NCBI RefSeq assembly: GCF_000332095.2
Contig: NZ_KI913949.1
Span: forward strand, 4,674,769 to 4,738,768
Length of the DNA: 64,000 bases
Direction of reading: 5' to 3'
Source of the DNA: Leptolyngbya sp. PCC 6406
GTDB taxonomy: Bacteria > Cyanobacteriota > Cyanobacteriia > Phormidesmidales > Phormidesmidaceae
The translations under genes were made by a program, and so were the position numbers. Under the pieces are notes generated by a model that had not been told where the DNA came from, did no database searches, and was given only the letters and a program-made list of their open reading frames with translations. This document shows positions 1-64,000 of the stretch, piece by piece. The first letter of the stretch is position 1. The number at the start of each line of letters is the position of its first letter.

Positions 1-517
1 GGCCCTGGAGACTGCTGCCCGTCGCTAGGAGAATGCGATCGCACTCCAGGACTTCCCCAGCCCGCAGATGCACCGTGAAGCCGACCCCTTGGCGCTGGAC
101 CGATTGAACGGCAGCCCGCGATCGCACCCGTACCCCTAACCGTCGCGCCTCCCCCTCTAAACAGTTGATGATGGTTTCCGAGTCGTCCGTGACCGGGAAC
201 ATGCGCCCATCAGCTTCCACCTTCAGCTTGACCCCCCGTGTCTCGAACCAGGCCACCGTATCCCGAGGCTGAAAGCGGCTGAAGGCTCCCCGCAGGGCTT
301 TTCCACCCCGAGGATAGTGGGGCACCAAGAGGGCCGGGTCAAAGCAATGGTGGGTGACGTTGCAGCGCCCACCCCCGGAAATACGGACTTTGGCTAGGGG
401 ATCCGTCGCCGCCTCTAGCAGCACCACCCGCGCCTGGGGATGGGCCTCGGCAGTTGCGATCGCACCAAAGAAGCCCGCCGCGCCGCCCCCGATCACCACA
501 ACATTGAGGGTTTTCAT
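1..517 (-). CDS. FAD-dependent oxidoreductase, HI0933/YhiN-like (C-terminus outside window)
   Basis: The reading frame opens at an ATG whose complement lies at 515-517 and runs off the left edge, so only about 172 N-terminal residues are visible. The first residues form a Rossmann dinucleotide-binding loop (VVIGGGAAGFFGAI, near residues 7-20). About 30 residues later comes KVRISGGGRCNVTH, the hallmark of the HI0933/YhiN (BaiN-like) flavoprotein family, followed by an acidic DDSETI segment. Family members are soluble flavoproteins whose substrates are mostly unknown. The first gene of the minus-strand run ends 45 bp upstream, so the two could be co-transcribed. The family call is secure. The physiological reaction is not deducible from the sequence. 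Confidence 0.85.
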   Translation of the reverse strand, partial: MKTLNVVVIGGGAAGFFGAIATAEAHPQARVVLLEAATDPLAKVRISGGGRCNVTHHCFDPALLVPHYPRGGKALRGAFSRFQPRDTVAWFETRGVKLKVEADGRMFPVTDDSETIINCLEGEARRLGVRVRSRAAVQSVQRQGVGFTVHLRAGEVLECDRILLATGSSLQG

Positions 518-561
518 CAGCCCACAAACCTCACCTAGGCAAACGGGGCAGGATTAGCCTA

Positions 562-1083
562 TCAGCCGTCTCCCCGTCCTTGAGAACTCAAACGTAAAAA
601 CTCAGGCCGCAGGATCGACATAATTTCCGCCGAGGCAAACCCCTCAGAAGTTTTGATCGACTCCCGCAGACAACCCTCCGTAACAAACCCCAGGGTTTGA
701 TACAAGTGGCGGGCGCGATCGTTAGTTGTGACCACATCCAGCCACACTCGGTGAGCCTTGAACTCATGGAACGCACGACATAGCACCTGAATCAGGGTGG
801 CCCGTCCATAGCCCTGTTCCTTTGCCGTAATCACTAAGCGCTGGATCAGCAGACTTTGGTCTGGGTTTTTCACCCCTACCAAGATGACATAGCCCACGGA
901 CTCCGCTTCGGCATTCATCACAATCCAATGGCGCTCGTCAGGATGAGTACAAGCCTGCCAATGGCGCTCCCTGGTCCATTGGCGAATAAAGCAGGCATTC
1001 TCCGCCGCCTGCTCCGCTGCCCGCACAAAGGCCAGATCCGCCTCAATCGTAGGCCGTAGGGTAATGGATGCGGTAGAGATCAT
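562..1083 (-). CDS. GNAT family N-acetyltransferase
   Basis: This 173-residue protein has the layout of the RimJ/RimL-like GNAT branch. After an N-terminal strand (ITLRPTIEADLAFVRAAE) there is a central sheet around VGYVILVGVKN. The acetyl-CoA pyrophosphate loop region is KEQGYGRATLIQVLCRAF, near residues 92-109. The terminal strand-helix-strand is DVVTTNDRARHLYQTLGF, where the N-x-RA-x-x-LY-x-x-xGF pattern is the usual GNAT motif B. Such enzymes transfer acetyl groups from acetyl-CoA to amino groups of proteins or small molecules. The acceptor cannot be inferred here. The start ATG complement sits at 1081-1083, and the gene is transcribed leftwards towards the flavoprotein. Confidence 0.88.
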   Translation of the reverse strand: MISTASITLRPTIEADLAFVRAAEQAAENACFIRQWTRERHWQACTHPDERHWIVMNAEAESVGYVILVGVKNPDQSLLIQRLVITAKEQGYGRATLIQVLCRAFHEFKAHRVWLDVVTTNDRARHLYQTLGFVTEGCLRESIKTSEGFASAEIMSILRPEFLRLSSQGRGDG

Positions 1084-1128
1084 TTGTCATGGAGATAGCG
1101 ACTACCCATACCCCCCTAAAAGAAAACC

Positions 1129-1869
1129 CTAAAAGGGATAGCTCCTGTAGGGAATCCACTGCGCCCAGAGCTTTGCCAGAGTGCCATCAGCAATTAGACC
1201 ATTGAGGGTATCATTTAACGCCTCCAGCAGTTCCCGGTTTCCCGGCAACACCCCCACCCCAAAAGGCCGCTGAGTGGGAATCTGAAACGCCACCCGCAAG
1301 CTTGTATCCTGGGCCTCCGCCGCCATTAGCACCAGCTCATCCTCCATAATGGCGTCGATGCGTCCCTGGCGGAGGGCATTCAGGAGGGTTTCAGGGATCG
1401 GGTCATCGCAGCTAAAGGGCACCATCACCACATCAGGCGGAAAAACCTCCGCCAGAGTATGGCTGGTGCTGCCGCTCAAAATGCCCAACTGCCGACCGCT
1501 GAGGTCTTCCTTGCGGGTAATGGGGCTTTCTTCCCGGACCAACACTGCTGTGTCAAAGCGGCCATAGGGCCGAGTAAAGTCGGCCCAAGCTCGCCGCTCT
1601 TGGGTAATCGCTTGATTGAACCAGACCACGTCATGCTGACCCTTACTCAGCTCTAGATAGAGCTTTTGTAAGGGCAAGGCACACCAGACCGGTTCTAGGT
1701 TGAGGCGTTTACATACGGCCCGAGCCACAGCGGGCTCATAGCCCATCCACTCACCGCCATCAACAAAGCTCATGGGACGAGCTTCAATGGCGCTGGTGAC
1801 GATGCGAAGCTGACCGGGCTCGACGGTAATGGACTCGACTGCGGTAGGCACGCTCAGCAAATAGCTCAC
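1129..1869 (-). CDS. Family 3 solute-binding-like protein without visible signal peptide
   Basis: This 246-residue protein matches the periplasmic amino-acid-binding (SBP_bac_3) fold along its length. The opening strand is QLRIVTSAIEARPMSF, followed by GYEPAVARAVCKRL, the lobe-crossing DFTRPYGRFDTAVLV, LSGRQLGILSGSTS and the returning helix LLEALNDTLNGLIADGTL. The family normally delivers amino acids or similar solutes to an ABC permease. Two things are unusual. The likely start is a GTG and no hydrophobic signal peptide or lipobox precedes the domain, even when the frame is followed upstream. No permease or ATPase gene lies nearby. It may be a cytoplasmic binding protein, or its true start may have been altered. 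The family call is firm; its role is open. Confidence 0.82.
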   Translation of the reverse strand: MSYLLSVPTAVESITVEPGQLRIVTSAIEARPMSFVDGGEWMGYEPAVARAVCKRLNLEPVWCALPLQKLYLELSKGQHDVVWFNQAITQERRAWADFTRPYGRFDTAVLVREESPITRKEDLSGRQLGILSGSTSHTLAEVFPPDVVMVPFSCDDPIPETLLNALRQGRIDAIMEDELVLMAAEAQDTSLRVAFQIPTQRPFGVGVLPGNRELLEALNDTLNGLIADGTLAKLWAQWIPYRSYPF

Positions 1870-2050
1870 AGAAACCTCAGTCTTCCTAATAACACGGGGA
1901 AGCGGTAAACGACAAATCCCGACAGGAGTATTTGTGATTTATTTTATTGATAACTGCCATGGACAGTAGCAGGGTCGCCCCCCTTTGCAAAGAGACCTCT
2001 CACCCCCCAGAACTGTCATCCGCCATGGGATCTGCCCCAAATTCCATAGC

Positions 2051-3490
2051 CTATTCTTCTGCCGATTCGGTTAAGGATTCCGTAGTATCAGGGCCAACAG
2101 GGTAGGGCTCAGTGGCGATTTCCGCTCCCATAGGCAAGACCCAAGCCTTAGGGGCTAAGGTCCGCCGTTCATGGACCAGATCCACCTCTGGGTCCACAAA
2201 GCGGGCATAGGGGCGACCATTCAGCGCTAGGGTGACATCAGCCCGCACCTCCACATCGGGATAACCTGCCTCGGCAGCCTCCGATGCCAGAAAGTGGGCG
2301 AATTGCAGAATCAAATCCGGACGACTGCCAATTTTACGGGCCTGCCAGCGTTGTAGATAGGCTTCAGGATTCACAAACCAGGTTTGGTTGGTGGCACGAT
2401 CAATGACAATGTATTCCACCTGGGCTTGCTTGCTGAGCAGCTTCATGTGCCAAGCATACTGATGCCCTTCGTAGGTCCAGTTGACATTGCCGGGGTAGAG
2501 AAAATGGCGGAGAGGAAACAGAACCTGCCAAGCCAAATACAAGCCCAGAAAACCAAGGATGGCCGATCGGCGTAGGTGGATGGGCGCAACTCGGGAAATC
2601 CGGCCTCGGGGCCGAGAGGGCAAGGGCTCGGTGCTTCTGCCCCTAGAGGTGACCCAGTGCCCCAACTGACGAGGCCAGCCAGGGGCTAGAAACAGCAGGG
2701 TGGCGGCGATCATAAACCAGGGAAAGATGCCGATGGAAAAGAGTCGCGCATTGATCAAGTGAAAGCTGGTGGCAAGGGCGATGGCGGCCCACCGGGTCCG
2801 TCGCCAAATCAGAAAGGGGGTGATAAACAAATCCAGCAGCAGGCCACTGTAGCTGAGGAAATAGACCATCCACTCCTCGGTAAACAAATGACCAATGAGG
2901 GGGAAGTCGGTGCGGCGGGCCAACCAACTGCGGAGAGGTTCGGCTCGAAACCAGTCTTCGTTTAGCTTGGCGACTCCGGCATAGAAGTAAACCAGCCCAA
3001 GCTGGGCGCGCAGCAGCCACAGGGTCCAGGCGGGGACGACTGAAGCCGCGATCGCAGGTCGTCGCCAAGCATCCACCGAAAAGGCCCGATGGGCAGGCAT
3101 AAAAATCAGCAGGAAGCTAATCAGGCAGACCAAATAAAAGTGATTTAGATACCGCGCCTGCTCCAGCAAAAAGCTGTAGGTAAAGCCCAGAAAGAACAGG
3201 ATGGCACAGAGACGGTAGTACCAGCCCACCATCATCGCCAAGGCCCATAGCCCCATGGCTGCCCATAAAAGGTACAGGCCAATCCCCGGCAACGGCTGCA
3301 CCCAATGAAAGCCGTAGTAGGTGAAGTTCATCACCGGATCGATCCAGTAGCGGCTAATCCAGCCCTTAGTGAAGTAGCGCCACACCTCCCAAATCATGAT
3401 CGCCCCAAAGGCAATGCGGAAGTAGACCAGGGAGGCAATATCGATGGGTTGAAAGAGCTGCCGCCGCCAGACGGCGAGGAACTGCACCAT
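2051..3490 (-). CDS. HTTM domain membrane protein (vitamin K-dependent gamma-carboxylase-like)
   Basis: This 479-residue protein opens with LFQPIDIASLVYFRIAFG and carries several hydrophobic segments: residues about 20-35, 70-90, 95-125, 145-175 and 205-270, plus one near 310-330. That is the horizontally transferred transmembrane (HTTM) domain related to vitamin K-dependent gamma-carboxylase. The segment YFYAGVAKLNEDWFRAEPL is the best-conserved part of the family, with the LN-x-DW-x-x-x-x-P signature. A soluble region of about 150 residues follows the last membrane segment (from roughly residue 340) and ends in an acidic tail. Bacterial members have no agreed substrate. The gene stands alone between a 180-bp gap and a repeat-bearing gap. 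Confidence 0.85.
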   Translation of the reverse strand: MVQFLAVWRRQLFQPIDIASLVYFRIAFGAIMIWEVWRYFTKGWISRYWIDPVMNFTYYGFHWVQPLPGIGLYLLWAAMGLWALAMMVGWYYRLCAILFFLGFTYSFLLEQARYLNHFYLVCLISFLLIFMPAHRAFSVDAWRRPAIAASVVPAWTLWLLRAQLGLVYFYAGVAKLNEDWFRAEPLRSWLARRTDFPLIGHLFTEEWMVYFLSYSGLLLDLFITPFLIWRRTRWAAIALATSFHLINARLFSIGIFPWFMIAATLLFLAPGWPRQLGHWVTSRGRSTEPLPSRPRGRISRVAPIHLRRSAILGFLGLYLAWQVLFPLRHFLYPGNVNWTYEGHQYAWHMKLLSKQAQVEYIVIDRATNQTWFVNPEAYLQRWQARKIGSRPDLILQFAHFLASEAAEAGYPDVEVRADVTLALNGRPYARFVDPEVDLVHERRTLAPKAWVLPMGAEIATEPYPVGPDTTESLTESAEE

Positions 3491-3598
3491 GGTCTCAGCT
3501 AGAAAGACAGATACTATAGCCCCTAGACCGCGATTCGGAGCCCGAAGTTTCCAGCCATTATTCCAGCATGGGGGATGAAATATCCTGTAGAGATCAAA

Positions 3599-3659
3599 TC
3601 ACGTGAGATAGCCGTCCTGGCTGGTCACGGTCAGGCAAGATGCCTAACCCACAAGAATT
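3599..3659. repeat. Dispersed repeat R-a, copy 1
   Basis: About 60 bp starting TCACGTGAGATAGCCGTC and ending ACCCACAAGAAT. Closely related sequences occur at 49099-49158 in the same orientation and at 45501-45560 in the opposite one. It contains an internal imperfect palindrome (GGCAAGATGCC). The copy is between the HTTM gene and the kinase gene. The 250-bp gap also holds a short tandem pair of AAATTGCCCATTA-like units at about 3666-3696. It is a non-coding dispersed element of unknown function. Confidence 0.75.
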
Positions 3660-3743
3660 AGACCCCAAAATTGCCCATTAAAAATTGCCCATTACAAGGA
3701 TCCAGGGTCCTAAGTCTGCCCTGGGATGTTTCTATAGCTTGTA

Positions 3744-5804
3744 CTACTGATCGGCAGTCCAAACCTTAATAGCGGGGGTGGTCCGGCTGGCGGTGACCAC
3801 CTGATTACCGGTGGCTAAGACAAGGTGGTCGATGGTCATGGCGAATCCGGTGAGGCGCTGGAGAGGATTACCCGTGGCAATATCCCAGATCACGACGGTT
3901 TCATCGGCGCTGCCGCTGCTGAGGGTTTGGCCATCCCGACTGAGGGCTAGCACATTGACGTAGCTGCGGTGGCCTTTGAGAGTCCTGAGGACTTGTCCTG
4001 TCGTCAGATCCCATTGGCGCACGGTTTTGTCAGCGCTGGCGCTGAACAGGTAGCGGCCATCCAGGCTGACCAACAGGTAATTGACAAAGCTATCGTGACC
4101 CCTGAGGGTTTGCTGAAGTTCGCCCGTGGCTAAGGTCCAGATGTAGATGTGGCGATCGCTGCCACCACTGATCAGGGCTTGTCCATCGGCTGTGGCTGCG
4201 AGGGTGTTGACTGCGCCTTGGTGGGCGGAGATGGTCCGCAGGAGTTCCCCGGTTTGGGCTTGCACAATGTGGATAGTGCCATCGGCTCCCCCGATCATAA
4301 TCTGTTGCCCATCGGGGGTCCGGGCAAGGACATTGAAGGCTGTGGGGGCGGCAGTGTATTCCCAGCGGGGGATACCGGAATCGATGTCGATGGCCTGGAG
4401 GGTTCCGGCGGCGGTGCCGCTGTAGAGAATGGTCTCATCTGGGCTCAGAAGTGCCCCATTCACAAAGCTGGGCTGGTCTCTAAAGGCGTGGAGCACTTGC
4501 CCTGTACGCAAATCCCACAGGAGAACACTTTTATCGGCGCTGGCGCTCAGGATTCTGCCGCCGTCGGATAGGAGCCCTAGGGCATTGACGGAACTGGTAT
4601 GGCCGGGGAGGGTGCGTTGGAGTTGGGTGGTGACAGTGGGCAACTCGGCTGGGGCCACAATTTCTATTGCTAATTCTGTCGCTAGGTGATTGCGCCACCA
4701 GAGTCCTGTAGTTGCGATCGCGCCTAGGGTTACCAGTATCGCCGCCGTCCCTAAGCTCCGCTGGAGCCGCCCCCCTGAGGCCAGCCCCAGGGACGGATGC
4801 AACCGTTTCCCCATGACTGAGGTGCCATCAGAGGGCAGAAAGGTGTAGTCCGGCATCGCGGTGGCAGAGTCGCCCGCTGCCGCCCAGCGGCCTATGGCCA
4901 GTTGATTGAGGGTGTCTAAAATAGCCTGAGCCGTGGGGGGACGATCGACGACGCGGGGAGCAATCAGGCGATTCAGCAATTGGGCCAAGTCGTCAGACAC
5001 TTGGGGGGCATGGGGCCGCCAGTCAAAGTGGTTGGTCAGGGGATCGTAAATAGCGGAGTCAGTCGGGGAGAGAGCGGTGAGGAGATAGATCAGGGTACGG
5101 CCCAGGGCATAGAAGTCGGACTGGGGTACCGCCTGCCCCTGTTCCTGTTCTGGGGGCGTATAGCCTGCTGAGCTGATTTGGGTAATGCCGCCCTGACTCT
5201 TCACCTGGGCTAGATAGGTTGCGGTCATCTCCCGCGCGGCCCCAAAATCCACCAAAACCACTTGGCCGTTAGCCCGGAGCATCACATTATCTGGCTTGAT
5301 ATCCCGATGGAAGTAATTTTGTTGATGGACACGCTGCAAGATATCGGTGAGTTGGGTCAGCCACTGAATGGCCTGTTGCTCACTGATGGGATGGTTGCCC
5401 TGCTGCTGCATCCACTGGCGGAGATTGAGGCCGTCAATTTTCTCCATGATGATGCAGTGGAGAGGCTCCTGACTCTCCGGTGGCAGCACGGTAAAGTACC
5501 CATCCTCAGCGACGTAGGGTACACCGGGATGGCGAATGTGGCTGAGCACCGCCGCCTCGTGGTGAAACAGGGTTAGAACCTTGGGATCACGAGCGCGATC
5601 GCGGCGCAGAACCTTGAGAATTTTGGGTATATTGCGCTCATAGGCTTCGTAAACTGTACCAAAGCCTGTAGTGTTGCTCAGCTCCCGCATGACCCGATAG
5701 CGCCCTTGCAAGATCAACGGACCGCCACAACTCTGGCAGAGGTCGTTACGATCATTCTCGGGGTGGTCAGGCTGGAGGCAACTCGGATTGATACAGAGAC
5801 TCAT
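3744..5804 (-). CDS. Serine/threonine protein kinase with zinc-ribbon N-terminus and WD40 repeats
   Basis: The 686-residue product has three parts. Four cysteines (4, 9, 23, 26) form a short zinc-ribbon-like head, common in cyanobacterial kinases. The kinase domain covers about residues 35-300, with a glycine loop (TTGFGTVYE), lysine 64 in ILKVL, HRDIKPDN with the catalytic aspartate at 168, and DFG at 186-188. After a linker there is one membrane segment near 350-372. The remainder is a set of WD40 repeats with recurring WDL, TGQVL and GHxSxVN words. The protein is probably a membrane-anchored kinase whose beta-propeller lies on the other side of the membrane, acting as a sensor or scaffold. 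All catalytic residues look intact. The ligand and substrates are unknown. Confidence 0.93.
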   Translation of the reverse strand: MSLCINPSCLQPDHPENDRNDLCQSCGGPLILQGRYRVMRELSNTTGFGTVYEAYERNIPKILKVLRRDRARDPKVLTLFHHEAAVLSHIRHPGVPYVAEDGYFTVLPPESQEPLHCIIMEKIDGLNLRQWMQQQGNHPISEQQAIQWLTQLTDILQRVHQQNYFHRDIKPDNVMLRANGQVVLVDFGAAREMTATYLAQVKSQGGITQISSAGYTPPEQEQGQAVPQSDFYALGRTLIYLLTALSPTDSAIYDPLTNHFDWRPHAPQVSDDLAQLLNRLIAPRVVDRPPTAQAILDTLNQLAIGRWAAAGDSATAMPDYTFLPSDGTSVMGKRLHPSLGLASGGRLQRSLGTAAILVTLGAIATTGLWWRNHLATELAIEIVAPAELPTVTTQLQRTLPGHTSSVNALGLLSDGGRILSASADKSVLLWDLRTGQVLHAFRDQPSFVNGALLSPDETILYSGTAAGTLQAIDIDSGIPRWEYTAAPTAFNVLARTPDGQQIMIGGADGTIHIVQAQTGELLRTISAHQGAVNTLAATADGQALISGGSDRHIYIWTLATGELQQTLRGHDSFVNYLLVSLDGRYLFSASADKTVRQWDLTTGQVLRTLKGHRSYVNVLALSRDGQTLSSGSADETVVIWDIATGNPLQRLTGFAMTIDHLVLATGNQVVTASRTTPAIKVWTADQ

Positions 5805-6394
5805 GCACTCAAAGGGTAGATAGCATTCCCTGCGTTAAGGATGTCGCACTACTGGACCGTTATCCAGCTCTATTTTCTGGCTTAGATGGTTCCCAGGAAT
5901 GATAGCGCCCCTCACCCTTGCCCTCTAACCCAGAGCTATCGTGTATACATAAGTCCTGAAACCCTTTCGGACAGGGCTTGCCCCGCCCTTTCGGAAAAGC
6001 ACTAGACGCGAAGCGGCTTCTCGAAGAGTAGCTCTACATCCCCCTTTCTTGAATGCCGTCAGGCTATCCCCCTCTGCCAGGTCCCTGAGCTTGTCGTTAG
6101 CTTTGCCTGCCTGTAGAGCATAGGGGGAAGAGGGAAGAGGGGAACTGTATAGCCTAGCGGCATTCAAGAAAGGCTTAGCCTGCCCGATAGAGCTTGGGGG
6201 TGAGGGCAAAGATGTGTATATACAGCAGCTAACCCAGAGACAGAGGGGCTGGCCTATTTTTATCGCCCTAGGGCACTCTAAAGCAACCTGATTGGTCCTA
6301 CGACTAGATCGTCCCTAAAGTGTCCCAAATGAGTATTCCATCTACAAAAATGTCCTGGTCAAGACTGCGAATTTAGCTCCTTGGGCCTGTCGCA
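5805..6394. other. Intergenic region with a 16-bp perfect inverted repeat
   Basis: This 590-bp gap separates two divergent genes and shows no convincing coding potential. It holds a perfect 16-bp inverted repeat: CCTTTCTTGAATGCCG at 6043-6058 and its complement at 6158-6173, 99 bp apart. The flanks contain further palindromic fragments such as CCCTTTCGG repeats at about 5959-5995. The promoters of the kinase and of the GGDEF gene must lie here, but I cannot place them. The structure may be a decayed small mobile element. Confidence 0.5.
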
Positions 6395-8044
6395 GTGAGA
6401 CTCCGGAGCGTCTTGAGATGGAAGCGTCTTAAGGTTGGAAGGCTGGCCTGGTGGCTCCAGCCCCGGCCCTCCGCCGTTATCGGCAACGTTCCATCATGGT
6501 CTCTATCTACCTTGTCTGTGCTTTCTCTTCCCCAGGTCAATGCCGTTACAGACACTGCCACCCTGCTGGTCGTGGACGATATTCCTGACAACCTGCGGCT
6601 GTTGGGCCAATTGCTCAGCCAAGAAGGCTATCGCGTCCGCAAAAGTCGCTCCGGTGCGATCGCACTTCAGGCTGCCCGCCTTGAGCCTCCGGATCTGGTT
6701 TTGCTCGACATCCTCATGCCAGAGATGGATGGTTACCAAGTCTGTCGCCACCTCAAAGCCAACCCCCTCACCGCCGCCATCCCCGTGATTTTCCTCAGCG
6801 CCCTGAACCAGACTGAGAGCAAAACCCGCGCCTTTGCCCAGGGCGGGGCTGACTATATTACCAAGCCCTTTGAAGGAGCAGAGGTCTTGGCCCGAGTGCA
6901 GCACCAAATTACCCTGCGACGACAGCAGCGGTTGCTGGAGGAGCACAACCGTCAGCTCCAAGGGGAAATTATCCGCCGCCATCAGGTGGAAGCCCAACTC
7001 CAGCGGCAGGTGCGCCAAGGACAGTTCTTGGCCCAGATTACAGAACAAATCCACGCGGCCCCGGACTTGGATCATTTGTTTAAGCAGGTCGCCACGGCGA
7101 TTCAGGCAGAGCTTCAGGTGGATCGAGTGCTAATCTACAGCCTAGACGTCTCCGGTCCCTACCGTTTGCGGGCGGAGGCCCTGGGGCAGGGCAGGGCTAG
7201 CGCAGGTGTAGACCCTCCCTTTACCACCAGGCCCTATCCCGCCATTGCTCTAGCTCCAGCCTGTCGGGTCATCACCCACCTCAGTCAACTCCCCAGCCAT
7301 GACCCTGCCTACTTGCCCCTAGTGGCACTGGGGGTACAAGCCTATGTGACTCTGCCCATCTGCCATCAAGAGGATTGTCTGGGACTGCTAGTGCTCCATC
7401 ATTGCCAGCAGCCCCGTCCATGGCAGCCCACGGAACTGATCTTACTGGGCCAAATCGCCCGCCAGATGGGGATTGCCGCCCGTCAGCAGCATCTTCTAGC
7501 GCAACTCCAAAGGGCGAACACCGAGCTGCGGCAGCAGTCCCGTATTGATCCCTTAACCCAGGTGGGCAACCGTCGCTACTTAGACGAGTACCTCCACCAA
7601 GCCTGGACCCTGGAAGACCAAAAGGGTGGGGATGTCCTATCTCTACTACTCATTGATATTGATCATTTCAAACTCTATAACGACACCTATGGCCATCCTG
7701 AGGGAGATCGGTGTTTGCGTCTTGTCGCCCAAGTCTTGCGGGAGGCCGTAAAGCGTCCCCACGATCGCGTTTTTCGCTACGGTGGCGAAGAATTTGCCCT
7801 AGTGCTGCCCCATACCAAGCGCATTGGAGCTCAACGCATCAGCGATCGCATTCAACAGTTGCTTGCCCAGCGCCAGATCCTTCACACTGCCTCCCCCATC
7901 AGTCCTTACCTGACGGTCAGTATCGGTGGGGTCAGTAGTACGGCACCCTTCCCCGAGACTATCAGTGACTACATTTGCCGTGCCGATCAAGCCCTCTACC
8001 GCGCCAAGGCAGAGGGGCGCAACCAAATACGCTGGGCTGAGTAA
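6395..8044 (+). CDS. Response regulator diguanylate cyclase (REC-GAF-GGDEF)
   Basis: The first usable start is a GTG at 6395, giving 549 residues. The receiver only begins near residue 55, so an internal TTG at 6512 or GTG at 6518 may be the real start. The receiver has the acidic pair VVDDIPDN, the phosphoacceptor D105 in LVLLDILMPEMDG, and the KPF lysine. A coiled segment and a GAF-like domain follow. The GGDEF domain carries RYGGEEFALVLP, so the active site is intact. RPHD sits exactly five residues before GGEEF, the classical inhibitory I-site. The enzyme should make cyclic di-GMP from two GTP, switched by phosphorylation of the receiver and limited by its product. It is convergent with the adenylate cyclase downstream. 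Confidence 0.93.
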   Translation: MRLRSVLRWKRLKVGRLAWWLQPRPSAVIGNVPSWSLSTLSVLSLPQVNAVTDTATLLVVDDIPDNLRLLGQLLSQEGYRVRKSRSGAIALQAARLEPPDLVLLDILMPEMDGYQVCRHLKANPLTAAIPVIFLSALNQTESKTRAFAQGGADYITKPFEGAEVLARVQHQITLRRQQRLLEEHNRQLQGEIIRRHQVEAQLQRQVRQGQFLAQITEQIHAAPDLDHLFKQVATAIQAELQVDRVLIYSLDVSGPYRLRAEALGQGRASAGVDPPFTTRPYPAIALAPACRVITHLSQLPSHDPAYLPLVALGVQAYVTLPICHQEDCLGLLVLHHCQQPRPWQPTELILLGQIARQMGIAARQQHLLAQLQRANTELRQQSRIDPLTQVGNRRYLDEYLHQAWTLEDQKGGDVLSLLLIDIDHFKLYNDTYGHPEGDRCLRLVAQVLREAVKRPHDRVFRYGGEEFALVLPHTKRIGAQRISDRIQQLLAQRQILHTASPISPYLTVSIGGVSSTAPFPETISDYICRADQALYRAKAEGRNQIRWAE

Positions 8045-8051
8045 GACAGCC

Positions 8052-8091
8052 TTTTAATGACACTTCGGCGAACAAGGGGCTTAAGCCCCTT
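8052..8091 (-). repeat. Dispersed repeat R-b, copy 1, with palindromic hairpin
   Basis: The segment between two convergent genes contains the perfect 18-bp palindrome AAGGGGCTTAAGCCCCTT at 8074-8091. The adjacent 20 bp (AATGACACTTCGGCGAAC) are the reverse complement of the right flank of a second copy at 10811-10869; a third copy lies at 39420-39465. Its position between stop codons suggests it could terminate transcription from either side, although no long T-run follows. Confidence 0.7.
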
Positions 8092-8150
8092 ACTCGGACT
8101 TAACCCGAGTGAGAGCCGCCATACATCAGGTCTGGCTAGCCAACTGAGAC

Positions 8151-9656
8151 CTAGGCACACCAACTGCCCACTTCTCCAAGTCGCTGTTCACCGACCAACC
8201 AGTAGGTGGTGAGGGTACCTTTGCCCTTAACTGCGATCGCACCCCGAGGCTCTAGCTCGAAGGAGTCCTGCAAAAGTTCATAGGTGATTTCACTCACCTG
8301 AATTTGCCCCGGTAAGCCCGTAGACTCCATGCGGCTCGCCACATTCACCGTATCTCCCCACAAATCGTAGGCAAATTTGTGCTGCCCAATCACCCCAGCA
8401 ATCACCGGCCCACTGCTCATGCCGATACGGAGTTCTAGGGGACGGCCATCGGGACCACAAAAACCCGTAATTTCTCGCTGCATGTCAAGGGCAAGACGGG
8501 CCACATGCAGGGCATGGTCCACCATGGGTTCCGGCAGCCCCGCCGCCGCCATATACTCATCCCCCACAGTTTTGATCTTCTCTAACCCATGGCGCTCCAC
8601 CAACTGGTCAAAGAGAGAAAATACTTTGTTGAGCATACTCACCAAAGCCTCAGGAGTCATCTGGCTAGACATTTCCGTAAAGTCCACCAAGTCGGCAAAC
8701 AGCACCGTCACCGAGTCAAATTTTTCGGCAATGGTGCGGGGCTTTTGTTGCAGGGTGCGGGCAATTTTGTGGGGCAGAATGCTGTGAAGCAGCCGCTCGG
8801 CTCGTAACCGTTGGCTCCGCACCTCTGTTTCAGCCCGATGGCGGGCGGTAATGTCCTGCACTGTGCCTTCATAAAAGAGTGGTTGGCCCGCTTCATTACG
8901 GACGAGGCGAATATTTTCACTGATCCAGAGGATAGAACCATCCCGGCGGCGGATCTCCGACTCAGCCGCTTGAATTTGACCGTACTGATCTAGATAGGCT
9001 CGTAGTTCTTCGCGGCGGCTGGAACTCAGGTAGAGCGATCTCACATCCGTCAGATTTGCCATCAAGTCCTGGGGAGACTCGTAGCCATAGAGGCGGGCCA
9101 AGGCTGGATTCACCGTTAAATACTGACCGTCTAGGCTTGTTTGAAAAATCCCCTCACTGGCATTCTCGAAAATATGACGAAATTTAGCTTCCGCCTCTTG
9201 TAAGCGTTGATTCTGGGCCAGGAGTTGCTGCTGTTGTAGAAAGAGAGTGATCTGATTCCGCACCCGCATCAGCACCTCCTCCGCCTGAAAGGGTTTGACG
9301 ATGTAGTCCGCCCCCCCAACGGCAAAGGCACGGGCCTTATCATTCACATCCCCCAAGGCGGTGATAAAAACGACGGGAATTCCCTGGGTTTGGGGGGATG
9401 CTTTGAGCTGCTGACACAACTCAAAGCCATTCATTTCGGGCATCATCACATCAACTAACACCAAATCCGGCGGGTCAGCTAGGGCCGATTGCAAGCCCTG
9501 GGGACTCCGCAGCGATCGCCGTACCCGATAGCCCTGTTGGCTCAGTAGGGCTGAAAGTGCTCGGATGCCAGCGGGATCATCATCAATGAGCAAAATCGCG
9601 GCCTGCTGTGCCCAGGTATTCTCCGTAGGAACCGCTAATTTTGCCTCACCGTCCAT
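8151..9656 (-). CDS. Response regulator adenylate cyclase (REC-PAS-class III cyclase)
   Basis: The 501-residue protein starts with a receiver with phosphoacceptor D69 in LVLVDVMMPEMNG. A PAS domain follows at about residues 155-275 (HIFENASEGIFQTSLDGQYL) and a class III nucleotide cyclase domain at about 312-485. The metal-binding aspartates are in LFADLVDFTEMS (D322) and TVGDEYMA (D366). The purine-selecting residues are lysine in EKIKTVGD and aspartate in FAYDLWGD, the adenylate-type pair rather than the Glu/Cys guanylate pair, and NVASRM provides the transition-state residues. It should make cAMP from ATP under receiver and PAS control. Convergent with the diguanylate cyclase at 6395-8044. 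The ATG start precedes the receiver by only about 20 residues. Confidence 0.93.
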   Translation of the reverse strand: MDGEAKLAVPTENTWAQQAAILLIDDDPAGIRALSALLSQQGYRVRRSLRSPQGLQSALADPPDLVLVDVMMPEMNGFELCQQLKASPQTQGIPVVFITALGDVNDKARAFAVGGADYIVKPFQAEEVLMRVRNQITLFLQQQQLLAQNQRLQEAEAKFRHIFENASEGIFQTSLDGQYLTVNPALARLYGYESPQDLMANLTDVRSLYLSSSRREELRAYLDQYGQIQAAESEIRRRDGSILWISENIRLVRNEAGQPLFYEGTVQDITARHRAETEVRSQRLRAERLLHSILPHKIARTLQQKPRTIAEKFDSVTVLFADLVDFTEMSSQMTPEALVSMLNKVFSLFDQLVERHGLEKIKTVGDEYMAAAGLPEPMVDHALHVARLALDMQREITGFCGPDGRPLELRIGMSSGPVIAGVIGQHKFAYDLWGDTVNVASRMESTGLPGQIQVSEITYELLQDSFELEPRGAIAVKGKGTLTTYWLVGEQRLGEVGSWCA

Positions 9657-9804
9657 TGCAAATTCTCCCTGTACGGATCCCTAGCCTCACCCTTGACTGT
9701 TGCTTTCTTAAGCTTCAGCATCCCATAGCCTGGGAGGTCGTTTCACGAAGGTTCTGCAAGACCCCGTGTTATTACGGTTAAGCTTTCCCAAAACTGTACT
9801 GCTG

Positions 9805-10776
9805 TTATCCTCGTGTTCCGAAAATTGCGTCATCACAACGGGCCAAAATAGTCCGATGGCGGGGGTCAGTGGCTAGGGTCACTGGGGGCTGGAAGCCAAT
9901 TTCTTCGAGGGCGGCTTCGATGTCAAAGGTGTAGTAGTCGTCGCTCCAGGGTTCAGTGCTTTTCATCAGGGTAAAGAGTACCGGGGGCAGGTTTTGGATC
10001 ACCGTTGACCGGGGATTATTGTCCGTAATGGCTAGGGTGCCACTTGGACGCAGGAGCCGCAAGCATTCCTGAAAAATAGCGCGGGTGGCAGTGCGAGGCA
10101 GTTCGTGGGTGACAAATTGCAGGGTGATGAGATCGAAGCTGGCGTCGGGCAGCCCGGTGGCCTCGGCCTGGGCATGGATCCATTGATCAATTTCCCTGGC
10201 TGTGTCCCGTGCCTGGGCCACCGTCAGCATGTAGGGGGAGAGATCTAGCCCAATGGTGCGGGGATGCTGGAGTTGGCGCTGACAGTAGAATCGATGCAGA
10301 CTCAGGGTGGAAATGCCTACGGAGCAGCCTATATCCAGCACGTCCTGAACTTGGGTGGGGCCGTGATCGACCAGGGCTTGGTGAAAGCTGTGGCGGAGCC
10401 GATCCTGGGCGGCTTGCCAGGTCAGGGGCTCCTGGGGCCAGATCCGCAGGGCCATGGCGTAGGTGGCGGGTTCGGCTTCAAAGGCGGCCTGCCAGCACAA
10501 GTTGCCCTCCCCATAGGCGTGGAAAGGCATTTTGTAGTAATCGGGGTAGGTGACTTTGGGGTTGGTCACCCCCGAAATGCGATCGCACACTCCCGAATCT
10601 TCCCAATGGGTTCGGGTCTGTCGCCAGGGGATGCCATTTTTCTCGGCGGTCTTGATCAATACCTGCCGTGCCTGCCGTTTCATCAGGGCATAGAGGGGCT
10701 TAGTGCCAATCAAGACATTCACTAGCCGAGATAGCCAGTCATCTCCGGCCCAGGCGGGCTTGAGGGTAGTGGTCAT
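9805..10776 (-). CDS. Class I SAM-dependent methyltransferase
   Basis: The 323-residue protein has a C-terminal Rossmann methyltransferase domain from about residue 135. Motif I is VLDIGCSVGISTLSLH. The acidic residue after strand 2 is in IGLDLSPYMLTVAQ, motif post-II is ASFDLITLQFVTHELP and motif III is LLRPSGTLAITD. The N-terminal 130 residues form an extra region beginning TLKPAWAGDDWLSRL that I do not assign. The acceptor is not deducible; the domain order resembles small-molecule methyltransferases of the Methyltransf_11/25 type. It is monocistronic, followed by 130 bp before the cyclase gene and preceded by a repeat-rich gap. Confidence 0.85.
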   Translation of the reverse strand: MTTTLKPAWAGDDWLSRLVNVLIGTKPLYALMKRQARQVLIKTAEKNGIPWRQTRTHWEDSGVCDRISGVTNPKVTYPDYYKMPFHAYGEGNLCWQAAFEAEPATYAMALRIWPQEPLTWQAAQDRLRHSFHQALVDHGPTQVQDVLDIGCSVGISTLSLHRFYCQRQLQHPRTIGLDLSPYMLTVAQARDTAREIDQWIHAQAEATGLPDASFDLITLQFVTHELPRTATRAIFQECLRLLRPSGTLAITDNNPRSTVIQNLPPVLFTLMKSTEPWSDDYYTFDIEAALEEIGFQPPVTLATDPRHRTILARCDDAIFGTRG

Positions 10777-10810
10777 AGCGCCTCCAATACAGCCTCCCGT
10801 ATTGTAGGGC

Positions 10811-10869
10811 AGTGGCCATCCAGGTTAGGGCAAGGGGCTGAAGCCCCTTGTTCGCCGAAGTGTCATTAA
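10811..10869 (+). repeat. Dispersed repeat R-b, copy 2
   Basis: It begins AGTGGCCATCCAGGTTAGGG and contains the near-palindrome CAAGGGGCTGAAGCCCCTTG at 10831-10850, then TTCGCCGAAGTGTCATTAA. The left part matches the copy at 39420-39465 almost base for base, and the right part is the reverse complement of 8052-8091. It lies directly against repeat R-c. Confidence 0.75.
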
Positions 10870-10993
10870 CCTGAGTTCGACTTAAGCTTCGCTGCCCATC
10901 CGCCAAGGAATCAATTGCCCTGGCGGATGGGCAGAAGTCCGTTAAAACGGACTCGCCCCCCTATCCCCAGCCCAACTCCCAGTCCATTTTTAA
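10870..10993 (+). repeat. Dispersed repeat R-c, copy 1 (nested hairpins)
   Basis: The reverse complement of this 124-bp segment matches 45268-45404 over nearly its whole length, with one replaced inner arm. It carries two hairpins. CTGCCCATCCGCCA pairs with TGGCGGATGGGCAG across a short loop (about 10891-10932). AGTCCGTT pairs with AACGGACT at about 10934-10951. The stems are preserved as stems in the other copy even where the arm sequence changed, so the structure may matter more than the sequence. Confidence 0.7.
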
Positions 10994-10995
10994 TT

Positions 10996-11034
10996 GAATA
11001 GCCGTCTTGTCCGTTAGGACAAGACGGCTATTCA
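10996..11034. repeat. Perfect 17-bp stem hairpin downstream of the COP23 gene
   Basis: GAATAGCCGTCTTGTCC at the left arm pairs perfectly with its complement across a four-base GTTA loop. On the minus strand this lies about 50 bp past the stop codon of the COP23 gene and could end its transcript, but no run of T follows on either strand. The arm begins like repeat R-a (ATAGCCGTC), so it may be a relative of that family. Confidence 0.6.
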
Positions 11035-11086
11035 GCAGGCTATTAAAGGACTAGGGGACTCCCGGAAATCCGGCAGAAATCGGGGT

Positions 11087-11788
11087 CTACCGGAAATTGT
11101 CAGGGTTCAAGGGGCGTCCGGGAGTGGCGCTGCCACCGAGACGGACTCCAGTGCCGCCATCGGCTCCATCCAGGAAGGGCTTGAGGTTAATCCCGCTGGA
11201 ACGCTGTTGTCCCAGGGTACCCGTGTTACCTAAGACTTGACCCAGTTGATCTAGGACTGTGCTGCCATTGCCCGTGAGGGTAGTGACGCCGTCGGTGCGT
11301 TGTCCCTGATCGGCTAGGGCCAGATTGTTGAAAACGCGATCGCGGGTGGCTACCGGGTCTTGTCCTTGGGGCACCGTAAAGACAATGCGGCAGCTCGCCA
11401 CAGCTTCCGTGGTGACGCAAACGGTGTTATAGCCATTTTCCAACCCTGTTTGCAGTTCTACCAACCCATCGGGGCGGTAGGACTCTAGACGAGATGCAAT
11501 CGTCGTGCAACGGCGTTCCGCTGGCCAAGCGGCCCCCATATCCTCAGGGACCGCCCAGGCATAGCGCTGCCCCGGTTCGCTGGCCGGAGAATACATCACC
11601 GTATAGCGGCCATTATCGAGTTGGCAGGTAAAACGAGGCGTGGTGTCGGGCGCAGGCGCGTCTCCCTCCGCCGCTTGGCCCACCAGCCCCGGCCCCATCG
11701 CTAGGGTAACCCCAGCTACCCAGGCTAGGGAGAGGGGGACCGAGCCCGCCATAGGATTTTGCCAACGGTTTTTTCTAGTGTTATTCAT
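11087..11788 (-). CDS. COP23 domain secreted protein
   Basis: From the ATG with complement at 11786-11788 the protein is 233 residues with a signal peptide: basic NNTRKNRWQN, then a hydrophobic stretch ending near LVGQAAEG. The mature part begins RFTCQLDNGRYTVMY and continues with AWAVPEDMG, RRCTTIASRLE, NTVCVTT and CRIVFTVPQG. This is the conserved core, with four spaced cysteines, of the cyanobacterial COP23 (circadian oscillating protein) family, whose members are peripheral membrane proteins of unknown function. The last 60 residues are glycine-rich and probably disordered. An ATG further upstream at 11890 would add 34 Ser/Thr/Arg-rich residues from a tandem repeat and is less likely. Confidence 0.83.
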   Translation of the reverse strand: MNNTRKNRWQNPMAGSVPLSLAWVAGVTLAMGPGLVGQAAEGDAPAPDTTPRFTCQLDNGRYTVMYSPASEPGQRYAWAVPEDMGAAWPAERRCTTIASRLESYRPDGLVELQTGLENGYNTVCVTTEAVASCRIVFTVPQGQDPVATRDRVFNNLALADQGQRTDGVTTLTGNGSTVLDQLGQVLGNTGTLGQQRSSGINLKPFLDGADGGTGVRLGGSATPGRPLNPDNFR

Positions 11789-11797
11789 AGATCCTGT

Positions 11798-11850
11798 ACT
11801 CGTAGATCTGGGACTCGTAGTTGAACTCGTAGATCTGGGACTCATAGCTC
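11798..11850. repeat. 27-bp tandem repeat, two copies, upstream of the COP23 start
   Basis: ACTCGTAGATCTGGGACTCG begins unit one at 11798, and unit two starts at 11825 with few changes. The repeat sits just upstream of the preferred COP23 start codon on the minus strand, in the place expected for its leader or promoter. If the upstream ATG were used, it would encode a repeated SPRSTS peptide. Confidence 0.65.
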
Positions 11851-12198
11851 TTGCCCGCATTATCCGTGTCAATAGCGCTGGTAACTGCAACCGTTACCGT
11901 AGGAACCTGTGTTGCCCTTAGGGCTCAAGTCACAAGTGCTAAGTCAAAGCCCCATCAAACCACCCACTCACACCTAAAGTTGCCTATAGCCTAGGCAGGC
12001 TTGACGGCTTATCTGTACCCAGGGTTCCCAATCCCCAGACTCCGTTAGCCCAAGACGGTTGCGACCTCTCCCAAGGTATTGACTCTCTCCGTGCTAGTGT
12101 TCCGTCAGGAAAATTTTGACGGGTCGAAGACTCTCAAAATTCAACCCCAACTAAACTCCAAGGTTTCGGTTACCCATCAATCAATCATTAACTGAGAA
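11851..12198. other. Intergenic gap, no gene recognised
   Basis: About 350 bp between the COP23 gene and a P-loop kinase gene. I see no open frame with coding character, RNA gene or strong terminator. The part near 11900 should hold the COP23 promoter. Confidence 0.5.
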
Positions 12199-12837
12199 TT
12201 AACTGAGCACTAAACCTTGTCCAAGTCCAGAAGTGGAGTTTTCCCGTGGGGAAACCCCAGATTTCGAGCTGGACTTGGTATAGGTGCGGTTGGCTCGATT
12301 GGTGAGGCTGCGACTTAGTTCCGCCAATTTAGCTGAGATGACGCTGGGCTCTAGGTGGAGATCAACGAGGTGGGGATCAATGGCATAGACGGCGACGAAG
12401 CCTTCCTCCGGGTGGGGAGGAAACCGTTTTAGGGCAGCGTACAGGCTATCAATCACGGCAGGAGGAACGGTGCGAGATCGCTGCTGGTTCCACTGGTGGC
12501 AGGTGGCCAGGGGGGTGGTGAGGTGCCAGCCGATCCAGGCTGGGGTGCTGGGAGCAAGACTCTGGAGCAGCCCCATGCGCCAAACCCGTTTGGCGTTGGT
12601 CGCGTCATAGATAATGCTGTGGCCGTGGGCCAGAGTATGGCAAATCTGGGTTTTGACCTTGGCTTCTATATCGGTCCAGGGGCCTTGGTGGGTGGGGTCG
12701 CCGTAGAGATCTTGGCGGATTTGGTCGGTGGAGATGATGCAGCTTTGAGGGATCAGTCCTTGCATCTGTTGGGCCAGAGCAGATTTGCCACTACCGGGGG
12801 GGCCAATCAGCATATGGCAATAGAGGGGGGCGGACAT
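12199..12837 (-). CDS. P-loop kinase, AAA_33 / polynucleotide-kinase-like
   Basis: The 212-residue protein opens directly with a Walker A motif (LIGPPGSGKSALAQQM, residues 11-26). It continues with IISTDQIRQDLYGD, which positions a DxxR substrate motif, and IIYDATNAKR, the DATN motif typical of the AAA_33 / polynucleotide kinase-like group. The final 40 residues are rich in Ser, Thr and Arg and look disordered. Members phosphorylate nucleic acid ends or small metabolites. The substrate cannot be read from the sequence. It lies 120 bp downstream of the sigma factor gene on the same strand. Confidence 0.82.
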   Translation of the reverse strand: MSAPLYCHMLIGPPGSGKSALAQQMQGLIPQSCIISTDQIRQDLYGDPTHQGPWTDIEAKVKTQICHTLAHGHSIIYDATNAKRVWRMGLLQSLAPSTPAWIGWHLTTPLATCHQWNQQRSRTVPPAVIDSLYAALKRFPPHPEEGFVAVYAIDPHLVDLHLEPSVISAKLAELSRSLTNRANRTYTKSSSKSGVSPRENSTSGLGQGLVLS

Positions 12838-12956
12838 GGTAAGGGGGGGATAGAAAGACGAGTGTCCCTATTTTATGGCGGGTGGCTGGGGATGATGGCG
12901 GGGTAATGGGGTGGGTATGCTTGTCCTTAAGGTCTACAAAATCCCAGCCGCCGCCG

Positions 12957-13913
12957 CTAAACCACTGCAATATATTCCTTCAGCTCATTGCGGTGCTGAC
13001 GGAGCTTATTCACCGCTTGCTGCTGCAACTGGCGCACTCGCTCCCGACTAATATTGAGCAGTTTACCCACCTTAGCCAAAGACAGAGCATTGCCATCCTG
13101 AAGGCCAAACCGCAAGATCAGCACCTCCCGTTGCTGGGCCGTCAGCCCTGCTAGGAGCCCTTCCAAATCGCTGCGGAGAGAATGGTGGGTGGCAAAGTCT
13201 TCCGGGGAAGCGGTGTCTGCCTCTAGCAGATCCGCCAGCTCCGTATCATTGTTTTCCCCCACCCGCGTCTCCAGAGACAGCGGGCGGCGGGCATGACGCA
13301 GCGAGTCCCGCACCTGTTGAGAGGTCAGATCTAGAAAAGTAGACACCTCTTCCACCGACGCCATGCGCCCCAACTGCTGAGAGAGCTGGCGTTGAGCCCG
13401 CTTGACCTTGTTAATTGTCTCCGTTACATGGATGGGCAAGCGCACGGTGCGACTTTTTTCCGCGATCGCACGAGTCATGGCCTGCCGAATCCACCAATAG
13501 GCATAGGTACTGAAGCGATAGCCCTTCGCCGGGTCAAATTTTTCCACCGCCCGGTTGAGACCAATAGACCCCTCCTGCACGAGATCCAGCAGGTCCAGAT
13601 TGCGATCGGTATATTTCTTGGCAATGGAGACTACCAGCCGTAGATTAGCCTCGATCATCTTGCTCTTAGCAGCTTCCCCAGCGGCGACCTGGGCCTGCAA
13701 CGTCTCCACATCCAAACCCGTCTCCTCGGCCCACGCCGCCCAAGAGGGTTCTGCCCCCAAGGGTTCCATCAGATCTTCTCGTAGGGCCAGCACCACCATC
13801 ATTTGTTTAACCTGCTTGCCATAGTTGATCTCCTGCTCATGGGTGAGCAGGGGAACGCGACCAATAGACTTTAGGTAGGCTTGAATGGTGTCGGAGGTTT
13901 TTCGAGTACCCAT
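12957..13913 (-). CDS. Group 2 sigma-70 family RNA polymerase sigma factor
   Basis: The 318-residue protein lacks the long N-terminus of the primary sigma factor but keeps the core regions. Region 1.2 is [21 protein letters not shown]. Region 2 contains [30 protein letters not shown] and [19 protein letters not shown], with the -10 recognition and melting aromatics intact. Region 3 begins [18 protein letters not shown]. Region 4 ends [20 protein letters not shown], the helix-turn-helix that reads the -35 box. This pattern fits cyanobacterial group 2 sigma factors (SigB-SigE type), which reprogramme transcription in darkness, heat or nutrient stress. I cannot assign the exact paralogue. Target promoters are unknown. 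Confidence 0.93.
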
Positions 13914-14099
13914 AGATTAATGTTGTGTATCGCTGATACATCAGGGGGACTTTAGGAGGCGATGACTGCACTCCCCACTATGTGACTAGTATCTGGGAAA
14001 TAAATGGTGGGTGCATCCTTCCCTAGGGTGATATTGAGGCAGAAATTTACCTGCAATGCTCTAGTCCCAGAGGCAAAGTCCCCAGATCCCAAATCTGGC

Positions 14100-14816
14100 C
14101 TATTTCACCAAGCCTGTGCGTAGAGCCCGTACCGCTGCCTGGGTGCGATCGCTGGCGCTGAGCTTGTTGAGAATATTGCAGACGTGGGTTTTAACTGTGC
14201 CGACCGTGATGTAAAGTTCCTCCGCGATCGCGGCATTGCTATGGCCCCCCACAATCAATTCCAGCACCTCTAGTTCTCGATCGGTGAGGGGCGTCATCTC
14301 TAGCACCTGGGCATAATTGTCGCCCTTGCCCGCCCCTACGGCTAAAGGCATCGCCTTCTGGGCCTGCTGCAAAACCAAACGTGCGATCGCGGGATCAATC
14401 CAGACCTGACCACTGTGGGTAAGGCGAATCGCCTCCACTAACGGCGACACCTCCACATCCTTAACACTGTAAGAATCCGCCCCCGCCGCAAAAGCCGCCA
14501 TCACCGCATCCTCGGTATCATGCATCGTCAGCATCAAGATCCGGGTAGGGGCAAGATTCTCCTCGGCTTCACCCTTGGCCTCTTCCGCCGCTGGCCCCGC
14601 CTTAAACTGGCGCGTTAGCTCAATCCCGTCCATATCCGGCAGACCAATATCCACAATCGCCACATCGGGGCGTAACCGTCGCAAAAGGGCCAGCCCCTCC
14701 CGACCCCCAGCAGCTATCCCCACCACTGCAATCCCCTCCTGCTGGTTCAGGGCGACCCTCAGGCCGATACGGGTTAAATCGTGGTCTTCAATGATAACGA
14801 CGCGGATTTCGCTCAT
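14100..14816 (-). CDS. NarL/LuxR-type response regulator
   Basis: The likely start is the ATG with complement at 14814-14816, because the receiver follows at once (MSEIRVVIIEDHDLTRIG); an in-frame upstream ATG would only add a non-conserved extension. D56 in VAIVDIGLPDMDG is the phosphoacceptor. An acidic insertion of roughly 20 residues (AAEEAKGEAEENLAP) splits the receiver before its TRILMLT strand, which is unusual. The C-terminal LuxR helix-turn-helix runs from LTDRELEVLELIVGGHSN to VGTVKTHVCNILNKL. It is a phosphorylation-dependent DNA-binding regulator, transcribed away from the histidine kinase at 15013-16650. The two could be partners, but that is inference from position only. Confidence 0.9.
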   Translation of the reverse strand: MSEIRVVIIEDHDLTRIGLRVALNQQEGIAVVGIAAGGREGLALLRRLRPDVAIVDIGLPDMDGIELTRQFKAGPAAEEAKGEAEENLAPTRILMLTMHDTEDAVMAAFAAGADSYSVKDVEVSPLVEAIRLTHSGQVWIDPAIARLVLQQAQKAMPLAVGAGKGDNYAQVLEMTPLTDRELEVLELIVGGHSNAAIAEELYITVGTVKTHVCNILNKLSASDRTQAAVRALRTGLVK

Positions 14817-15012
14817 AGCGCTAGGTGAGGTAAAACTCAAAAAATACAAAGTATTGCCCCCTACCATGGCAGGTTTTTCTCCGCCGATCATCTGGCCTAG
14901 GACAGACCTCACCGCCTAGGTCGAGCTCCTCCTAGCGATAGAGGAGTCAGGGCAATGACCTCGCCATAATGGGGAATGCCCCCGTTGCCCCCCTTGCCTG
15001 TCGTCTTACTCC

Positions 15013-16650
15013 ATGGCCGTCCCCTACTCCAGCTCCAGTCCGCCACCAGACGCCCCCCAAGAAGACTTCATCCGGGCCTTACTGAACAATCTGTCGGAGG
15101 CCATCGTTGCCTGCGACGCCGAGGGCTACCTTATGGAGTACAACGCCGCCGCCCGTCGTCTACTCAATTTACCCCCTGTTCCCCCCGTGCAGTGCCGCTG
15201 GGATCAATACTGCACCCTCTATGGATCAGGCTCCCTCTCGGAAGACCGTCACCCCCTCGCGCTCCAAGAAGATCCCCTCTGGCGCGCCCATCAAGGGGAA
15301 TCGGTGCTGGATTTTGAACTGGATCTCCAGCCCCACCACGGTCCCCGCTGCACGGTACTGGTAAATGGGGATCCGATTCGGAATGCTGAGGGCGAAATTC
15401 TGGGGGCGGTGGTGACGCTACGGGACATCACCGCTCTGCGGCGGGCAACAAACACTCTGAGAGAGCGGGAAGCTCTACTGCGAAGCATTTACAACGGCCT
15501 CAAAGCCTCCATCTTTGTAGTGGATGTGGAGGAGGGAGCAGACGGGGAGACGTTTCGCTACGTCAGCATCAATCCGGCCCACGAGGCCCTTACAGGGCTA
15601 AAGGCCAAGCAGATTCGCGGCAAGACCCCCACCGAAATCTTGCCTCCTCCTCTCGCCGCCACCGTGATAGCCCGCTACCGGGCCTGTGTTGCTGCCCGTG
15701 CTCCCTTTGGCTATGAAGAAAATCTGCCCTTTCAAGGCCATGAAGAATGGTGGCTGACCACCCTCACTCCCCTGATAGATGCTCAAGACCGGGTTCACCG
15801 TCTGATTGGCACCAGTCTCAATATCACCCGCCGCTATCAAGCAGAGGCACGGGTACAGCAGCTCAACGCCGACCTAGAGCAGCGGGTCGCCGCCCGTACC
15901 CAAGAACTCACCCACCTCAATGCAGTGCTGCTTCATACCACGGCCTTACTAGAGAAGCGCAACCATGAGCTAGACCAGTTTGTCTATGTCGCCTCCCACG
16001 ATCTCAAGGCTCCTCTCCGTGCGATCGCAAATCTCTCTTCTTGGCTAGAAGAGGATCTGACCGGAACATTACCAGAGGAAAACCAAGACCAGTTGCGCCT
16101 ATTGCGGGGGCGGGTTCACCGCATGGAGGCCCTGATCAATGGCCTGCTGGAATATTCACGGGCGGGGCGTCGGCAGGTGACCCTGGCCCGCATTAGCAGC
16201 GGCACCTTGGTGGCGGAGGTGATCGACTCCCTGGCCCCGCCGAAGACCTTTACTCTGGTGGTGCCCCCCGACATGCCCGTCCTAGTGACCAAGGTGCTGC
16301 CCCTGCAACAGGTGTTTGCCAATCTGATCAGCAACGCCATTAAGTACGTCAATCGGCCCGATGGCCACATTGCGATCGCATGGGCCGACCAAGGCGATGC
16401 CTACCGCTTTTCTGTGGCCGATAATGGCCCCGGCATTGAATCCTCCTACCACGAGAAAATCTTCGCTGTGTTTCAAACCCTCCAAGCCCGCGATCAAATT
16501 GAGAGCACCGGCATTGGTCTGGCCATTGTCAAAAAAGTCGTAGAAGCCGAGGGAGGACGTGTAACGGTGGAGTCCACCGTCGGCTCAGGCACCACTTTTC
16601 ACTTCACTTGGCCCAAGGTCATCCCGTTGACAGACCCAAACTCCGACTGA
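15013..16650 (+). CDS. PAS-domain sensor histidine kinase
   Basis: The 545-residue protein has two PAS regions, at about 15-140 (ALLNNLSEAIVACDAEGYLM) and 150-275 (ETFRYVSINPAHEALTGLKAK). A short coiled coil (LNADLEQRVAARTQEL) precedes the dimerisation domain with phosphoacceptor H329 in VASHDLKAPLRAIANLSSW. The ATPase domain has the N box VFANLISNAIKY, the G1 box VADNGPGIE and the G2 box STGIGLAIVKKVV. The histidine box is of the phytochrome-like SHDLKAPLR type. No membrane segment is seen, so it should be cytosolic. It is followed by a single receiver and a receiver kinase on the same strand, which suggests a common pathway. Confidence 0.94.
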   Translation: MAVPYSSSSPPPDAPQEDFIRALLNNLSEAIVACDAEGYLMEYNAAARRLLNLPPVPPVQCRWDQYCTLYGSGSLSEDRHPLALQEDPLWRAHQGESVLDFELDLQPHHGPRCTVLVNGDPIRNAEGEILGAVVTLRDITALRRATNTLREREALLRSIYNGLKASIFVVDVEEGADGETFRYVSINPAHEALTGLKAKQIRGKTPTEILPPPLAATVIARYRACVAARAPFGYEENLPFQGHEEWWLTTLTPLIDAQDRVHRLIGTSLNITRRYQAEARVQQLNADLEQRVAARTQELTHLNAVLLHTTALLEKRNHELDQFVYVASHDLKAPLRAIANLSSWLEEDLTGTLPEENQDQLRLLRGRVHRMEALINGLLEYSRAGRRQVTLARISSGTLVAEVIDSLAPPKTFTLVVPPDMPVLVTKVLPLQQVFANLISNAIKYVNRPDGHIAIAWADQGDAYRFSVADNGPGIESSYHEKIFAVFQTLQARDQIESTGIGLAIVKKVVEAEGGRVTVESTVGSGTTFHFTWPKVIPLTDPNSD

Positions 16651-16798
16651 AGGATGAGGCCAAAGGGAACCTTTTTTTCTAGTATTAGAAGTTACAGACC
16701 CCTTCCTCCCTGAAATGATCCAGAGGCATAGTCTGCGTGGGTGTAGAAGGGGCTGTTGTTCTGTGTGATCACCCCGTAGTCGTAAGTAGCATAAGTCA

Positions 16799-17227
16799 AT
16801 GGCTCTACAGGATTTGAATATTTTACTAGTAGAAGATGACGACGTAGATGTGATGAATGTGAAGCGGGCCTTCCGGCGCAATAACATTAGCACCCCCCTC
16901 TACGTAGCCAAAAATGGTCTAGAGGGATTGGCCATGCTCCGAGGAGATCCGAACGACGAGGGATTACCCCGCGATCGCCGCATGATCCTGCTGGATCTCA
17001 ATATGCCTCGTATGAATGGCATTGAATTCCTAGAAGCCCTGCGGCAAGATCCCCACCTCAGTACAACCCCAGTGGTGGTATTGACCACCTCCAATGCCGA
17101 TCGCGATCGCCTCGCCGCCTATCGTTACAATGTGGCAGGCTATATTCTCAAGCCTGTCCAGTTTGCCAGCTTCGCCGACACCATGGTGGCTTTGTCTAAC
17201 TACTGGACCCTCTGTGAGTTGCCCTAG
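16799..17227 (+). CDS. Single-domain response regulator, Rcp1-like
   Basis: These 142 residues make up one receiver domain and nothing else. The acidic pocket is LLVEDDDVDVMN, the phosphoacceptor is D66 in ILLDLNMPRMNG, the switch threonine region is VVVLTTSNADRD and the conserved lysine is in ILKPVQF. The DRDRLAAYRYNVAGYILKPV segment and the C-terminal YW resemble the Rcp1 group that receives phosphate from cyanobacterial phytochrome-like kinases. It lies 148 bp after the PAS kinase, whose histidine box is also phytochrome-like. It is probably the phosphate-carrying link between the kinases on either side. Confidence 0.93.
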   Translation: MALQDLNILLVEDDDVDVMNVKRAFRRNNISTPLYVAKNGLEGLAMLRGDPNDEGLPRDRRMILLDLNMPRMNGIEFLEALRQDPHLSTTPVVVLTTSNADRDRLAAYRYNVAGYILKPVQFASFADTMVALSNYWTLCELP

Positions 17228-17232
17228 GGCGT

Positions 17233-17356
17233 GCGGACAATCAACGGCGAAACCCTTAACGGGCGCGCATAACCACGCCCACTTCATTGAATCGAGCTAG
17301 GGGCTGTAACCGTCTTGCCGCCAGGAGTCTAGCTTTAATTGTCCGCAGCCCCTAGC
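17233..17356. promoter_or_regulatory. Nested inverted repeats before the receiver-kinase gene
   Basis: GCGGACAAT at 17233-17241 pairs with ATTGTCCGC at 17338-17346, and inside it GCTAGGGGCTG at 17296-17306 pairs with CAGCCCCTAGC at 17346-17356. The two outer arms share their edges, so alternative folds are possible. The segment fills the 148-bp gap between two signalling genes and ends 20 bp before the next start codon. It could attenuate or insulate transcription. The arms are exact; the function is a guess. Confidence 0.45.
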
Positions 17357-17375
17357 ACAAGGATGTTGGAAACGA

Positions 17376-18683
17376 GTGTCTGAAGGTATATCCTTGCCGC
17401 TGGTAAACAGTATCCCGGCCCTGCGCGTACTGATCGTGGATGATGACGCGGTGGACCGCATGGCGGTAATTCGTGCCTTAAAAAAGTCCGTACTAGCGGT
17501 AGATGCGATCACAGAAGTCGATCACGGACGTGGTGCGATCGCACAGCTCCAGATCGAACCCTTTCACTGTGCATTTGTAGACTACCAACTGCCAGATATG
17601 GATGGCCTAGAGCTGATCCATCACCTGCGCCACCAAGGCATTAACATTCCCCTGATTGTGCTGACAGGCCAGGGAGACGAAGAAACTGCCGTGGAATTCA
17701 TGAAGGCAGGAGCCTCCGACTATCTGGTCAAGTCTCGCCTCAGCCCCGAACTCCTAGCCCAATGTATCCGCAATGCCCTGCGCATCTATCAAGCAGAACA
17801 AGCAGTCCAGGCAGCCCAGCAGCAGCTTCAATCCACCAATACCCTACTACGTCAGAAAAACCAGGCCCTAGAGCAACACCGCCGCCGCATCCAGCAACAA
17901 AACGTGGAACTCATGCGGGCCTCTCGCCTCAAGTCAGAGTTTCTAGCCACCCTATCCCACGAATTACGGACCCCCCTCAACGCCATCATCGGTTTTTCCC
18001 AACTACTGCTGCGCCGCCGCCAGCAAGCCTGGACCGAAAAACAAACAGACATGGTGAGCCGCATCTATAGCAATGGCAAGAATCTACTGGCCCTGCTGAA
18101 TGAAATTCTGGACTTTTCCAAACTGGATGCAGAGCGGCTAGAGCTATCCCCCCAACCCATGGATCTGGCAACCTTGGCAGCGACCACAGTAGCAGAAATG
18201 CGATCGCTGGCAGAACAAAAATCCCTAGTCCTCACCCTCACCCTCAACCTCGAGAATCCCCATCTCACCAACGATCCGATCCGCCTCCGGCAAGTCCTCA
18301 CCAACCTGATTTCGAACGCCATCAAGTTCACCGATACCGGTGGTGTCCGCGTCAGTATCCATGCCGGAGCGACCACAGCACCAGAAACCTCCATGCCCCC
18401 AGATCAGCGGGACCTAGTCGAAATTGCGGTCACCGATACCGGCATCGGCATTGCCCCAGAGGCGCTAGATTCGATTTTTGAAGCCTTTCGGCAACTTGAC
18501 CAAACCCACACCCGCCGCCATACCGGTACAGGGCTGGGACTGGCCATCGTAGATTCCCTCGTCGGCCTCATGGGGGGCAGCATCACCGTCGAGACTCACA
18601 ATGGCGATGGCAGCACCTTTCGTGTCCTAATTCCCCGCCATGTTTCCAACTCCGATGGCATCGAAACAGCCCTCAGTCCTTGA
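17376..18683 (+). CDS. Receiver-histidine kinase (REC-HisKA-HATPase)
   Basis: The start is a GTG at 17376. In the 435-residue product a receiver (acidic VDDDAVDRM, phosphoacceptor D69 in AFVDYQLPDMDG, lysine in YLVKSRL) comes first. A glutamine-rich coiled coil follows at about 138-185, then H195 in ATLSHELRTPLNAIIGFSQ. The ATPase has LTNLISNAIKFTD, VTDTGIGIAPE and GTGLGLAIVDSLVG. With the receiver in front, phosphate from an upstream kinase can control this one, so the three genes from 15013 to 18683 form a plausible relay. The stop codon is only 12 bp from the convergent gene at 18696-19178. Confidence 0.94.
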   Translation: MSEGISLPLVNSIPALRVLIVDDDAVDRMAVIRALKKSVLAVDAITEVDHGRGAIAQLQIEPFHCAFVDYQLPDMDGLELIHHLRHQGINIPLIVLTGQGDEETAVEFMKAGASDYLVKSRLSPELLAQCIRNALRIYQAEQAVQAAQQQLQSTNTLLRQKNQALEQHRRRIQQQNVELMRASRLKSEFLATLSHELRTPLNAIIGFSQLLLRRRQQAWTEKQTDMVSRIYSNGKNLLALLNEILDFSKLDAERLELSPQPMDLATLAATTVAEMRSLAEQKSLVLTLTLNLENPHLTNDPIRLRQVLTNLISNAIKFTDTGGVRVSIHAGATTAPETSMPPDQRDLVEIAVTDTGIGIAPEALDSIFEAFRQLDQTHTRRHTGTGLGLAIVDSLVGLMGGSITVETHNGDGSTFRVLIPRHVSNSDGIETALSP

Positions 18684-18695
18684 CCCCTCATCCCT

Positions 18696-19178
18696 TTACA
18701 ACCCACAGATCATCTGTCCCCAGGGAAGCGGATCCACCCAGTTGTAGTCATCCCCCACACAGTCGAACTGTCGCACCTCACCATTGACCAGACCAAACAC
18801 CTCCGTCCAGCCGGTGTGATCTCGGTTAAAGGTGACACTACTGAGGCCATTGCAGGTTTGGATCAACTCAGCACTGAGGGCCTTCAAGAATTGGGGAGAG
18901 ACCATAACGCTATCGGCGGCGGGGCCATCGATGCGTAACCAGAGGCCAACGGGAGCTTCGGGGGGATAGTCTGTAAAGCTACTTTCATTAAACTCGTAGG
19001 TGGTCCAGTAGGTAACGATAGCGCTGCGTCCGGTTTCGATGGTAGTGATCGCAGTTTGTACCTCCTGGGCACAAAGTTGCTCCACCGTTATCGTCGTGGG
19101 GACGGCAACGGCGGGGTTGGCAGCAATTAACGTGGCTAGACCAGCCAGACTCAGGGCAGTGGTTAGAAATTTCACCAT
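18696..19178 (-). CDS. Small secreted protein, unrecognised
   Basis: The 160-residue product starts with a standard signal peptide (VKFLTTALSLAGLATLIAAN, then PAVAVPTT, cleavage near residue 25). The mature part has four cysteines, in QLCAQEV, IQTCNGL, QFDCVGDD and QMICGL, and no membrane segment. It is probably periplasmic or exported, with disulfides. I recognise no family. It is a single gene on the opposite strand to its neighbours. Confidence 0.7.
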   Translation of the reverse strand: MVKFLTTALSLAGLATLIAANPAVAVPTTITVEQLCAQEVQTAITTIETGRSAIVTYWTTYEFNESSFTDYPPEAPVGLWLRIDGPAADSVMVSPQFLKALSAELIQTCNGLSSVTFNRDHTGWTEVFGLVNGEVRQFDCVGDDYNWVDPLPWGQMICGL

Positions 19179-19358
19179 GGTTCAACGACAGTAAGGAGAA
19201 GGTCGGCAGGAAGCAATTCACCAGGGGTTGCCAGGGGATAGCCAATAGCGCCCCCAAACTGCCAGATAATGGCTAAGGAAGGCCCCGCCTGTTATTCCCT
19301 ACCCATTCTTAACCCTCCATTCCCGATCACCCGATCACGTGTCTGCTTCTCTTAACCC

Positions 19359-20744
19359 ATGGCCTATTACATTTCCCCCCGCTTCCTCGACAAACTCGCC
19401 ATCCACATCACCAAAAACTACCTGTCTCTGCCCGATGTGCGAGTGCCAGTAATTTTGGGGGTTCATGGGCGCAAGGGGGAGGGCAAAACCTTCCAGTGCG
19501 AGCTGGTTTACGAGCGCATGGGTGTCGAAGTCGTCGCTATCTCCGGGGGAGAATTGGAAAGCCCCGATGCGGGGGATCCAGCCCGCCTCATTCGTCTGCG
19601 CTACCGGGAAGCAGCAGAACTGGTGCGGGTCCGGGGAGTGATGGCGGTGCTGATGATCAACGACCTAGATGCCGGGGCCGGTCGCTTCGATGCCCTCACC
19701 CAGTACACCGTCAATACCCAGTTGGTGAATAACACCCTAATGAACATTGCGGACAATCCCACCAATGTTCAACTCCCCGGCAGCTACGACGATCAACCCA
19801 TCCGACGAGTCCCCATCATCGCCACTGGCAACGATTTCTCGACGCTGTACGAACCCCTTGTTCGGGATGGGCGGATGGAGAAGTTTTACTGGATGCCCGA
19901 CCGCAGCGATCGCATTGGCATTGTGGCGGGTATTTTTGAGCCGGATCAATTGGGGACCGCTGCCATTGAGCAACTGGTGGATACCTTCTCGCAACAGGCG
20001 GTGGATTTCTTCGGAGCCCTCCGCGCCCGCATCTACGATGAACAGGTGCGAGATTTCATCCAGTCCGTAGGACTAGACAAGGTTTCTCAGCGGGTGGTCA
20101 ACAGCGAAACGTCCCCCACCTTTACCCGCCCTACCTTTACCCTGTCCCACCTGATTGAGGTGGGACAGCAGATGGTTATAGAACAGCAATGGCTCCAGGA
20201 GATGCGTCTCGGCGATCAGTACAATCGAGCCCTGCGGGAAAAGAATGATGGCCCCAGACCAGCCCCAAGGGGGCCTGGGGCCACATCGTTCCCAGGAGAT
20301 CAACACACCCCAGAACCGTCTCCCCCTTCGCCTCCAGAGCCAGCTCCAGACCTAGAGCCATCCGGCCCCACCCCCAAGTCCTTCTATCGGGCCTACGGAG
20401 CCCCCCCGGCCTACCCCAGTTCCTCCCCTCAGGGCGCGACCCTGGACAACGGAAATGGCCAGCCCAACCCGACCTCGACTCCCCTCAGCCCCGAGATTAT
20501 CACCCAGATCCAAACCCTGCTTCACCAGGGCCACCGCATCGGCATCGAGCATGTGGATCAACGGCGGTTTCGCACCACCGCTTGGCAAAGCTGCCCCTCA
20601 GTCCAAACCTCGAATCCCAACGAGGTGGTCCTAGCCCTAGCCCAATGTTTAACCACCCATCCCCAGGATTATGTGCGCCTCATTGGTATTGATACCGCCA
20701 ATAAACGCCGGGTCTGGGAACAGATCATCCAGCGTCCCCGGTAA
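19359..20744 (+). CDS. rca: Rubisco activase with small-subunit-like tail
   Basis: The 461-residue protein begins with the AAA+ domain. Walker A is LGVHGRKGEGKTFQ (about residues 33-46), Walker B is VLMINDLDAG, and TGNDFSTLYEPLVRDGRMEKFYW contains the sensor and arginine-finger region typical of Rubisco activase. A proline-rich linker spans about 295-375. The last 85 residues (QTLLHQGHRIGIEHVDQRRF onwards) resemble the Rubisco small subunit, the SSUL domain of beta-cyanobacterial activases. SSUL is known to bind Rubisco and help recruit activase to carboxysomes. The enzyme removes inhibitory sugar phosphates from Rubisco using ATP. No rbcL, rbcS or carboxysome genes are in the window. Confidence 0.95.
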   Translation: MAYYISPRFLDKLAIHITKNYLSLPDVRVPVILGVHGRKGEGKTFQCELVYERMGVEVVAISGGELESPDAGDPARLIRLRYREAAELVRVRGVMAVLMINDLDAGAGRFDALTQYTVNTQLVNNTLMNIADNPTNVQLPGSYDDQPIRRVPIIATGNDFSTLYEPLVRDGRMEKFYWMPDRSDRIGIVAGIFEPDQLGTAAIEQLVDTFSQQAVDFFGALRARIYDEQVRDFIQSVGLDKVSQRVVNSETSPTFTRPTFTLSHLIEVGQQMVIEQQWLQEMRLGDQYNRALREKNDGPRPAPRGPGATSFPGDQHTPEPSPPSPPEPAPDLEPSGPTPKSFYRAYGAPPAYPSSSPQGATLDNGNGQPNPTSTPLSPEIITQIQTLLHQGHRIGIEHVDQRRFRTTAWQSCPSVQTSNPNEVVLALAQCLTTHPQDYVRLIGIDTANKRRVWEQIIQRPR

Positions 20745-21117
20745 GAGATTTGCACAAAAACAAAGTCCCATCCGGTGTTGGGGGAGTAGGGGAGTAGGGG
20801 GATAGGGGGGTAGGAACGCGGTTTCCGCGCCCACTTCAGGACGTGACAGGTGTATCCCGTAGGGGCGGGTTTAGCTCGTGTTGGCCGGGAAATCCAGGAT
20901 GGGACCCTCAAAACCCGCCCTACCCAGTGCCGGGAAATCCAGGATTGAGGTTAATCCCGTAGGGGCAATCCCTTGCCTGTCCTGTTCGCGCAGCGGCTCC
21001 GCAGGAGCAACGAAGCCGTATAGCCCTTCGGGCAATAGCCTCCGGCATGGCTACGCTAAGGCTAACGCTAGGGCGGAGCCTGCCCAGAGGGCATAGGATG
21101 GTTGCCCTTGTTGCCGG
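20745..21117. repeat. Composite repeat region between rca and moaA (includes R-e copy 1)
   Basis: The segment is non-coding and full of short repeats. GTAGGGGCGGGTTTAGC and its near-complement AAAACCCGCCCTAC face each other at about 20859-20922. CCGGGAAATCCAGGAT occurs twice (about 20886 and 20932). At 21018-21082 a 65-bp block contains GGCATGGCTACGCTAAGGCT and recurs at 45049-45113. Fragments around 20745-20790 and 21110-21140 resemble parts of 36749-36840. It looks like repeated insertion of small elements. Confidence 0.7.
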
Positions 21118-21220
21118 GTGACCGATATTGGGGCATGGGGTTAGGGGCGCGGTTTCCGCTGCCTCGGAAAAGTGTAGTCGTGTTAATCGATAGAAAGATT
21201 AGGGCTACACTTTTGACAAC

Positions 21221-22249
21221 ATGCAAGTTGTTAAAGTATGGAGGTATCCTTCCCCCAGGCCCATGAACCCCATTGACTATTTGCGGATCAGCGTTATTGA
21301 TCGCTGCAACTTTCGGTGCCAGTACTGTATGCCAGAGGGGGCGGATCTGGCCTATGTACTGCGACAGAACTGGCTCACCCGGCAGGAGCTAAACAGGCTG
21401 TTGCGGGAGGTGTTTGTACCCGTAGGATTTACCCGGTTTCGCCTGACCGGGGGAGAGCCCTTGCTGCGGGCAGATCTTGTGGACATTGTTGCTGACATTG
21501 TCGCCCTGCCGGAAACAGAAGATATTTCCCTCACCAGCAATGGCTTTCTGCTGGCAAAGCTAGCCCAACCCCTTTGGGAGGCAGGGCTGCGACGGCTAAA
21601 CATTAGTTTAGATTCTCTAGATGCTGATACCTTTGCCACCATCATCGGGCGACCAGGGGCGACCCGCTGGAACCAGGTGTGGGCAGGCATTCAAGCCGCC
21701 CATCGGGTGGGCTTCGATCCCCTCAAGCTGAATGTGGTGGTGATTCCAGGGGTGAATGACCATGAGGTGTTGGATCTAGCAGCCCTGACGCTGGATCGGC
21801 AATGGCATGTACGTTTTATTGAGTTCATGCCCATCGGCAATGGGGATCTTTTTGCAGCGACGGGGTGGGTGCCGTCGGAGGTGTTGCGATCGCAGATTCG
21901 AGATCGCTGGGGGCTAGTGTCCGGCAATGTCCTAGGCAATGGCCCCGCCGATATATTTCAAATTCCAGGGGCTCAGGGAACCTTGGGGTTCATCAGTCAA
22001 ATGTCGGAGTGCTTTTGCGATCGCTGTAACCGAATGCGACTCTCAGCGGATGGCTGGTTGCGGCCCTGTCTATTGAATGAAACGGGACAGATCAATTTGC
22101 GGGAACTGCTCCGGGGAGGTATGCCCCTAGCGGAAATCCGCGATCGCGTCGCCGCCCTTGTCTGGGCCAAGCCCGAGATCAATTTCAAAATGCGCGACTC
22201 TGGCACCACCGGCACCTATCGCCGTACCATGTCCCAAATTGGTGGCTGA
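21221..22249 (+). CDS. moaA: GTP 3',8-cyclase MoaA (molybdenum cofactor)
   Basis: This is a radical SAM enzyme that converts GTP to the 3',8-cyclo precursor in the first step of molybdopterin synthesis. The N-terminal cluster cysteines 29, 33 and 36 lie in [14 protein letters not shown], followed by [11 protein letters not shown] for SAM binding. The C-terminal second cluster motif is [21 protein letters not shown], and the protein ends in the conserved double glycine (SQIGG). An internal ATG at 21263 is an alternative start that removes 14 non-conserved residues and leaves [12 protein letters not shown] almost at the N-terminus. The upstream ATG lies in a small palindrome (ACAACATGCAAGTTGT), which could influence initiation. 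No other moa or moe gene is adjacent. Confidence 0.94.
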
Positions 22250-22386
22250 CGCAGGGCACATTAAGGGCACATTACTAGAGAACTGATCCAGTACGGCTGA
22301 TCTCTTGTGTATCAGATTATAAATTCGCATTACAATGCCAAGCATCTTGATCCGCGATCTGAATCCGTTAGATCACGGTCGCGGTG

Positions 22387-23403
22387 ATGTTTCAGGTGCC
22401 TAAGCTGTCGTTTCATGACCAAGGCCAAGTGCAACGCGATTTTAACAGCGTGACACCCCCCGCTGAGCCCCCCACAAATAATGCGCCAAACACGGGCGGA
22501 TTTGACGATATTCTGGCCCACCTTGAAGTGAGTTCAGCCGATCGTGTCCTAATCTACTTAGCAGTGAGCGCCATGAAGCTAGGGGGCCATCGCTACGGTG
22601 CCTTTCTAGAGGCGGCCACCACCGCCGCCAAGCTCGCCGTCTACACGTCCTATTTAGAACAGGGCAAAAACGTTCGCAAAACCAGCTTCCTGCACCATGT
22701 CGAGCCCAAACGGGTGCGGGCCATCATCAAAGAAGTAGAAGCAGTGCTGGTAGACAGACGAGCCCTCACCACCCTCAGCGATCAAGAACCCTACTACCTC
22801 AGCGGCCTCCCCTACCTGTGGCAGAGCCTCTACCCCTGGGAACCGGGCACCCTGAGGCTTCAGCGCCCCGAACTGACCCCGAGCGAACACCAGCGAGTAG
22901 AAGCAGAGGTGCCCCTCCACTACCCCCCCACCCGCCTGTTAGATCTGCTGGAATTCCTCGACCTGATCAAGCTGCTCCACAGCAAATCCCAGGACGACTT
23001 CCCCCCCACCCGCCGCATGGTTCTCAGCGACGCTCTGACCGAGCACATCAAATTTCGCCTCCTCCACTCCGGTACAGTGGTCCAGATCGAAGCCTCCCCC
23101 CTGTCCATCCCCGTATTTGCCCTAGCCCGCACCCACTACGCCCCCAAAGGCGAACGAGAGCGAGTCTTTACCATGATTGATGACGTAGCCCGATTCTTTA
23201 AACTCATGCAGGACTGGGCCGCAGAACAGCCCGGAGTGCTACGAGCCTTGGAGGTGTTTGATGTGGATATCGACCGCCGCAGCGAAGCCCTAGAAGAGTT
23301 GGATCAACTGCTGCGAGCCTGGGCCGACAAATACCACCAAGATGGTGGATATCCAATGCTGATGCAGCTTGCCGCAGGCACGCGGGAGGCACGGGAAGGG
23401 TAG
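22387..23403 (+). CDS. Unrecognised protein at the head of the slr0144-like cluster
   Basis: About 338 residues, starting at the ATG at 22387 (a GTG sits one codon earlier). There is no signal peptide, membrane segment or familiar motif. The N-terminal 40 residues are Pro/Asn-rich. A helical region follows with many charged residues (AAKLAVYTSYLEQGKNVRKT, RVRAIIKEVEAVLVDRRALT), and the C-terminus is strongly helical and acidic (EVFDVDIDRRSEALEELDQL). It lies 147 bp before the phycobilisome-like gene, on the same strand as the whole cluster, and is probably functionally linked. The composition matches its neighbours. I do not recognise a family and assign no function. Confidence 0.75.
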   Translation: MFQVPKLSFHDQGQVQRDFNSVTPPAEPPTNNAPNTGGFDDILAHLEVSSADRVLIYLAVSAMKLGGHRYGAFLEAATTAAKLAVYTSYLEQGKNVRKTSFLHHVEPKRVRAIIKEVEAVLVDRRALTTLSDQEPYYLSGLPYLWQSLYPWEPGTLRLQRPELTPSEHQRVEAEVPLHYPPTRLLDLLEFLDLIKLLHSKSQDDFPPTRRMVLSDALTEHIKFRLLHSGTVVQIEASPLSIPVFALARTHYAPKGERERVFTMIDDVARFFKLMQDWAAEQPGVLRALEVFDVDIDRRSEALEELDQLLRAWADKYHQDGGYPMLMQLAAGTREAREG

Positions 23404-23550
23404 CCCCACCTCAGCTTTTACCCTGAAACCTAGGGGCAGGAAGTTAACAAAACTTAATTAAGGGCATTCTAATAAGTAAGCCCCCCATGCCCCCCATGCA
23501 TCCCCCTGCCCTGATCCCCTAGCCTTTGTCGTCCCTATGGAATTGACCTA

Positions 23551-24024
23551 ATGCTCAGTCAGTTAGACCGCTTGACGATGGATGTGGATGGACGCTATGC
23601 CAACGACAGCGAACTCCTGTTTTTTCAGCAATACCTGCAAACCGCCCGCCTGCGCTTTAGTCTGTATCAAAAAATTCAGCGCCTAGAGGTCCAGATCGTG
23701 CAGCAGGTCCTCGCCCAGATGCGGAGCGAAGATCCCACCCTGCTCCAGATTGGCGGAGATGACCTGACGGCAAAGTGGCAGAGAGACACCGTCCGGACCC
23801 TGCGATACGCCGCCGCATCCCTCCTAATCAACGATCCCGACCTGTTCAAAGAACGGATGCTGATGTGGTTTCAGACCATCATGCGCTCCTTCCAGGCAGA
23901 GCGGAGTTGTGATGCCACCTACCGCACCATGCAGACCGTCGTGCGTCAATCCTTCACCCTAGAGGAAGCAAGGCTCCTCTGCCCGATTCTAGAGCTGAGT
24001 CGGGCAACCCTAGCCCAGCGATAG
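23551..24024 (+). CDS. Phycobilisome-fold protein lacking the bilin cysteine (Slr0146-like)
   Basis: The 157 residues follow the helical pattern of the phycobilisome protein family. DGRYANDSELLFFQQYL matches the first helices. WQRDTVRTLRYAAASLLIND matches the allophycocyanin segment that reads CLRD...LRLVTYGIVAGD, with R-D, LRY and the closing acidic residue conserved. FKERMLMWFQTIMRSF follows as in the globin-like core. At the position of the bilin-attaching cysteine there is a tryptophan, so covalent chromophore attachment there is not expected. Two other cysteines (SCDATY, LLCPIL) are elsewhere. Related non-pigmented proteins occur in the Synechocystis slr0144-slr0152 operon. It may be a structural partner or assembly factor; the fold assignment is by pattern only. 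Confidence 0.72.
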   Translation: MLSQLDRLTMDVDGRYANDSELLFFQQYLQTARLRFSLYQKIQRLEVQIVQQVLAQMRSEDPTLLQIGGDDLTAKWQRDTVRTLRYAAASLLINDPDLFKERMLMWFQTIMRSFQAERSCDATYRTMQTVVRQSFTLEEARLLCPILELSRATLAQR

Positions 24025-24173
24025 CGGACCATAGCTACCCGATAAATTTCCCATCTTTTCCGCATCCCTAAGGTTTAAGATTTTTCAACTTGGGTCTAAA
24101 CCTCGTTGCAATTGACGGGCGGCTTGGGCACATTACGAGTATTAGATCCCAATCAGCCCCCAGGGCTTGCATT

Positions 24174-24857
24174 ATGGCCACAACGCTGACACAGTCCCAC
24201 CAACTTCATACCCAACATCCTCAAAAGCATAACCACTATAGCTTTCGAGATTTTTTTCAGTTTAACGGTGCGGATGGTAGCGTTACCGATTGGAACGGTA
24301 GCCGCAACGTCTTCACCAGCGAGGATTTCATCATCGGCCTGCTAGAGGGCCTAGAAGAAGAGGTCGGCGAAGCTTCCGCCGCCATCATGTACTCCATTGG
24401 CTTGGAATGGGGTAAACAGGATTCTCTCTTTTTTCAAGAGTGGTTCGAGCGGGAGTTCAACATGAGTGCCCGTCAGGCCAACCTCATGTTTCTGCTGGAA
24501 ACCTGGTGGTGGCCCTTCACCTCCCAGGGCTGGGGACGATGGGAAGTGGACATGAGCGATCGCAAACAGGGCTTCATGTTCATCAACGTCTTTGACTCCG
24601 CCGTGGCCCGAACCCTCGGCGATGTCGGCAAACCCGTTTGCCATATCTATGCCGGGTTATTCGCCGGATTCTTCACGGAAATGGTGCGGAAGCAACTGAG
24701 CTGCATCGAAATCCAGTGCTACTCCATGGGCGAAAACTACTGCAAGTTTCTTCTGGGGGGCAAAGAGCGCATTGACGCCGCCGCCTTCTGGATGAACGAA
24801 GGGGCCACCGCCCGAGATATCGAGAAACGCCTCCGGTCGGGGAGTGGGGTGCTATGA
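24174..24857 (+). CDS. V4R domain protein (Slr0144-like)
   Basis: The preferred start is the ATG at 24174; the in-frame TTG at 24090 adds residues with no conserved character. The protein has about 227 residues. The 4-vinyl reductase (V4R) domain covers the C-terminal two thirds: AAIMYSIGLEWGKQD, YAGLFAGFFTEMVRKQLSC and the diagnostic C-x-x-MG-x-x-x-C-x-F (QCYSMGENYCKFLLGG). V4R domains bind small hydrophobic or tetrapyrrole-like ligands, and the two cysteines can hold metal. In Synechocystis, V4R proteins of the slr0144-slr0152 operon were linked to photosystem II assembly. The stop codon overlaps the next start by 4 bp (ATGA), so translation is coupled. Confidence 0.8.
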   Translation: MATTLTQSHQLHTQHPQKHNHYSFRDFFQFNGADGSVTDWNGSRNVFTSEDFIIGLLEGLEEEVGEASAAIMYSIGLEWGKQDSLFFQEWFEREFNMSARQANLMFLLETWWWPFTSQGWGRWEVDMSDRKQGFMFINVFDSAVARTLGDVGKPVCHIYAGLFAGFFTEMVRKQLSCIEIQCYSMGENYCKFLLGGKERIDAAAFWMNEGATARDIEKRLRSGSGVL

Positions 24858-25168
24858 GCCTAACCTTGAGCAACGGCCATCGCCCACCACCCTCCCCTCC
24901 CCAGTCGCTCCGGACGATGACAGTGCAGAGCTTCTTTAGCCAAGTGGCCTGGGAAGGCAAACCCACCTTGGCCCCCTGGTCCAACAATGGCGACACGGAG
25001 CTACGGGCAATGCCCCTCTCGCTCCGAATGACGGTTGGGGAGTTCTTTAGTCGATTTATGTGGGAGGGCACACCAGAAATCGCTGCCCCTGGAATGCGTC
25101 TAGACGCCTCGCCTCCCCCCAGTGAGGTAGACACCTTCACCCTGGATGACTTTTCTAGCCTGTTTTAG
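24854..25168 (+). CDS. Short protein with repeated FFS...WEG motif (Slr0145-like)
   Basis: The 104-residue protein has almost no predicted core but a clear internal repeat. MTVQSFFSQVAWEGKP at about residues 22-37 and MTVGEFFSRFMWEGTP at about 58-73 align at every second residue or better. A shortened third unit, FTLDDFSSLF, forms the C-terminus. Pro/Ser-rich linkers separate the units. This is the architecture of a flexible scaffold with several copies of one docking motif. It overlaps the preceding V4R gene by 4 bp and lies among phycobilisome-like and V4R genes, so a partner within the cluster is likely. It probably corresponds to the small unknown protein of the Synechocystis operon. Confidence 0.72.
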   Translation: MSLTLSNGHRPPPSPPQSLRTMTVQSFFSQVAWEGKPTLAPWSNNGDTELRAMPLSLRMTVGEFFSRFMWEGTPEIAAPGMRLDASPPPSEVDTFTLDDFSSLF

Positions 25169-25324
25169 TGTCCCCCTAAGATCCTGTCCCAGATTTGGGT
25201 AGAGGTCCAAGCGTGCATCTGCGCGAGTGATACCTTTAGCCCTACCCAGGGGATAGATTTTGAGAGGGGATATCCCTAGCGGGGCTTGGTTCCCCCAACG
25301 TTCGACCCCATTGGAGAGAATTCC

Positions 25325-25834
25325 ATGAATCCTGCCCTCAGTGCCCTGTTTGATGAACCCGAAAAGCGCTACCTCCAACCCAATGAGCTAAATGTCCTGA
25401 GCCAGTATGTGGGCTCTCTACCCGAGCGAATTGCCGTTTATCGCCAACTCCGCGATGAAGAACTGACCCTCATGCAGCAGGTGGCCGACACCCTCCAGCA
25501 GCAATTTCCCCAAGAGTCGGAGGATTTGCTGAAGCGCAGTATCCAAAACGGGCTCCTGGCTCTCCGCTATGCAGCCATGGCCCTGCTGACGGATGATACC
25601 GACCTTGTGACCCGACGACTCCAGTCTTGGCTTCCAGACATGGTAGAAGCCTACGGCACCCTGGCCATTGACCAGGCTCTCCATGCCCTGCTGACTCAAC
25701 AGTTAAGCCGTCGCTTCACGGCACCGCAGATGGCTCTGCTGACCCCTGGTTTAGCGGCGGCGAAGGCCATGCTCAACCCAACCCATGCAGTTGCCACTGA
25801 CACCACTGACGCCCCCCTAGTCGGTATGTTTTAG
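25325..25834 (+). CDS. Second phycobilisome-fold protein lacking the bilin cysteine
   Basis: The start is the ATG at 25325, with GGAGAGA just upstream, giving 169 residues. EKRYLQPNELNVLSQYVGSL corresponds to the first helices of allophycocyanin-type proteins. SIQNGLLALRYAAMALLTDD matches the chromophore-region helix. There is no cysteine anywhere in that helix; serine occupies the attachment position. TRRLQSWLPDMVEAYGT continues the family pattern. It is therefore a second non-pigmented member in the same cluster, about as divergent from the first (23551-24024) as either is from true phycobiliproteins. The pair could form a heterodimer in the way that alpha and beta subunits do, but this is inference. 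Confidence 0.7.
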   Translation: MNPALSALFDEPEKRYLQPNELNVLSQYVGSLPERIAVYRQLRDEELTLMQQVADTLQQQFPQESEDLLKRSIQNGLLALRYAAMALLTDDTDLVTRRLQSWLPDMVEAYGTLAIDQALHALLTQQLSRRFTAPQMALLTPGLAAAKAMLNPTHAVATDTTDAPLVGMF

Positions 25835-25906
25835 GTGGGTCGAGTATTGGTGGGGCATTGGCTACACGGCACCCTTTTGACACGGTACCCTCGGGACTAA
25901 AGACCC

Positions 25907-26563
25907 ATGATTTCTGTTGCTGATCTACTTGTTGACGATCGCTTGCCTAGTAACTACTTTGCCAGTGATGTCTATGTGCGGGGCACCCTAGAGCTGGGCC
26001 TACTGGAAAATCGCCGAGGCGACCGCCTTTTGGCCCTGCCCAGTGTTCTGCTCAAGGCCATCTACGATGGGCTCAATAATGAAACGGGGCAGGCCACGCG
26101 CTTGGTACTGCGCAATTGTGGCCTGTGGTGGGGCAAAAACTTCTATGCGCGCTTCTGTGAAGAGCTGAGCGACTACTACAAAAAGCCTGTTGCAGACTTC
26201 TCTATGGCGGAGTTTATGCAATCTTTTCAGGAATGTTGGCGCACCCACGGGTGGGGTCAAATCCATCTAGATACCGATCACCATAACCAGGGCTTCCTGG
26301 TGGTCTCGACCCAAAATTCTCCCTTTACCGCCCAGGTCGTGCAGCCCCAGAAACCTTCAGGAGCCTTGGAGGAGGGTATTTTACAGACCTTCTTTAGTCA
26401 GCTCACGGGGCGAGACCTATTTTGTGTGCAAACCAGTTGCGAATCCCTAGGCGCTGACCGCAATCGGTTTGTCCTGGGAATCGAGGGGCGTCTCAAGTCC
26501 GCGATCGCATTGGTTGAGGCAGGCCAGCCCCATGATGCCATTATGGGAGTGTTGACCCGTTAA
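25907..26563 (+). CDS. Second V4R-like domain protein (Slr0147-like)
   Basis: The 218 residues contain a V4R-type region: TRLVLRNCGLWWGKNFYARF, then a helical middle (FMQSFQECWRTHGWG), then TFFSQLTGRDLFCVQTSCESLG and RFVLGIEGRL. The first ligand cysteine survives (SCESLG) but the second is replaced (RNRF in place of C-x-F), so the metal or ligand site differs from the V4R protein at 24174-24857. N-terminal SNYFASDVYVRG precedes the domain. It lies only 6 bp before the kinase start codon, so the two are surely one transcript. It is likely a partner or regulator in the same process as the first V4R protein. Confidence 0.77.
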   Translation: MISVADLLVDDRLPSNYFASDVYVRGTLELGLLENRRGDRLLALPSVLLKAIYDGLNNETGQATRLVLRNCGLWWGKNFYARFCEELSDYYKKPVADFSMAEFMQSFQECWRTHGWGQIHLDTDHHNQGFLVVSTQNSPFTAQVVQPQKPSGALEEGILQTFFSQLTGRDLFCVQTSCESLGADRNRFVLGIEGRLKSAIALVEAGQPHDAIMGVLTR

Positions 26564-26569
26564 CCTACC

Positions 26570-28429
26570 GTGTCTTTTAGTACTGTGGCCGTGCTTCGCA
26601 ACCTTCAGCGGTCTAATTATCGCCTTTTGGGGCTTGTGGGGCAGGGCCAATTTGGGCAAGTGTACTGTGCTGTGCACCGTCGGACGGGACGCTTGGTAGC
26701 CCTTAAAAACCTCAACCGAGATCGCCTCACCACCCATCGATTTCTGCGAGAACTCCGGTTTTTGCTCAGCCTAGAGCACCCTAATATTGCCAACTGTCAC
26801 GCCCTAGAACAGTCTGCGACGGGACGACAATTAGTGTTGGACTATTGCGAAGGGGGTACCCTGCGGCAGCTTATGGAGCAGACCGCCCCCCTCCCCCTAG
26901 CGGAAATCCTCACCCTGATTACGGAGGTGCTGACGGCTCTCGACCACGCCCATACCCAGGCCATTGTCCATTGCGACATCAAGCCCGAAAACATCCTGCT
27001 ATTTGTGAGGCCGGGAGGATGGCAGGTCAAGATTTCAGACTTTGGCATTGCCCGCCTGAGTCAAGAACTGCGGGGCCAAGATCAAACGGGGGCAACAGGA
27101 TCTCCCGCCTACATGGCCCCAGAACGGTTTTATCATCAGCATTCTGCCTCTTCGGATCTCTATGCTGTGGGTGTAATTCTATATGAGCTGTTGCTGGGGG
27201 AACGCCCCTTTTCCGGTACCCCCAGCCAGCTTATGGTGGCCCATCTTAATCAAACGCCCCTGATTCCGACCACACTGCCAGATTCGTTGCAGGTGGTGAT
27301 CCGCACTGCCCTGCAAAAACTCGTGGGCCGTCGCTATCGCTCAGCGGCGACAATGCAGGAAACCTTGATCGCTATGCGCGCCCAACTGTCGGCGGCGGAG
27401 TTGCGCACGTCGTACCCTATTGTTTACGACGATGACGCCCCTCTTCTCTTTGCCTCCCAGGGCGAGATAGCCCTAGACAAACCCGTACACAGTCTAGCCG
27501 CAGAGCCTGCCCTCTCTGGTTCCACGGGGGGCTATCTGCTACTGGGGGATTGTAGTACCGATGTGAAAGGATGGCTGCTGCCCCCCGCAGATGTGGGGAA
27601 ATTACCCCAGGGCTATCCCCACATCTGGACGTTGCCCGATCGCCCCCAGGCAATCTTTAACGCTCCAGAGGGTGCGATTGCGGCCACTGACCGGACCCTG
27701 TACTACCTCCCAGTTCGCCCGCTAGACGCTAGTGCCCAGAACCTCTGGTCCCCTGTCGGTAAGATTCAGCCTCTGGTTACCTTTCCTGAGGCTGTGACCG
27801 TAGTGGTTTCTCCCCGGCGGCGCTGGGCACTGGGCTACAGTCCCACTGCTGGCGGACGGCTTTGGTGGGCTCCCCTCTCCCTTGGCAAAACAGCGGCATC
27901 AGCGATGTCTGAGCCCCGATCTCTACCTGTCCCCTCCATGCCATCTTCCCCGGTTCAACTGCTGGTCCTGGATGAGGGGCATATTTTGCTGGCTGCGATC
28001 GCAGGTCACCAGACTCACCTCCACGTAATTACCCGGCGAGGCGTCTCCTTAGGGCATCTCACCCTCAATGCCATGGTACAGTCCTTGGCCCTGACTCACA
28101 CACCCCGACGCATCCTGGCCCAAGAGATCGGCCCCTCACCCGCCCTTCTGATCATTGATCTGCTGCCCTTTAAAGTCATGCGCTGTCGCCTGGATGTGGC
28201 CACACCTTGGTTGGGAGAAATGGCCATTGGTTATGTTGCCTGTAGTGATCAGGGTCACCTGCGATTTGTAAATCCCCACGGACAACTGGTAGGGCGTGTC
28301 GATGGCCTCCCTGCCCCCACTGCTATGGCCTTTCAAGCCCCCTATGACCTATGGCTGGCCACGCATCAGGCCGCGCCAACCCTCCACGTTATCGACATCT
28401 GCACATTGGGCCTAGACATTATCTTTTAG
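26570..28429 (+). CDS. Serine/threonine protein kinase (SpkG/Slr0152-like)
   Basis: It starts at GTG 26570, 6 bp after the V4R stop codon. The kinase domain spans about residues 17-275: glycine loop LVGQGQFGQVYCAVH, lysine 46 in VALKNL, catalytic D136 in VHCDIKPENILL and DFG at 157-159. The residue before the catalytic aspartate is cysteine, not arginine, so this is a non-RD kinase, which usually needs no activation-loop phosphorylation. The remaining 340 residues have recurring short beta segments (GGYLLLGDCSTDV, HILLAAIAGHQTHLHVITR) suggestive of a beta-propeller, with no membrane segment. A kinase also ends the Synechocystis slr0144-slr0152 operon. A role in high-light or photosystem II repair control is inferred. 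Confidence 0.9.
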   Translation: MSFSTVAVLRNLQRSNYRLLGLVGQGQFGQVYCAVHRRTGRLVALKNLNRDRLTTHRFLRELRFLLSLEHPNIANCHALEQSATGRQLVLDYCEGGTLRQLMEQTAPLPLAEILTLITEVLTALDHAHTQAIVHCDIKPENILLFVRPGGWQVKISDFGIARLSQELRGQDQTGATGSPAYMAPERFYHQHSASSDLYAVGVILYELLLGERPFSGTPSQLMVAHLNQTPLIPTTLPDSLQVVIRTALQKLVGRRYRSAATMQETLIAMRAQLSAAELRTSYPIVYDDDAPLLFASQGEIALDKPVHSLAAEPALSGSTGGYLLLGDCSTDVKGWLLPPADVGKLPQGYPHIWTLPDRPQAIFNAPEGAIAATDRTLYYLPVRPLDASAQNLWSPVGKIQPLVTFPEAVTVVVSPRRRWALGYSPTAGGRLWWAPLSLGKTAASAMSEPRSLPVPSMPSSPVQLLVLDEGHILLAAIAGHQTHLHVITRRGVSLGHLTLNAMVQSLALTHTPRRILAQEIGPSPALLIIDLLPFKVMRCRLDVATPWLGEMAIGYVACSDQGHLRFVNPHGQLVGRVDGLPAPTAMAFQAPYDLWLATHQAAPTLHVIDICTLGLDIIF

Positions 28430-28456
28430 AACATTTTTTAGAACATGAACAGCAAG

Positions 28457-28512
28457 CCTTTAGAACCTTGCCTTTAGAACCTTGCCTTTAGAACCTTGCC
28501 TTTAGAGCATGG
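28457..28512. repeat. 14-bp tandem repeat after the kinase gene
   Basis: CCTTTAGAACCTTG occurs three times without change at 28457, 28471 and 28485, followed by a degenerate fourth unit at 28499. Two shorter TTTTAGAACAT units come just before (about 28433-28446), next to the kinase stop codon. Such arrays often vary in copy number between strains. Confidence 0.8.
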
Positions 28513-28614
28513 GTAGAGCATCTGGGCACTCCTGCCGATCTCCTTCGTCTAAACCAGGGTCATCCTATCTACCTGAGGCAGCCTTAGTCTTTTCCCGATG
28601 TCGGGGTGGATCTA

Positions 28615-28780
28615 CCCTTAGGGAGCTGCGGGTTAATAGTGTACCCAGTGGCCAGGTTTTCTCCCTTCGGGAGACGCTGACGCGAACGACTTCGCTCAAC
28701 CTTCAGTGATCGAGGGCTGAGCGAAGTCGAAGCCCGATCAGCGGAGCGGGTACGTTATTTTCCTGCGAGCCCCTTAGGAC
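28615..28780 (+). repeat. Dispersed repeat R-d, copy 1 (MITE-like)
   Basis: About 166 bp running from ACCCTTAGGGAGCTGCGGG to CCTGCGAGCCCCTTAGG. A copy in the opposite orientation lies at 49181-49387. The two ends form an imperfect inverted repeat. Inside are TTCTCCCTTCGGGAGA and a second palindrome, GACTTCGCTCA...TGAGCGAAGTC. It has no coding frame of its own. It sits upstream of the RidA gene. Confidence 0.75.
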
Positions 28781-28879
28781 TGATTCTGGTTGGAGAAAGA
28801 CAAATCTCGCCATTTCCGGGAAACTGCTGGGCTTGCCACTGTATCTAACTGCTGAACACGCTATCAATGGAATCAGGTT

Positions 28880-29269
28880 GTGATCGAGCATATTACGCTG
28901 CCAGACAATGTTTTGCCCCCCGTTGCGCCCTATTCCCACGCGGTACGGGCTGGAGACTTCCTCTTTGTCACTGGACAACTCTCCGAAGACCCCATCACTG
29001 GCAAGGTGATAAAGGGGGATATTGAAACCCAGACCCATCAAGTGATGGAGAACTTGTTACGAGTGCTATCTCACGTAGGTACCGATTTTAGTCAGGTAGT
29101 GATGGTGCGGATCTTCGTAACCGATTTTCGCTACTACGAGACGGTCAATCAGGTTTACGCCTCCTACTGTCAGCCGCAGCGACTCCCCAGCCGCACCACG
29201 GTCGGGGTGACGGCCCTAGCGGGCTTTGGCGATGTGGAGATTGACCTAATTGTTTACTGCGGCCAGTAA
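28880..29269 (+). CDS. RidA family enamine/imine deaminase
   Basis: The 129-residue protein starts at a GTG. It shows the whole RidA (YjgF/UK114) pattern: PYSHAVRAGDFLFVTGQL, THQVMENLLRVLSHVGTDF, VVMVRIFVTDF and the signature PSRTTVGVTALAGFGDVEID, which carries the arginine that binds the substrate carboxylate. The GDVEIDLIVY ending belongs to the general family and is not the exact archetypal RidA sequence. Members hydrolyse reactive enamines and imines made by PLP enzymes such as threonine dehydratase and form trimers. The gene is monocistronic, 100 bp after repeat R-d. Confidence 0.92.
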   Translation: MIEHITLPDNVLPPVAPYSHAVRAGDFLFVTGQLSEDPITGKVIKGDIETQTHQVMENLLRVLSHVGTDFSQVVMVRIFVTDFRYYETVNQVYASYCQPQRLPSRTTVGVTALAGFGDVEIDLIVYCGQ

Positions 29270-29334
29270 CCCCCAGGACTGGTAGAGAGAGGATGATACC
29301 TCGATCTACGGGCCTCCTTCGGTCTACCTCTGGC

Positions 29335-29820
29335 CTACACCAACGATCGCACTAGGTAACGCTGAATCAGCCACAAACCGCCGATGCTGGCGGCTCCAAC
29401 CCAAGCAAGGCGACCGCTATGGAGATGGCCAGAGAGGAGACAGAGCCCCCCTAGGATCAGAAGTGCGATCGCACTCCCCCCCGCCACCGCCAACATGCCC
29501 CGTAGGGCACGAGTAGTCAAGAGAATTTGGGCCGCAAGGTCATCCCCTGTCAGGGGAACAGCCGCCGCCACAGCGGTTTGAAAGGAGTCGTACTTATGGC
29601 GCTCAACTTGGTAATAAGTACCCAACTCCGCATCCCGAAGATGGCGAACAGACTGGAGACCAAATTGCTTTGCCTGGGCAATGGCACTGCGGATTTGCCG
29701 TTGGGTAGCGATGGGAGCAAGGGCCTCAAAAAGAGACTCTCGGTACACCCCCGTTGTAGCCATTTCCAGGATGCGGCGGGTGAGATCGAGATCTGGGGCA
29801 GGGAGGGCAGTCCGAGACAT
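29335..29820 (-). CDS. Small membrane protein, unrecognised
   Basis: The 161-residue protein has a soluble N-terminal half with a helical pattern (RRILEMATTGVYRESLFEAL, RQIRSAIAQAKQFGLQSVRH) and two adjacent membrane segments near residues 110-130 and 138-153. The charge pattern places the N-terminal part in the cytoplasm. No family was recognised. It stands between RidA and the CYTH gene with short gaps on both sides. Confidence 0.72.
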   Translation of the reverse strand: MSRTALPAPDLDLTRRILEMATTGVYRESLFEALAPIATQRQIRSAIAQAKQFGLQSVRHLRDAELGTYYQVERHKYDSFQTAVAAAVPLTGDDLAAQILLTTRALRGMLAVAGGSAIALLILGGLCLLSGHLHSGRLAWVGAASIGGLWLIQRYLVRSLV

Positions 29821-29902
29821 GGCAGCACAGGACAGGCAGCACGACAGTTGGGCTTTGGCACCCCTGCATCATAGTAGCCCTGTACTGTGCCCCTGAGACA
29901 CC

Positions 29903-30373
29903 CTAATCAGTCCAAGTTGCATAGGGGTGATGAGCAAGGTTGGCATTGCGGTAGCGAGGGTCATCAGAGACCTCTAGCCCGACCCAATCTAGACGCTCAA
30001 AGGGCTCTGCCTCATCCGTCAACTCAATTTCCGCCAGGACTAACCCCTGATTTTGCCCCAGAAATTCATCCACTTCCCAGACATGGTCAGCGAAGGAAAT
30101 GCGATACCTCATTTTCTCCACAAAGGGAGTCTCACAGAAGGTATCGAGCAGAACCTCCGCATCTGTGCGGGGAATCTCGTATTCAAACTCGCTGCGAGTC
30201 AGCCCCTGGGTAGGGCCTTTGAGGGTGAGATAGCCCCGCTCTCCGGCGATGCGAACCCGAACCGTGGCCGGGTTGCCCCTGGGAATATAGCCCTGGCGGT
30301 AGAGTACCCCCGGAGCTAAAGCCCGCCAATCAGTCCCCGTCACCAAAAATTTCCGCTCGATTTCCAAGGCCAT
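29903..30373 (-). CDS. CYTH domain phosphatase
   Basis: The preferred start is the ATG with complement at 30371-30373, since it places the CYTH signature EIERKFLV at residues 4-11. The protein has 156 residues. The rest of the tunnel fold is visible as alternating charged strands: TVRVRIAGERGYLTLKGP, RSEFEYEIP, KMRYRISFADHVWEVDEFLG and LVLAEIELTDE. CYTH enzymes use metal ions to hydrolyse triphosphates such as inorganic triphosphate or thiamine triphosphate. Single-domain bacterial members of this size are usually tripolyphosphatases. Upstream is a 120-bp gap to the prenyl synthase gene on the same strand. Confidence 0.9.
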   Translation of the reverse strand: MALEIERKFLVTGTDWRALAPGVLYRQGYIPRGNPATVRVRIAGERGYLTLKGPTQGLTRSEFEYEIPRTDAEVLLDTFCETPFVEKMRYRISFADHVWEVDEFLGQNQGLVLAEIELTDEAEPFERLDWVGLEVSDDPRYRNANLAHHPYATWTD

Positions 30374-30492
30374 GGACAGGACGTTAGAGATAAGTGAATT
30401 AAGAATCCGGAGATTAAGAACCGATCCGAAAACACCCTCAAAGGCTGGACTTCTCCTAGGCAACCCTGGATATAGGGATGGGTTCTTAAGGA

Positions 30493-31464
30493 TCAGTGAA
30501 TGCGGCGGAGGATATAGCTGGCCAAATCAAGTAGGGCCTGACGAGAAGCCGAGGGCGACAGATCCTTAAGGCAATAGGTGGCCTGATCGGCATGGTACAA
30601 CGCCAATTCCCGCGATCGGGCAATCCCCTCACTGGCCAGAATCAGATCAAAGGCTTGTTGCCAGTCCCCAGATTCTGCAAATTCCCGGTCGATCAACGTA
30701 CTCAGGTAGGGCTTCTCCTCCAAAGCATAGAGCACCGGAGCCGTGAGATTGCCGCTTTTGAGGTCAGACCCAGCGGGCTTGCCCAATACCTCCGTAGAGC
30801 CAGTGAAGTCCAAAATGTCATCAATGATTTGAAAAGCCAAGCCCAGATGACGACCATAGCCATATAGGTTTTCGATTTGGACCTCAGGCAGATCACTCAA
30901 CACCCCTACAGATTTAGCGCTGTTGGCAATCAAAGATGCGGTTTTGTAATAGCTCTTTTCTAGGTATGCCTCAAGGGAAAGCTCCGTATCAAAGCGGTTT
31001 AACCCCTGTTGGATCTCCCCCTCCGCTAGATCCATAATCACCTGGGACAGGAGCTTAACCACCGTCAGGTTATCCAAATTTGCCAGGTACCAAGACGACT
31101 GGGCAAATAGAAAATCCCCCGCCAGCACCGCAATTCGATTCCCAAAGCTACTGTGGACCGTAGGCACACCCCGTCGGACCTCCGACTCATCTACCACATC
31201 GTCATGGACCAAGCTAGCGGTGTGGATCATCTCGGTGATTTCTGCTAACCGTCGATGCTGGGGCAAGATATCCTCAGACCCAGTGGTAGCCCGTGCCAGC
31301 AAAAAAACGATTGCGGGACGAATACGTTTGCCCCCTGCGCCGAATAGATGATCTGCTGCTGCATACAGGATGGGATGGCGAGCGCCCACGAGTTGCTTCA
31401 GATTATGGGTAAGCTCAGCGAGATCCCCGTCAACAGGTGCAAAGAGAGAAGTGACTGAAGCCAT
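30493..31464 (-). CDS. sds: Solanesyl diphosphate synthase (polyprenyl synthase)
   Basis: The 323-residue trans-prenyltransferase has the first aspartate motif in LVHDDVVDESEVRRG and the second in FQIIDDILDFTG, with GGKRIRPAI binding isopentenyl diphosphate. Small residues before the first motif (MIHTASLVHDD) are typical of long-chain synthases. The conserved GSDLKSGNLTAPVLYALEE is shared with cyanobacterial solanesyl diphosphate synthases, which make the C45 tail of plastoquinone. The geranylgeranyl type (CrtE) differs in these positions. It is transcribed alone, with 500 bp of apparently non-coding DNA upstream. Confidence 0.87.
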   Translation of the reverse strand: MASVTSLFAPVDGDLAELTHNLKQLVGARHPILYAAADHLFGAGGKRIRPAIVFLLARATTGSEDILPQHRRLAEITEMIHTASLVHDDVVDESEVRRGVPTVHSSFGNRIAVLAGDFLFAQSSWYLANLDNLTVVKLLSQVIMDLAEGEIQQGLNRFDTELSLEAYLEKSYYKTASLIANSAKSVGVLSDLPEVQIENLYGYGRHLGLAFQIIDDILDFTGSTEVLGKPAGSDLKSGNLTAPVLYALEEKPYLSTLIDREFAESGDWQQAFDLILASEGIARSRELALYHADQATYCLKDLSPSASRQALLDLASYILRRIH

Positions 31465-32083
31465 GGATAGAACGGCCTAGGCAGTTTGTTTACGAATTTT
31501 TACAGTTCTGCTTTCATTCTAAGCTAACGTCCTGGGAAGGGGAATAAACCTTTTTCCAGAGCAAAATCCTTGAATAATCTCCCCAGAAAAGTCAAGCCTT
31601 AGACCCTTGACAAGCATCCCAACGTCCCTGTGTCGGGGTCGGAATGCTTACCCCTAGGCCCTCTGGAGGATTACTAAGTTCTGTAAATCTCCTCTCAGCA
31701 AGCCTCAAGTCCCCAGGGGTTTGTGTTATCTTAAATATTAAGCTTTGACAAAAACTAAATATTGCTGTTCCAAACATTGCTGTTTCACGAGCAACGTTGT
31801 AACCCGCAAAGTTCACAAAACCTGTGATATTTCGGGCTTGGTTGAGCTGCTTTGGTCTACCGTTGAGGATTTAGGAATTATCGACAAATAAGCAGGATGG
31901 CTGGGCTGAGGTAGAGAAGAGGGCAAATCCCCTTAATTACTCTACCCTTCCCCAGAATACTTGTAGGGTCGCGTAGATCCCGAATCTGACGGCTGATTTA
32001 GACTCAGCGGTTTCAAGGTGCTGGACTCAATGGTCTGGAGCAGCATACTACCTGCTGTCCCGCTCTTCCCTTGCCATACTGCC
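31465..32083. other. Long intergenic gap with one hairpin
   Basis: About 550 bp separate the divergent prenyl synthase and signal peptidase units. A candidate stem-loop lies at 31611-31651 (AAGCATCCCAACGTCCC against GGGGTCGGAATGCTT). No protein-coding frame convinces me. The base composition is AT-rich between about 31700 and 31900, so the promoters are probably there. Confidence 0.45.
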
Positions 32084-32209
32084 ATGATTCCTTCCCTACC
32101 TGTCTCCGTTGTAATCGTTTCCCTAGCTATCGGATATCTTGTTGTAGTCTACAGCCTTCTCTGGTGGGCACAGCGCAGCAACAAGACGAATAAGCGCACT
32201 ATTATTTGA
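32084..32209 (+). CDS. Possible small single-pass membrane protein
   Basis: From the ATG at 32084 a 41-residue product would have one hydrophobic segment (SVVIVSLAIGYLVVVYSLLW) followed by a strongly basic tail (QRSNKTNKRT). That is the shape of a small membrane protein with its C-terminus in the cytoplasm. In-frame starts at 32018 (GTG) and 32030 (ATG) add less convincing residues. It ends 28 bp before the signal peptidase start on the same strand. I recognise no family, and a chance frame is possible. Confidence 0.4.
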   Translation: MIPSLPVSVVIVSLAIGYLVVVYSLLWWAQRSNKTNKRTII

Positions 32210-32237
32210 GTGGTCTATTCCCTCCAAGCTAGATTTT

Positions 32238-33299
32238 GTGCGATCGCACCTATCCCCTAGCCTTTCCTCCTCCCGTATCTGGCTGGCGGCAAACTGCTCC
32301 TTGATTTTCCCTGGTCTCGGACAAATCTACCGTCGCCAGGTATTGTCAGGCGCAGCCATGGCCTCAACGGCGGGGGGACTGATTAGTTTCATTCTGTGGT
32401 CCATTTTTGCCCCCCAGGGCAATACGGTCTGGGGTCTAGGGGCAATCGTGGCTTTTCTGAGCCTCTACGGCCTCAGTATTGTCGATGCTAGCCTGAGCAG
32501 TGGCGACAGAGGAGCTGAACCAGAACCCCGCAATACCCCTGTTAAGGATCCTTGGTACACCGTATTTTTATCTCAGATTCTGCCCGGACTAGGGCACCTG
32601 TACCTCCATCGCCTGGGCTGGGGAATGACCCTGCTGACCACGGGTATTGTCACCGCCCTCCTCACCCAAGACCATCCCCGGTTACTTCCCCTCCCCGTTG
32701 CCATCTGGGCACTGGGCTGCTGGCATAGCTATCGAGTTGCCCTCTCACCCCACCACCGACCCAGCCCCTTTATCAGCTTCATTGTGGTGGGATTGGTAAT
32801 CGTGCGTCTGATAGTGGGGTCAATCCCTGCCTGGGTCAGCCATGCGGTAGAACAATGTGTAGTCCCCAGCGAGTCTATGCTGCCCACACTGCACGTGGGC
32901 GACCGCATCTTTGTCCAAAGGAAGGGATCATACCGTCCCCAGTTGGGGGATATTGTGGTCTTTAATGCCCCCGCCGCTGCCATTGCCCAAGGCCAGATCA
33001 AACCCGATACGCTGGTGGTTAAACGGGTGATTGGTCTACCAGGCCAGCAGGTGTGGGTCACTGGCGGCCAGGTTTTTGTAAATCGCCAAGCCCTCGGAGA
33101 ACCCTACATTCGAGAAGCTCCCCGCTATGAATGGGGACCAGAGGTGGTGCCGCCAGACAGTTACTTTGTTCTCGGAGACAATCGCAACTTTAGTGGCGAC
33201 TCTCACCTGTGGGGTTTTGTCACCGCTCCTGACATCCTGGGACCGGGCTACAAAATCTATTGGCCCCCGAGCCGAGTTCAATCCCTAGAGATCTCGTAG
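32238..33299 (+). CDS. lepB: Signal peptidase I with duplicated membrane N-terminal domain
   Basis: The catalytic part is standard: serine 213 in PSESMLPTLHVGDRIFV, lysine 262 in LVVKRVIGLPGQ, then FVLGDNRNFSGDSHLWG. It cleaves signal peptides outside the membrane. The protein is 353 residues, about 150 longer than usual. The extra N-terminus carries hydrophobic segments near 18-28, 40-58, 64-82, 108-140 and 152-165, and contains the motif PGLGxxY twice (FPGLGQIYRRQ at 24-34, LPGLGHLYLHR at 115-125). This duplicated unit resembles TM2-like small membrane modules. The last segment (VVGLVIVRLIVGS) is the normal peptidase anchor. Translation begins at a GTG inside a HIP1-type sequence. Confidence 0.9.
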   Translation: MRSHLSPSLSSSRIWLAANCSLIFPGLGQIYRRQVLSGAAMASTAGGLISFILWSIFAPQGNTVWGLGAIVAFLSLYGLSIVDASLSSGDRGAEPEPRNTPVKDPWYTVFLSQILPGLGHLYLHRLGWGMTLLTTGIVTALLTQDHPRLLPLPVAIWALGCWHSYRVALSPHHRPSPFISFIVVGLVIVRLIVGSIPAWVSHAVEQCVVPSESMLPTLHVGDRIFVQRKGSYRPQLGDIVVFNAPAAAIAQGQIKPDTLVVKRVIGLPGQQVWVTGGQVFVNRQALGEPYIREAPRYEWGPEVVPPDSYFVLGDNRNFSGDSHLWGFVTAPDILGPGYKIYWPPSRVQSLEIS

Positions 33300-33357
33300 T
33301 GGCGTTGGAGTTCCCTATCTGTACACTTTTGCAGTTCACTGAATTAGGCCATTGAAA

Positions 33358-33386
33358 AAGCTGCCCTATGGTGGATAGGGCAGCTT
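33358..33386 (-). terminator. Terminator of petE (between convergent genes)
   Basis: AAGCTGCCCTA pairs perfectly with TAGGGCAGCTT across a seven-base loop. Read on the minus strand the stem is followed by TTTTTC, so it is a good intrinsic terminator for the plastocyanin gene, 30 bp beyond its stop. On the plus strand it may also stop the signal peptidase transcript, though there the T-run is weaker. Confidence 0.85.
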
Positions 33387-33414
33387 GAGTGTTTCCAGGC
33401 GTTAAGCCCTAGAC

Positions 33415-33828
33415 TTAACCTTCTACAGTAATCTTGCCAACCATGCCCGCACCCCGGTGGGGAGCGCAGTAGTAAGTATATTCACCAGCGGGCAGATCCG
33501 CTGTAAAGGTAGTGGAATAGGATTCACCAGGAGCAAAGGTCAACTGATCATGGGAAATTTTATCGGCAACAGATTTGTCAGGAATGCTATTGCCATCAAA
33601 AATGACATTGTGGGGGGCCATTTTGTTGTTGACCCAGGTAACGGTATCACCAGCTTGAATGGTGAGATTAGCGGGTTCAAACACCAACAGACCAGAGTCG
33701 GAACCCATCTTGACTTCGTAGGTGGCAGCAACAGCGGGAGCAGCGGCCATCACGACCGTTCCCACAACTAAAGCTAACGCTAGGCAAGCTACACCCAAAC
33801 TACGAATTGCACGCACGAAAAATTTCAT
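33415..33828 (-). CDS. petE: Plastocyanin
   Basis: The 137-residue precursor starts at the ATG with complement at 33826-33828. A signal peptide (basic start, then [20 protein letters not shown]) directs it to the thylakoid lumen and is cleaved after AVA. The mature protein is [20 protein letters not shown] and onward. Copper is held by histidine in APHNVIFD and by cysteine, histidine and methionine in [11 protein letters not shown]. It carries electrons from cytochrome b6f to photosystem I. It lies 111 bp downstream of psbV on the same strand. Upstream ATG or other starts would lengthen the signal needlessly. Confidence 0.96.
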
Positions 33829-33939
33829 AGGTACCTCTAACGGCTGAGTTGAGTTCTTTACAGACAATATTTTATCTTGAGAGGCTAGGCAAAGGGGCTA
33901 GCCTCTGGATGGATTTCCCGTGGCATTAATCCAGGAAGC

Positions 33940-34455
33940 TTAGAGTCCTGAGGTGCCGGGGGCAGAGACGGTACTCTTGCCACCCCCCCACAGGGGACCA
34001 ATCACCTTGGGCTGGAGCAGAATATAGCCGCTGATTGCCACTAGGTCATCTTCGGTCAGACTGCGCATCTTTGGAAAAATGTCAGTACTCTTGAGGCTCG
34101 GGTGAAGTTGGGAAATTTCCGTCAGACCATCATAGGTCGTGGGATTTTTCAGATAGTCCACTAGGGATTCAACACTATCCCGAGGGGGCAGGGCTCCAGA
34201 TAAACTTTCCGGATCCAAGCCGACGGTGGGGTTGGTCTTGGTAATGCCAGCAACATGACAGGTAGCGCAAGCATAGTTAAACTGCTTACGGCCTCGGGCC
34301 ACTTGGTCCAGGGATAGGACGAGGGTATCGCCCTGCTCATTGAGTGGTATGGTACGGGTCGCTTCATCCAGCTCTGCGGCGATGGCGGGGCCAGCGAACC
34401 ACTGGCTAAATGTCCACACGGCGATCGCCGCCAGCCAAATGCATTTTCTAAGCAT
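33940..34455 (-). CDS. psbV: Photosystem II cytochrome c-550
   Basis: The start is the ATG with complement at 34453-34455, preceded by GAGGAG at good spacing. A 26-residue signal peptide ends in GPAIAAEL. The heme is bound by CATCH in FNYACATCHVAGITKTNP. The distal histidine is in QLHPSLKSTDIFPKM. PPRDSVESLVDYLKNPTTYDG and ILLQPKVIGPLWGGG match the conserved PsbV extrinsic subunit. It stabilises the oxygen-evolving complex on the lumenal side of photosystem II. The C-terminal STVSAPGTSGL tail is longer than usual. The gene order psbV-petE resembles the psbV-petJ arrangement seen in other cyanobacteria. Confidence 0.95.
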   Translation of the reverse strand: MLRKCIWLAAIAVWTFSQWFAGPAIAAELDEATRTIPLNEQGDTLVLSLDQVARGRKQFNYACATCHVAGITKTNPTVGLDPESLSGALPPRDSVESLVDYLKNPTTYDGLTEISQLHPSLKSTDIFPKMRSLTEDDLVAISGYILLQPKVIGPLWGGGKSTVSAPGTSGL

Positions 34456-34810
34456 GGTTCTCCTCAAGGTATTGATAGCTCGCTATCACGCAACACAGCA
34501 GCAGGCTCAAAATTCACAGCGTTAGAGGTCACAAGGGTAGGTATTGGCTAGGTCAAGCCCTAACCCATATCTAGATGCCCGCTGGCGACGCTCACGATCG
34601 CAGGATGCAGGATGAAGCCTAGGAAAACGTCATCATCCTTTCTTAACTGTGAATAAACTGTGAATATTGAGTATCCAGTAATCAATATCATGCCACCGAA
34701 TGGGGGATTCCCAAAGAGCCCACCGAGATCGCATTGGAGTTGGCAAGCTTAGGCCGAGATCGAGCCGGGATCAGGCCACCATAGGGAACAAATCGTTACA
34801 GGGGAGTTTG
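34456..34810. other. Intergenic gap upstream of psbV
   Basis: About 355 bp between accD (minus) and psbV (minus), carrying the psbV promoter. A direct repeat AACTGTGAATA occurs twice at about 34647-34670. No gene or terminator stands out. Confidence 0.5.
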
Positions 34811-35725
34811 TTACAGGGGGGCAGCAGCGGTTGGTAGGGTAGGGATACTGGTACCTCCTACCGCCGCTACGGGCTGGTGTAGACGAATGAGTTGGGCCAG
34901 GGTGGATTTGAGCTGGGTCCGGGGCACGATAGCATCAACGAAACCGTGGCTAAGCAGATACTCGGCAGTTTGGAAATCATCCGGCAGCTTTTCCCGTAGG
35001 GTTTGCTCCACCACCCGCCGTCCGGCAAAGGCAATCGTGGCCTTGGGCTCTGCGAGGATAATGTCTCCCAACATGGCAAAACTGGCGGTGACGCCGCCGG
35101 TAGTGGGGTGGGAGAGGATGGGAACGTAGAGGAGACGGGCTTGGCGATGACGTTCTAGGGCTCCGGAGATCTTAGCCATTTGCATCAGGCTCAACATTCC
35201 CTCCTGCATTCTTGCGCCCCCGGAGGCGCAGACGATGACTACGGGTAGATGGTTTTGGGTGCCCTGTTCAATCAGGCGGGTGAGGCGTTCTCCCACCACT
35301 GACCCCATGCTGCCTCCCATAAAGCGAAAGTCCATTACCCCAAGGGCCACGGGTAACCCCAAGAGTTCACCGATTCCCGTTTGTACGGCATCGGCAAGAT
35401 GGGTTTTGCTCTGGGTGTCGCGAATGCGATCACTATAGGCTTTGCGATCGCGAAATTTGAGGGGGTCCTGAGGAGTGACATGGACATCCAGAGGTTCCCA
35501 GGTCTCAGTATCAATCAGTTGGTGAATACGCTCATCACTATAGACCCGGTGATGGTGGTCGCACTCTGGACAAACAAACTGGTTGGCACGCAGATCCTTG
35601 GTATAGGTCATAACCCCGCAGGCTTCGCACTTGGTCCAGAGACCATCAGCGATTTCCCGCTCCTGCCGCTCTTGGCTAATGGGGCCATCTTTACGGCGAT
35701 TCGCGAACCAATCAAACAGGGACAT
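34811..35725 (-). CDS. accD: Acetyl-CoA carboxylase carboxyltransferase beta subunit
   Basis: The 304-residue protein has the N-terminal zinc ribbon ([11 protein letters not shown] and [11 protein letters not shown], four cysteines). Next come the crotonase-type carboxyltransferase core [21 protein letters not shown] and [15 protein letters not shown], and the acyl-CoA site [20 protein letters not shown]. It transfers carboxyl from biotin to acetyl-CoA to make malonyl-CoA for fatty acids, together with AccA. No other acc gene is in the window. Length and motifs are normal. Confidence 0.96.
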
Positions 35726-35918
35726 GGGATTGCAGCCACAGCGTTACAACAGAAAGACCCCAGCGGCAGATAACGGCCTGAGCCTGGATCTCTGGATCTA
35801 ATCCTATTATCAATCCATCCGGTTCCCCCCTTCGCGACACTGGGGCCAGATTCCCAAAGTCAGGTTCCTCACATCAGAAGCTTCCTGCCCAACTAGATTC
35901 CTCACAACGGTCTCCGCT

Positions 35919-36750
35919 ATGGCTGTTCCCTCCATCAATGCCCCTAGTGCTCTCGCCACTTAGATCCAGCCGCCTCTTCAGCCAGAGCCGACGGTGCCAG
36001 AACCGGAGTCAGACAGAGTAATATTTCCCCCAGGAGATCTCGACAGCGATGAACCGCCCTTGGAAAGCGATCTACACCGAGATCAGATTGACCTGCCCAT
36101 TCGATTGTTGCGGTGGCTGTGGCAGGATCGCCAAGATCAGGATCGCCAAAATATTCATGTCTCAGGCAATGTCACGGTTTACTACAGTCCACAACAGCGC
36201 AAGTCAGAGGACTTCCGGGGACCAGATTTCTTTGTCGTGCTAGGTGCTGAAAACCGTACTCGCAAAAGTTGGGTTGTGTGGGAAGAGGGGGGAAAGTACC
36301 CCAACTTGATTATTGAACTGCTGTCTGATTCCACCGCCAAAACTGACCGCACGCTCAAAAAAGAGATCTACCAGGATATTTTCCGCACTCCCGACTATTT
36401 TTGGTTTGATCCCAGTAGCCTAGAATTCCAAGGCTTTGATCTGGTGGGTGGCCCATACCAGCCGATTCCACCCAATGCCCAAGGTTGGTTGTGGAGCCAA
36501 CAATTAAAGCTTTTTCTGGGGATCCAGGCCAAGCCGCTACGTTTTTACCCCTGAGGGAGAATGTGTACCGACCCCAGAGGAATCGGCAGCAGCATCGAGA
36601 AAATTAGTTGAAGCTGAACGCCAGCGGGCTGAAGCCGAGCACCAGCGAACCGAAACCGAGCACCACCGAGCTAAGGCCGAACGCTAACGGAATGATGGCC
36701 TAGCAGCCAAGCTTCGGGAGTTGGGCGTGGACCCAGAGACTCTCCAGTAA
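35919..36750 (+). pseudogene. Decayed Uma2 family (DUF820) nuclease-like gene
   Basis: Three lesions break one ancestral gene. An ATG at 35919 opens a frame stopped at TAG 35961, and the same frame then continues through the Uma2 core to 36554. The core includes VSGNVTVYYSPQQRKSEDFR, PDFFVVLGAENRTRKSWVVW, KYPNLIIELLSDST and FWFDPSSLEFQGF. Near 36540 a frameshift moves the coding frame by one, after which the expected VFTPEGE and the charged coiled coil (ERQRAEAEH) reappear. A further TAA at about 36684 interrupts it before KLRELGVDPETLQ and the true stop at 36748-36750. Uma2 proteins have a PD-(D/E)XK-type fold and are numerous in cyanobacteria. The core might still be translated from GTG 35994. 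Confidence 0.8.
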
Positions 36751-37199
36751 GGGATTTGCATAGAAATAAAGTCCCAGCCGTAGAGGCAATCCCTTGTGGT
36801 GGGCGGGTGACCGCTATTGGGCTGGTAGGGTGTTTTGAATTGCACGTCCCTAAATTGGTCTGGATGGGTTCCACCATCAGTCTGGTGGGCAGTTTAATAG
36901 CAAGGACTATGGCCCGAATGGCGCGGACTGTAACAGCCCTCACAATTCCTGGAGCAGAGTCATGAGCCTTTTGGTCTGGTTTGTTCTCAATACGACTGCA
37001 ACCCTTCCAGGAATTGTGGTACTCGCTTATCACCCCTGAGAGACCTCGGAGGGTGACTCCCCTAGCGCCAATATGAGGTAGCTATGCTACGAGTGATAGC
37101 ACAGATTATTTCATCTTTGATTCGGTAACCCCCACCGATTTATCCTTTCACTGCTAGGCTTTCAGATCCGCCATAGTTGCTGTCCACATCAGTGAATTC
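36751..37199. other. Intergenic region with repeat remnant and 13-bp inverted repeat
   Basis: The first 90 bp resemble parts of the rca-moaA gap (AAAGTCCCA, GGCAATCCCTTG, GGGTGACCG). Further on, CACAATTCCTGGA at about 36946 and its complement TCCAGGAATTGTG at about 37008 form a perfect inverted repeat with about 50 bp between the arms. A 25-codon ATG frame (about 36962-37039) lies across the second arm and encodes a hydrophobic peptide. It matches no small photosynthesis protein I know. It is probably non-coding. Confidence 0.4.
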
Positions 37200-37265
37200 T
37201 TGGGACTGTGGTCAGTCAAAAGCTACGCAACTTCCTCAAGACATCTATCTGGGTATCTACAGAGA

Positions 37266-38360
37266 ATGAGTATTCTTACCTCACAGGTAGCATCTTCCGA
37301 ATATCAGGCAATCGCAGATGATGCCCTCAAGGATGAAGATAACGGCATTTGGTTGGCCTGCCTGCCCGCCACGATGCACCACGATTGGTTTCAACGCTTT
37401 CACTGGATTCGCTGGTTAGATCGTTTGGCCGAACAGGACAATATTGTTTTGCCGGGAGGAGGCCAGTTCTTGGCGTTCCAGGCAGCTTGGCAGCGTCTAT
37501 TGGAAACGGGGGAGTTGGATATTACGCCATCCCTACCCTCGGTGTTACGAGAGGTTTACCAGGCATGGTTTGCCGAAGGACACCCGGATCAGCACCAAGC
37601 GGAGATCATTGCCTGGAATGACTATGTAGAAGCGATTGTTGAATATCATCGGCCCCATCTCACCCTACAGACCCTGGCAGACTACGAGCAGATGCTGGAT
37701 CGCTTGGCGGGCTCTTGCTTCCAGGTTTTACCCCACCTAGAGCCCCAGCAACGGACGATTGCCCGTCATTTTGGTGTGGTGGATCAGTTTTACAACACCC
37801 TGCGGGATCTCTATGAGGATGCACGCCAGGGGGTCTGTTACTTTCCCCAAGAGGTTCTCAATGAATTTGGGGTGACGACCGCCGAGATCTTGGACTTTAG
37901 CTGCTTTGAGAATCCGGGCTATGGTCCGCTGATGCAATTTTGGCTCCAAGACTATCTGCCCGAACTGCGACGGCGGACGCTGCCGTTTTTGCAATCAGAG
38001 CCGATGCCAATGGATTGGCAGGCATTGATCCTGTGGTTTATCCATCGCTATCGCCGCATTGATGGGGTGATGGCGAGTTGCCACGATAACTTTGTGGATT
38101 TTGCCCCAGCTTACTGGGAAACCGTACAGCGGGATCTCCGCCGCCAGCAAACCTTGGGATGCCATTCCTTCCGGCAATGGTATCAGCGGCTTTATCATCC
38201 CCAGCATATTGCGGACTTTATCGGGGTCAACCTTGAGGATCTAACGGCTACGATGCCTACAGGCTATGGCCTACTCCATGCCCCACGTACCATCCGTCCT
38301 ATTCCTGCCAAATCCTTGCGTCCTCGATTCCGCTGTCACTCCTTGCCGCTATATCCCTAA
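37266..38360 (+). CDS. Squalene/phytoene synthase-like protein, atypical
   Basis: The likely start is ATG 37266, giving 364 residues. The middle contains the second aspartate motif of the head-to-head prenyl synthases in normal context: DQFYNTLRDLYEDARQGVCY followed by FPQEVLNEFGV, matching the ILRD-x-x-ED-x-x-x-G-x-YLP pattern. I cannot find the first aspartate motif (D-x-x-x-D) at its usual position near the N-terminus, where YEQMLDRLAGSCF stands instead. The last 40 residues are Pro/Arg-rich. Active family members join two prenyl diphosphates into squalene or phytoene. With one metal site missing, this one may be inactive or have another reaction. No carotenoid or hopanoid genes are next to it. 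Confidence 0.62.
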   Translation: MSILTSQVASSEYQAIADDALKDEDNGIWLACLPATMHHDWFQRFHWIRWLDRLAEQDNIVLPGGGQFLAFQAAWQRLLETGELDITPSLPSVLREVYQAWFAEGHPDQHQAEIIAWNDYVEAIVEYHRPHLTLQTLADYEQMLDRLAGSCFQVLPHLEPQQRTIARHFGVVDQFYNTLRDLYEDARQGVCYFPQEVLNEFGVTTAEILDFSCFENPGYGPLMQFWLQDYLPELRRRTLPFLQSEPMPMDWQALILWFIHRYRRIDGVMASCHDNFVDFAPAYWETVQRDLRRQQTLGCHSFRQWYQRLYHPQHIADFIGVNLEDLTATMPTGYGLLHAPRTIRPIPAKSLRPRFRCHSLPLYP

Positions 38361-38493
38361 CCCCTACTGCCTCCAGCATCGATCCCGCCTGCCCATCCTT
38401 AAGGAGTCAGCGTTGCCCCACCATTGGGTTTCTCTACCCAATGGTGGGCCAAGGTAGGTAGGATATCGGTATCCTGCTTGGGCTGTTGATCCT

Positions 38494-39351
38494 ATGCCTG
38501 ACTCTGCTGATATTTCTCTGTGCCACCGTGACCTCAGCGATCGTCTGGTAATTGATATGGCCACCACCGAGGCGGTGGGTCGGGTGGCCCATATGGTGGT
38601 GGATGTCAAAGCTCATCAGGTCGAGGGCTTAGTCTGCAATGCTGGATTTCTGAGTCCATCCCAGCCTATCCCTTGGGTGCAGATCGAGTCTATTGGCTTA
38701 GACAGCATTGTGGTTCGTCTTGGTAACCAGGCTATTTCTGAAAAGTTTGATGCGGCACTGCCCCTAGAGGGGCAGGAAATCTGGACTGATGTGGGGAATC
38801 GGGTCGGGCGGCTAGTGGACTATTGCTTTGATGGCCAAACGGGGGCCATCACCCAATATCTATTCACGGCTCCAGGCTGGCAAGGGCTGACGGATGGGGT
38901 CTATCTGTTTACCCCGGATGCCGTTGTGAGTGCGGGACGTAAACGCATGATGGTGCGTCATACGGCGTTGATCAATGCGCCCCAATATCGGAGTGGGCTC
39001 CCCGATCGCGCTGCTGAGTTCTGGCAGGAGGATGCGAGCCAGACCCGTCAAGATGTGCAGGCCGTGCTCAACAGTACCCAAGATTTGGCGGGGCAAGTCC
39101 AGTCCCAAGCCCAAAAGTTAGGAGATGAGGCGCGATCGCGGTTTGGCCAACTTCTAGGGCAAGTCAAGCAACGGACAAAAAAGGTCCGTACTCAGGTCAA
39201 CGATCGCGTTGCGGATGTGGCAGCGAACATCCAGGACCAGCGCGATCGCAAAGCTGGAGATAAGCTCCCTGGTACCACCATCGACGTGGACTCTGAGGCG
39301 ATTTGGCCCGAAGGTGATGAGAGTCCCCCTGAGCAGCCCCCACAATCCTAA
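38494..39351 (+). CDS. PRC-barrel domain protein
   Basis: The 285-residue protein has a duplicated PRC-barrel. The first is at about residues 12-85 (LVIDMATTEAVGRVAHMVVD to IPWVQIESIG), the second at about 90-165 (GQEIWTDVGNRVGRLVDYCF to YLFTPDAVVSAG). A highly charged, helical C-terminus follows (QSQAQKLGDEARSRFGQLL, QVKQRTKKVRTQVNDRVADV) and an acidic proline-rich end. PRC-barrels adapt to RNA or to photosynthetic complexes, and small PRC-barrel proteins are common in cyanobacteria. No target is known. It is monocistronic and ends before a bidirectional terminator. Confidence 0.88.
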   Translation: MPDSADISLCHRDLSDRLVIDMATTEAVGRVAHMVVDVKAHQVEGLVCNAGFLSPSQPIPWVQIESIGLDSIVVRLGNQAISEKFDAALPLEGQEIWTDVGNRVGRLVDYCFDGQTGAITQYLFTAPGWQGLTDGVYLFTPDAVVSAGRKRMMVRHTALINAPQYRSGLPDRAAEFWQEDASQTRQDVQAVLNSTQDLAGQVQSQAQKLGDEARSRFGQLLGQVKQRTKKVRTQVNDRVADVAANIQDQRDRKAGDKLPGTTIDVDSEAIWPEGDESPPEQPPQS

Positions 39352-39368
39352 AGTCATTGAAACAAAAA

Positions 39369-39394
39369 ATCCCTCGTTGGGGCCAACGAGGGAT
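39369..39394 (-). terminator. Terminator between convergent genes
   Basis: ATCCCTCGTTGG pairs with CCAACGAGGGAT with a tiny loop. Read on the minus strand the stem is followed at once by TTTTTTG, giving a strong intrinsic terminator for the PEP-CTERM gene about 130 bp downstream of its stop. On the plus strand a weaker T-run (ATTTTT) follows about 9 bp later, so it probably also serves the PRC-barrel gene. Confidence 0.88.
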
Positions 39395-39419
39395 GAAGCG
39401 AGATTTTTCAAGCTAAATC

Positions 39420-39465
39420 AGTGGCCCTCTAGGTTAGGACAAGGGGCTTAAGCCCCTTGTTCGTT
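39420..39465 (+). repeat. Dispersed repeat R-b, copy 3
   Basis: It begins AGTGGCCCTCTAGGTTAGGA and contains AAGGGGCTTAAGCCCCTT at 39441-39458. It agrees with 10811-10855 except at a few bases. It sits between the terminator and the end of the PEP-CTERM gene, and may assist termination. Confidence 0.78.
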
Positions 39466-39524
39466 CCAGACTTTGAACCGTCCTAACGGTAGTGACTCCT
39501 GCTATAAATCAGACAGGGTTAGTG

Positions 39525-40367
39525 CTAAGCCACGGACTTGCGCTTGCTGGCCACCAACATGCCACCCAGAGCCACCAGCCCGAGCACAGCGGTAGGCTCA
39601 GGAACAGCCTCGGGGGGAGGCAGAGTACCCCGGAAAGACACCTCGTAGTTGCCGTTATGGGATACGCCGTCGTTTTCCTCCACAAGACCAGAGGCCGTAG
39701 CGCTGAAGCTCCAGAGATATTGGGCAGGCTCATCCCCATAGAGCACTTTCACAATTTCGCTGGCCTGAATATTCGGGTTAAGAAAGCTCCATAGGCTGCT
39801 GGGCAGAATGTTCTTGATGCGATTATGGGCATTCAGGTGCCCCGCTAAACCAATGGTGACCTCCCCGGTGGTGTCATCTTGATTGACGTAGGAAATATTG
39901 GGGTCACTGAAAGTCTGGGGTCCCCCCATAGACTTAAACTGTGAATATAGATTTCCATACCCAGCCTGAGCAGCTAGGAACTTCCCTGTGCTGTTCAGAG
40001 CAACATCCAAGAATTCGGTGAACCAACCGACCCCAAACACGTCCCAATCAGCTGCGGTGAGGCTGCTGAGGGTAATGCTGGTGCCATTCAAGTTGCCGCT
40101 GAGGGTTGTGGGGGTAGAAAAATTAGCCCCAGGCTTCTCGCTACTGGCAAAGAGCTCGATATTGCCTCCAGGACTGCCAGCATCTCCCGCTAGGATTGAA
40201 TCCAGGGAAGCTCCGGGATTCGCAAAGGTATAGACGCCATCGGAATCGTAGAGAATGACATCATTGGCTCCCCCTAGGGTGGGGTTCGTGATGCTGGCAG
40301 CCATTGCTGGGGCAGCAAAAAAACCTGTCAGTAAGGACGCGCCAAGGGCGAGGTTCGCGAATTTCAT
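39525..40367 (-). CDS. PEP-CTERM sorting domain exported protein
   Basis: The 280-residue protein has a signal peptide (basic start, then LALGASLLTGFFAAPAMA, cleaved after AMAAS). It ends in the PEP-CTERM tripartite signal: VPEP at about 258-261, a hydrophobic stretch (AVLGLVALGGMLVA) and a basic end (SKRKS). This signal is recognised by exosortase, which attaches the protein to the outer surface or matrix. The middle is a secreted beta-rich domain (LYDSDGVYTFANPGASLDSI) that I recognise as generic for this group but cannot assign. No exosortase gene is in the window. Confidence 0.9.
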   Translation of the reverse strand: MKFANLALGASLLTGFFAAPAMAASITNPTLGGANDVILYDSDGVYTFANPGASLDSILAGDAGSPGGNIELFASSEKPGANFSTPTTLSGNLNGTSITLSSLTAADWDVFGVGWFTEFLDVALNSTGKFLAAQAGYGNLYSQFKSMGGPQTFSDPNISYVNQDDTTGEVTIGLAGHLNAHNRIKNILPSSLWSFLNPNIQASEIVKVLYGDEPAQYLWSFSATASGLVEENDGVSHNGNYEVSFRGTLPPPEAVPEPTAVLGLVALGGMLVASKRKSVA

Positions 40368-40723
40368 AGCGGTTTCGAGGTGAGTGCGGATTAGTAAGGG
40401 TCGGCGTCCCCCTTCACGAGGACAGACTTAGCGAAGAAAAAACGCAACTCGTTTATCTTGCTTGGCCTGTATCAATAGTGGCTACTGACCCTAGGGCTGC
40501 CAAGGCTAAATCCAAATCTTTCATACGGCCCTAATAAAAGGCTAGCCATTATGAAGGCTAGCTATTCAAGCTATTAAAGAAAATTGGTGGGCGCTCTATA
40601 TAGGTAGAAAAAACGCTAAATAATCCGTAGGTTTACACAACTGCCCTCTACCCTAAGGTCGTATTTTTACGCTGTTAGATCTGGGTTAGGTCTTGGATAC
40701 ATCCCTCCCCCCTCCCCAAAGGG
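40368..40723. other. Intergenic gap upstream of the PEP-CTERM gene
   Basis: About 355 bp, AT-richer than its surroundings, probably with the promoter of the PEP-CTERM gene. AAGGCTAGC occurs twice (about 40537 and 40554) flanking CATTATG. No gene or terminator is clear. Confidence 0.5.
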
Positions 40724-40858
40724 TCAAGTCGTATCAGTACGCCCACGGTAGAGACGCAGTATCGCATTTCGCACTGCCCGAGCAGCAGCTACCGTCGGAT
40801 CTTGGCCATGCTGGTCTACCCCCATGCCCATCTCGATCATGAAGCGTTGGCGGGCCAT
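40724..40858 (-). pseudogene. Truncated Lin0512 family gene
   Basis: The 44-residue frame begins MARQRFMIEMGMGVDQHGQD and continues PTVAAARAVRNAI, the N-terminal third of the Lin0512 family. The family otherwise continues for a further 70-80 residues. Here the frame departs after NAILRLYRGR and reaches a stop. I see no continuation of the family in any frame towards 40600, so it appears to have lost its C-terminus. Members have no known function. It lies 17 bp downstream of the membrane protein gene at 40876-41388, so it may be transcribed with it. Confidence 0.68.
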
Positions 40859-40875
40859 AGTTTAGGTTTCCTGGG

Positions 40876-41388
40876 CTAGGTTTCCTGGGCTTGGTAGCCC
40901 TGAAGGTTCTCGGGGCGAAAGCGGCGTACAATCGGCGTCGCCTGACGAATCTGGGCCTCAGTCCCCTGCACCACTACCAAGTACTTGCCCGCACTAAGAC
41001 GATTACGGTAGGAGAGGGCATCGCCACTACCGGAAGCCAGCCCAACCCCACCACCCACAAAGAAGGCTCCCATAGCACCAGAGCCGGCCCCGAGCAGCCC
41101 TCCAATCACCTGATTACCAAGGGTTCCTGCCCAGGGAAAGGTATCTAGTCCGGTGATGGCATTAAAGCTTAGGCCCGCCACAAACCCAAAGGGCACTAGC
41201 CACACCAGCATCCGCCGTACTTGTTTCCAGGCTTCGTCAGCGGGATCGTTCAGTCCATACTCATCTGCACTTTTGTAGCCCTTGCCTAGGATTGCTACTG
41301 TCTCCATGGCAAAGGATTCTGCTTCTAGGGCGGAGTAGGCGGCTTCGGCTTGGATGCGATCGCTGAGGACGGCAACAAGATAATTCAT
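40876..41388 (-). CDS. Membrane protein with glycine-rich central segment
   Basis: From the ATG with complement at 41386-41388 the protein has 170 residues. The start, YLVAVLSDRIQAEAAYSALEAESF, has the character of a ferredoxin-like or general stress protein 17M-like head. The central part is membrane-spanning: MLVWLVPFGFVAGLSFNAI and a glycine-zipper stretch, QVIGGLLGAGSGAMGAFFVG. The end returns to a soluble strand (GKYLVVVQGTEAQIRQATPI). The layout is that of cyanobacterial heat-shock or general stress membrane proteins with a soluble sandwich. The exact family is unsure. Confidence 0.75.
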   Translation of the reverse strand: MNYLVAVLSDRIQAEAAYSALEAESFAMETVAILGKGYKSADEYGLNDPADEAWKQVRRMLVWLVPFGFVAGLSFNAITGLDTFPWAGTLGNQVIGGLLGAGSGAMGAFFVGGGVGLASGSGDALSYRNRLSAGKYLVVVQGTEAQIRQATPIVRRFRPENLQGYQAQET

Positions 41389-41759
41389 GGGGCTAACCCT
41401 GGGGATTCGGTGCAAGCTAAGGTTCTGCCTTGCCTCAGCACCGCAATGCGCTTCAGGAAGGCGACCTAACCCAGTTCATTATTGCGTGTCTGGGTCCATC
41501 CGTGATCTCCCAGATGGGCGGTCAGCCCGACCCTGTTCAGGGGTGACTGAGGGCAATCTTAGGAGGTGGCTCGGACTGGATCCTAATAAGAAAGATTATG
41601 AGCAGGTTGCCTGAAGGTTATGAAAAGATTATCGATTCGCCCCAGGGATCGAAGTTTACCTCTATAGTGATCTGACAAGAATCGGCTGGGAGGGGTTATC
41701 CCTCGTCCCGGAAGGTTTTTGCTGCAAAAAAGTACGAAATCAAATTGGGAGATAGAAAT

Positions 41760-41978
41760 ATGCGTTGGACCATGACTTGGAAACCCGTTGCTTTTTTGGT
41801 GATGCTGGGCTTAACAGCCACCTTGGCCGCCTGTGGCGGTAGTGACACCGAAACCACTGAACCTGCTGATGTGGACGCAATAGAGGAACCGGCTGAAGGC
41901 GAAGCGGTTGAAGGCGAGGAGGCCGAAGGTGAAGCGGTTGAAGGCGAGGAGACCGAAGGTGAAGGTACTCCCGAGTAA
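41760..41978 (+). CDS. Small acidic lipoprotein
   Basis: From ATG 41760 the product has 72 residues. The lipobox TATLAAC ends an ordinary lipoprotein signal, so the mature protein would start at a lipidated cysteine, CGGSDTETTEP. The rest is nearly all Glu, Gly, Ala and Val in a repeated GEAVEGEE(A/T)EGE unit encoded by an imperfect 36-bp tandem repeat (about 41897-41962). It has no stable fold to predict and a very low pI. Such acidic surface tails may bind cations. The start at 41745 (TTG) is less likely. Convergent with the WG-repeat gene. Confidence 0.72.
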   Translation: MRWTMTWKPVAFLVMLGLTATLAACGGSDTETTEPADVDAIEEPAEGEAVEGEEAEGEAVEGEETEGEGTPE

Positions 41979-42079
41979 GCTCACTATAATTGTCCACACG
42001 CCCTAGCGCCCCTGCCAATAGTGCTGGGGGATAGTAGGGTGCTTTGGGTCTTATTGGGCGGGGCGTGACGGGTTGGCGT

Positions 42080-43192
42080 TCAACCCCCGCCCTGTCTGGT
42101 TGTGGCTTGGGTGAGGAACTGGCCGGTGGGGTCAATGAAGCCCCAGCGCTGGTCTACCTGGACTCGGGCTAAGCCTTCAGAAAAGGGGCCAGCGTTTTGA
42201 AACTGGGGTGCGATCGCAATTTTCCCTTCTCGATCCACATAGCCATACTGGCCTTCGATTTGCACCACCGCTAGACCTTCAGAAAAATCTGCTGCGTAGG
42301 CAAACTGGCCCTCAATTACCTTGTCTCCTTGAGGATTTACATAGCTCCATTTCCCCTCCTGCAATACCACCGCCCGCTGCTCAGAAAAATCAGAGGCGTA
42401 GTCAAATTGGAGCGGAATAACCTGGGTGCCACTGGGGTCAATGAAGCCCCACTGGTTGCCTTGGCGTACACGGGCCAGCCCTTCAGCAAAGGTGAAGGCT
42501 CCATCAAAGGTCAGGGGAATAGAGATCGCACCCGTCGGATCAATGTAGCCCCGTTTGCCATCCACCTTAATCACCGCCCGTTGGTCGGCAAAGCGCCAAG
42601 CATCTCGAAATTGTACTGGAATTGCGATCGCGCCTTCCCGATTCACATAGCCGTAGAGGCCATCCTGCTTCACCGCCGCCAAGCCCTCAGAGAAATCCCC
42701 CGCCAGATCAAACTGGGGTTCGATTTCCCAGTGGCCCCGAGTATTGACATAGCCATATCGGCGTTCTGCCTGTACCGCCGCCAGTCCGTCTGCAAAGGCT
42801 TTTGCTTGCCGAAATTGGACAGGAATAGCCCAGTCTCCGGTGGCATTAATGTAGCCGTAATAGACCCCCGCTTGAGCAACCGCCAATCCTTCTGAAAAGT
42901 TGCCCACGACCTCTACCGTGTCGGCCAACTCCACAGCAATGTTGCCCGTGCGGTCAATATATCCAAAGCCAGCACTCCAGCGGACTGCGGCAAAACCCTC
43001 AGAAAAGTCAGCGGCGGTCTCAAACAACAGGGGCTGGGGCATGGTCCAGAGATCTAGGGCGGTAGGCTCTATGAACTGTATCATTACCCCTGCTGGCTGG
43101 CCTGAGTTCCCCGCCACCCAGTTCAGAGATCCAGCAAGAGGTAGCAATCCTACCCCCGTTAGGGGCCAAAGGGACCATCGAGAGGCAACCAT
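42080..43192 (-). CDS. WG-repeat protein, probably exported
   Basis: The 370-residue product starts at the ATG with complement at 43190-43192. One N-terminal hydrophobic segment (WPLTGVGLLPLAGSLNWVAG) looks like a signal peptide or anchor. From about residue 50 to the end there are about nine WG (KWG) repeats, each with the core YGYVN or WGFID followed by PQF, FSEGLA and VQ. This family forms a beta-rich repetitive domain and is often secreted or attached to effector modules. Here no other domain is present. It might bind protein or carbohydrate outside the cell. Confidence 0.9.
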   Translation of the reverse strand: MVASRWSLWPLTGVGLLPLAGSLNWVAGNSGQPAGVMIQFIEPTALDLWTMPQPLLFETAADFSEGFAAVRWSAGFGYIDRTGNIAVELADTVEVVGNFSEGLAVAQAGVYYGYINATGDWAIPVQFRQAKAFADGLAAVQAERRYGYVNTRGHWEIEPQFDLAGDFSEGLAAVKQDGLYGYVNREGAIAIPVQFRDAWRFADQRAVIKVDGKRGYIDPTGAISIPLTFDGAFTFAEGLARVRQGNQWGFIDPSGTQVIPLQFDYASDFSEQRAVVLQEGKWSYVNPQGDKVIEGQFAYAADFSEGLAVVQIEGQYGYVDREGKIAIAPQFQNAGPFSEGLARVQVDQRWGFIDPTGQFLTQATTRQGGG

Positions 43193-43385
43193 AGGAGAAA
43201 GTGAAGTAGGGCGAAGTAGCAAAGTAGAAAGGAATCGGTATCCGGCAATTCCCGCCCAAGGGGCACCGCACCGCTGTCCCCCATATTGGGGATATTCCGT
43301 TGCCGGATGTTCTGTTTCGGGATGTGCCGTTGGGAAATGGCCTTAATTCTAATAAGGTGACCTGGGGATCGAGGTGTTAGGGAAA

Positions 43386-44495
43386 ATGACACAAAAGGTT
43401 TTGATTTTAGGGGGCCGAGGCCGGATTGGGGCCAGTGTGGCGGCAGATTTGGCCCAGTACACGACGGCGGCGATTACAGTTACCGGGCGGCGATGCTCCC
43501 CAGGGGAGTCCTTGGGATCTGGGAGCTGCTTAGTTCTGGATCTGGCTGATCGTTTGGCGGTGGCAGCCGCGATCGCAGATCACAACCTAGTGATTCACTG
43601 CGCCGGACCCTTCAGCTATCGCGATCGCCACGTCCTAGAAACCTGCATCGCCCAAGGGGTGAACTACCTGGATGTGGCAGATAACCCCCGCTATGTCCGG
43701 GCTGCGCTAGACCTGAAGGAGCAAGCCACCGCCGCTGGCGTCACCGCATTGGTGAGTACGGGGGTGTTCCCTGGTATCTCTAACAGCATGGTACGCCAGG
43801 GCATCGAAGCCCTAGACCACACCGACACCATCCACCTTAGCTATGGCGTAGCCGGGTCTGGGGGAGCCGGGGTGACGGTACTGCGGACCACGTTTCTAGA
43901 ACTCCAACATCCTTTTTCGGCCTGGATTGACGGCAGTTGGCGTACAGTACAGCCCTATAGTCAGCGGCAGAAAGTGAATTTTCCTACCCCCATTGGCTCC
44001 TGCGGTGTCTACTGGTTCAACACCGTCGAGGCCATGACCCTGGCGGAGTCCTTTCCGGTGCAGACCGTCGTGACCAAATTCGGCTCAGTGCCAGATATCT
44101 ACAACCACCTCACTTGGCTCACAGCCCATGCCTTGCCCAAGGACTGGCTACGACGGCCTGAAACTGTGGAGTTTCTGGCTCAGATCAGTTACCGCATGAC
44201 CCAGATTAGTGATCGCTGGAGTGGGGTCGGCATTGCTATGGTAGTCACCCTAACCGGGCACAACCAGAATCGCCCCATCCAGTACCAAGCCAGTTTTGCC
44301 CACACCGACACCGCCCAGGCAGCGGGCTGGGGCACGGGCAGCATCGCCCAAGCCCTGCTAGCAGGAACGTTGCAGGCTCCGGGAGTGTGGCCCGTAGAGC
44401 AGGTTTGGCCCACCGCGCAGTTTCAGCGGACCCTGGCCCAACGGGGCGGTATCGTGATTAGTGACGTAGCTGCGCCATCAAGCTGCCCACACTAG
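43386..44495 (+). CDS. Saccharopine dehydrogenase-like NAD(P)-binding protein
   Basis: From ATG 43386 (an in-frame GTG lies at 43374) the protein has 369 residues. The first residues, KVLILGGRGRIGASVAADLA, form a Rossmann NAD(P) site. LVIHCAGPFSYRDRHVLETC, VNYLDVADN and ALVSTGVFPGISNSMVRQGI are characteristic of the saccharopine dehydrogenase-like family that includes plant and algal membrane homologues. The substrate is unknown. The 3' end overlaps the convergent gene at 44458-44832 by 38 bp, so regulation by antisense transcription is possible. Confidence 0.88.
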   Translation: MTQKVLILGGRGRIGASVAADLAQYTTAAITVTGRRCSPGESLGSGSCLVLDLADRLAVAAAIADHNLVIHCAGPFSYRDRHVLETCIAQGVNYLDVADNPRYVRAALDLKEQATAAGVTALVSTGVFPGISNSMVRQGIEALDHTDTIHLSYGVAGSGGAGVTVLRTTFLELQHPFSAWIDGSWRTVQPYSQRQKVNFPTPIGSCGVYWFNTVEAMTLAESFPVQTVVTKFGSVPDIYNHLTWLTAHALPKDWLRRPETVEFLAQISYRMTQISDRWSGVGIAMVVTLTGHNQNRPIQYQASFAHTDTAQAAGWGTGSIAQALLAGTLQAPGVWPVEQVWPTAQFQRTLAQRGGIVISDVAAPSSCPH

Positions 44496-44832
44496 CACCG
44501 ATAAATGCGCTGCTCCCCCCTACTAGAAGGGCCAGGATAATTTCAAAAGGCCACAAATTATGGGACGTGGGGTCGAGCCACGTTTCCCACACCACCCGCA
44601 CAAACACGGTGCAGGGCACCGCCATCCCCATCAGGGTGACCACCTGCCCAAAGGGGGCGACTCGCCATAGGCGCAGGCTTAACGCTGAAAATACGACGAC
44701 CAAGAGTCCCGGTCTAAGCAAGACATGGGGCAGATTTACCTGGTTGTATGGAATCAACCAATAGGGAATCCCTACAGCAAGGAAGCTCAAGAGAAAGGCG
44801 ATCAGCAACCAGTTGCGGATTGTCTTATTCAT
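44458..44832 (-). CDS. Small integral membrane protein, unrecognised
   Basis: From the ATG with complement at 44830-44832 the product has 124 residues and about four hydrophobic segments: WLLIAFLLSFLAVGIPYWLI, LRPGLLVVVFSALSL, VVTLMGMAVPCTVFVRVVW, and FEIILALLVGGSSAFIGASV. No charged or catalytic motif stands out. The last 38 bp run antisense to the end of the saccharopine-like gene. The family is unknown. Confidence 0.72.
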   Translation of the reverse strand: MNKTIRNWLLIAFLLSFLAVGIPYWLIPYNQVNLPHVLLRPGLLVVVFSALSLRLWRVAPFGQVVTLMGMAVPCTVFVRVVWETWLDPTSHNLWPFEIILALLVGGSSAFIGASVGSLMAQLRH

Positions 44833-44845
44833 GCACAGCTTAACC

Positions 44846-44945
44846 CTAGTACTCTGCGGCGGAAATACCCTGGCCGTTCCATCGTGGCACACCTCGGCCC
44901 CTCACCCTAGCCCTCTCTCAAGGGGAGAGGGGACCGGAAAATGTT
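44846..44945 (+). repeat. Dispersed repeat R-f, copy 1
   Basis: About 100 bp starting AGTACTCTGCGGCGGAAATA and passing GGCCGTTCCATCGTGGCACA to GGGGAGAGGGGACCGGAAAA. The reverse complement of 61392-61500 matches it with few changes. It includes a CCCTAGCCCTCTC stretch facing GGAGAGGGG. Non-coding. Confidence 0.75.
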
Positions 44946-45048
44946 GAGAGGGCGCGGCAATAGTGGACTGATTTACACCCTGGGGTACTAGGGGGATTGC
45001 ATAGGTGAAGTGGTGTGGCTGGCTTTCTCCCTTCGGGAGACGCAGGGC

Positions 45049-45113
45049 GTATAGCCCAAGGGGCAATAGCCTTCGGCATGGCTACGCTAAGGCTAACGCT
45101 AGGGCGTAGCCTG
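45049..45113 (+). repeat. Dispersed repeat R-e, copy 2
   Basis: About 65 bp around GGCATGGCTACGCTAAGGCT, close to identical to 21018-21082. Immediately upstream a TTTCTCCCTTCGGGAGACGC word and immediately downstream GTCTGAAAGACTTACGACTC are shared with the R-d element at 49181-49387, so this stretch is a mosaic of two families. Confidence 0.75.
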
Positions 45114-45267
45114 TCTGAAAGACTTACGACTCCGCTCAGCCAGCGGTCAACGGGCTCGATTCTCCGTAACCTTCCAAGTCGTGTAAACAACGTCAATTCG
45201 GTATCAGCACTGTCACCCCGCCGGGAATTCAAAATTCCCGGCTAACAGGCTCTAGTTCATTTTTAAT

Positions 45268-45404
45268 GGCCATTAAAAATGGACTGGGAGCTGGGCTGGC
45301 TCATAGCAGAAGTCCGTTAAAACGAACTTCTGCTATGAGCCAGGGCAATTTATTCCCTGGCGGATGGGCAGCGAAGCTTAAGTCGAACTCGGGTTGGCTT
45401 TGCC
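45268..45404 (-). repeat. Dispersed repeat R-c, copy 2
   Basis: The segment AAAAATGGACTGGGAGCTGG to TTAAGTCGAACTCGGG is the reverse complement of 10870-10993 apart from one changed hairpin arm. Here GCTCATAGCAGAAGTC pairs with its complement (GAACTTCTGCTATGAGC), whereas copy 1 uses a different arm. The gap 44950-45720 holds three repeat families and no gene I can support. Confidence 0.72.
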
Positions 45405-45500
45405 ACCCCATTGGGGCTAGGTAACATCTGTAGTCTTATTTCGGGGAATTGGTATGAATTATCCACACGTCCTCAGGAACCCGGATCTTGTCCTGTGCAA

Positions 45501-45560
45501 TTTTTGTGGGTCGAGCATCTTGCCTGACCGTGGACAGCCGTCCCGGCTAGCCCACATTAC
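45501..45560 (-). repeat. Dispersed repeat R-a, copy 2
   Basis: Reverse-complement copy of the 60-bp family, with GGACGGCTGTCCACGGTCAG on the minus strand. It is more diverged than the other two copies at the AAGATGC end. Confidence 0.68.
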
Positions 45561-45720
45561 AGGATCTTTGCCAGCAAGATCTTTGTCACTTAAATACGTT
45601 TGTACTATAGTTAAGGCAAGGTGAATATATCCTTGCCCAGTAGGTGCTGTTTCCAGTTGAAGGGTTGGGGTGGGCATCGCCTAGTCAAAATCGTTGAGTC
45701 TTTTTGGGGAGGGCACTGTC

Positions 45721-46524
45721 ATGTCCCGAATGCGCCACCAAGCCCAGCAGCAGTACAGCAGTTACTATCGGCCTCCAGCCTCTGGTGCCCCCTGTCAAGG
45801 GGCACCAGAGATGACGGGAAACCAGGGGTACGCTGCCCCACCACCAGGTTTTCAAAGCGATGCCTGGTACGAGACCCATGCCCCTGGCTCCCAGAGCCCC
45901 CAGGGCTACCAGGGCTATAGCAAGCAAGAGTATAGGGTGACGGAATCTGGGAGCCAGCGAGGCAGTTCCCTGGACCATCCCCTCCCTAGCCCTGGACGGA
46001 TCTCTGAGGAGCCGTATCGCCAGGACCAATATCGCCATGGGCATCCTGCCCCTAGCTATATCTATGGTGCAGAGGAGGGCTCCCGTTCTGGTTTCCCCGT
46101 TAGACCGGGAAAGCCACCGCCGCGATGGTCTTCGACCGGCCAAAGACCATCACATGCTGCCAACAAAGTCTGGTTGGCAGGAGCTGGAGGCGGCATGTTA
46201 GCCCTCGCTGCCCTGGTGGTGATTCCCCAGATGTCCACCGAAGCCCCCAAAGTCAGCAATCTTTGCCAGCAAACCGTTCAATCCCAGTCGGTGCTATCGC
46301 GGGATGAGTTGAGCCAACTGCTGACTATTCCCGAGCGGGCATCGCGGGAGGCAGTTCGGGAAGTCATTGCTGAGCCCTATTGCCTACTGGAAGCAGCGGA
46401 AATTCGGGCTGGGGCCATGGCGGAGCGGGAAGTCTATCCCCTGGCCTTTGATCCCCAAAGTTGGTTGATCGTGCTCTACGAGGAGGGGGAGTATGCGGGC
46501 TATGACTTCAGTCTCCGGCGCTAG
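45721..46524 (+). CDS. DUF3172-like membrane-anchored protein
   Basis: The start at ATG 45721 has GGGAGGG at good spacing. The 267-residue protein has a disordered N-terminus of about 150 residues, rich in Gln, Tyr, Pro, Ser and Gly. One membrane segment near 153-173 follows (KVWLAGAGGGMLALAALVVI). The conserved C-terminal domain has VLSRDELSQLLTIPERASRE, AEPYCLLEAAEIRAGAMAER and YPLAFDPQSWLIVLYEEGEY. I take this as the DUF3172 domain, found in cyanobacteria and chloroplast-bearing organisms, with unknown function. Its 3' end overlaps the next gene by 32 bp. Confidence 0.75.
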   Translation: MSRMRHQAQQQYSSYYRPPASGAPCQGAPEMTGNQGYAAPPPGFQSDAWYETHAPGSQSPQGYQGYSKQEYRVTESGSQRGSSLDHPLPSPGRISEEPYRQDQYRHGHPAPSYIYGAEEGSRSGFPVRPGKPPPRWSSTGQRPSHAANKVWLAGAGGGMLALAALVVIPQMSTEAPKVSNLCQQTVQSQSVLSRDELSQLLTIPERASREAVREVIAEPYCLLEAAEIRAGAMAEREVYPLAFDPQSWLIVLYEEGEYAGYDFSLRR

Positions 46525-46984
46525 GGCCGGGGTGCGTCTCCGGCCTCTGCTGCTGGGGGGCGTGATGGGTGGGATGATAACTGCGATCGCGGCCTGTAGT
46601 CGCGGCCCCGTGGTGCCGCCCCGCGAGATTGCCCTGCATCAAAAGTGGGCCTTGCAACCTGGTAGCGAAGTAGGGGGATATCGAGTCATGGGGGGGTTGG
46701 GGGATGTGTCTATTGAACTGGAGGGCAAGCCCGTCCACGCACCCTTTGACGGCAAGGTACAGCCCACCGACCACGACTGCGTAGCCTTCACCAGCCCCGA
46801 AGTTCCTGCCTACCTGTTTCGCCTCTGTGGTTTGCGGCGACCCCGGTTAGGCAATGTCCAGGCCGGAGACCCCATCGGCAAGGGCGCAATTCTCCAATTT
46901 GCCGCCATGCGACGGCAGCCAGATGGCACTTGGGCGCTGGTGGAGCCTTCGGTAGGTATTCTGGAGCGGACGGTAGGGGAATGA
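46493..46984 (+). CDS. Lipoprotein with degenerate peptidase M23-like domain
   Basis: The start at ATG 46493 is preceded by a very strong ribosome site (GAGGAGGGGGA) that lies inside the upstream gene, a 32-bp overlap that implies coupling. The 163-residue product has a lipobox (ITAIAAC) and so is lipidated. The mature part (KPVHAPFDGKVQP, LGNVQAGDPIGKGAILQF, ALVEPSVGILERT) follows the beta-rich pattern of LysM/M23 metallopeptidases, but the catalytic H-x-x-x-D and H-x-H are not visible. It may be an inactive cell wall-binding version. Family assignment is tentative. Confidence 0.66.
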   Translation: MRAMTSVSGARAGVRLRPLLLGGVMGGMITAIAACSRGPVVPPREIALHQKWALQPGSEVGGYRVMGGLGDVSIELEGKPVHAPFDGKVQPTDHDCVAFTSPEVPAYLFRLCGLRRPRLGNVQAGDPIGKGAILQFAAMRRQPDGTWALVEPSVGILERTVGE

Positions 46985-47085
46985 ACAAAACCTGAATTTA
47001 TCTGAACTTTTTGCCATTGGCGTTCTTCCATCCCTGAGCCACCATTTAGGCATCCTGTAGACTCGCGTGTGCTCCTAGAGCATGG

Positions 47086-47125
47086 GCCGGGTTGGAGCCC
47101 TTTCGGGGTTTCGACCCGGCTTTTT
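47086..47125 (+). terminator. Intrinsic terminator, possibly of a small RNA
   Basis: GCCGGGTTGGAGCCC folds against GGGGTTTCGACCCGGC, followed by TTTTTG. It lies 100 bp after the lipoprotein stop and before the ABC transporter. Immediately upstream is a small hairpin, TGCTC-CTA-GAGCA at 47070-47082, so a 60-nt two-hairpin RNA could start near 47062. The terminator is clear; the RNA is speculative. Confidence 0.75.
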
Positions 47126-47209
47126 GTATCTAGGGGAAGTTGGGGAGTGCATGTTGTCCCATAGCGGATGGGTCAACCCTATTCCCCGGAACCCTAATTC
47201 CCAAAACCC

Positions 47210-49036
47210 ATGACTCCAAAAGAACTCACGCCTTGGCAGGCTCTCCGCCGCAGTGTGCAGATGGTGGGGCAGGCGGCCCCTGTGGAACTACGACGACTGG
47301 CGCTGTTGAATCTGCTGACGGGGGTGGGGCCGTCGGTGTCCTTATTTCTAGGCAAAATCGTCATTGACGAGGCGGCGGCCATGGCGGCCCAGGGGGGCAT
47401 GACGAATCCGGTGGCGGCGCTTCTGGGGAATTCTCGCCTGGTGTGGAGTGTGGTGATTGCTCTAGGGCTGAATTTGGTGGTGGATGCGGTGGATGCGGTG
47501 GGCACCAGTTTGTTTGCCTCCCTACGCGATCGCGTCGAAGGCTTTGTCCAGGGCAAGGTACTGGAAAAGGTGGCTTATTTTGACGATATTGCCCTGTTTG
47601 AAACGCCGGAGTTGCTGAATCTACTGGAGCTGGCGGAGCGAGGCTTGGGGCGCATCCAGCGTCTGGCCTTCATCGTGGCGGCGACCTTTATGGGGGTGTT
47701 TACCTTCGTACCCTCTGTGGCGGTGTCGGCCTCCATTGCCTGGTGGGTGCCCCTGACTCTGGTGGCCTCGGCGGTGCCCTCCATCGTGGTGGAAATGCGC
47801 CACCACCGCAAAAGTTGGCGGGTGGAGGAAACCCAGGCCAGTATTAGCCGGGAGATGGGCATCTACAGCAAAACGATCACTGACCCGCAGTATGCCAAGG
47901 AACTGCGGTTGTTTTCGCTTCAGGGAATAGTACTGGGGCGGTGGCAGCAGCGCTTTGGAGAAATGTTTGAGCGCATGGAGCGGGTGCGGCGAGACGGAGC
48001 GTTGATGGTGATGCTCTGGGCATTGGTAGGGGGCTTGGGGGTGACGGTGCCCTATGCCTATGTGGTGGTGGCGGTGCTGGGGGGCGACCTGACCCTAGGA
48101 GATTTGGCTCTGTATACAGGGATTATTCTGCAACTGCGCCGCAGTCTCTATGTTTTGATTGCCCACACGGGGGATATCTATGACGTGTCTCTGGCGACGG
48201 CTCCCATTTTTCAACTACTGGATTTGGCTCCCCAGCTCTATCCCGGTACCCAGCGGCCAGTGGCGGCTCCAGTCCTAGGGGCAGGCATTACCCTAGAGCG
48301 GCTGTCTTTTGCCTATCCAGGGCAGGATCGTCCTATTTTGCAGGAGATTGATATCACCATCCAGCCAGGGGAGATGGTGGCTCTGGTGGGGGAAAATGGG
48401 GCGGGCAAGACGACTCTGGCAAAGTTACTCTGTCGTCTCTATGACCCCACGGTGGGGCGAATCACCTGGCACGGGCAGGATTTGAAGGCTCTGGATCTGG
48501 AGCAACTGCGATCTCGCATCGCCGTCGTCATGCAAGACTACGCCCGTTTCCCCGCCACCCTGCGGGAAAACGTGGGCTGGGGCTACCTGCCCAAACTGGA
48601 GGAAGATGAAGCCCTACGGACAGTATTGACAGAGGCGGGCATTGACTATCTACCCGCCTCCCTTAGCCATGGCATTGACACCCCCCTAGGCCGCCAACTG
48701 GAAGATGGGATTGACCTCTCCGGTGGGCAATGGCAACGGGTGGCCATTGCCCGTGCCCTGATGCGTCTGGGTCAGGCGGAATTGCTGGTGTTCGATGAAC
48801 CTACAGCAGCTCTGGATCCCAAAAATGAGCACGAAATCTATCGCATCTTCCGATCCATTGCGCAGGACCGCATGGCGGTGGTGGTGAGCCACCGCCTTGC
48901 TCTGGCAAAATTGTGCGATCGCATTATTGTCCTAGAACAGGGCCGCATCATTGAAAACGGCGATCACGACACGCTCATGACCCAAGGGGGCCAGTACCAC
49001 ACCATGTTCAGCCGTCAGGCCAGCAGTTACCTGTAG
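47210..49036 (+). CDS. ABC transporter, fused permease and ATPase
   Basis: The 608-residue half-transporter has an N-terminal membrane domain with about six segments to residue 320 (for example SVVIALGLNLVVDAVDAVGT, FIVAATFMGVFTFVPSVAVS, LMVMLWALVGGLGVTVPYAY). A nucleotide-binding domain follows from about 350: Walker A is VGENGAGKTTLAKLL, the Q-loop VMQDYARFP, the signature DLSGGQWQRVAIARAL and Walker B LLVFDEPTAALDP, with the H-loop VVSHRLA. It belongs to the exporter family (MsbA/lipid or peptide type), works as a dimer and exports an unknown substrate. The N-terminal region has an unusually long soluble lead before the first membrane segment. Confidence 0.93.
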   Translation: MTPKELTPWQALRRSVQMVGQAAPVELRRLALLNLLTGVGPSVSLFLGKIVIDEAAAMAAQGGMTNPVAALLGNSRLVWSVVIALGLNLVVDAVDAVGTSLFASLRDRVEGFVQGKVLEKVAYFDDIALFETPELLNLLELAERGLGRIQRLAFIVAATFMGVFTFVPSVAVSASIAWWVPLTLVASAVPSIVVEMRHHRKSWRVEETQASISREMGIYSKTITDPQYAKELRLFSLQGIVLGRWQQRFGEMFERMERVRRDGALMVMLWALVGGLGVTVPYAYVVVAVLGGDLTLGDLALYTGIILQLRRSLYVLIAHTGDIYDVSLATAPIFQLLDLAPQLYPGTQRPVAAPVLGAGITLERLSFAYPGQDRPILQEIDITIQPGEMVALVGENGAGKTTLAKLLCRLYDPTVGRITWHGQDLKALDLEQLRSRIAVVMQDYARFPATLRENVGWGYLPKLEEDEALRTVLTEAGIDYLPASLSHGIDTPLGRQLEDGIDLSGGQWQRVAIARALMRLGQAELLVFDEPTAALDPKNEHEIYRIFRSIAQDRMAVVVSHRLALAKLCDRIIVLEQGRIIENGDHDTLMTQGGQYHTMFSRQASSYL

Positions 49037-49098
49037 CGAACGGAGCAGATCGCCGATTCATGCCCCTCTGTCTCGCCGTCTAAGGAATAGAGAGTAAA

Positions 49099-49158
49099 TC
49101 ACGTGGGATAGCCGTCCCGGCTGTCCATGGTCAGGCAAGATGCCTGACCCACAAGAAT
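49099..49158. repeat. Dispersed repeat R-a, copy 3
   Basis: TCACGTGGGATAGCCGTCCC and then GGTCAGGCAAGATGCCTGAC, ending ACCCACAAGAAT. It differs from copy 1 (3599-3659) in only a few bases. It lies downstream of the ABC transporter gene and next to R-d copy 2. Confidence 0.75.
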
Positions 49159-49180
49159 GGCATGTTCAAGCAGCCGGGTT

Positions 49181-49387
49181 CCTAAGGGACTTGCAGGAAA
49201 ATAAACTACCTGCCGATCGGGCTTGCTCCCGAAGGGAGCCATTACATGTTGGCGCAGCCTGTCTGAAAGACATACGACTCCGCTCAGCCCTCGATCACTG
49301 AAGGTTGAGCGAAGTCGTTCGCGTCAGCGTCTCCCTTCGGGAGAAAACCTGGCCACTGAGTACACTATGAACCCGCAGATTCCTAAG
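49181..49387 (-). repeat. Dispersed repeat R-d, copy 2, abutting the phoX stop codon
   Basis: The reverse complement matches 28615-28780, with an extra stretch of about 45 bp (TCGTATGTCTTTCAGACAGG and onward) replacing a few bases in the middle. Its end at 49382-49387 overlaps the phoX stop codon complement at 49383-49385. Both copies contain TTCTCCCTTCGGGAGA and CTTCGCTCAACCTTCAGTGA. The extra block shares words with 45100-45140. Confidence 0.75.
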
Positions 49388-51605
49388 TGCCGATGATGCC
49401 ACCATCATTCTTCGTGATCACCACCGTCGCAGAGCGAGGACGGGCATTGCCGCCATCGGGCCAGTGACTGGTGAACTGAGTCGGGTCAGTGGCAGAGGTG
49501 CTATTTTCGCCGGGATGCTGGACATTCACAAAAATCACCTTGCCATCCGGCGATTCCGTGATCCCCGTAATCTCGCAATCCCGTGGTCCTACCAAAAAGC
49601 GACGCAGCACCGTGGAATTGGCGGACTGACCCATATAGGTTCTGACCACCTGATCGGCATCCCCATTACTGGGCACAGCCTTGTTCGTCACCATCTTCGC
49701 TTGACCATCCCCGACTGTACCGGGGATCGCCGCCAACATCATGCAGTTGGTGACATCGGTATAGGCTCCATCATCGGTTTGAATCCACATCAAACCAGGT
49801 ACCGCATCGCTAAACCAGAGGCCATCGGGGCTAGAGAAATCATTCTCATCCGTTAAGCCCGACAGGTTAACATCAGAGCCAGCATCGGCCTGAGCAGCAA
49901 ACAGGTATACATCCCACTGGAACGTCATTGCCGCAGCGTAACCGCCCGCTTCACGCCAACGAATGATGTGACCATTGACATTGCCCTGGCTGATTCTGGA
50001 CCCCTTCTCATCAGCGTAATAGCGGGGGTTAGCGGCATCTAGCGCTGTCTTCACCCCGCGCCCACTACTACTAGAGACATTATTCGTCAGCGTCAGGTAA
50101 ACCTCCCCATTTACCGGATTAACCCCACCCCATTCAGGGCGATCCATCTTCGTTGCCCCCGCCGCATCAGCAGCAATACGGGCGTTGATCAAGATATCCG
50201 CCTCATCGGCAAAGTCGTAATCCGCATAGTTAGCAATGTTGGGATTGCTCAGGGTCAAGGGCAGCCATTCCCCCGTACCGTTATCGTTAAACTTCGCTGC
50301 GTACAGGGTGCCTGCATCCAGGTACTTATCCCCCGCTGCTAAGCCGCCCGTGGCATCCCGAGGATCCCAGACCAGAGCAGACACAAACTTATAGACATAT
50401 TCATTGCGGGCATCGTCCCCCGAATAAAACACCAGGGGTTGACCCGCAACCGCTGTCGCTGGCCAAGCTCCCTCGTGGGCAAATCGACCCATGGTGGTTC
50501 GCTTCTTAGGGGTGGCATTGAGATTGAAGGGATCCATCTCTACCACCCAACCGAAGGTGTTGGCGACGTTGCGAAAATCTTGGTCAGCCCTGGCACCCGT
50601 CTTGCTCGTATCCCAGCGGCGATACAGGTCAGTGTTGTCGGGGGCTCCGGCTCGCGACCAGTTGTAGCGGCCCGATGTGGCATTGCCGATACCATAGCGC
50701 TTGAAAGAAGCCAATTCCTTGGCCGTGCGGGCGCTATCTTCTTCACGACGATGGAAATACCCGGCCCAGTTTTCTTCACAGGTGAGGTAGGTGCCCCAAG
50801 GGGTATAGCCATTGGCACAGTTGTTTAGGGTGCCGCGTGTCTGCTCACCCGTGGGGGAGAACGCCGTTGCCAGCATGGGGCTACGGCGAGCAGGCCCGGT
50901 GATTTCAAATAGGGTCGTTGCTGTGATGCGGCGGTTGTAACGAGAATCGCGGTTTAACTGGTAGGTAGACCCCTGTCTCTCGACTTCCACCACCGTCACC
51001 CCATGGGCTGCCACCTCTTTATCAATTTCGAGGGGTGGGCGAGGGGTGGTGCTTTCGGGGCCGTAGTCCGTGGGACCGTTCGGATGGATAAAGCCGAGGT
51101 CTTCACATACTTCGTGGTTGATACAGAGCAAAGCACGATCAGAGCCCTGCGGATCCCAGCCATTCCCAGCCCGGTTGAGACCAAAGTAGTACATGGCATC
51201 GTGGTGATCACCTGCCCGAACCTCGAAGTCGTTGTCAGTCCCGTCATTTTTGTAGGGCGTGACGTTACTCTTGATCGGATCGCCCGTAGCAAGGAGAACA
51301 GTGGCGGTGTAGCCCTCGGGGACGATGAGAGTATCGGCGATACTCTTGGCAACAGGGTTAAAGCCTAGCCTGGGTCCTGTGGCTGCTTTAGCAACTTGAC
51401 CATCTTGGTTGACTGCATCGGTAAGGAAAGCTAGCCCCATGCCCAGCATCGAGGCGGCAGCCAGAGACGAACTGCCCTTCAGAAATCCCCGGCGACCGAC
51501 ACGGGCACGGGCTAAAACATTCTCAAAGGAGTCGTTTGCAGAGGTATTGTGAATCGCGTCGTCGGGGTTCACAGATTGACCCCAACCCTGGTTTCTCTGG
51601 GCCAT
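49383..51605 (-). CDS. phoX: Alkaline phosphatase PhoX-like (DUF839), Tat-exported
   Basis: The 740-residue protein has a twin-arginine signal: RRGFLKGSSSLAAASMLGMG at residues 38-57, followed by a hydrophobic stretch and LTDAVNQDG. The enzyme domain is the PhoX type: RLGFNPVAKSIADTLIVPEG, CINHEVCEDLGFIHPNG (a metal site), YLTCEENWAGYF, RFAHEGAWPATAV, WGGVNPVNGEVYLTLTNN and a C-terminal GESPDGKVIFVNVQHPGE-like segment. It would hydrolyse phosphate esters in the periplasm or outside, using calcium and iron. PhoX genes are usually controlled by phosphate. No clear Pho boxes were found upstream. It is monocistronic. Confidence 0.92.
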   Translation of the reverse strand: MAQRNQGWGQSVNPDDAIHNTSANDSFENVLARARVGRRGFLKGSSSLAAASMLGMGLAFLTDAVNQDGQVAKAATGPRLGFNPVAKSIADTLIVPEGYTATVLLATGDPIKSNVTPYKNDGTDNDFEVRAGDHHDAMYYFGLNRAGNGWDPQGSDRALLCINHEVCEDLGFIHPNGPTDYGPESTTPRPPLEIDKEVAAHGVTVVEVERQGSTYQLNRDSRYNRRITATTLFEITGPARRSPMLATAFSPTGEQTRGTLNNCANGYTPWGTYLTCEENWAGYFHRREEDSARTAKELASFKRYGIGNATSGRYNWSRAGAPDNTDLYRRWDTSKTGARADQDFRNVANTFGWVVEMDPFNLNATPKKRTTMGRFAHEGAWPATAVAGQPLVFYSGDDARNEYVYKFVSALVWDPRDATGGLAAGDKYLDAGTLYAAKFNDNGTGEWLPLTLSNPNIANYADYDFADEADILINARIAADAAGATKMDRPEWGGVNPVNGEVYLTLTNNVSSSSGRGVKTALDAANPRYYADEKGSRISQGNVNGHIIRWREAGGYAAAMTFQWDVYLFAAQADAGSDVNLSGLTDENDFSSPDGLWFSDAVPGLMWIQTDDGAYTDVTNCMMLAAIPGTVGDGQAKMVTNKAVPSNGDADQVVRTYMGQSANSTVLRRFLVGPRDCEITGITESPDGKVIFVNVQHPGENSTSATDPTQFTSHWPDGGNARPRSATVVITKNDGGIIGT

Positions 51606-52109
51606 AACAAGATTAGCTCTAAATATCGAACATCACAGCTAAGTCTAGAAGGCCCAGATTATGGAAGGATTAATGAAAGATTATCCTTGAACTTCGAGTT
51701 AAATTCGCTATTTTTTGGTCCGTAAGATTAACCCCTAGAAACCCCAGTAGCGCAATCAATGAGTTCGGATTTGAACAGGTGCAAAAATCGCTAGACAGTT
51801 TGGATATACATTGACAAGATGGACCATTTTCACTGCTACCTGGGCTGTTTATTGCGAATAATCGCAATAATGCAAAGGCGATAATAGAGCGCCAATCTTT
51901 TTGCTTGCCTTCGCCCAACAAGGATTTAAGGTAGCAGCCTAAACCCTTCAAATGCTTACCCAAAAAGGAAAATTTCAGATATGAGAGCAAGTCAGATATA
52001 GCAATCAGCAGTCCAATTTGGACAAGACTGCAACCCCATCAGTTATGACACTCAGTCTCAAAAAGGATGCCCCGTATTTTGAGGCAATTTGCCCCAGTCA
52101 TATCTAGCC
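51606..52109. other. Intergenic gap upstream of phoX
   Basis: About 500 bp, AT-richer than average. It should hold the phoX promoter. Only degenerate TTTAACTC and ATTAATCC words resemble Pho box units (YTTAAYYT) and they are not spaced regularly enough. TTGCGAATAATCGCAA at about 51851 is a 16-bp palindrome and could bind a regulator. No gene or strong terminator is evident. Confidence 0.45.
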
Positions 52110-53612
52110 TCAGGACATCCCGACAGAAATTGATAATTGAGTATCCCCAGACCTAGAGCGAGAGAGCCCGCAGGCTTTGCGCTGGCGCTGGAGGTAGTCT
52201 TGGAGTTCACGGGTAAAGCCGAGTTCAGCGCCGTCGATGAGGCGATCAAACTCGCGGCGAAAGTGGGCGGCGACGGTAGGGTTGCGGATCACCAGTAGAT
52301 TCTCATCATTGGTGTGGTTGGCGGCGGCGCTCCAGTTGTGGGAGCCGATGATGGTGATGGTGTTGTCTATCAGGGCGAACTTGTGGTGCAGCTTGTCGCC
52401 TTGGGCCAGGGGCGCTTTGCCCACGGCCTGAATCGGCTGGGTCCAGGGACGGTTATCAGCTTGGAACTTGCAGCGGTGATCGGGTATGGCCAGTCCCAGC
52501 ATGTCTAGCCCTTCGCTGTAGTAGCGGTAGATGAAGTCGGCGTCGATCAGGGCTTGGATTTGTACCCCGACTTGGGCGCGTTGGGCGAGGCCATTACTGA
52601 TGCCCTGATCGGAAAAGACGAATAGGGCCATGTCAATACGTTGCTGGGCCTGGGCTAGGGTTTGGCTGATCAAGCCGTTGGTGCTCTGGCTCCAGGGTTG
52701 GGTTTTGGAGAGGGGGGAGAATTGGACGGTGACTTGGGAGTTGGGAATCTGAAGGATGCGGGGCGATCGCGCTGGTTTTTGCAGGCCGAATAGACTGTCG
52801 GGTTTGCCGCCAGGGCCATCCCCCCACATCAGATTGAATTCTTCGGTAAAGGGGGCGACTAGCTCTGGGCTGGTGATTTTGAGCAGGGCATTGGCGTTGC
52901 CCCGGCTATCGGGTTCGGCAAAGTCGCCGTGGACATCGCTCAGGGTCCAGTTAACGGAACCCGTGATTAAGGTTTTTCCGTCCACCACCATGAATTTGTG
53001 GTGCATGAGGCCGCTGCCCTTGGATCCGTCGGCGGTGTCGTCGATTAGGGGAAGGCCCGACTTTTGAAAAATGCGGATGGCGTCGCCTTGATCGAGTTCG
53101 GCGGCGGTGATTTTGCCGTCGTTGTTGGCGTCGATGAGGCGGCGCTGCTCACTATGGCGACCGCGATCGCGATCTTCCATTCCCTCTAATTGGGGCCGAT
53201 TGACGGGTTGCCACACTCGGTTGTATTGATTTTCGATGACAATACGGACGGGGATACCGGCTTGGGCGCGATCGCGCAGGGCGAGGGCAATGTGCGGCAA
53301 GTTAATTTCCTGCACCGCCACATCAATGGAAGTTTGGGCCTGCTGGATTGCATCGATAATGATCTGCTCTAAATCATCCCCGTGGCGTTGGATGCGGCGA
53401 TAGGGGTCAGTGTAGACCGCTGCTTGGGAATGGTTGAGATAGACCTGGATGTAGGGATCCTGAGGCAGGGGGGTGAGGAGAGGCGAGACGGCTCGACTGG
53501 GCCAGCGACCCAGCCACAGCACCAGCAAAATCCCAAGGGCAACAAGGGCTAGCCACTGCCAGCGGCGAGAAAGGATAGATGGATGCACAGCCTGATGGAG
53601 AACGGTAGACAA
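52110..53612 (-). CDS. Phospholipase D-like protein with EF-hand insertion, exported
   Basis: The 500-residue product has an N-terminal membrane anchor or signal (WQWLALVALGILLVLWLGRW, residues 18-37). Two HKD motifs complete one PLD active site: H204-x-K206-x4-D211 in MHHKFMVVDGKTLITGSVNW, and KLHHKFALIDNTITIIGSHN with NWSAAANHTNDEN after it. Between strands before the first HKD there is a perfect EF-hand loop, DANNDGKITAAE at residues 161-172 (D, N, D, K, T, E at 1, 3, 5, 7, 9, 12). The enzyme therefore probably needs calcium. PLD family members cleave phosphodiesters in lipids or nucleic acids. The last 15 residues are basic and serine-rich. Confidence 0.87.
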   Translation of the reverse strand: MSTVLHQAVHPSILSRRWQWLALVALGILLVLWLGRWPSRAVSPLLTPLPQDPYIQVYLNHSQAAVYTDPYRRIQRHGDDLEQIIIDAIQQAQTSIDVAVQEINLPHIALALRDRAQAGIPVRIVIENQYNRVWQPVNRPQLEGMEDRDRGRHSEQRRLIDANNDGKITAAELDQGDAIRIFQKSGLPLIDDTADGSKGSGLMHHKFMVVDGKTLITGSVNWTLSDVHGDFAEPDSRGNANALLKITSPELVAPFTEEFNLMWGDGPGGKPDSLFGLQKPARSPRILQIPNSQVTVQFSPLSKTQPWSQSTNGLISQTLAQAQQRIDMALFVFSDQGISNGLAQRAQVGVQIQALIDADFIYRYYSEGLDMLGLAIPDHRCKFQADNRPWTQPIQAVGKAPLAQGDKLHHKFALIDNTITIIGSHNWSAAANHTNDENLLVIRNPTVAAHFRREFDRLIDGAELGFTRELQDYLQRQRKACGLSRSRSGDTQLSISVGMS

Positions 53613-53756
53613 CGTTCTCTGCTATTACACCTTAAGAACAGCGGACGCATACCAGGTTTTTCGAAGATTATCTATTTTTATTGATGAACTGTATGGATGC
53701 GTTACATGGATGACTGGCGACCCTTGAGACGATGCCGCCCGAGCAGCGAAAGCCTC

Positions 53757-53772
53757 GTAGGGTGTATTCGCG
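53757..53772 (+). repeat. REP-like half-unit left of the RAYT remnant
   Basis: GTAGGGTGTATTCGCG differs by one base from the end of the REP unit GTAGGGTGCATTCGCG. It faces the full unit at 53889-53916 across the transposase remnant at 53793-53879. Confidence 0.65.
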
Positions 53773-53792
53773 CCAGCCATGTACCATTCGGA

Positions 53793-53879
53793 CAGCAGCA
53801 CAAAGGCATCGATGGTGAAGGGATATTTGCGCCGCATGGCGATGATGGCATCCCGCAGGGCTTGTCTAGCAAGGTCAGC
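53793..53879 (-). pseudogene. Internal fragment of a RAYT (IS200-like) transposase
   Basis: Read on the minus strand, 29 codons give LARQALRDAIIAMRRKYPFT followed by IDAFVLL. This aligns at nearly every position with LGRQSLREAIVTIRKKYPFT and IDAFVLL in the intact transposase at 62095-62577. Sequence on either side no longer matches, so neither the HUH motif nor the tyrosine remains. It is flanked by REP-type repeats, as is the intact gene. It is clearly a decayed insertion. Confidence 0.8.
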
Positions 53880-53888
53880 TTCGGGAAT

Positions 53889-53916
53889 GGTGCATTGCTT
53901 CGCGAATGCACCCTAC
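53889..53916 (-). repeat. REP unit, exact match to 62689-62716
   Basis: The reverse complement, GTAGGGTGCATTCGCGAAGC followed by AATGCACC, is identical over 28 bp to a unit in the REP array at 62587-62832. It is an inverted repeat itself: GGTGCATT and AATGCACC around GCTTCGCG. Confidence 0.85.
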
Positions 53917-53953
53917 AACTGCTGGAATACAGACCAACAACGTAGGTGGTGAC

Positions 53954-54607
53954 ATGGGGATAGAGAGTGGCAGTGAGGCTCGATTTTCGCATCCGCGAGT
54001 TGTACTGATGGCTATGTCACCTGGGATAGAGGCAGGCGGCGGCGCGGGACCAGGGATTGTCTATGGCACTCATGAGACACCCTTTGGGCCAGCATTGCTA
54101 GCGACGACCGACCAGGGAATTTGCAACTTGCATTTTCTGCATGATCCTGACGAGGATAACCTTGAGGCTCTGCTCCGGGCTCAATGGCCTGATGTGCCTC
54201 TCAGTTATGAACCGGAAGCCATTCAAAGACTGGGCGATCGCATTTTCCAGACCGCCCCAGAACATCCCCAATCCGTGGTGCTGCACGTCAAAGGCAGCGA
54301 CTTTCAGATTCAGGTGTGGCGTGCCCTGTTGCAGATTCCCTGGGGGACTACGACCACCTACCAGGATTTAGCCCAGGCCATCGGACGGCCCACAGCAGCC
54401 AGGGCAATTGGTAATGCTGTAGGCCGCAATCCGGTGGGCTATATCATTCCCTGCCATCGTGTCATTCGACGATCGGGCCAGTTGGGGGGATACCGATGGG
54501 GGTTAGAACGCAAGGCGCTGATGCTGGGATGGGAAGCCCAAGGCGCTGCCACACCGATCTCCTTACCTGAACTGCCCCCAAAGCTGCCGGTAGCGGCTAG
54601 ACTTTAA
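53954..54607 (+). CDS. ogt: Methylated-DNA--protein-cysteine methyltransferase
   Basis: The DNA-repair domain is in the C-terminal half: the helix-turn-helix region TTTTYQDLAQAIGRPTAARA and the active-site motif PCHRVIRRSGQLGGY, where the cysteine takes the O6-methyl group from guanine. It is a single-use suicide protein. The start is uncertain. ATG 53954 has GTAGGTGG before it, ATG 54008 comes later and a start at 53906 lies inside a REP unit. The insertion of the REP and RAYT remnant just upstream may have replaced the original promoter or start. The N-terminal part matches the Ogt-type ribonuclease-like domain loosely. Confidence 0.9.
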   Translation: MGIESGSEARFSHPRVVLMAMSPGIEAGGGAGPGIVYGTHETPFGPALLATTDQGICNLHFLHDPDEDNLEALLRAQWPDVPLSYEPEAIQRLGDRIFQTAPEHPQSVVLHVKGSDFQIQVWRALLQIPWGTTTTYQDLAQAIGRPTAARAIGNAVGRNPVGYIIPCHRVIRRSGQLGGYRWGLERKALMLGWEAQGAATPISLPELPPKLPVAARL

Positions 54608-54669
54608 CCCGCTAGACTTTCCCGACTAGAGGTGCCAAACTTGCGAAGCCATCGTCATGGTTGGCACCG

Positions 54670-56205
54670 ATGACGACAACCTGGCGTCATCACCCTCTAC
54701 TGAGTTTTGTGCTGGGGGATTACCTCGCATTGCGATATAACTGTCTACTTCCTGCAACTTTAGGGGCCGTCAGTGCCCTAGTGTTTACGATGCCCGCTGA
54801 GGCTGCCCAGCTTCAGTCTTGGCGGTTTGATGCCCGCCAAAATCGTCTGGTGTTCACCACCGATACAGGTGTCCAACCTCGGGCACAGTTGATTTTCAAC
54901 CCGACCCGCATCGTCATTGATCTGCCGGGGACAACCCTGGGGCGACCCACCGCCAATCAGTCCGTAGGGGGAGCGGTACGGGAGGTGCGGGTAGGGCAAT
55001 TTGATGCCCAAACTACGCGCATCGTAATTGAGTTGAATGCGGGCTACACGGTGGATCCTCGCCAAATTGAGGTACGGGGTGTCCAGGCCAATGAGTGGGT
55101 GGTGCAATTGCCCACGCCGACTCGCACCAGCACCCCGACACCAGAGACGCCAGCGGCGGATGCACCCAATACCGTCAGCGGCAGCGTGGTACCCGGTGCC
55201 GCTACCCAGTTGGACAATGTCCTGACTACCCCGGATGGGTTCTTTTTGCGAACTCGGGGCCAAGTGCCTGAGATTGAGGTGGAGCGGCGCGGCGGCGGCG
55301 ATGAGCCTCGGCAAATTCTGGTCACACTGCGGAATAGCTCGATTTCCCCGTTGCTGCGCCCCCAAGCCCTGCCCGTCAGCCGCTACAGTGTCTCCCGCTG
55401 GGAGATCACCCAGCTTCCGCAAAATCCCCCTGTGACCCAGGTGCTCTTGACGCTGGCTCCAGGAAGTCCCGACTGGCAGGTGAATGCCAGCAGCATCGGC
55501 GGGGTGACTCTATTGCCTCCAGCAAATGTTGCGATCGCATCTATCCCTGACCAACTGCCCGCCAGCGCCTCCCAGCCGATTACGGTCCCCCCTGGTCCCC
55601 AGCCTCCGGTGGGGGTACCGCCCCAACCCCAACCCCCAGCCACCCAAGTCCCCCCCAACCTCAGTCAGGTGGTGGTGGTGATTGATCCCGGCCATGGAGG
55701 CCGCGATCCAGGAGCCATTGGTATTGGTGGCCTTCAGGAGAAAAATGTAGTCTTGCCCGTGTCCCTACGAGTCGCAGAACTGCTTCGGGCTCAAGGCATT
55801 CAGGTGATCATGACCCGTTCCGATGATCGCACCCTGGACCTCCAGCCTCGGGTGGACATTGCCAACCAGGGCCGAGGCACCATTTTTGTCAGCATCCATG
55901 CCAATGCCATCAGCCTCAGCCGCCCGGATGTTAACGGTATCGAGACCTACTATTTCTCAGAAGCAGGGCGACGGCTGGCAGAGACGATCCATGCCAGCAT
56001 TTTGCCTGCCTCGGGAATGCGCGATCGCGGGGTGAAGCAGGCCCGTTTTTACGTTCTGCGGAACACCGCCATGCCCTCAACGCTGCTAGAAATTGGCTTC
56101 TTGACCGGGCAAGAAGATGTTCAACGCTTAGCAGATGCGGCTTGGCGAGAACGCATGGCCCAGGCCATCGCCGATGGCATTGTGCGCTACTTCCAGAACC
56201 GTTAA
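54670..56205 (+). CDS. N-acetylmuramoyl-L-alanine amidase with AMIN domains
   Basis: From ATG 54670 the product has 511 residues. A signal peptide ends near TMPAEAAQL. One AMIN domain covers about 45-150 (RLVFTTDTGVQPRAQLIFNP), another possibly 190-280, then a Pro-rich linker. The Amidase_3 domain covers about 330-510: VVVIDPGHGGRDPGAIG with its zinc histidine, GGLQEKNVVLPVSL with the zinc glutamate, SIHANAISL with the second zinc histidine, and TLLEIGFLTGQ with the catalytic glutamate. It cleaves the amide between muramic acid and L-alanine in cell division, as in AmiC of filamentous cyanobacteria. AMIN targets septal peptidoglycan. Confidence 0.94.
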   Translation: MTTTWRHHPLLSFVLGDYLALRYNCLLPATLGAVSALVFTMPAEAAQLQSWRFDARQNRLVFTTDTGVQPRAQLIFNPTRIVIDLPGTTLGRPTANQSVGGAVREVRVGQFDAQTTRIVIELNAGYTVDPRQIEVRGVQANEWVVQLPTPTRTSTPTPETPAADAPNTVSGSVVPGAATQLDNVLTTPDGFFLRTRGQVPEIEVERRGGGDEPRQILVTLRNSSISPLLRPQALPVSRYSVSRWEITQLPQNPPVTQVLLTLAPGSPDWQVNASSIGGVTLLPPANVAIASIPDQLPASASQPITVPPGPQPPVGVPPQPQPPATQVPPNLSQVVVVIDPGHGGRDPGAIGIGGLQEKNVVLPVSLRVAELLRAQGIQVIMTRSDDRTLDLQPRVDIANQGRGTIFVSIHANAISLSRPDVNGIETYYFSEAGRRLAETIHASILPASGMRDRGVKQARFYVLRNTAMPSTLLEIGFLTGQEDVQRLADAAWRERMAQAIADGIVRYFQNR

Positions 56206-56206
56206 G

Positions 56207-56340
56207 GGTATCAACTCAAAGCGGGACAAATCTCGTGGGGAGGCGTTAGGCGTTAAGAGCGAGAATCTAGGAGAGTACTGGATTCTGACTCCTAACTCCT
56301 GAATTCTTGGGAGCCAATATTGTCTCGGCTTACCTTGATG
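56207..56340 (+). repeat. Long repeat R-g, left arm, starting at the amidase stop codon
   Basis: About 134 bp starting GGTATCAACTCAAAGCGGGA and ending near ATATTGTCTCGGCTTAC. The reverse complement of 59322-59457 matches nearly throughout. Within it are short inverted words (CCTAACTCC against GGCGTTAGG). It lies one base past the stop of the amidase gene. Confidence 0.85.
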
Positions 56341-56423
56341 CCCCGGCAAAAGGCAGCGCTTGGTGCGATCGCGGCCTGAATCCAAGCATGGCGTCATGGT
56401 TGAGAACGATCTCAGACAGGATT

Positions 56424-57230
56424 TCAGCGATCGCCCTCGGGAGGTAAGCCAGCGGTGCAGCCGTGATCTGCCAACGCCTGTTCTATCTGGGGGCCTAGTT
56501 CCTGGGACAAATCTGGGGGCAGGGTAGGGGGACTGCTAGCGGACACTACCCGCACCGTTTGACGCTCATCCTCCACTGCCCAAAACACCACCGAGTAAGC
56601 TTCCCCCACCGTATAGCGGCTGTATACCATGGCAGATCCCTGGGAGCGCACCTGGCTACTACGGAGCATCCCCTGCTCCACCGTTGCCACTGAAAAGGAC
56701 AGAATTTCCTCGCTGATCATATCCTTGACGGTTTCCCCGGTTTCTTCATTGAGGATGTCGAGGCTCCATTCTGGCTTGAACTCCAGAATGCACACCTGCC
56801 CTGGGGTGAGGCTGGGAAAAACGCTGAGGCTATAGGGATAGCCCTCGTCGTTATGCCAATAGCCGAGGAAATTGGCACCATCCGCCTGGATGGCACTCCA
56901 CGCTTCGCGGTAGTCCTGCAAAGCATCAGAGTAGCGAGGCGGCGCGGGCACCTTATCTACCCCCGCCAGCCCAAACCAGGTATCTATTCCGGTCAGCATC
57001 TCTGCTGCTAGGGCTTGCCCTTCCGCTTCGGTTAAGGGGGGCAGCAGGGGTTCCAGCACCACAGGCAGGGTGCGGATTGGGGTCTCGGGGACAGGGGTGG
57101 CGGTGGGGCTAGAATCTGCGGGGGACAGAGGCACACAGGCCAATACCTGGGCACCCAAGCCCAGACATCCCAGACCCACGCCAAGGCGAATACTTGTCCG
57201 GCACATATTTTGGCGGCTATTTCGGCGCAT
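56424..57230 (-). CDS. Lipoprotein, unrecognised
   Basis: From the ATG with complement at 57228-57230 the product has 268 residues. It begins RRNSRQNMCRTSIRLGVGLG and continues CLGLGAQVLAC, where LAC gives a lipobox; an alternative later start is not available. A low-complexity Pro/Thr/Ser linker follows (SSPTATPVPETP). The mature part includes AEGQALAAEMLTGIDTWFGL and YREAWSAIQADGANFLGYWH, then WSLDILNEETGETVKDMI and VWSVVFWAVEDERQT-like beta strands. No family was recognised. It is the first gene inside the segment bounded by R-g. Confidence 0.72.
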   Translation of the reverse strand: MRRNSRQNMCRTSIRLGVGLGCLGLGAQVLACVPLSPADSSPTATPVPETPIRTLPVVLEPLLPPLTEAEGQALAAEMLTGIDTWFGLAGVDKVPAPPRYSDALQDYREAWSAIQADGANFLGYWHNDEGYPYSLSVFPSLTPGQVCILEFKPEWSLDILNEETGETVKDMISEEILSFSVATVEQGMLRSSQVRSQGSAMVYSRYTVGEAYSVVFWAVEDERQTVRVVSASSPPTLPPDLSQELGPQIEQALADHGCTAGLPPEGDR

Positions 57231-57314
57231 ACAGGTGTCCTGTAGTGACATTGGTCTGAAGCTATCAGTGCGATCGCGCTGATAGCACCCAACGGGACCA
57301 CCTGTCGGGGTGTC

Positions 57315-57514
57315 ACCCTTTCCGCCAGATATTCCCACACCTGTTGCTCTTGGGGATACTGCTGGATTAGACCTTGGAGAACCTCATACGCTGCCCGCCA
57401 ATCTCCCTTAGCGCCATAAGCCTGCACTCGCTACATCTCAACACCAAGGCTCTTTTTGTCAAAGCCGCGAGGACTCGAAGTAGCAGCGACCTTTTTCTTC
57501 TTATGCTTCCCCAT
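57315..57514 (-). pseudogene. Remnant of a TPR protein with an in-frame stop
   Basis: An ATG (complement at 57512-57514) opens MGKHKKKKVAATSSPRGFDK, a basic start common to several cyanobacterial TPR proteins. After 27 codons a TAG at 57431-57433 interrupts the frame, but the same frame then continues RVQAYGAKGDWRAAYEVLQG and LIQQYPQEQQVWEYLAERV, a TPR-like helix pair. It then loses all similarity and overlaps the N-terminus of the lipoprotein gene. It appears to be two remaining ends of a deleted gene. Family evidence is limited to this short helix pair. Confidence 0.5.
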
Positions 57515-57684
57515 GTTGAATGCGTCTCCTGAGTACAGCCCGTTTCGGTACGATTCAGCTTATCGCAAGTCCTGTTGGCACCGGCCCCAGTGGAAATACC
57601 CCCCTATCGGCCTTCATAGTAACGGTGGGGTGAAAGGCAGTAAAAGGCAGTAGATAAGGGCTGGTGGCCCCGGTAAATATCGTG

Positions 57685-58851
57685 CTATTGATCCTGATCG
57701 CGCACCAGAGTCAAAATTTCCAGATTGAGGCTGTCGAGGGCTTGCATCATATTCCAAACCTCCCACTCCATCTCCTCGGCAGGGCTCATAAGCCCCCTTA
57801 TTCTATAGCCACCACACTGGGTCAAGGGGCGTAACGGGGGGGAGCCAAAAGGGGACTCTAGGGAGGCCATCAGATCCACCATGAGATCCAGCATAGCCAG
57901 TAGAAAGGCGCGGCGGGTGACGGGGGCCTCGTCTGCGATCGCGATGGCAGGTAGCGGTATAAACTGCGCTATTTGCTGAGGGGATTGGGGAGCGATCGCC
58001 TCCCTGGAGGACGTTTGGGCAAGGTTGCCTTTAACGGTGGGCGGTGCCCACCCTGCCGTCGTTGAATTTTCCCCTGAATTCGTCTTGGTGGCCTCCAGCA
58101 GAGCCAGGGATCGCCGCACCTCTTGCAGCATCGTCAGCAGCTCTTGAATCAGCCGATCGGCGTCGTACAAAAAATGCTCGTGCTGTCCCAGGCCCCCCGT
58201 CGGGTCTTGAAATTCGTGATAGAGGGTTTCTACATAGACCAGGAACTCGGCGCAGGAGAGGGGCACATCGTCCTGGGCGGGGTCGAGATAGGCGGCAAGA
58301 TCGAGGTTTACAAAGCGTCTGAGCAACTGCTCGTATTCAATGTAGGTGTGGTGATCATCAGCACGAATTAGCTCCAGCAGGGCTTCGGCCTCGATGTCAT
58401 CAAAGGGAGGAAAAATAGTGCGTAAGCTGAGGGGGGTAGAGTGCTGCGCGCCTGGGGTTGGCCATGGCTCAGACAGCGCTTTGGTTTGGAAGGGGGCCAT
58501 CTGGCGGTAGGCATCTTCGATCTGGCGGGGGACGCGCCCGCGCAGGTAGGCCATGTCACTGCCCAGGGCATTGCAGGCGGTGGTGATGGCGTGCGATCGC
58601 ACCACCCACCTCTCCTCCACTTCGGCCCAAAGTAAGGCCATGATCCGGCTATATTCACCCCCCAGCAGCGGTTGTTCCAGATCCCTCGACTGCAACTCAG
58701 CCCAGGGCAGGGGCGCTTCATCCGTAGACTGCTCTGGGATATCGGTGGCCTGACTTTCCCCGTGCAGCTCGGCGCTGGCATCTGCCAGGGCGGTTCCCTG
58801 GGCCAACAGCAATAGCGCTAAGCATCCGCCCGCAGCGTGCCTCCAAGCCAT
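57685..58851 (-). CDS. Secreted helical protein, unrecognised
   Basis: The 388-residue product has a signal peptide (WRHAAGGCLALLLLAQGTAL, cleaved after ALADAS). The rest is mainly helical with many Glu, Arg and Leu: RIMALLWAEVEERWVVRSHA, ALLELIRADDHHTYIEYEQL, ADRLIQELLTMLQEVRRSL. There are a few cysteines (ITTACNALGS, LSCAEFLVY, LTQCGGYRI). The end contains LDLMVDLMASLESPF. No domain was recognised. It is the middle gene of the segment between the R-g arms, on the same strand as the lipoprotein. Confidence 0.72.
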   Translation of the reverse strand: MAWRHAAGGCLALLLLAQGTALADASAELHGESQATDIPEQSTDEAPLPWAELQSRDLEQPLLGGEYSRIMALLWAEVEERWVVRSHAITTACNALGSDMAYLRGRVPRQIEDAYRQMAPFQTKALSEPWPTPGAQHSTPLSLRTIFPPFDDIEAEALLELIRADDHHTYIEYEQLLRRFVNLDLAAYLDPAQDDVPLSCAEFLVYVETLYHEFQDPTGGLGQHEHFLYDADRLIQELLTMLQEVRRSLALLEATKTNSGENSTTAGWAPPTVKGNLAQTSSREAIAPQSPQQIAQFIPLPAIAIADEAPVTRRAFLLAMLDLMVDLMASLESPFGSPPLRPLTQCGGYRIRGLMSPAEEMEWEVWNMMQALDSLNLEILTLVRDQDQ

Positions 58852-59000
58852 CTCGATTTCCTCCCCTGCAAATTTACATCGTGCTTTAGACTGCTGTCTT
58901 CATAGCGGGCACAGAAGTTTCAGACAGGTTGACAATTCGTAAGGTGACCCCCACGGTATTGGTCTAATAAAGCAGGTGGAGAAGCTAATTGAGGAATACT

Positions 59001-59267
59001 ATGACGACTTCAGGAACGCATGGAACCGTTACTTCCCAGACGGAAATTAGCAATATTTCCGCTAACGGTCTGTGGCTGCTCTGCCGCGATCGCGAATATT
59101 TCTTGCCCTACGACCAATTCCCTTGGTTCAAAGACGCACCCATCAAGCACGTTTTTAACCTAGAAGAGCCCCACCCCGGTCATCTCTACTGGCCCGATCT
59201 CGATGTCGATCTCTCCCTTGACATCATCCAGCACCCAGAGCGATTTCTCTGCATAGCCAAATCCTAA
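59001..59267 (+). CDS. DUF2442 domain protein
   Basis: From ATG 59001 the product has 88 residues. The sequence ISNISANGLWLLCRDREYFL, DQFPWFKDAPIKHVFNLEEP and LYWPDLDVDLSLDIIQHPER is the whole DUF2442 domain. This small family is common near toxin-antitoxin genes and other accessory DNA and has no proven function. Its partner (often a DUF4160 protein) is not present. It is the last gene inside the R-g-bounded segment and the only one on the plus strand. Confidence 0.85.
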   Translation: MTTSGTHGTVTSQTEISNISANGLWLLCRDREYFLPYDQFPWFKDAPIKHVFNLEEPHPGHLYWPDLDVDLSLDIIQHPERFLCIAKS

Positions 59268-59321
59268 GATCCCCAGCACCCTGATCGATAACCATTCCCT
59301 GCTGGGCCGTCAGGATGGGGT

Positions 59322-59457
59322 ATCAACGGAAGCCGAGACAATATTGGTTCCGAGGAATTCAGGAGTCAGAAGTCAGAATCCAGTACTCTCCTAGATTCTG
59401 GCTCCTAACTCCTAACTCCTCCCCAAGGGATTTGTCCCGCTTTGAGTTGATACCCTC
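59322..59457 (-). repeat. Long repeat R-g, right arm (inverted)
   Basis: Inverted copy of 56207-56340, about 136 bp with most positions identical. The inner and outer 20 bp also agree, so a homologous recombination substrate of more than 100 bp is present on either side of 3 kb. After it begins a 115-bp gap to the next gene. Confidence 0.85.
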
Positions 59458-59573
59458 AGGGGGTTCGGGGGGTTGAGTTTACTTATCTGTTGCAATGCCA
59501 GCGGATACTATGGCCTTAACGCAACTTCTTTAATGCTTGGAACTTCAGCCTGCAACATGGGGGGCAAACACCA

Positions 59574-60695
59574 ATGAGCGAATATCAGTACTATGAATTT
59601 CAAGCCCTCGATCGCGCCCTGACACCCCAAGAACAGGAAACCCTGCAAGCGCTGTCAAGTCGAGCCCACATTACCCCCCACAGGGCCAGCTTTGTCTACA
59701 ACTATGGCGACTTTCGGGGTGACCCAGAGGCCATATTGACCAAGTATTTTGACGCGATGCTCTACATCGCCAACTGGGGCACCTGGCAGCTCATGTTTCG
59801 CTTGCCCAAAGCGCTGGTTGATCTTGCATGGTTCAAACCCTATGAGATCGAGGATGCGATCGCTATCTCTACCACCGCCCACCACCTGATTCTCAACATT
59901 AAGATTCAGGAAGAAGATGGCATGGTGGGTTGGGTCGAGGGCGAAGGCTGGCTACCCCGGCTATTACCCCTGCGTGATGACCTGTTGGCGGGTGACCTAC
60001 GGTTGCTGTATTTGGTCTGGTTGCGGGTATGTCCTAACCTGATGGAGTATGGCGAGGATGAAGACCCGACTGAGCCGCCCCTACCGCCCAACCTGGAGAA
60101 ACTAACCCCGCCCCTAAAGGCATTTGTGGAGTTAGTGGAGCTGGACAACGACCTGATTGCCGCCGTCGCTCAGACTAGCCCTAGCCATCGGCCAGCCCCG
60201 GTCCCGTCTCTAGAAGAGTGGCTCCCCCAGCTAACCGAGGCAGAACGTCAGCAATTTTTGCTGAAACTGGTTCGGAGAGAACCCCACGTCGATCTGCAAT
60301 TGATTAACCGACTGAAGGAGTTGGCGGGGGCTGATTCCCCCCTACCGCTAGCCTCAGAGCAAGAACGGCGGCGATTTTCGGATCTGGTGGCGATCGCCGA
60401 CGATGTGGCGGCCAAGCGCCAACGAAAGGAGAAAGCTGCCGCCAAAAGGCAGCGTATCAAAGAGCTGGAGGCCCTGGCTCCTAAGGCGACCCAAACCTGG
60501 GATCGGGTACTAGATTTGATTCAGGTGAAACAGGCCCATGCCTACGATGAGGCCACAAGATTAATCGAAGACCTGCGGGACTTGGCTGAGCACCAGGGAC
60601 AGTTGCCTGTCTTTAGCCAGCGCTTAGAGCGGCTCAAGGCAGACTATCGCAATCGCCCCGCGCTCATGAGGCGACTGCAATTGATTAAGACGTAA
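59574..60695 (+). CDS. Conserved hypothetical protein with a coiled-coil region
   Basis: The 373-residue protein begins SEYQYYEFQALDRALTPQEQ and contains ALSSRAHITPHRASFVYNYG and DFRGDPEAILTKYFDAMLYI with ANWGTWQLMFRLPKALVD. I remember this N-terminal pattern as widespread in cyanobacteria and actinobacteria in proteins of unknown function. From about residue 260 the sequence is lysine/arginine/alanine-rich and helical (AAKRQRKEKAAAKRQRIKEL), suggesting a coiled coil that binds nucleic acid. No catalytic motif stands out. It is followed after about 40 bp by the STAND/HigB remnant. Confidence 0.75.
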   Translation: MSEYQYYEFQALDRALTPQEQETLQALSSRAHITPHRASFVYNYGDFRGDPEAILTKYFDAMLYIANWGTWQLMFRLPKALVDLAWFKPYEIEDAIAISTTAHHLILNIKIQEEDGMVGWVEGEGWLPRLLPLRDDLLAGDLRLLYLVWLRVCPNLMEYGEDEDPTEPPLPPNLEKLTPPLKAFVELVELDNDLIAAVAQTSPSHRPAPVPSLEEWLPQLTEAERQQFLLKLVRREPHVDLQLINRLKELAGADSPLPLASEQERRRFSDLVAIADDVAAKRQRKEKAAAKRQRIKELEALAPKATQTWDRVLDLIQVKQAHAYDEATRLIEDLRDLAEHQGQLPVFSQRLERLKADYRNRPALMRRLQLIKT

Positions 60696-60731
60696 AGTAC
60701 TTTGTTGTAATGGGCTACCGCCATCCCCGCT

Positions 60732-60971
60732 ATGACCGGATTTGAACCCCTGATCGGAGCCGCCGCCGCTGGCCTGGGCGGTCTGATCACCAGCTTGGTG
60801 AAAGACAAGGGCAGCGAAACCCTGAACAGGCTGGACTGGGACATCGGTAAAAATCTGACCCTGAAAAAGGCGATGGTGGGCTATGTGCGCCGCTACATTG
60901 ATCGCCATCGTATTTGTTTTGGCTGGTCGGAGCAGGGAGCCACTGAGGTTGAAATTGTTGATTATCACTAG
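60732..60971 (+). pseudogene. Chimeric remnant: STAND NTPase N-terminus joined to HigB C-terminus
   Basis: The first 59 of the 79 residues (TGFEPLIGAAAAGLGGLITS, then LVKDKGSETLNRL) have the character of the N-terminus of cyanobacterial NACHT/STAND proteins. The last 20, RICFGWSEQGATEVEIVDYH, are exactly the conserved end of HigB-type toxins (RICF-x-W...VEIVDYH stop). A HigA antitoxin starts 12 bp later, the normal HigBA spacing. So a recombination has replaced most of the toxin with the start of a STAND gene. Neither protein can function in this form. A small leftover protein may still be made. Confidence 0.72.
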
Positions 60972-60983
60972 AGTCGCTGGCCT

Positions 60984-61289
60984 ATGAGAGTCCCCACCCA
61001 CCGCCCCCCAACCCACCCTGGTGAAATGTTGCTAGAGGAATTTTTAGCGCCACTGGAGATCTCTACCAAGGGGTTAGCGACTTCCATCAATATGCCAGTC
61101 GCGACGATTGAGGCTGTGATAAATCAACAACAGAGCTTAACGCCGGGATTGGCTCTGCGATTGGCCAAGTTTTTTGCCACGTCTGTGGATTTTTGGCTGA
61201 CCTTGCAATTGCGATGGGATCTCTATCAAGCCCAGCAGGAGGAAGCAGAAGCCTTGGCTGAGATTCATCCCTATCAAGCTGCTTCTTGA
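60984..61289 (+). CDS. higA: HigA-family antitoxin (partner toxin truncated)
   Basis: The 101-residue protein has the HigA pattern: HPGEMLLEEFLAPLEISTKG at the start, then a helix-turn-helix (LATSINMPVATIEAVINQQQ) and the family closing LTPGLALRLAKFFATSVDFW. It normally binds the HigB mRNA-cleaving toxin and represses its own operon. Here the upstream toxin has only its last 20 residues (60912-60971), so the antitoxin is an orphan. It may still act as a repressor or neutralise another HigB encoded elsewhere. Confidence 0.9.
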   Translation: MRVPTHRPPTHPGEMLLEEFLAPLEISTKGLATSINMPVATIEAVINQQQSLTPGLALRLAKFFATSVDFWLTLQLRWDLYQAQQEEAEALAEIHPYQAAS

Positions 61290-61391
61290 CCTCTTTTCTA
61301 CCTGAACTCCTATTCACTTCTATGTGAACATCCTGCAAATCATGCTGGGCAACCTAGTACACCCAGGCCGAAATAAGCTTGCTATTCTGTC

Positions 61392-61500
61392 GCGCCAGCC
61401 CAAAATTGTCCGGTCCCCTCGCCCCCTTGGAGAGGGCTAGGGAGAGGGGCCGAGTGTGTCACGATAGAACGGCCAGGGTATTTCCGCCGCCCAGCACTAG
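61392..61500 (-). repeat. Dispersed repeat R-f, copy 2
   Basis: The reverse complement (AGTACTAGTGCTGGGCGGCGG to GGGGACCGGACAATTTT) matches 44846-44945 with about one change in seven. It occupies most of the gap between the antitoxin and the next small gene. Confidence 0.72.
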
Positions 61501-61557
61501 TACTGGCTGGCAGAAAAGGATTGATCATTGTGAAGGCATCCACCCAAAAAAAGTCAG

Positions 61558-61785
61558 TCATTCTTGGCCAAGCTTATGTTTTTGGGCAAGGTAGTCTGAT
61601 ACCTGCTGGCGCATTTCTACTTTGCTGGCAGAACGTTGTCTTGCAGTGAATGCTCCGTAGAAGTCAGTAATTTTTTTGGAGGAAGGGTTCACTAACTTAA
61701 TCTTCTCGATAAACTCCGCCACCTGTAGAAGTTGACGTTGATCGAGATCAGCAAGCTTCTGCTGAATATGGCTGAGGGTTGTCAT
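61558..61785 (-). CDS. Small antitoxin-like protein
   Basis: The 75-residue product has a first helical half (TLSHIQQKLADLDQRQLLQV, AEFIEKIK) and a basic second half (ITDFYGAFTARQRSASKVEM). The LLQVAEFIE-x-IK pattern and size are typical of short antitoxin-like proteins in cyanobacteria. No toxin gene follows on the minus strand, since the R-f repeat comes next. It could be an orphan. The family is not certain. Confidence 0.6.
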   Translation of the reverse strand: MTTLSHIQQKLADLDQRQLLQVAEFIEKIKLVNPSSKKITDFYGAFTARQRSASKVEMRQQVSDYLAQKHKLGQE

Positions 61786-61837
61786 TGTGCGAGAGAAGGG
61801 TTGTTCCTATGGGTGTGTTATGCACGTCTTTATGTGG

Positions 61838-62078
61838 GCGGTGCATTGCGGCTAAGGGGGTTGGTCTCGGAGTTGCGAAGGAGGTTGGTGCCGCGAATGC
61901 ACCCTACGGGAATTCTGGAGGTGTGCGTCGCGTAACGCCAATGCGAGGCTATGCCAACGCGAAGCAATGCACCAAAATCTATCAACCGTGAGCGGTGCAT
62001 TGCGGCCAGGAAGGTTAATCTCATATTTGCCAAGGATATTGATGCCGCGAATGCACCCTACGGGCATTCTGGAGGTGG
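61838..62078. repeat. REP array, left flank of the RAYT gene
   Basis: Three related units lie in 240 bp: 61838-61916 and 61988-62071 as direct copies, each running from GCGGTGCATTGCGGC to GCGAATGCACCCTACGGG, with a shorter reversed unit between them (CGCGAAGCAATGCACC at about 61958). The core GGTGCATT/AATGCACC is an inverted repeat. Such units are what RAYT transposases recognise and move. Confidence 0.82.
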
Positions 62079-62094
62079 TGCGTCTTGTCTGGCT

Positions 62095-62577
62095 ATGCCG
62101 AATTATCGACGTTTTCATGGTGCTGGTGGCAGCTATTTCTTTACCCATGTCACCTATCAACGCTACCCGTGGCTATGTACCGATCTGGGCAGACAGTCCC
62201 TGAGGGAGGCTATCGTTACCATCCGCAAAAAGTACCCCTTTACCATTGATGCTTTTGTCTTACTGCCTGATCATTTGCACTGTATTTGGACGTTGCCTGA
62301 GGAGGACAGCGACTATGGCAAGCGGTGGCGATTAATCAAGCTGATGGTTACCAAGGCGTGTGGCCAAAAATTGGCGCTGCCCTCGGAGAAAACTCTGTCA
62401 GGCGAACGGCGACAGGAAGGTAATCTCTGGCAGCGCCGCTATTGGGAGCATTGTCTCCGCGATCAGCAGGATTTCATCAACCATTGCGAGTACATTCACC
62501 ACAATCCGGTGAAACACGGCTTGGTTGCTTGTCCTACCGATTGGCCCTATTCCAGCATCCATCGATATTTAACGTAG
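62095..62577 (+). CDS. REP-associated tyrosine transposase (RAYT, IS200-like)
   Basis: From ATG 62095 the product has 160 residues (the earlier start at 61951 would run through REP DNA). The HUH motif is LPDHLHCIWTLP. The catalytic tyrosine is in HCEYIHHNPVKHGLV. The start PNYRRFHGAGGSYFFTHVTY and the QRRYWEHCLRDQQDFINHC helix are typical. This Y1 transposase cuts single strands at folded REP sequences. All catalytic residues are present, so it may be active. It is embedded in its REP array at 61838-62832, a unit known as a REPtron. A decayed fragment is at 53793-53879. Confidence 0.92.
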   Translation: MPNYRRFHGAGGSYFFTHVTYQRYPWLCTDLGRQSLREAIVTIRKKYPFTIDAFVLLPDHLHCIWTLPEEDSDYGKRWRLIKLMVTKACGQKLALPSEKTLSGERRQEGNLWQRRYWEHCLRDQQDFINHCEYIHHNPVKHGLVACPTDWPYSSIHRYLT

Positions 62578-62586
62578 GTACAAACG

Positions 62587-62832
62587 TAGGGTGCATAACG
62601 CCAAGGCGAGGCTCCGCCAACGCGAAGCAATGCACCAAAACCGTGGCCGCAATGCACCGCAAGCCGTGGCCGCAATGCACCAAAAACCGTAGGGTGCATT
62701 CGCGAAGCAATGCACCGCAAGCCGTGGCCACAATGCACCGAAACCTATCTGTGGGCGGTGCATTGTGGCTAAGGGGGTTGGTCTCGCTGTTGCGAGGGAG
62801 GTTGGTGCCGCGAATGCACCCTACGGGCTGGC
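62587..62832. repeat. REP array, right flank of the RAYT gene
   Basis: At least five AATGCACC or GGTGCATT cores in alternating orientation, linked by GCAAGCCGTGGCCGC-type spacers. 62689-62716 is identical to 53889-53916 (inverted). 62753-62832 is a direct copy of 61838-61916 with a few changes. Spacing between cores is irregular (about 20-45 bp), not that of a CRISPR. Confidence 0.82.
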
Positions 62833-62833
62833 T

Positions 62834-62966
62834 ACGTTTGCTAGTGGCGACCGATCTGGTGCCAGAGGAGCGCATGAGGGGATTGATGGGTGAGTCGGAA
62901 GAGTTGGTGAAGATTATGTCGAAGATTGTGGTGAGTGCGAAGGGGAAGAATAAAGTTCAAAGTTAA
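62834..62966 (+). pseudogene. C-terminal fragment of a four-helix bundle (23S rRNA IVP-like) protein
   Basis: The last 44 codons of a plus-strand frame give LLVATDLVPEERMRGLMGES followed by EELVKIMSKIVVSAKGKN. This resembles the last helices of the four-helix bundle family related to intervening sequence proteins of 23S rRNA. Nothing similar precedes it; the REP array does. It ends 11 bp before the end of the NACHT-GUN4 gene on the other strand. The match is short, so confidence is low. Confidence 0.4.
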
Positions 62967-62977
62967 AAATTCAAAGT

Positions 62978-64000
62978 TCAAAAAGGGTGGATTTTGATGT
63001 TTTTGAATTTACAATTTTGCATTAAACCGCTACAGTTTACAAGTCTCGGTGCGAGAGAAGAAGACAACAAATCCACAATCAATGAATCACCAAGGGCAAC
63101 CCAGATGGGAGATTCTCCCTCCGGAGATAAAGAGGGATTCGCTTGGAGGTTGTCGTAGTTCAGATATTCGCCGCCTTTGCGCCAGCCGACGCGATCCGCA
63201 AATTTTTCGAAAGTGTCTTTATGATACTGGCCATCGAGTGGGTTGCCTGTCTCTACATAGATTTTCTTTTGCACGCTAAAGCCAAATTTGCCCCGGCTAT
63301 ACTTCACCCATAGCCCATCTATGGTCAACAGCTCGTCGCAGGGAAAGTTCAGCAGTTCTTCCGAATCAAACCACTGCCCGTCTTCCTTGCCAACGGTTGT
63401 AATCATCAGTCGATAGGTCTCTTGATCGGCTTCTCGCCACTGGCCATTTTTGAGGTAGTCCTCTAGCTGTTGATAGCGCGAGGTGGTGACGGTTTGCTGG
63501 AGTCCCTTTAGCTCCTCCTCTAGTTCTGGGGTCAGGCGTTTGGTGGTGTCTTGCCAGCAGGCGTAGGCCAGGTCGGTGGCTCCCCGGTCGAGCATGGCTC
63601 GCAACAGGGGGGCGGGTTTCACCTGGGCGGCGTAGAGGGAAATGGTGGGTTTCCACCAATCATCGGCAAAGTGGTCGTAGAGCAATTCTTCTTGTCCGAT
63701 GCGGGCCAGTTCGGCGGCGGTCAGGTATTCCTGAAAGCTGAGGTGGGCAAATTCGTACTCGTCCTCCTGCTGCACCAGCAGCTCACTAATCTGCACCACT
63801 TGGTCGATAAATTCCGCTGCATCCACAGCTTCTTCCTGCTGGTGCAGGCATTGGGTCATAAAGCGCCGCAGATCCCCTTGGGGAATGCGCTCTTGGCGCT
63901 GCTGCATCATGTGCAGGGCCAGCATTTGCAACAGGGTTTGGGCTTCGCACTGGGTCAGCAAGGAGTCGAGTTCGCGGGCGCGGGGACGGTCTTTGAGTTG
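62978..64000 (-). CDS. NACHT-type STAND protein with C-terminal GUN4 domain (N-terminus outside window)
   Basis: The frame is open to the right edge, so the NTPase domain itself is not visible, only 340 C-terminal residues. The first part (ELDSLLTQCEAQTLLQMLAL, FAHLSFQEYLTAAELARIGQ) is the helical region that follows NACHT NTPases; EFAHLSFQEYLTA is diagnostic. From about residue 180 the GUN4 domain appears: RYQQLEDYLKNGQWREADQE, FPCDELLTIDGLWVKYSRGK, FGFSVQKKIYVETG and EKFADRVGWRKGGEYLNYDN. GUN4 binds porphyrins and activates magnesium chelatase. As a sensor on a STAND protein it may detect tetrapyrroles or control cell fate. The tail after the domain (PRLVNCSGLMQNCKFK) is not family-like. 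Confidence 0.85.
   Translation of the reverse strand, partial: QLKDRPRARELDSLLTQCEAQTLLQMLALHMMQQRQERIPQGDLRRFMTQCLHQQEEAVDAAEFIDQVVQISELLVQQEDEYEFAHLSFQEYLTAAELARIGQEELLYDHFADDWWKPTISLYAAQVKPAPLLRAMLDRGATDLAYACWQDTTKRLTPELEEELKGLQQTVTTSRYQQLEDYLKNGQWREADQETYRLMITTVGKEDGQWFDSEELLNFPCDELLTIDGLWVKYSRGKFGFSVQKKIYVETGNPLDGQYHKDTFEKFADRVGWRKGGEYLNYDNLQANPSLSPEGESPIWVALGDSLIVDLLSSSLAPRLVNCSGLMQNCKFKNIKIHPF

Follow-up and report, generated by a model that had tools for sequence, protein, structure and literature searches.

HigBA is a type II toxin-antitoxin system in which the toxin gene comes first, and its two proteins are recognized by the models PF05015 (toxin) and TIGR02607 (antitoxin). In addiction modules, the loss of the toxin is tolerable as long as the antidote is kept, whereas an antidote lost before its toxin would not be tolerated, and antitoxin genes without a working toxin partner represent a described state in themselves. 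In Dickeya, the toxin-first pair of DUF4160 and DUF2442, named DhiTA, has been tested as a toxin-antitoxin system (PMC8198452). Bacterial NACHT STAND proteins of the bNACHT type are described as antiphage in PMC12169576. We analyzed a stretch of 64,000 nucleotides from Leptolyngbya sp. PCC 6406 (positions 4,674,769 to 4,738,768 of contig NZ_KI913949.1), hereafter the window, which contains pieces related to these systems. The features concerned are as follows (positions in the window, strand, description and basis).

58967 to 59041, plus strand: C-terminal tail of a DUF4160 gene, the rest lost; 20 of 25 residues (80%) identical to residues 54-78 of DUF4160 in two relatives (L007 and L013)
58989 to 59267, plus strand: complete DUF2442 gene, the antitoxin side of a DhiTA-like pair; PF10387, E 1.4e-13
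59574 to 60695, plus strand: gene for 373 aa; in Nodosilinea P-1105 its 3' tail is followed immediately by an intact STAND gene; sequence comparison
60707 to 60731, plus strand: 5' flank common to intact STAND genes; DNA comparison with relatives
60732 to 60971, plus strand: chimeric ORF of 79 aa (P0001), a STAND N-terminus followed in frame by a HigB tail; ORF call and comparison with relatives
60732 to 60908, plus strand: STAND part, codons 1-59 of a NACHT protein of about 750 aa; residue and DNA similarity to relatives
60909 to 60971, plus strand: HigB part, the last 20 of 97 codons and the stop; residue match to a HigB of P-1105 (L023)
60984 to 61289, plus strand: orphan higA, intact ORF of 101 aa; NCBIfam TIGR02607
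about 62978 to the window end at 64000, and on to about 65284, minus strand: NACHT-GUN4 gene, 768 aa; domain matches; the STAND part does not derive from it

The locus resembles each of the described systems in part. As in HigBA, an intact HigA follows the C-terminus of a HigB at the usual toxin-antitoxin spacing, but most of the toxin is missing, and what is left is an orphan antitoxin rather than a system. The same state is seen in antitoxin genes without a working partner, from which the window differs in that the toxin remnant and the partner joined to it can be read at the level of single bases. The first 59 residues of the chimera come from a family of bNACHT-type likeness in which intact members match both NACHT and NCH2, whereas the stub itself has neither NACHT nor sensor, and its placement in the family is by sequence. 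The DhiTA order, DUF4160 and then DUF2442, is also present, but here DUF4160 is cut to about residues 54-78 and its tail overlaps the start of the complete DUF2442 gene in a different frame. Together with its intact DUF2442, this DUF4160 tail (58967-59267, plus strand) forms another scar with a toxin tail, which lies 1.7 kb upstream of the chimera.

No Pfam or NCBIfam model matched the 79-residue ORF, so that the assignment of both halves depends on relatives. Residues 1-59 were identical at 49-54 of 59 positions to the STAND N-termini of nine relatives among Nodosilinea/Leptolyngbya-type cyanobacteria, and we regard this end as homologous to the intact members of the family. In close relatives the intact proteins have 714-760 aa and match Pfam NACHT (PF05729) and NCH2 (PF22727); the NACHT domain with its P-loop, present in them, is absent from the ORF. 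Residues 60-79 were identical at 19 of 20 positions to the C-terminus of the P-1105 HigB, which matches the Pfam model HigB-like_toxin (PF05015) with an E value of 6e-17, while none of 100,000 composition shuffles of the tail exceeded 9 of 20. The intact HigB proteins of this locus and of a second one (L026) have 97 aa each and both match HigB-like_toxin; only residues 78-97 are left in the chimera and 77 of 97 are gone, whereas a complete HigB toxin has the RelE fold and about 90-100 aa. A search of public genomes with the ORF gave 86 confirmed loci, of which 80 were kept, and these fell into two main sets, one cyanobacterial and matching residues 1 to about 59, the other consisting of HigB-type genes and matching from about 45-60 to 79. 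The comparison with relatives confirms both assignments made in the earlier note, and the ORF can be described, at the level of its sequence, as a chimera of a NACHT STAND N-terminus and a HigB tail.

The position of the join could be narrowed to a few bases. DNA similarity to close relatives with an untruncated STAND gene stops at 60905-60908, and the closest higB matches (L023 and L026) start at 60909 and continue unbroken through higA to 61285-61289; most HigB matches of a junction probe start at 60906-60909. The junction reads ...GATCGCCAT then CGTATTTG..., with a microhomology of at most about 3 bp, an approximate value judged from relatives that differ on both sides and are not the exact parents. 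A junction with so few shared bases has the usual look of illegitimate recombination, and the scar of that type claimed in the earlier note would be placed here. That an assembly artefact joined two unrelated pieces is hardly credible: nothing positive speaks for it, the junction lies deep within a 5.47-Mb contig, and a similar STAND remnant with multiple deletions occurs elsewhere in the same assembly.

The fusion is found in one genome. The probe of 165 bp (60820-60984) had some match in 28 of the 388 genomes of the class, and an end-to-end match in 1 of 388, the window's own. Among 72,556 plasmid records the ORF gave nine matches, all on the toxin side and none spanning the junction, and among phage records it gave no match. 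Six of the loci examined matched both halves; four of them are the window itself, and the other two (L019 and L020) were rejected, because the second match is a chance one of 8 residues far from the STAND gene. A locus matching residues 3-79 (L048) was likewise rejected as a second fusion, since it encodes a full HigB-type protein. A conserved, independent family of 79-residue proteins, which the earlier note had named as the finding that would speak against its reading, was sought and is rejected, because no other match in the public-genome loci, the 388 genomes, the plasmids or the phages spans the junction.

Downstream of the junction the antitoxin gene is undamaged. HigA scored 94 bits with TIGR02607 (antidote_HigA; cut-off 47.7) and 17.6 with Pfam HTH_3, below the cut-off of 23. 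It is 82-83% identical to the HigA of L023 and of L026, both of which have an intact HigB, and the HigB tail stands in register with it, 12 bp upstream. The orphan antitoxin and its spacing are thus as the earlier note had described them. Another higBA of the genome (L006) has both genes intact; its HigA shows about 41% identity. A literature search for Tyr91 among the active-site residues of HigB found no papers.

Upstream, the stop of the 373-aa gene lies 36 bp before the chimera. Two contigs of Nodosilinea P-1105 (L015 and L008) start with the last ~50 bases of this gene, followed by a similarly short spacer and an intact STAND gene. This arrangement bears out the view, already expressed in the earlier note, that a STAND gene once stood at this site, where it would have followed the 373-aa gene. 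No STAND gene beside a homologue of the 373-aa gene was seen in the other loci examined (L118, L119, L121, L126, L127, L128 and L130), and the remaining STAND genes have different upstream neighbors. The tail of the gene is cut at one and the same point in both P-1105 contigs, which suggests that this strain carries a repeated unit of the 373-aa gene and STAND. A TATAGT-like element upstream of the intact STAND genes of relatives is not preserved in the window, and a promoter scan of 58840-61500 found 0 sites, compared to 1.6 expected in shuffles, which supports expression neither one way nor the other.

The earlier note had also considered that the STAND part was related to the NACHT-GUN4 gene on the other strand, and in this it was wrong. 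When the two were compared by blastp, significant matches between NACHT-GUN4 and the STAND family were confined to the NACHT core, with 22-27% identity, and the alignments began at residue 115 or later in the STAND proteins and at residue 174 or later in NACHT-GUN4. We rejected this gene as the source, because its N-terminus is unlike the chimera and the NACHT core alone aligns. Besides its GUN4 domain, it has a PADLOC match to PD-T4-6 (E 4e-35) at residues 535-752, the GUN4 part. Between higA and this gene lies a REP-associated tyrosine transposase gene (61951-62577, plus strand; NF047646, E 2.3e-55) with repeated short sequences on both sides.

The surroundings of the intact STAND genes bear on how the two halves met. 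In 5 of 20 full-length relatives (L007, L008, L011, L013 and L015), toxin-antitoxin genes or their fragments were found behind STAND on the same strand, and upstream in none, when up to 2.5 kb was scanned; because the panel was chosen partly by the downstream content of these genes, these figures are a description and not a test, and three members (L008, L015 and L187) had less than 200 bp upstream and 14 of the 20 had only ~1.2-2.0 kb downstream. DUF4160-DUF2442 lies directly behind STAND in L007 and L013, and also in L015 with an interrupted DUF4160 frame. In L011 an antitoxin-like ORF, a toxin that we take from its sequence to be RelE, and DUF2442 follow, and L008 has fragments of the antitoxin-like ORF and of RelE. 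The DUF2442 gene of the window has close homologues just behind some of these intact STAND genes. A higBA pair was never found behind STAND in the relatives scanned, where the genes were either DUF4160-DUF2442 or of the RelE type, and in a set of 99 loci matched by higA or higB, STAND, the 373-aa gene or DUF2442 occurred in those of the window alone. The earlier note had proposed a search of relatives for intact genes at this site; an intact STAND gene behind the 373-aa tail was found, and STAND and higBA side by side were not.

We consider it likely that the 79-aa ORF is a dead fusion, produced by one deletion between a STAND gene and higBA on the same strand. In the ancestral order, the 373-aa gene would have been followed closely by STAND and, further downstream on the same strand, by higB and higA. 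The deletion would have taken STAND from codon 60 on, the intervening DNA and codons 1-77 of higB, with ends that shared at most about 3 bp. We have to infer both this order and a deletion rather than a transfer, since no genome with STAND and higBA next to each other was found. One deletion accounts for the shared orientation, the kept register of higA, the STAND stub and the missing start of higB. The product retains 20 of the 97 residues of HigB and lacks NACHT, so that neither toxin nor sensor activity is expected from it. The surviving higA is an intact orphan. Because the upstream DNA where the promoter of the higBA operon would lie is lost, its transcription probably depends on read-through out of the 373-aa gene, by which the chimera may be expressed as well. 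The earlier note had spoken of a toxin overwritten by the start of a STAND gene; the chimera stands, and the word overwritten is better replaced by joined, in that two genes on the same strand both lost the segment between them. Its interpretation is partly supported as a whole, being right in the main point.

Alternatively, illegitimate recombination may have brought the higB tail and higA from another place into a resident STAND gene. The lack of a second locus with STAND and higBA among the 99 would agree with such a transfer, as would the transposase gene just downstream and the fact that the higBA similarity stops with higA or slightly short of its end (61285-61289), as it would for a small transferred piece. 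However, both parts have the same orientation with the higB-higA register intact, toxin-antitoxin genes do lie just behind STAND in some relatives, and the parallel case in Nodosilinea LEGE 07088 described below is a simple deletion within such a cluster. We therefore think that a transfer is rather unlikely.

Deletion has shortened other members of the family. In L018 (2626-3172) of Nodosilinea LEGE 07088, STAND runs to about codon 48 and is joined to an out-of-frame RelE-like gene and then a truncated DUF2442, and the antitoxin-like ORF is not kept. In the window genome itself (L005, at ~5.419 Mb), residues 1-61 of STAND continue directly at 131, and a later, frame-shifted join leads to the last ~22 residues. 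The first of these is an event parallel to the deletion proposed for the window and the second shows decay by internal deletion in the same genome, and both support it. In L016, STAND to about codon 48 is joined to its last ~9 residues, and in L124 unrelated residues follow codon 38. The left breakpoints of the five stubs (L124, L018, L016, the window and L005) lie near codons 38, 48, 48, 59 and 61, in a set that leaves aside L012 and L150 (truncated at about codon 137, near a contig end) and L017 (a frameshift). We rejected a breakpoint hotspot at codons 38-61, because there are only five events, two of them in one genome, and chance may produce such a pattern. Remnants of the C-terminal end are also frequent among related STAND genes, so that general decay suffices and a hotspot is not needed. 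Behind the remnant in L005 (8041-6647, minus strand) lie an antitoxin-like ORF, a RelE-like ORF that is intact, a DUF2442 gene and another C-terminal piece of STAND.

It is very improbable that the fusion is a working small protein under selection, with a role such as binding HigA or disturbing STAND assembly. Its junction is in frame without a stop, STAND N-terminal stubs recur, and dN/dS of the STAND part is low (0.06-0.31 compared to relatives). However, dN/dS mainly records the time before the fusion, the recurring stubs differ in what comes after them, the fusion occurs in 1 of 388 genomes, and no intact STAND gene of its family, which might serve as partner, was found in the window genome. 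The dN/dS of the STAND part is little above the range among intact genes (0.01-0.24), and relaxed selection is thus not shown. For higA, the values compared to relatives were 0.035-0.10 where calculable, similar to those among relatives, with a saturated dS. We dropped dN/dS as a means of dating the fusion or detecting decay, since it has no power with so short a STAND part and with higA saturated in dS.

On these grounds, the locus is a case of ordinary gene decay, a deletion-born pseudogene with an orphan antitoxin, which is unusually well resolved. Taken alone, it is one more decayed locus. It shows a base-level route to an orphan antitoxin, in which a deletion removes a gene of defence type along with the greater part of a toxin and the antitoxin stays. 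The pattern in which one STAND family has toxin-antitoxin genes right behind it, and deletions end in the toxin, could help to interpret orphan antitoxins as vestiges of defence genes that have been lost. A more speculative idea, which we regard as unlikely, is that such pairs act as deletion guards, so that, when a lineage loses STAND, surviving deletions tend to end in the toxin and to spare the antitoxin. In that case, HigA at 60984 and DUF2442 at 58989 behind its DUF4160 tail would be footprints of lost defence genes. The idea is based on few scars, and L018 fits it in part only, as its antitoxin-like gene is missing and its DUF2442 truncated.

Orphan higA genes were also found outside the window. 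In a survey of ten different higA loci with 55% or more identity to that of the window, leaving out one at a contig edge (G008) and a partial one (L107), an intact HigB adjoined in seven and was absent in three, namely the window, a P-1105 copy (L023, at 1082) and L157; these loci were found via higA or the chimera, and cases with the toxin kept and the antitoxin lost lie outside such sampling. The P-1105 copy (L023, 1082-1384) has no adjoining higB, and a fragment of a REP-associated transposase lies just upstream of it (847-1014). In L157 (1367-1974), an intact higA stands beside a HigB with a broken frame.

Follow-up and report, generated by a model that had tools for sequence, protein, structure and literature searches.

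The gene at the end of the window (the 64,000-nucleotide stretch of Leptolyngbya sp. PCC 6406 analysed here) encodes a STAND NTPase whose GUN4 domain probably serves as the scaffold for a diversified recognition tip and not as a porphyrin sensor. The ORF at 62978–64000 (minus strand) was open at the window end, and the source genome (5.78 Mb, three contigs) was used to complete it; the gene extends 1,284 bp further, to position 4740052 of contig G000:C1. The whole gene comprises 768 codons (G000:C1:4737746-4740052, minus strand, corresponding to L005:2747-5053). The window holds its 3' part, which encodes the last 340 aa of a 768-aa protein with a hydrophobic N-terminus followed by NACHT and GUN4. 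Pfam analysis of the whole protein revealed NACHT at aa 192–352 (50.2 bits, cut-off 26.7) and GUN4 at aa 600–731 (120.6 bits, cut-off 29.2), bearing out the proposal of an earlier, sequence-only reading that a STAND-type NTPase here ends in GUN4. As in STAND/NACHT NTPases, a P-loop with a Walker A motif (GGYGKTT, aa 191) is combined with an acidic Walker B-like motif (VIMLDGFDE, aa 277). The N-terminal part obtained from the genome thus contains the expected NTPase, preceded by hydrophobic helices (two borderline stretches near aa 13–66) and not by an enzyme, and the earlier placement of the sensor in the C-terminal part of the STAND protein is also supported.

Searching 58 other genomes with the whole protein revealed full-length or near-full-length homologues at 40–76% identity in many of them, so the NACHT-GUN4 architecture is not a chance one; the NACHT and GUN4 cores were strongly conserved among these homologues. 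One of them (L029) carries an apparent TIR-like N-terminus, as read from its translation, in place of the hydrophobic helices, and the N-terminus therefore behaves as a swappable effector. The source genome contained nine GUN4 matches, one standalone and the rest mostly within longer ORFs, including two adjacent TIR/SEFIR-GUN4 genes, one NACHT-FGE-GUN4 gene and, on contig C3, a caspase-like GUN4 ORF (read from its translation). A PADLOC match of the window protein to the phage-defence kinase PD-T4-6 (4e-35) was rejected: it covered only profile positions 240–448 and fell on aa 535–752, the GUN4-containing half, and the Pfam scan of the window protein found no kinase domain of the kind that defines PD-T4-6.

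Comparison of fused GUN4 genes revealed a hypervariable DNA stretch, V, directly after a conserved GHLP motif (148 distinct V, 22–198 bp). V is G/T-rich, and in contrast to the GUN4 core this bias hardly differs among codon positions 1, 2 and 3; it also changes little along V. On its 3' side follows a near-invariant DNA segment, the cap, whose alignment (152 distinct copies) was mostly near-invariant from −3 to +28; up to −6 there was only a shared composition (about G 43, T 30, A 17 and C 10%), and beyond the stop codons conservation was weaker yet persisted. The same cap DNA, found across different cyanobacterial families, is translated as SSLASRLVNCNI, LFSRVETCKL or LLSRRDL, depending on the frame. 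The three frames were used 59, 45 and 44 times (148 cases, chi-square p 0.24), cap identity was 0.768 both between copies in the same frame and between copies in different frames (permutation p 0.54), and the least conserved codon position shifted with the reading frame, so the cap is conserved as DNA. Since each frame encodes a short tail and then soon a stop, the protein can be terminated correctly whatever the length of the insert. At 122 caps the frame stayed open from the GUN4 core across V and the cap, and at 5 a stop preceded the cap, which argues for selection on the translated product. Beyond the stop codon lies a further element, R, ending in TTCCGATACCTGGCAC; of the 65 cases in which the distance from cap to R-end could be measured, 54 had 103 bp, and the R-end motif was rare (10 exact matches in 146 genomes, 0 in the reversed control). 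RNAalifold detected next to no RNA fold in R, and no other target structure was found in it.

Cap matches occurred in 25 of 146 genomes of the phylum and in none of the reversed controls; at least 116 stretches were present in the genome collection, all of them cyanobacterial among the matches listed, and none was found in viral contigs. When 71 V-bearing proteins were scanned, the matches included kinase (34), caspase (11), TIR (11) and NACHT (9) domains. Kinase, caspase, TIR and NACHT domains are the set from which prokaryotic conflict systems draw their effectors. A defence role of the NACHT-GUN4 proteins is plausible from this domain company, and the best reading of the sequences is that STAND, TIR, caspase and kinase effectors alike carry a diversified recognition tip.

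The same order of elements was recognizable in the window copy, all on the minus strand. The GESP codons at 63107–63118 occupy the position of the GHLP motif and mark the left boundary of V, which is 42 nt long (IWVALGDSLIVDLL, 63065–63106) and takes the place of residues 209–217 of porphyrin-binding GUN4. This V was unrelated in sequence to that of a relative from the same genus (L024), and no second copy was reported in the source genome. The cap (TTCTCTCGCACCGAGACTTGTAAACTGTA, 63031–63059) differs from the consensus by one substitution and reads SSLAPRLVNC in the frame used. It is followed by a degenerate tail (62978–63030) in which R is lost and no R-end motif was found; the copy is therefore probably no longer an active cassette.

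To compare V with its flanks, we used 141 pairs of related genes, measuring upstream identity over 300 bp and taking random pairs as the baseline for V identity (0.435, sd 0.11). Median V identity was 0.52 in the 13 pairs that were 90–95% identical upstream and 0.48 in the 63 pairs at 85–90%; in these related pairs the median identity of R was 0.85, while V lengths differed. For example, L158 and L182 had an upstream identity of 0.95 and a V identity of 0.51 (V lengths 32 and 49), and L199 and L259 had identities of 0.96 in R and 0.38 in V (V lengths 114 and 74). Some close pairs retained their V, as in two of the five pairs at 95% or higher upstream identity, where V was near-identical, and in L141 and L143, where it was identical, so replacement is episodic. 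Sequence comparison thus gives good support to the view that V is exchanged as a block of free length between the fixed GHLP boundary on one side and cap plus R on the other.

As to the source of the exchanged DNA, a 60-nt V, the single V examined in this way, occurred once in its own two-contig genome, and no donor was found there. Local BLAST of V against the other loci returned about as many matches as reversed V, except where close relatives shared nearly all or part of one V. Phages were considered as donors and rejected: two V had no phage match at all, and one of the two had only a 34-base plasmid match (E 0.8). V composition did not differ between loci with and without an intact Y1 transposase gene, nor between those with and without a complete R. 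The composition and free length of V, together with the finding of no donor in the single genome examined, suggest that V may be of untemplated origin.

Apart from the GUN4 gene itself, the neighbour that recurred most often across 80 loci was a Y1 transposase, lying convergently 60–401 bp behind the cap. It was present within 600 bp, always convergent, at 24 of the 141 caps with enough downstream sequence (17%). In the reverse search, starting from Y1, 16 of 22 matches outside genome G182 adjoined a fused GUN4 gene in what we read as convergent orientation, and in a Nostocaceae-type family sample Y1 stood next to fused GUN4 in 22 of 29 loci; at 30 loci with standalone GUN4, no Y1 was found nearby. 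The HUH motif (HVH/HIH) and the catalytic tyrosine (YIHANP) were kept in the seven Y1 copies checked. Y1 near R matched PF01797 (67.7 bits) and scored 69 bits against NF047646, below the cut-off of 80. It shares the HUH-Y1 core with RAYT/TnpA-REP (Y1) transposases but differs in being tied to an R of fixed length behind hypervariable genes, with an R-end that is no dispersed REP. By its position, at a minority of caps, Y1 could be the enzyme of V replacement; because only 17% of caps adjoin it, it would have to work in trans or disappear once used, or else Y1 is not the enzyme responsible. Separately, the picocyanobacterium-like genome G182 holds ten Y1 relatives (about 45–53% identity), with no GUN4 nearby in the loci read.

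Y1 was also convergent with cyanobactin precursor genes in three loci (L288, L296 and L298), where cores differed between constant leader and follower, and the distance from ORF end to R-end was 114 bp in four copies. At L288:755-1431, L296:565-1431 and L298:1093-1317 (Y1 on the minus strand), anacyclamide-type precursors precede an R-like element that terminates in TTCCGATACCTGGCAC, with Y1 behind it. These precursors thus resemble fused GUN4 genes: constant flanks enclose a hypervariable core, and R-like DNA and the same Y1 come next. The product, however, is a small precursor peptide and not a sensor, and the follower is read in one frame. In the published sph and art cyanobactin clusters, a transposase lies between the E (precursor) and F (prenyltransferase) genes.

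These associations could also arise if R and Y1 were a selfish homing element that repeatedly became attached, at the 3' end, to fused GUN4 (and cyanobactin) genes, with V as the insertion scar. The transposase ancestry of Y1, the fixed length and ends of R and the orphan R or cap copies at L142, L148 and L343 are in keeping with such an element. However, no common sequence was found 5' of Y1, Y1 is absent at most caps, the cap supplies a workable terminus whichever frame is used, and the ratio of 122 open V to 5 with a stop is far above that of random sequence, in which about 5% of codons are stops; we consider this explanation unlikely.

A diversity-generating retroelement (DGR), in which V would be written by reverse transcriptase (RT) from a template repeat with adenine mutagenesis, is suggested by cyanobacterial DGRs that diversify the same kinds of effector in C-type lectin domains and by the presence of GUN4-like domains among DGR targets (PMC7517822). 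These systems likewise place a short hypervariable 3' segment in a ligand-binding domain fused to kinase, caspase or TIR. They differ from the present genes in that V changes length and frame, a three-frame DNA cap follows, Y1 is the neighbour and no template repeat was found. DGR copying is not known to allow such free change of length or frame, and V is free in length and occurs in all frames. Cap matches in the 146 genomes lay almost all at GUN4 genes, with no separate template repeat seen, the single V tested occurred once in its own genome, and no RT was a recurrent neighbour in the 80 loci. The combination of RT and a template repeat of matching length was thus not found in the genomes and loci searched, a search that was not exhaustive, and we regard a DGR as quite unlikely.

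The sequence-only reading had interpreted GUN4 as a tetrapyrrole sensor, which would gate the STAND protein or another effector by photosynthetic status, and it has been proposed in the literature that GUN4, when fused to kinase, caspase and TIR, senses tetrapyrroles within conflict systems (Kaur et al. 2020, PMC7159879). In keeping with such a role, the GUN4 fold is kept in the predicted structure of the window protein. Sequence comparison matched the domain (PF05419, 63092–63487, minus strand) to solved GUN4 structures (best E 4e-12), and its AlphaFold model, with a core pLDDT of about 90 and low confidence at the insert and the very C-terminus, matched solved GUN4s of Synechocystis, Thermosynechococcus, Chlamydomonas and Arabidopsis in Foldseek (2.5e-07 to 7e2r; TMq 0.71 to 4xkb/4xkc). 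In Synechocystis GUN4, W192, F196 and R214 matter in porphyrin binding (PMC8967248); this numbering was verified against the PDB sequence. Alignment showed F196 and R214 in 31/31 standalone GUN4s each. Among 103 other GUN4 domains, nearly all fused, F196 was present in 3/103, the position being mostly L, I or V, and R214, which falls within the insert, in at most 2/103. In the window GUN4 the three positions read Y, L and L, and the segment 209–217, which holds R214, has been swapped for the hypervariable insert. Synechocystis and Arabidopsis GUN4 thus share the fold with fused GUN4 but have an NQLRG segment where fused GUN4 has V and cap and lacks F196 and R214. With F196 and R214 gone from the window protein and nearly all of the 103 domains, and the R214-bearing loop being the most variable part, tetrapyrrole sensing is very unlikely; loss of the porphyrin-binding residues had been named beforehand as the observation that would speak against it.

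Ordinary fast evolution or relaxed selection can make protein tails variable, as they often are, but given sharp borders, 3' DNA conserved in three frames and block replacement of V beside flanks about 90% identical, it is barely tenable here.

Under the preferred reading of GUN4 as a scaffold for a diversified tip, a Y1/HUH transposase of the kind found convergent next to R would nick at or near the cap, the gap would be repaired with G/T-rich DNA, either untemplated or copied at random, and then sealed again, and those cells would be retained in which the frame is open and the tip is useful. Once the tip met its ligand, the NACHT module would oligomerise and activate the N-terminal hydrophobic helices or, in relatives, TIR, caspase or kinase. 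Cyanobacteria would then seem to randomise sensor-protein tips by a route not described before, perhaps with a domesticated transposase; no account of such tail diversification was found in the open-access PMC papers searched. More tentatively, and with somewhat less than even confidence, the data may be read as a bacterial counterpart of junctional diversity, in which Y1 drives the template-free insertion of random sequence, unrestricted in length, both at the tips of immune-type receptors and in cyanobactin cores, while a three-frame cap rescues whichever frame results. In vertebrate-type V(D)J joining, junctional (N-region) diversity likewise places sequence of random length between fixed segments, the next of which is readable in several frames; the likeness is one of analogy only.

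If correct, this would add a second bacterial route to receptor-tip diversity beside retroelements, and GUN4 fusions would be seen as diversified receptors instead of pigment sensors. Cyanobactin core hypervariability has been known for long, and the system would offer a possible source of it. It would also provide a host function for domesticated RAYT transposases; their domestication for single-strand DNA editing has been proposed (PMC6006769).

The surroundings of the window gene were only in part the accessory region that had been described. On one side, about 400 bp downstream and convergent with the GUN4 gene, lies an IS200-like Y1 (REP-associated tyrosine) transposase ORF (61951–62577, plus strand, likely start 62095), accompanied on that side by a weak HTH and a DUF2442 protein. 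On the other side, translations revealed transketolase-like, KASII-like and other housekeeping-looking ORFs, so the region is not an obvious defence island. The window Y1 scored 186.5 bits against NF047646, above the cut-off of 80, and belongs to another subfamily than the Y1 flanking intact R elements. REP-like repeats of 90 nt surround its gene (61834–62840) and recur upstream of the NACHT-GUN4 gene; one direct repeat lies at 61834–61923 (plus strand), one of 7 copies of the family on both sides of the gene, and further window copies lie near 61988–62077 and 62751–62840 (converted from L005 by adding 60231). Because R is lost and the window Y1 is of another subfamily associated with REP-like repeats, the window shows a product and not a complete cassette; with V and cap kept, R lost and REP repeats flanking, this product is probably a frozen one.

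Three further arrangements were observed. At L142:1400-1560 (G190), the GUN4 domain is absent and a kinase gene passes directly into a V-like stretch and cap. At L343:1200-1500, an orphan cap and R, both degenerate and lacking GUN4, lie behind a tRNA-like sequence. At L324:540-1370, another ORF has a G-run and a GCTTGCATC-rich stretch before the R-end motif and Y1, and may represent a further type of target.
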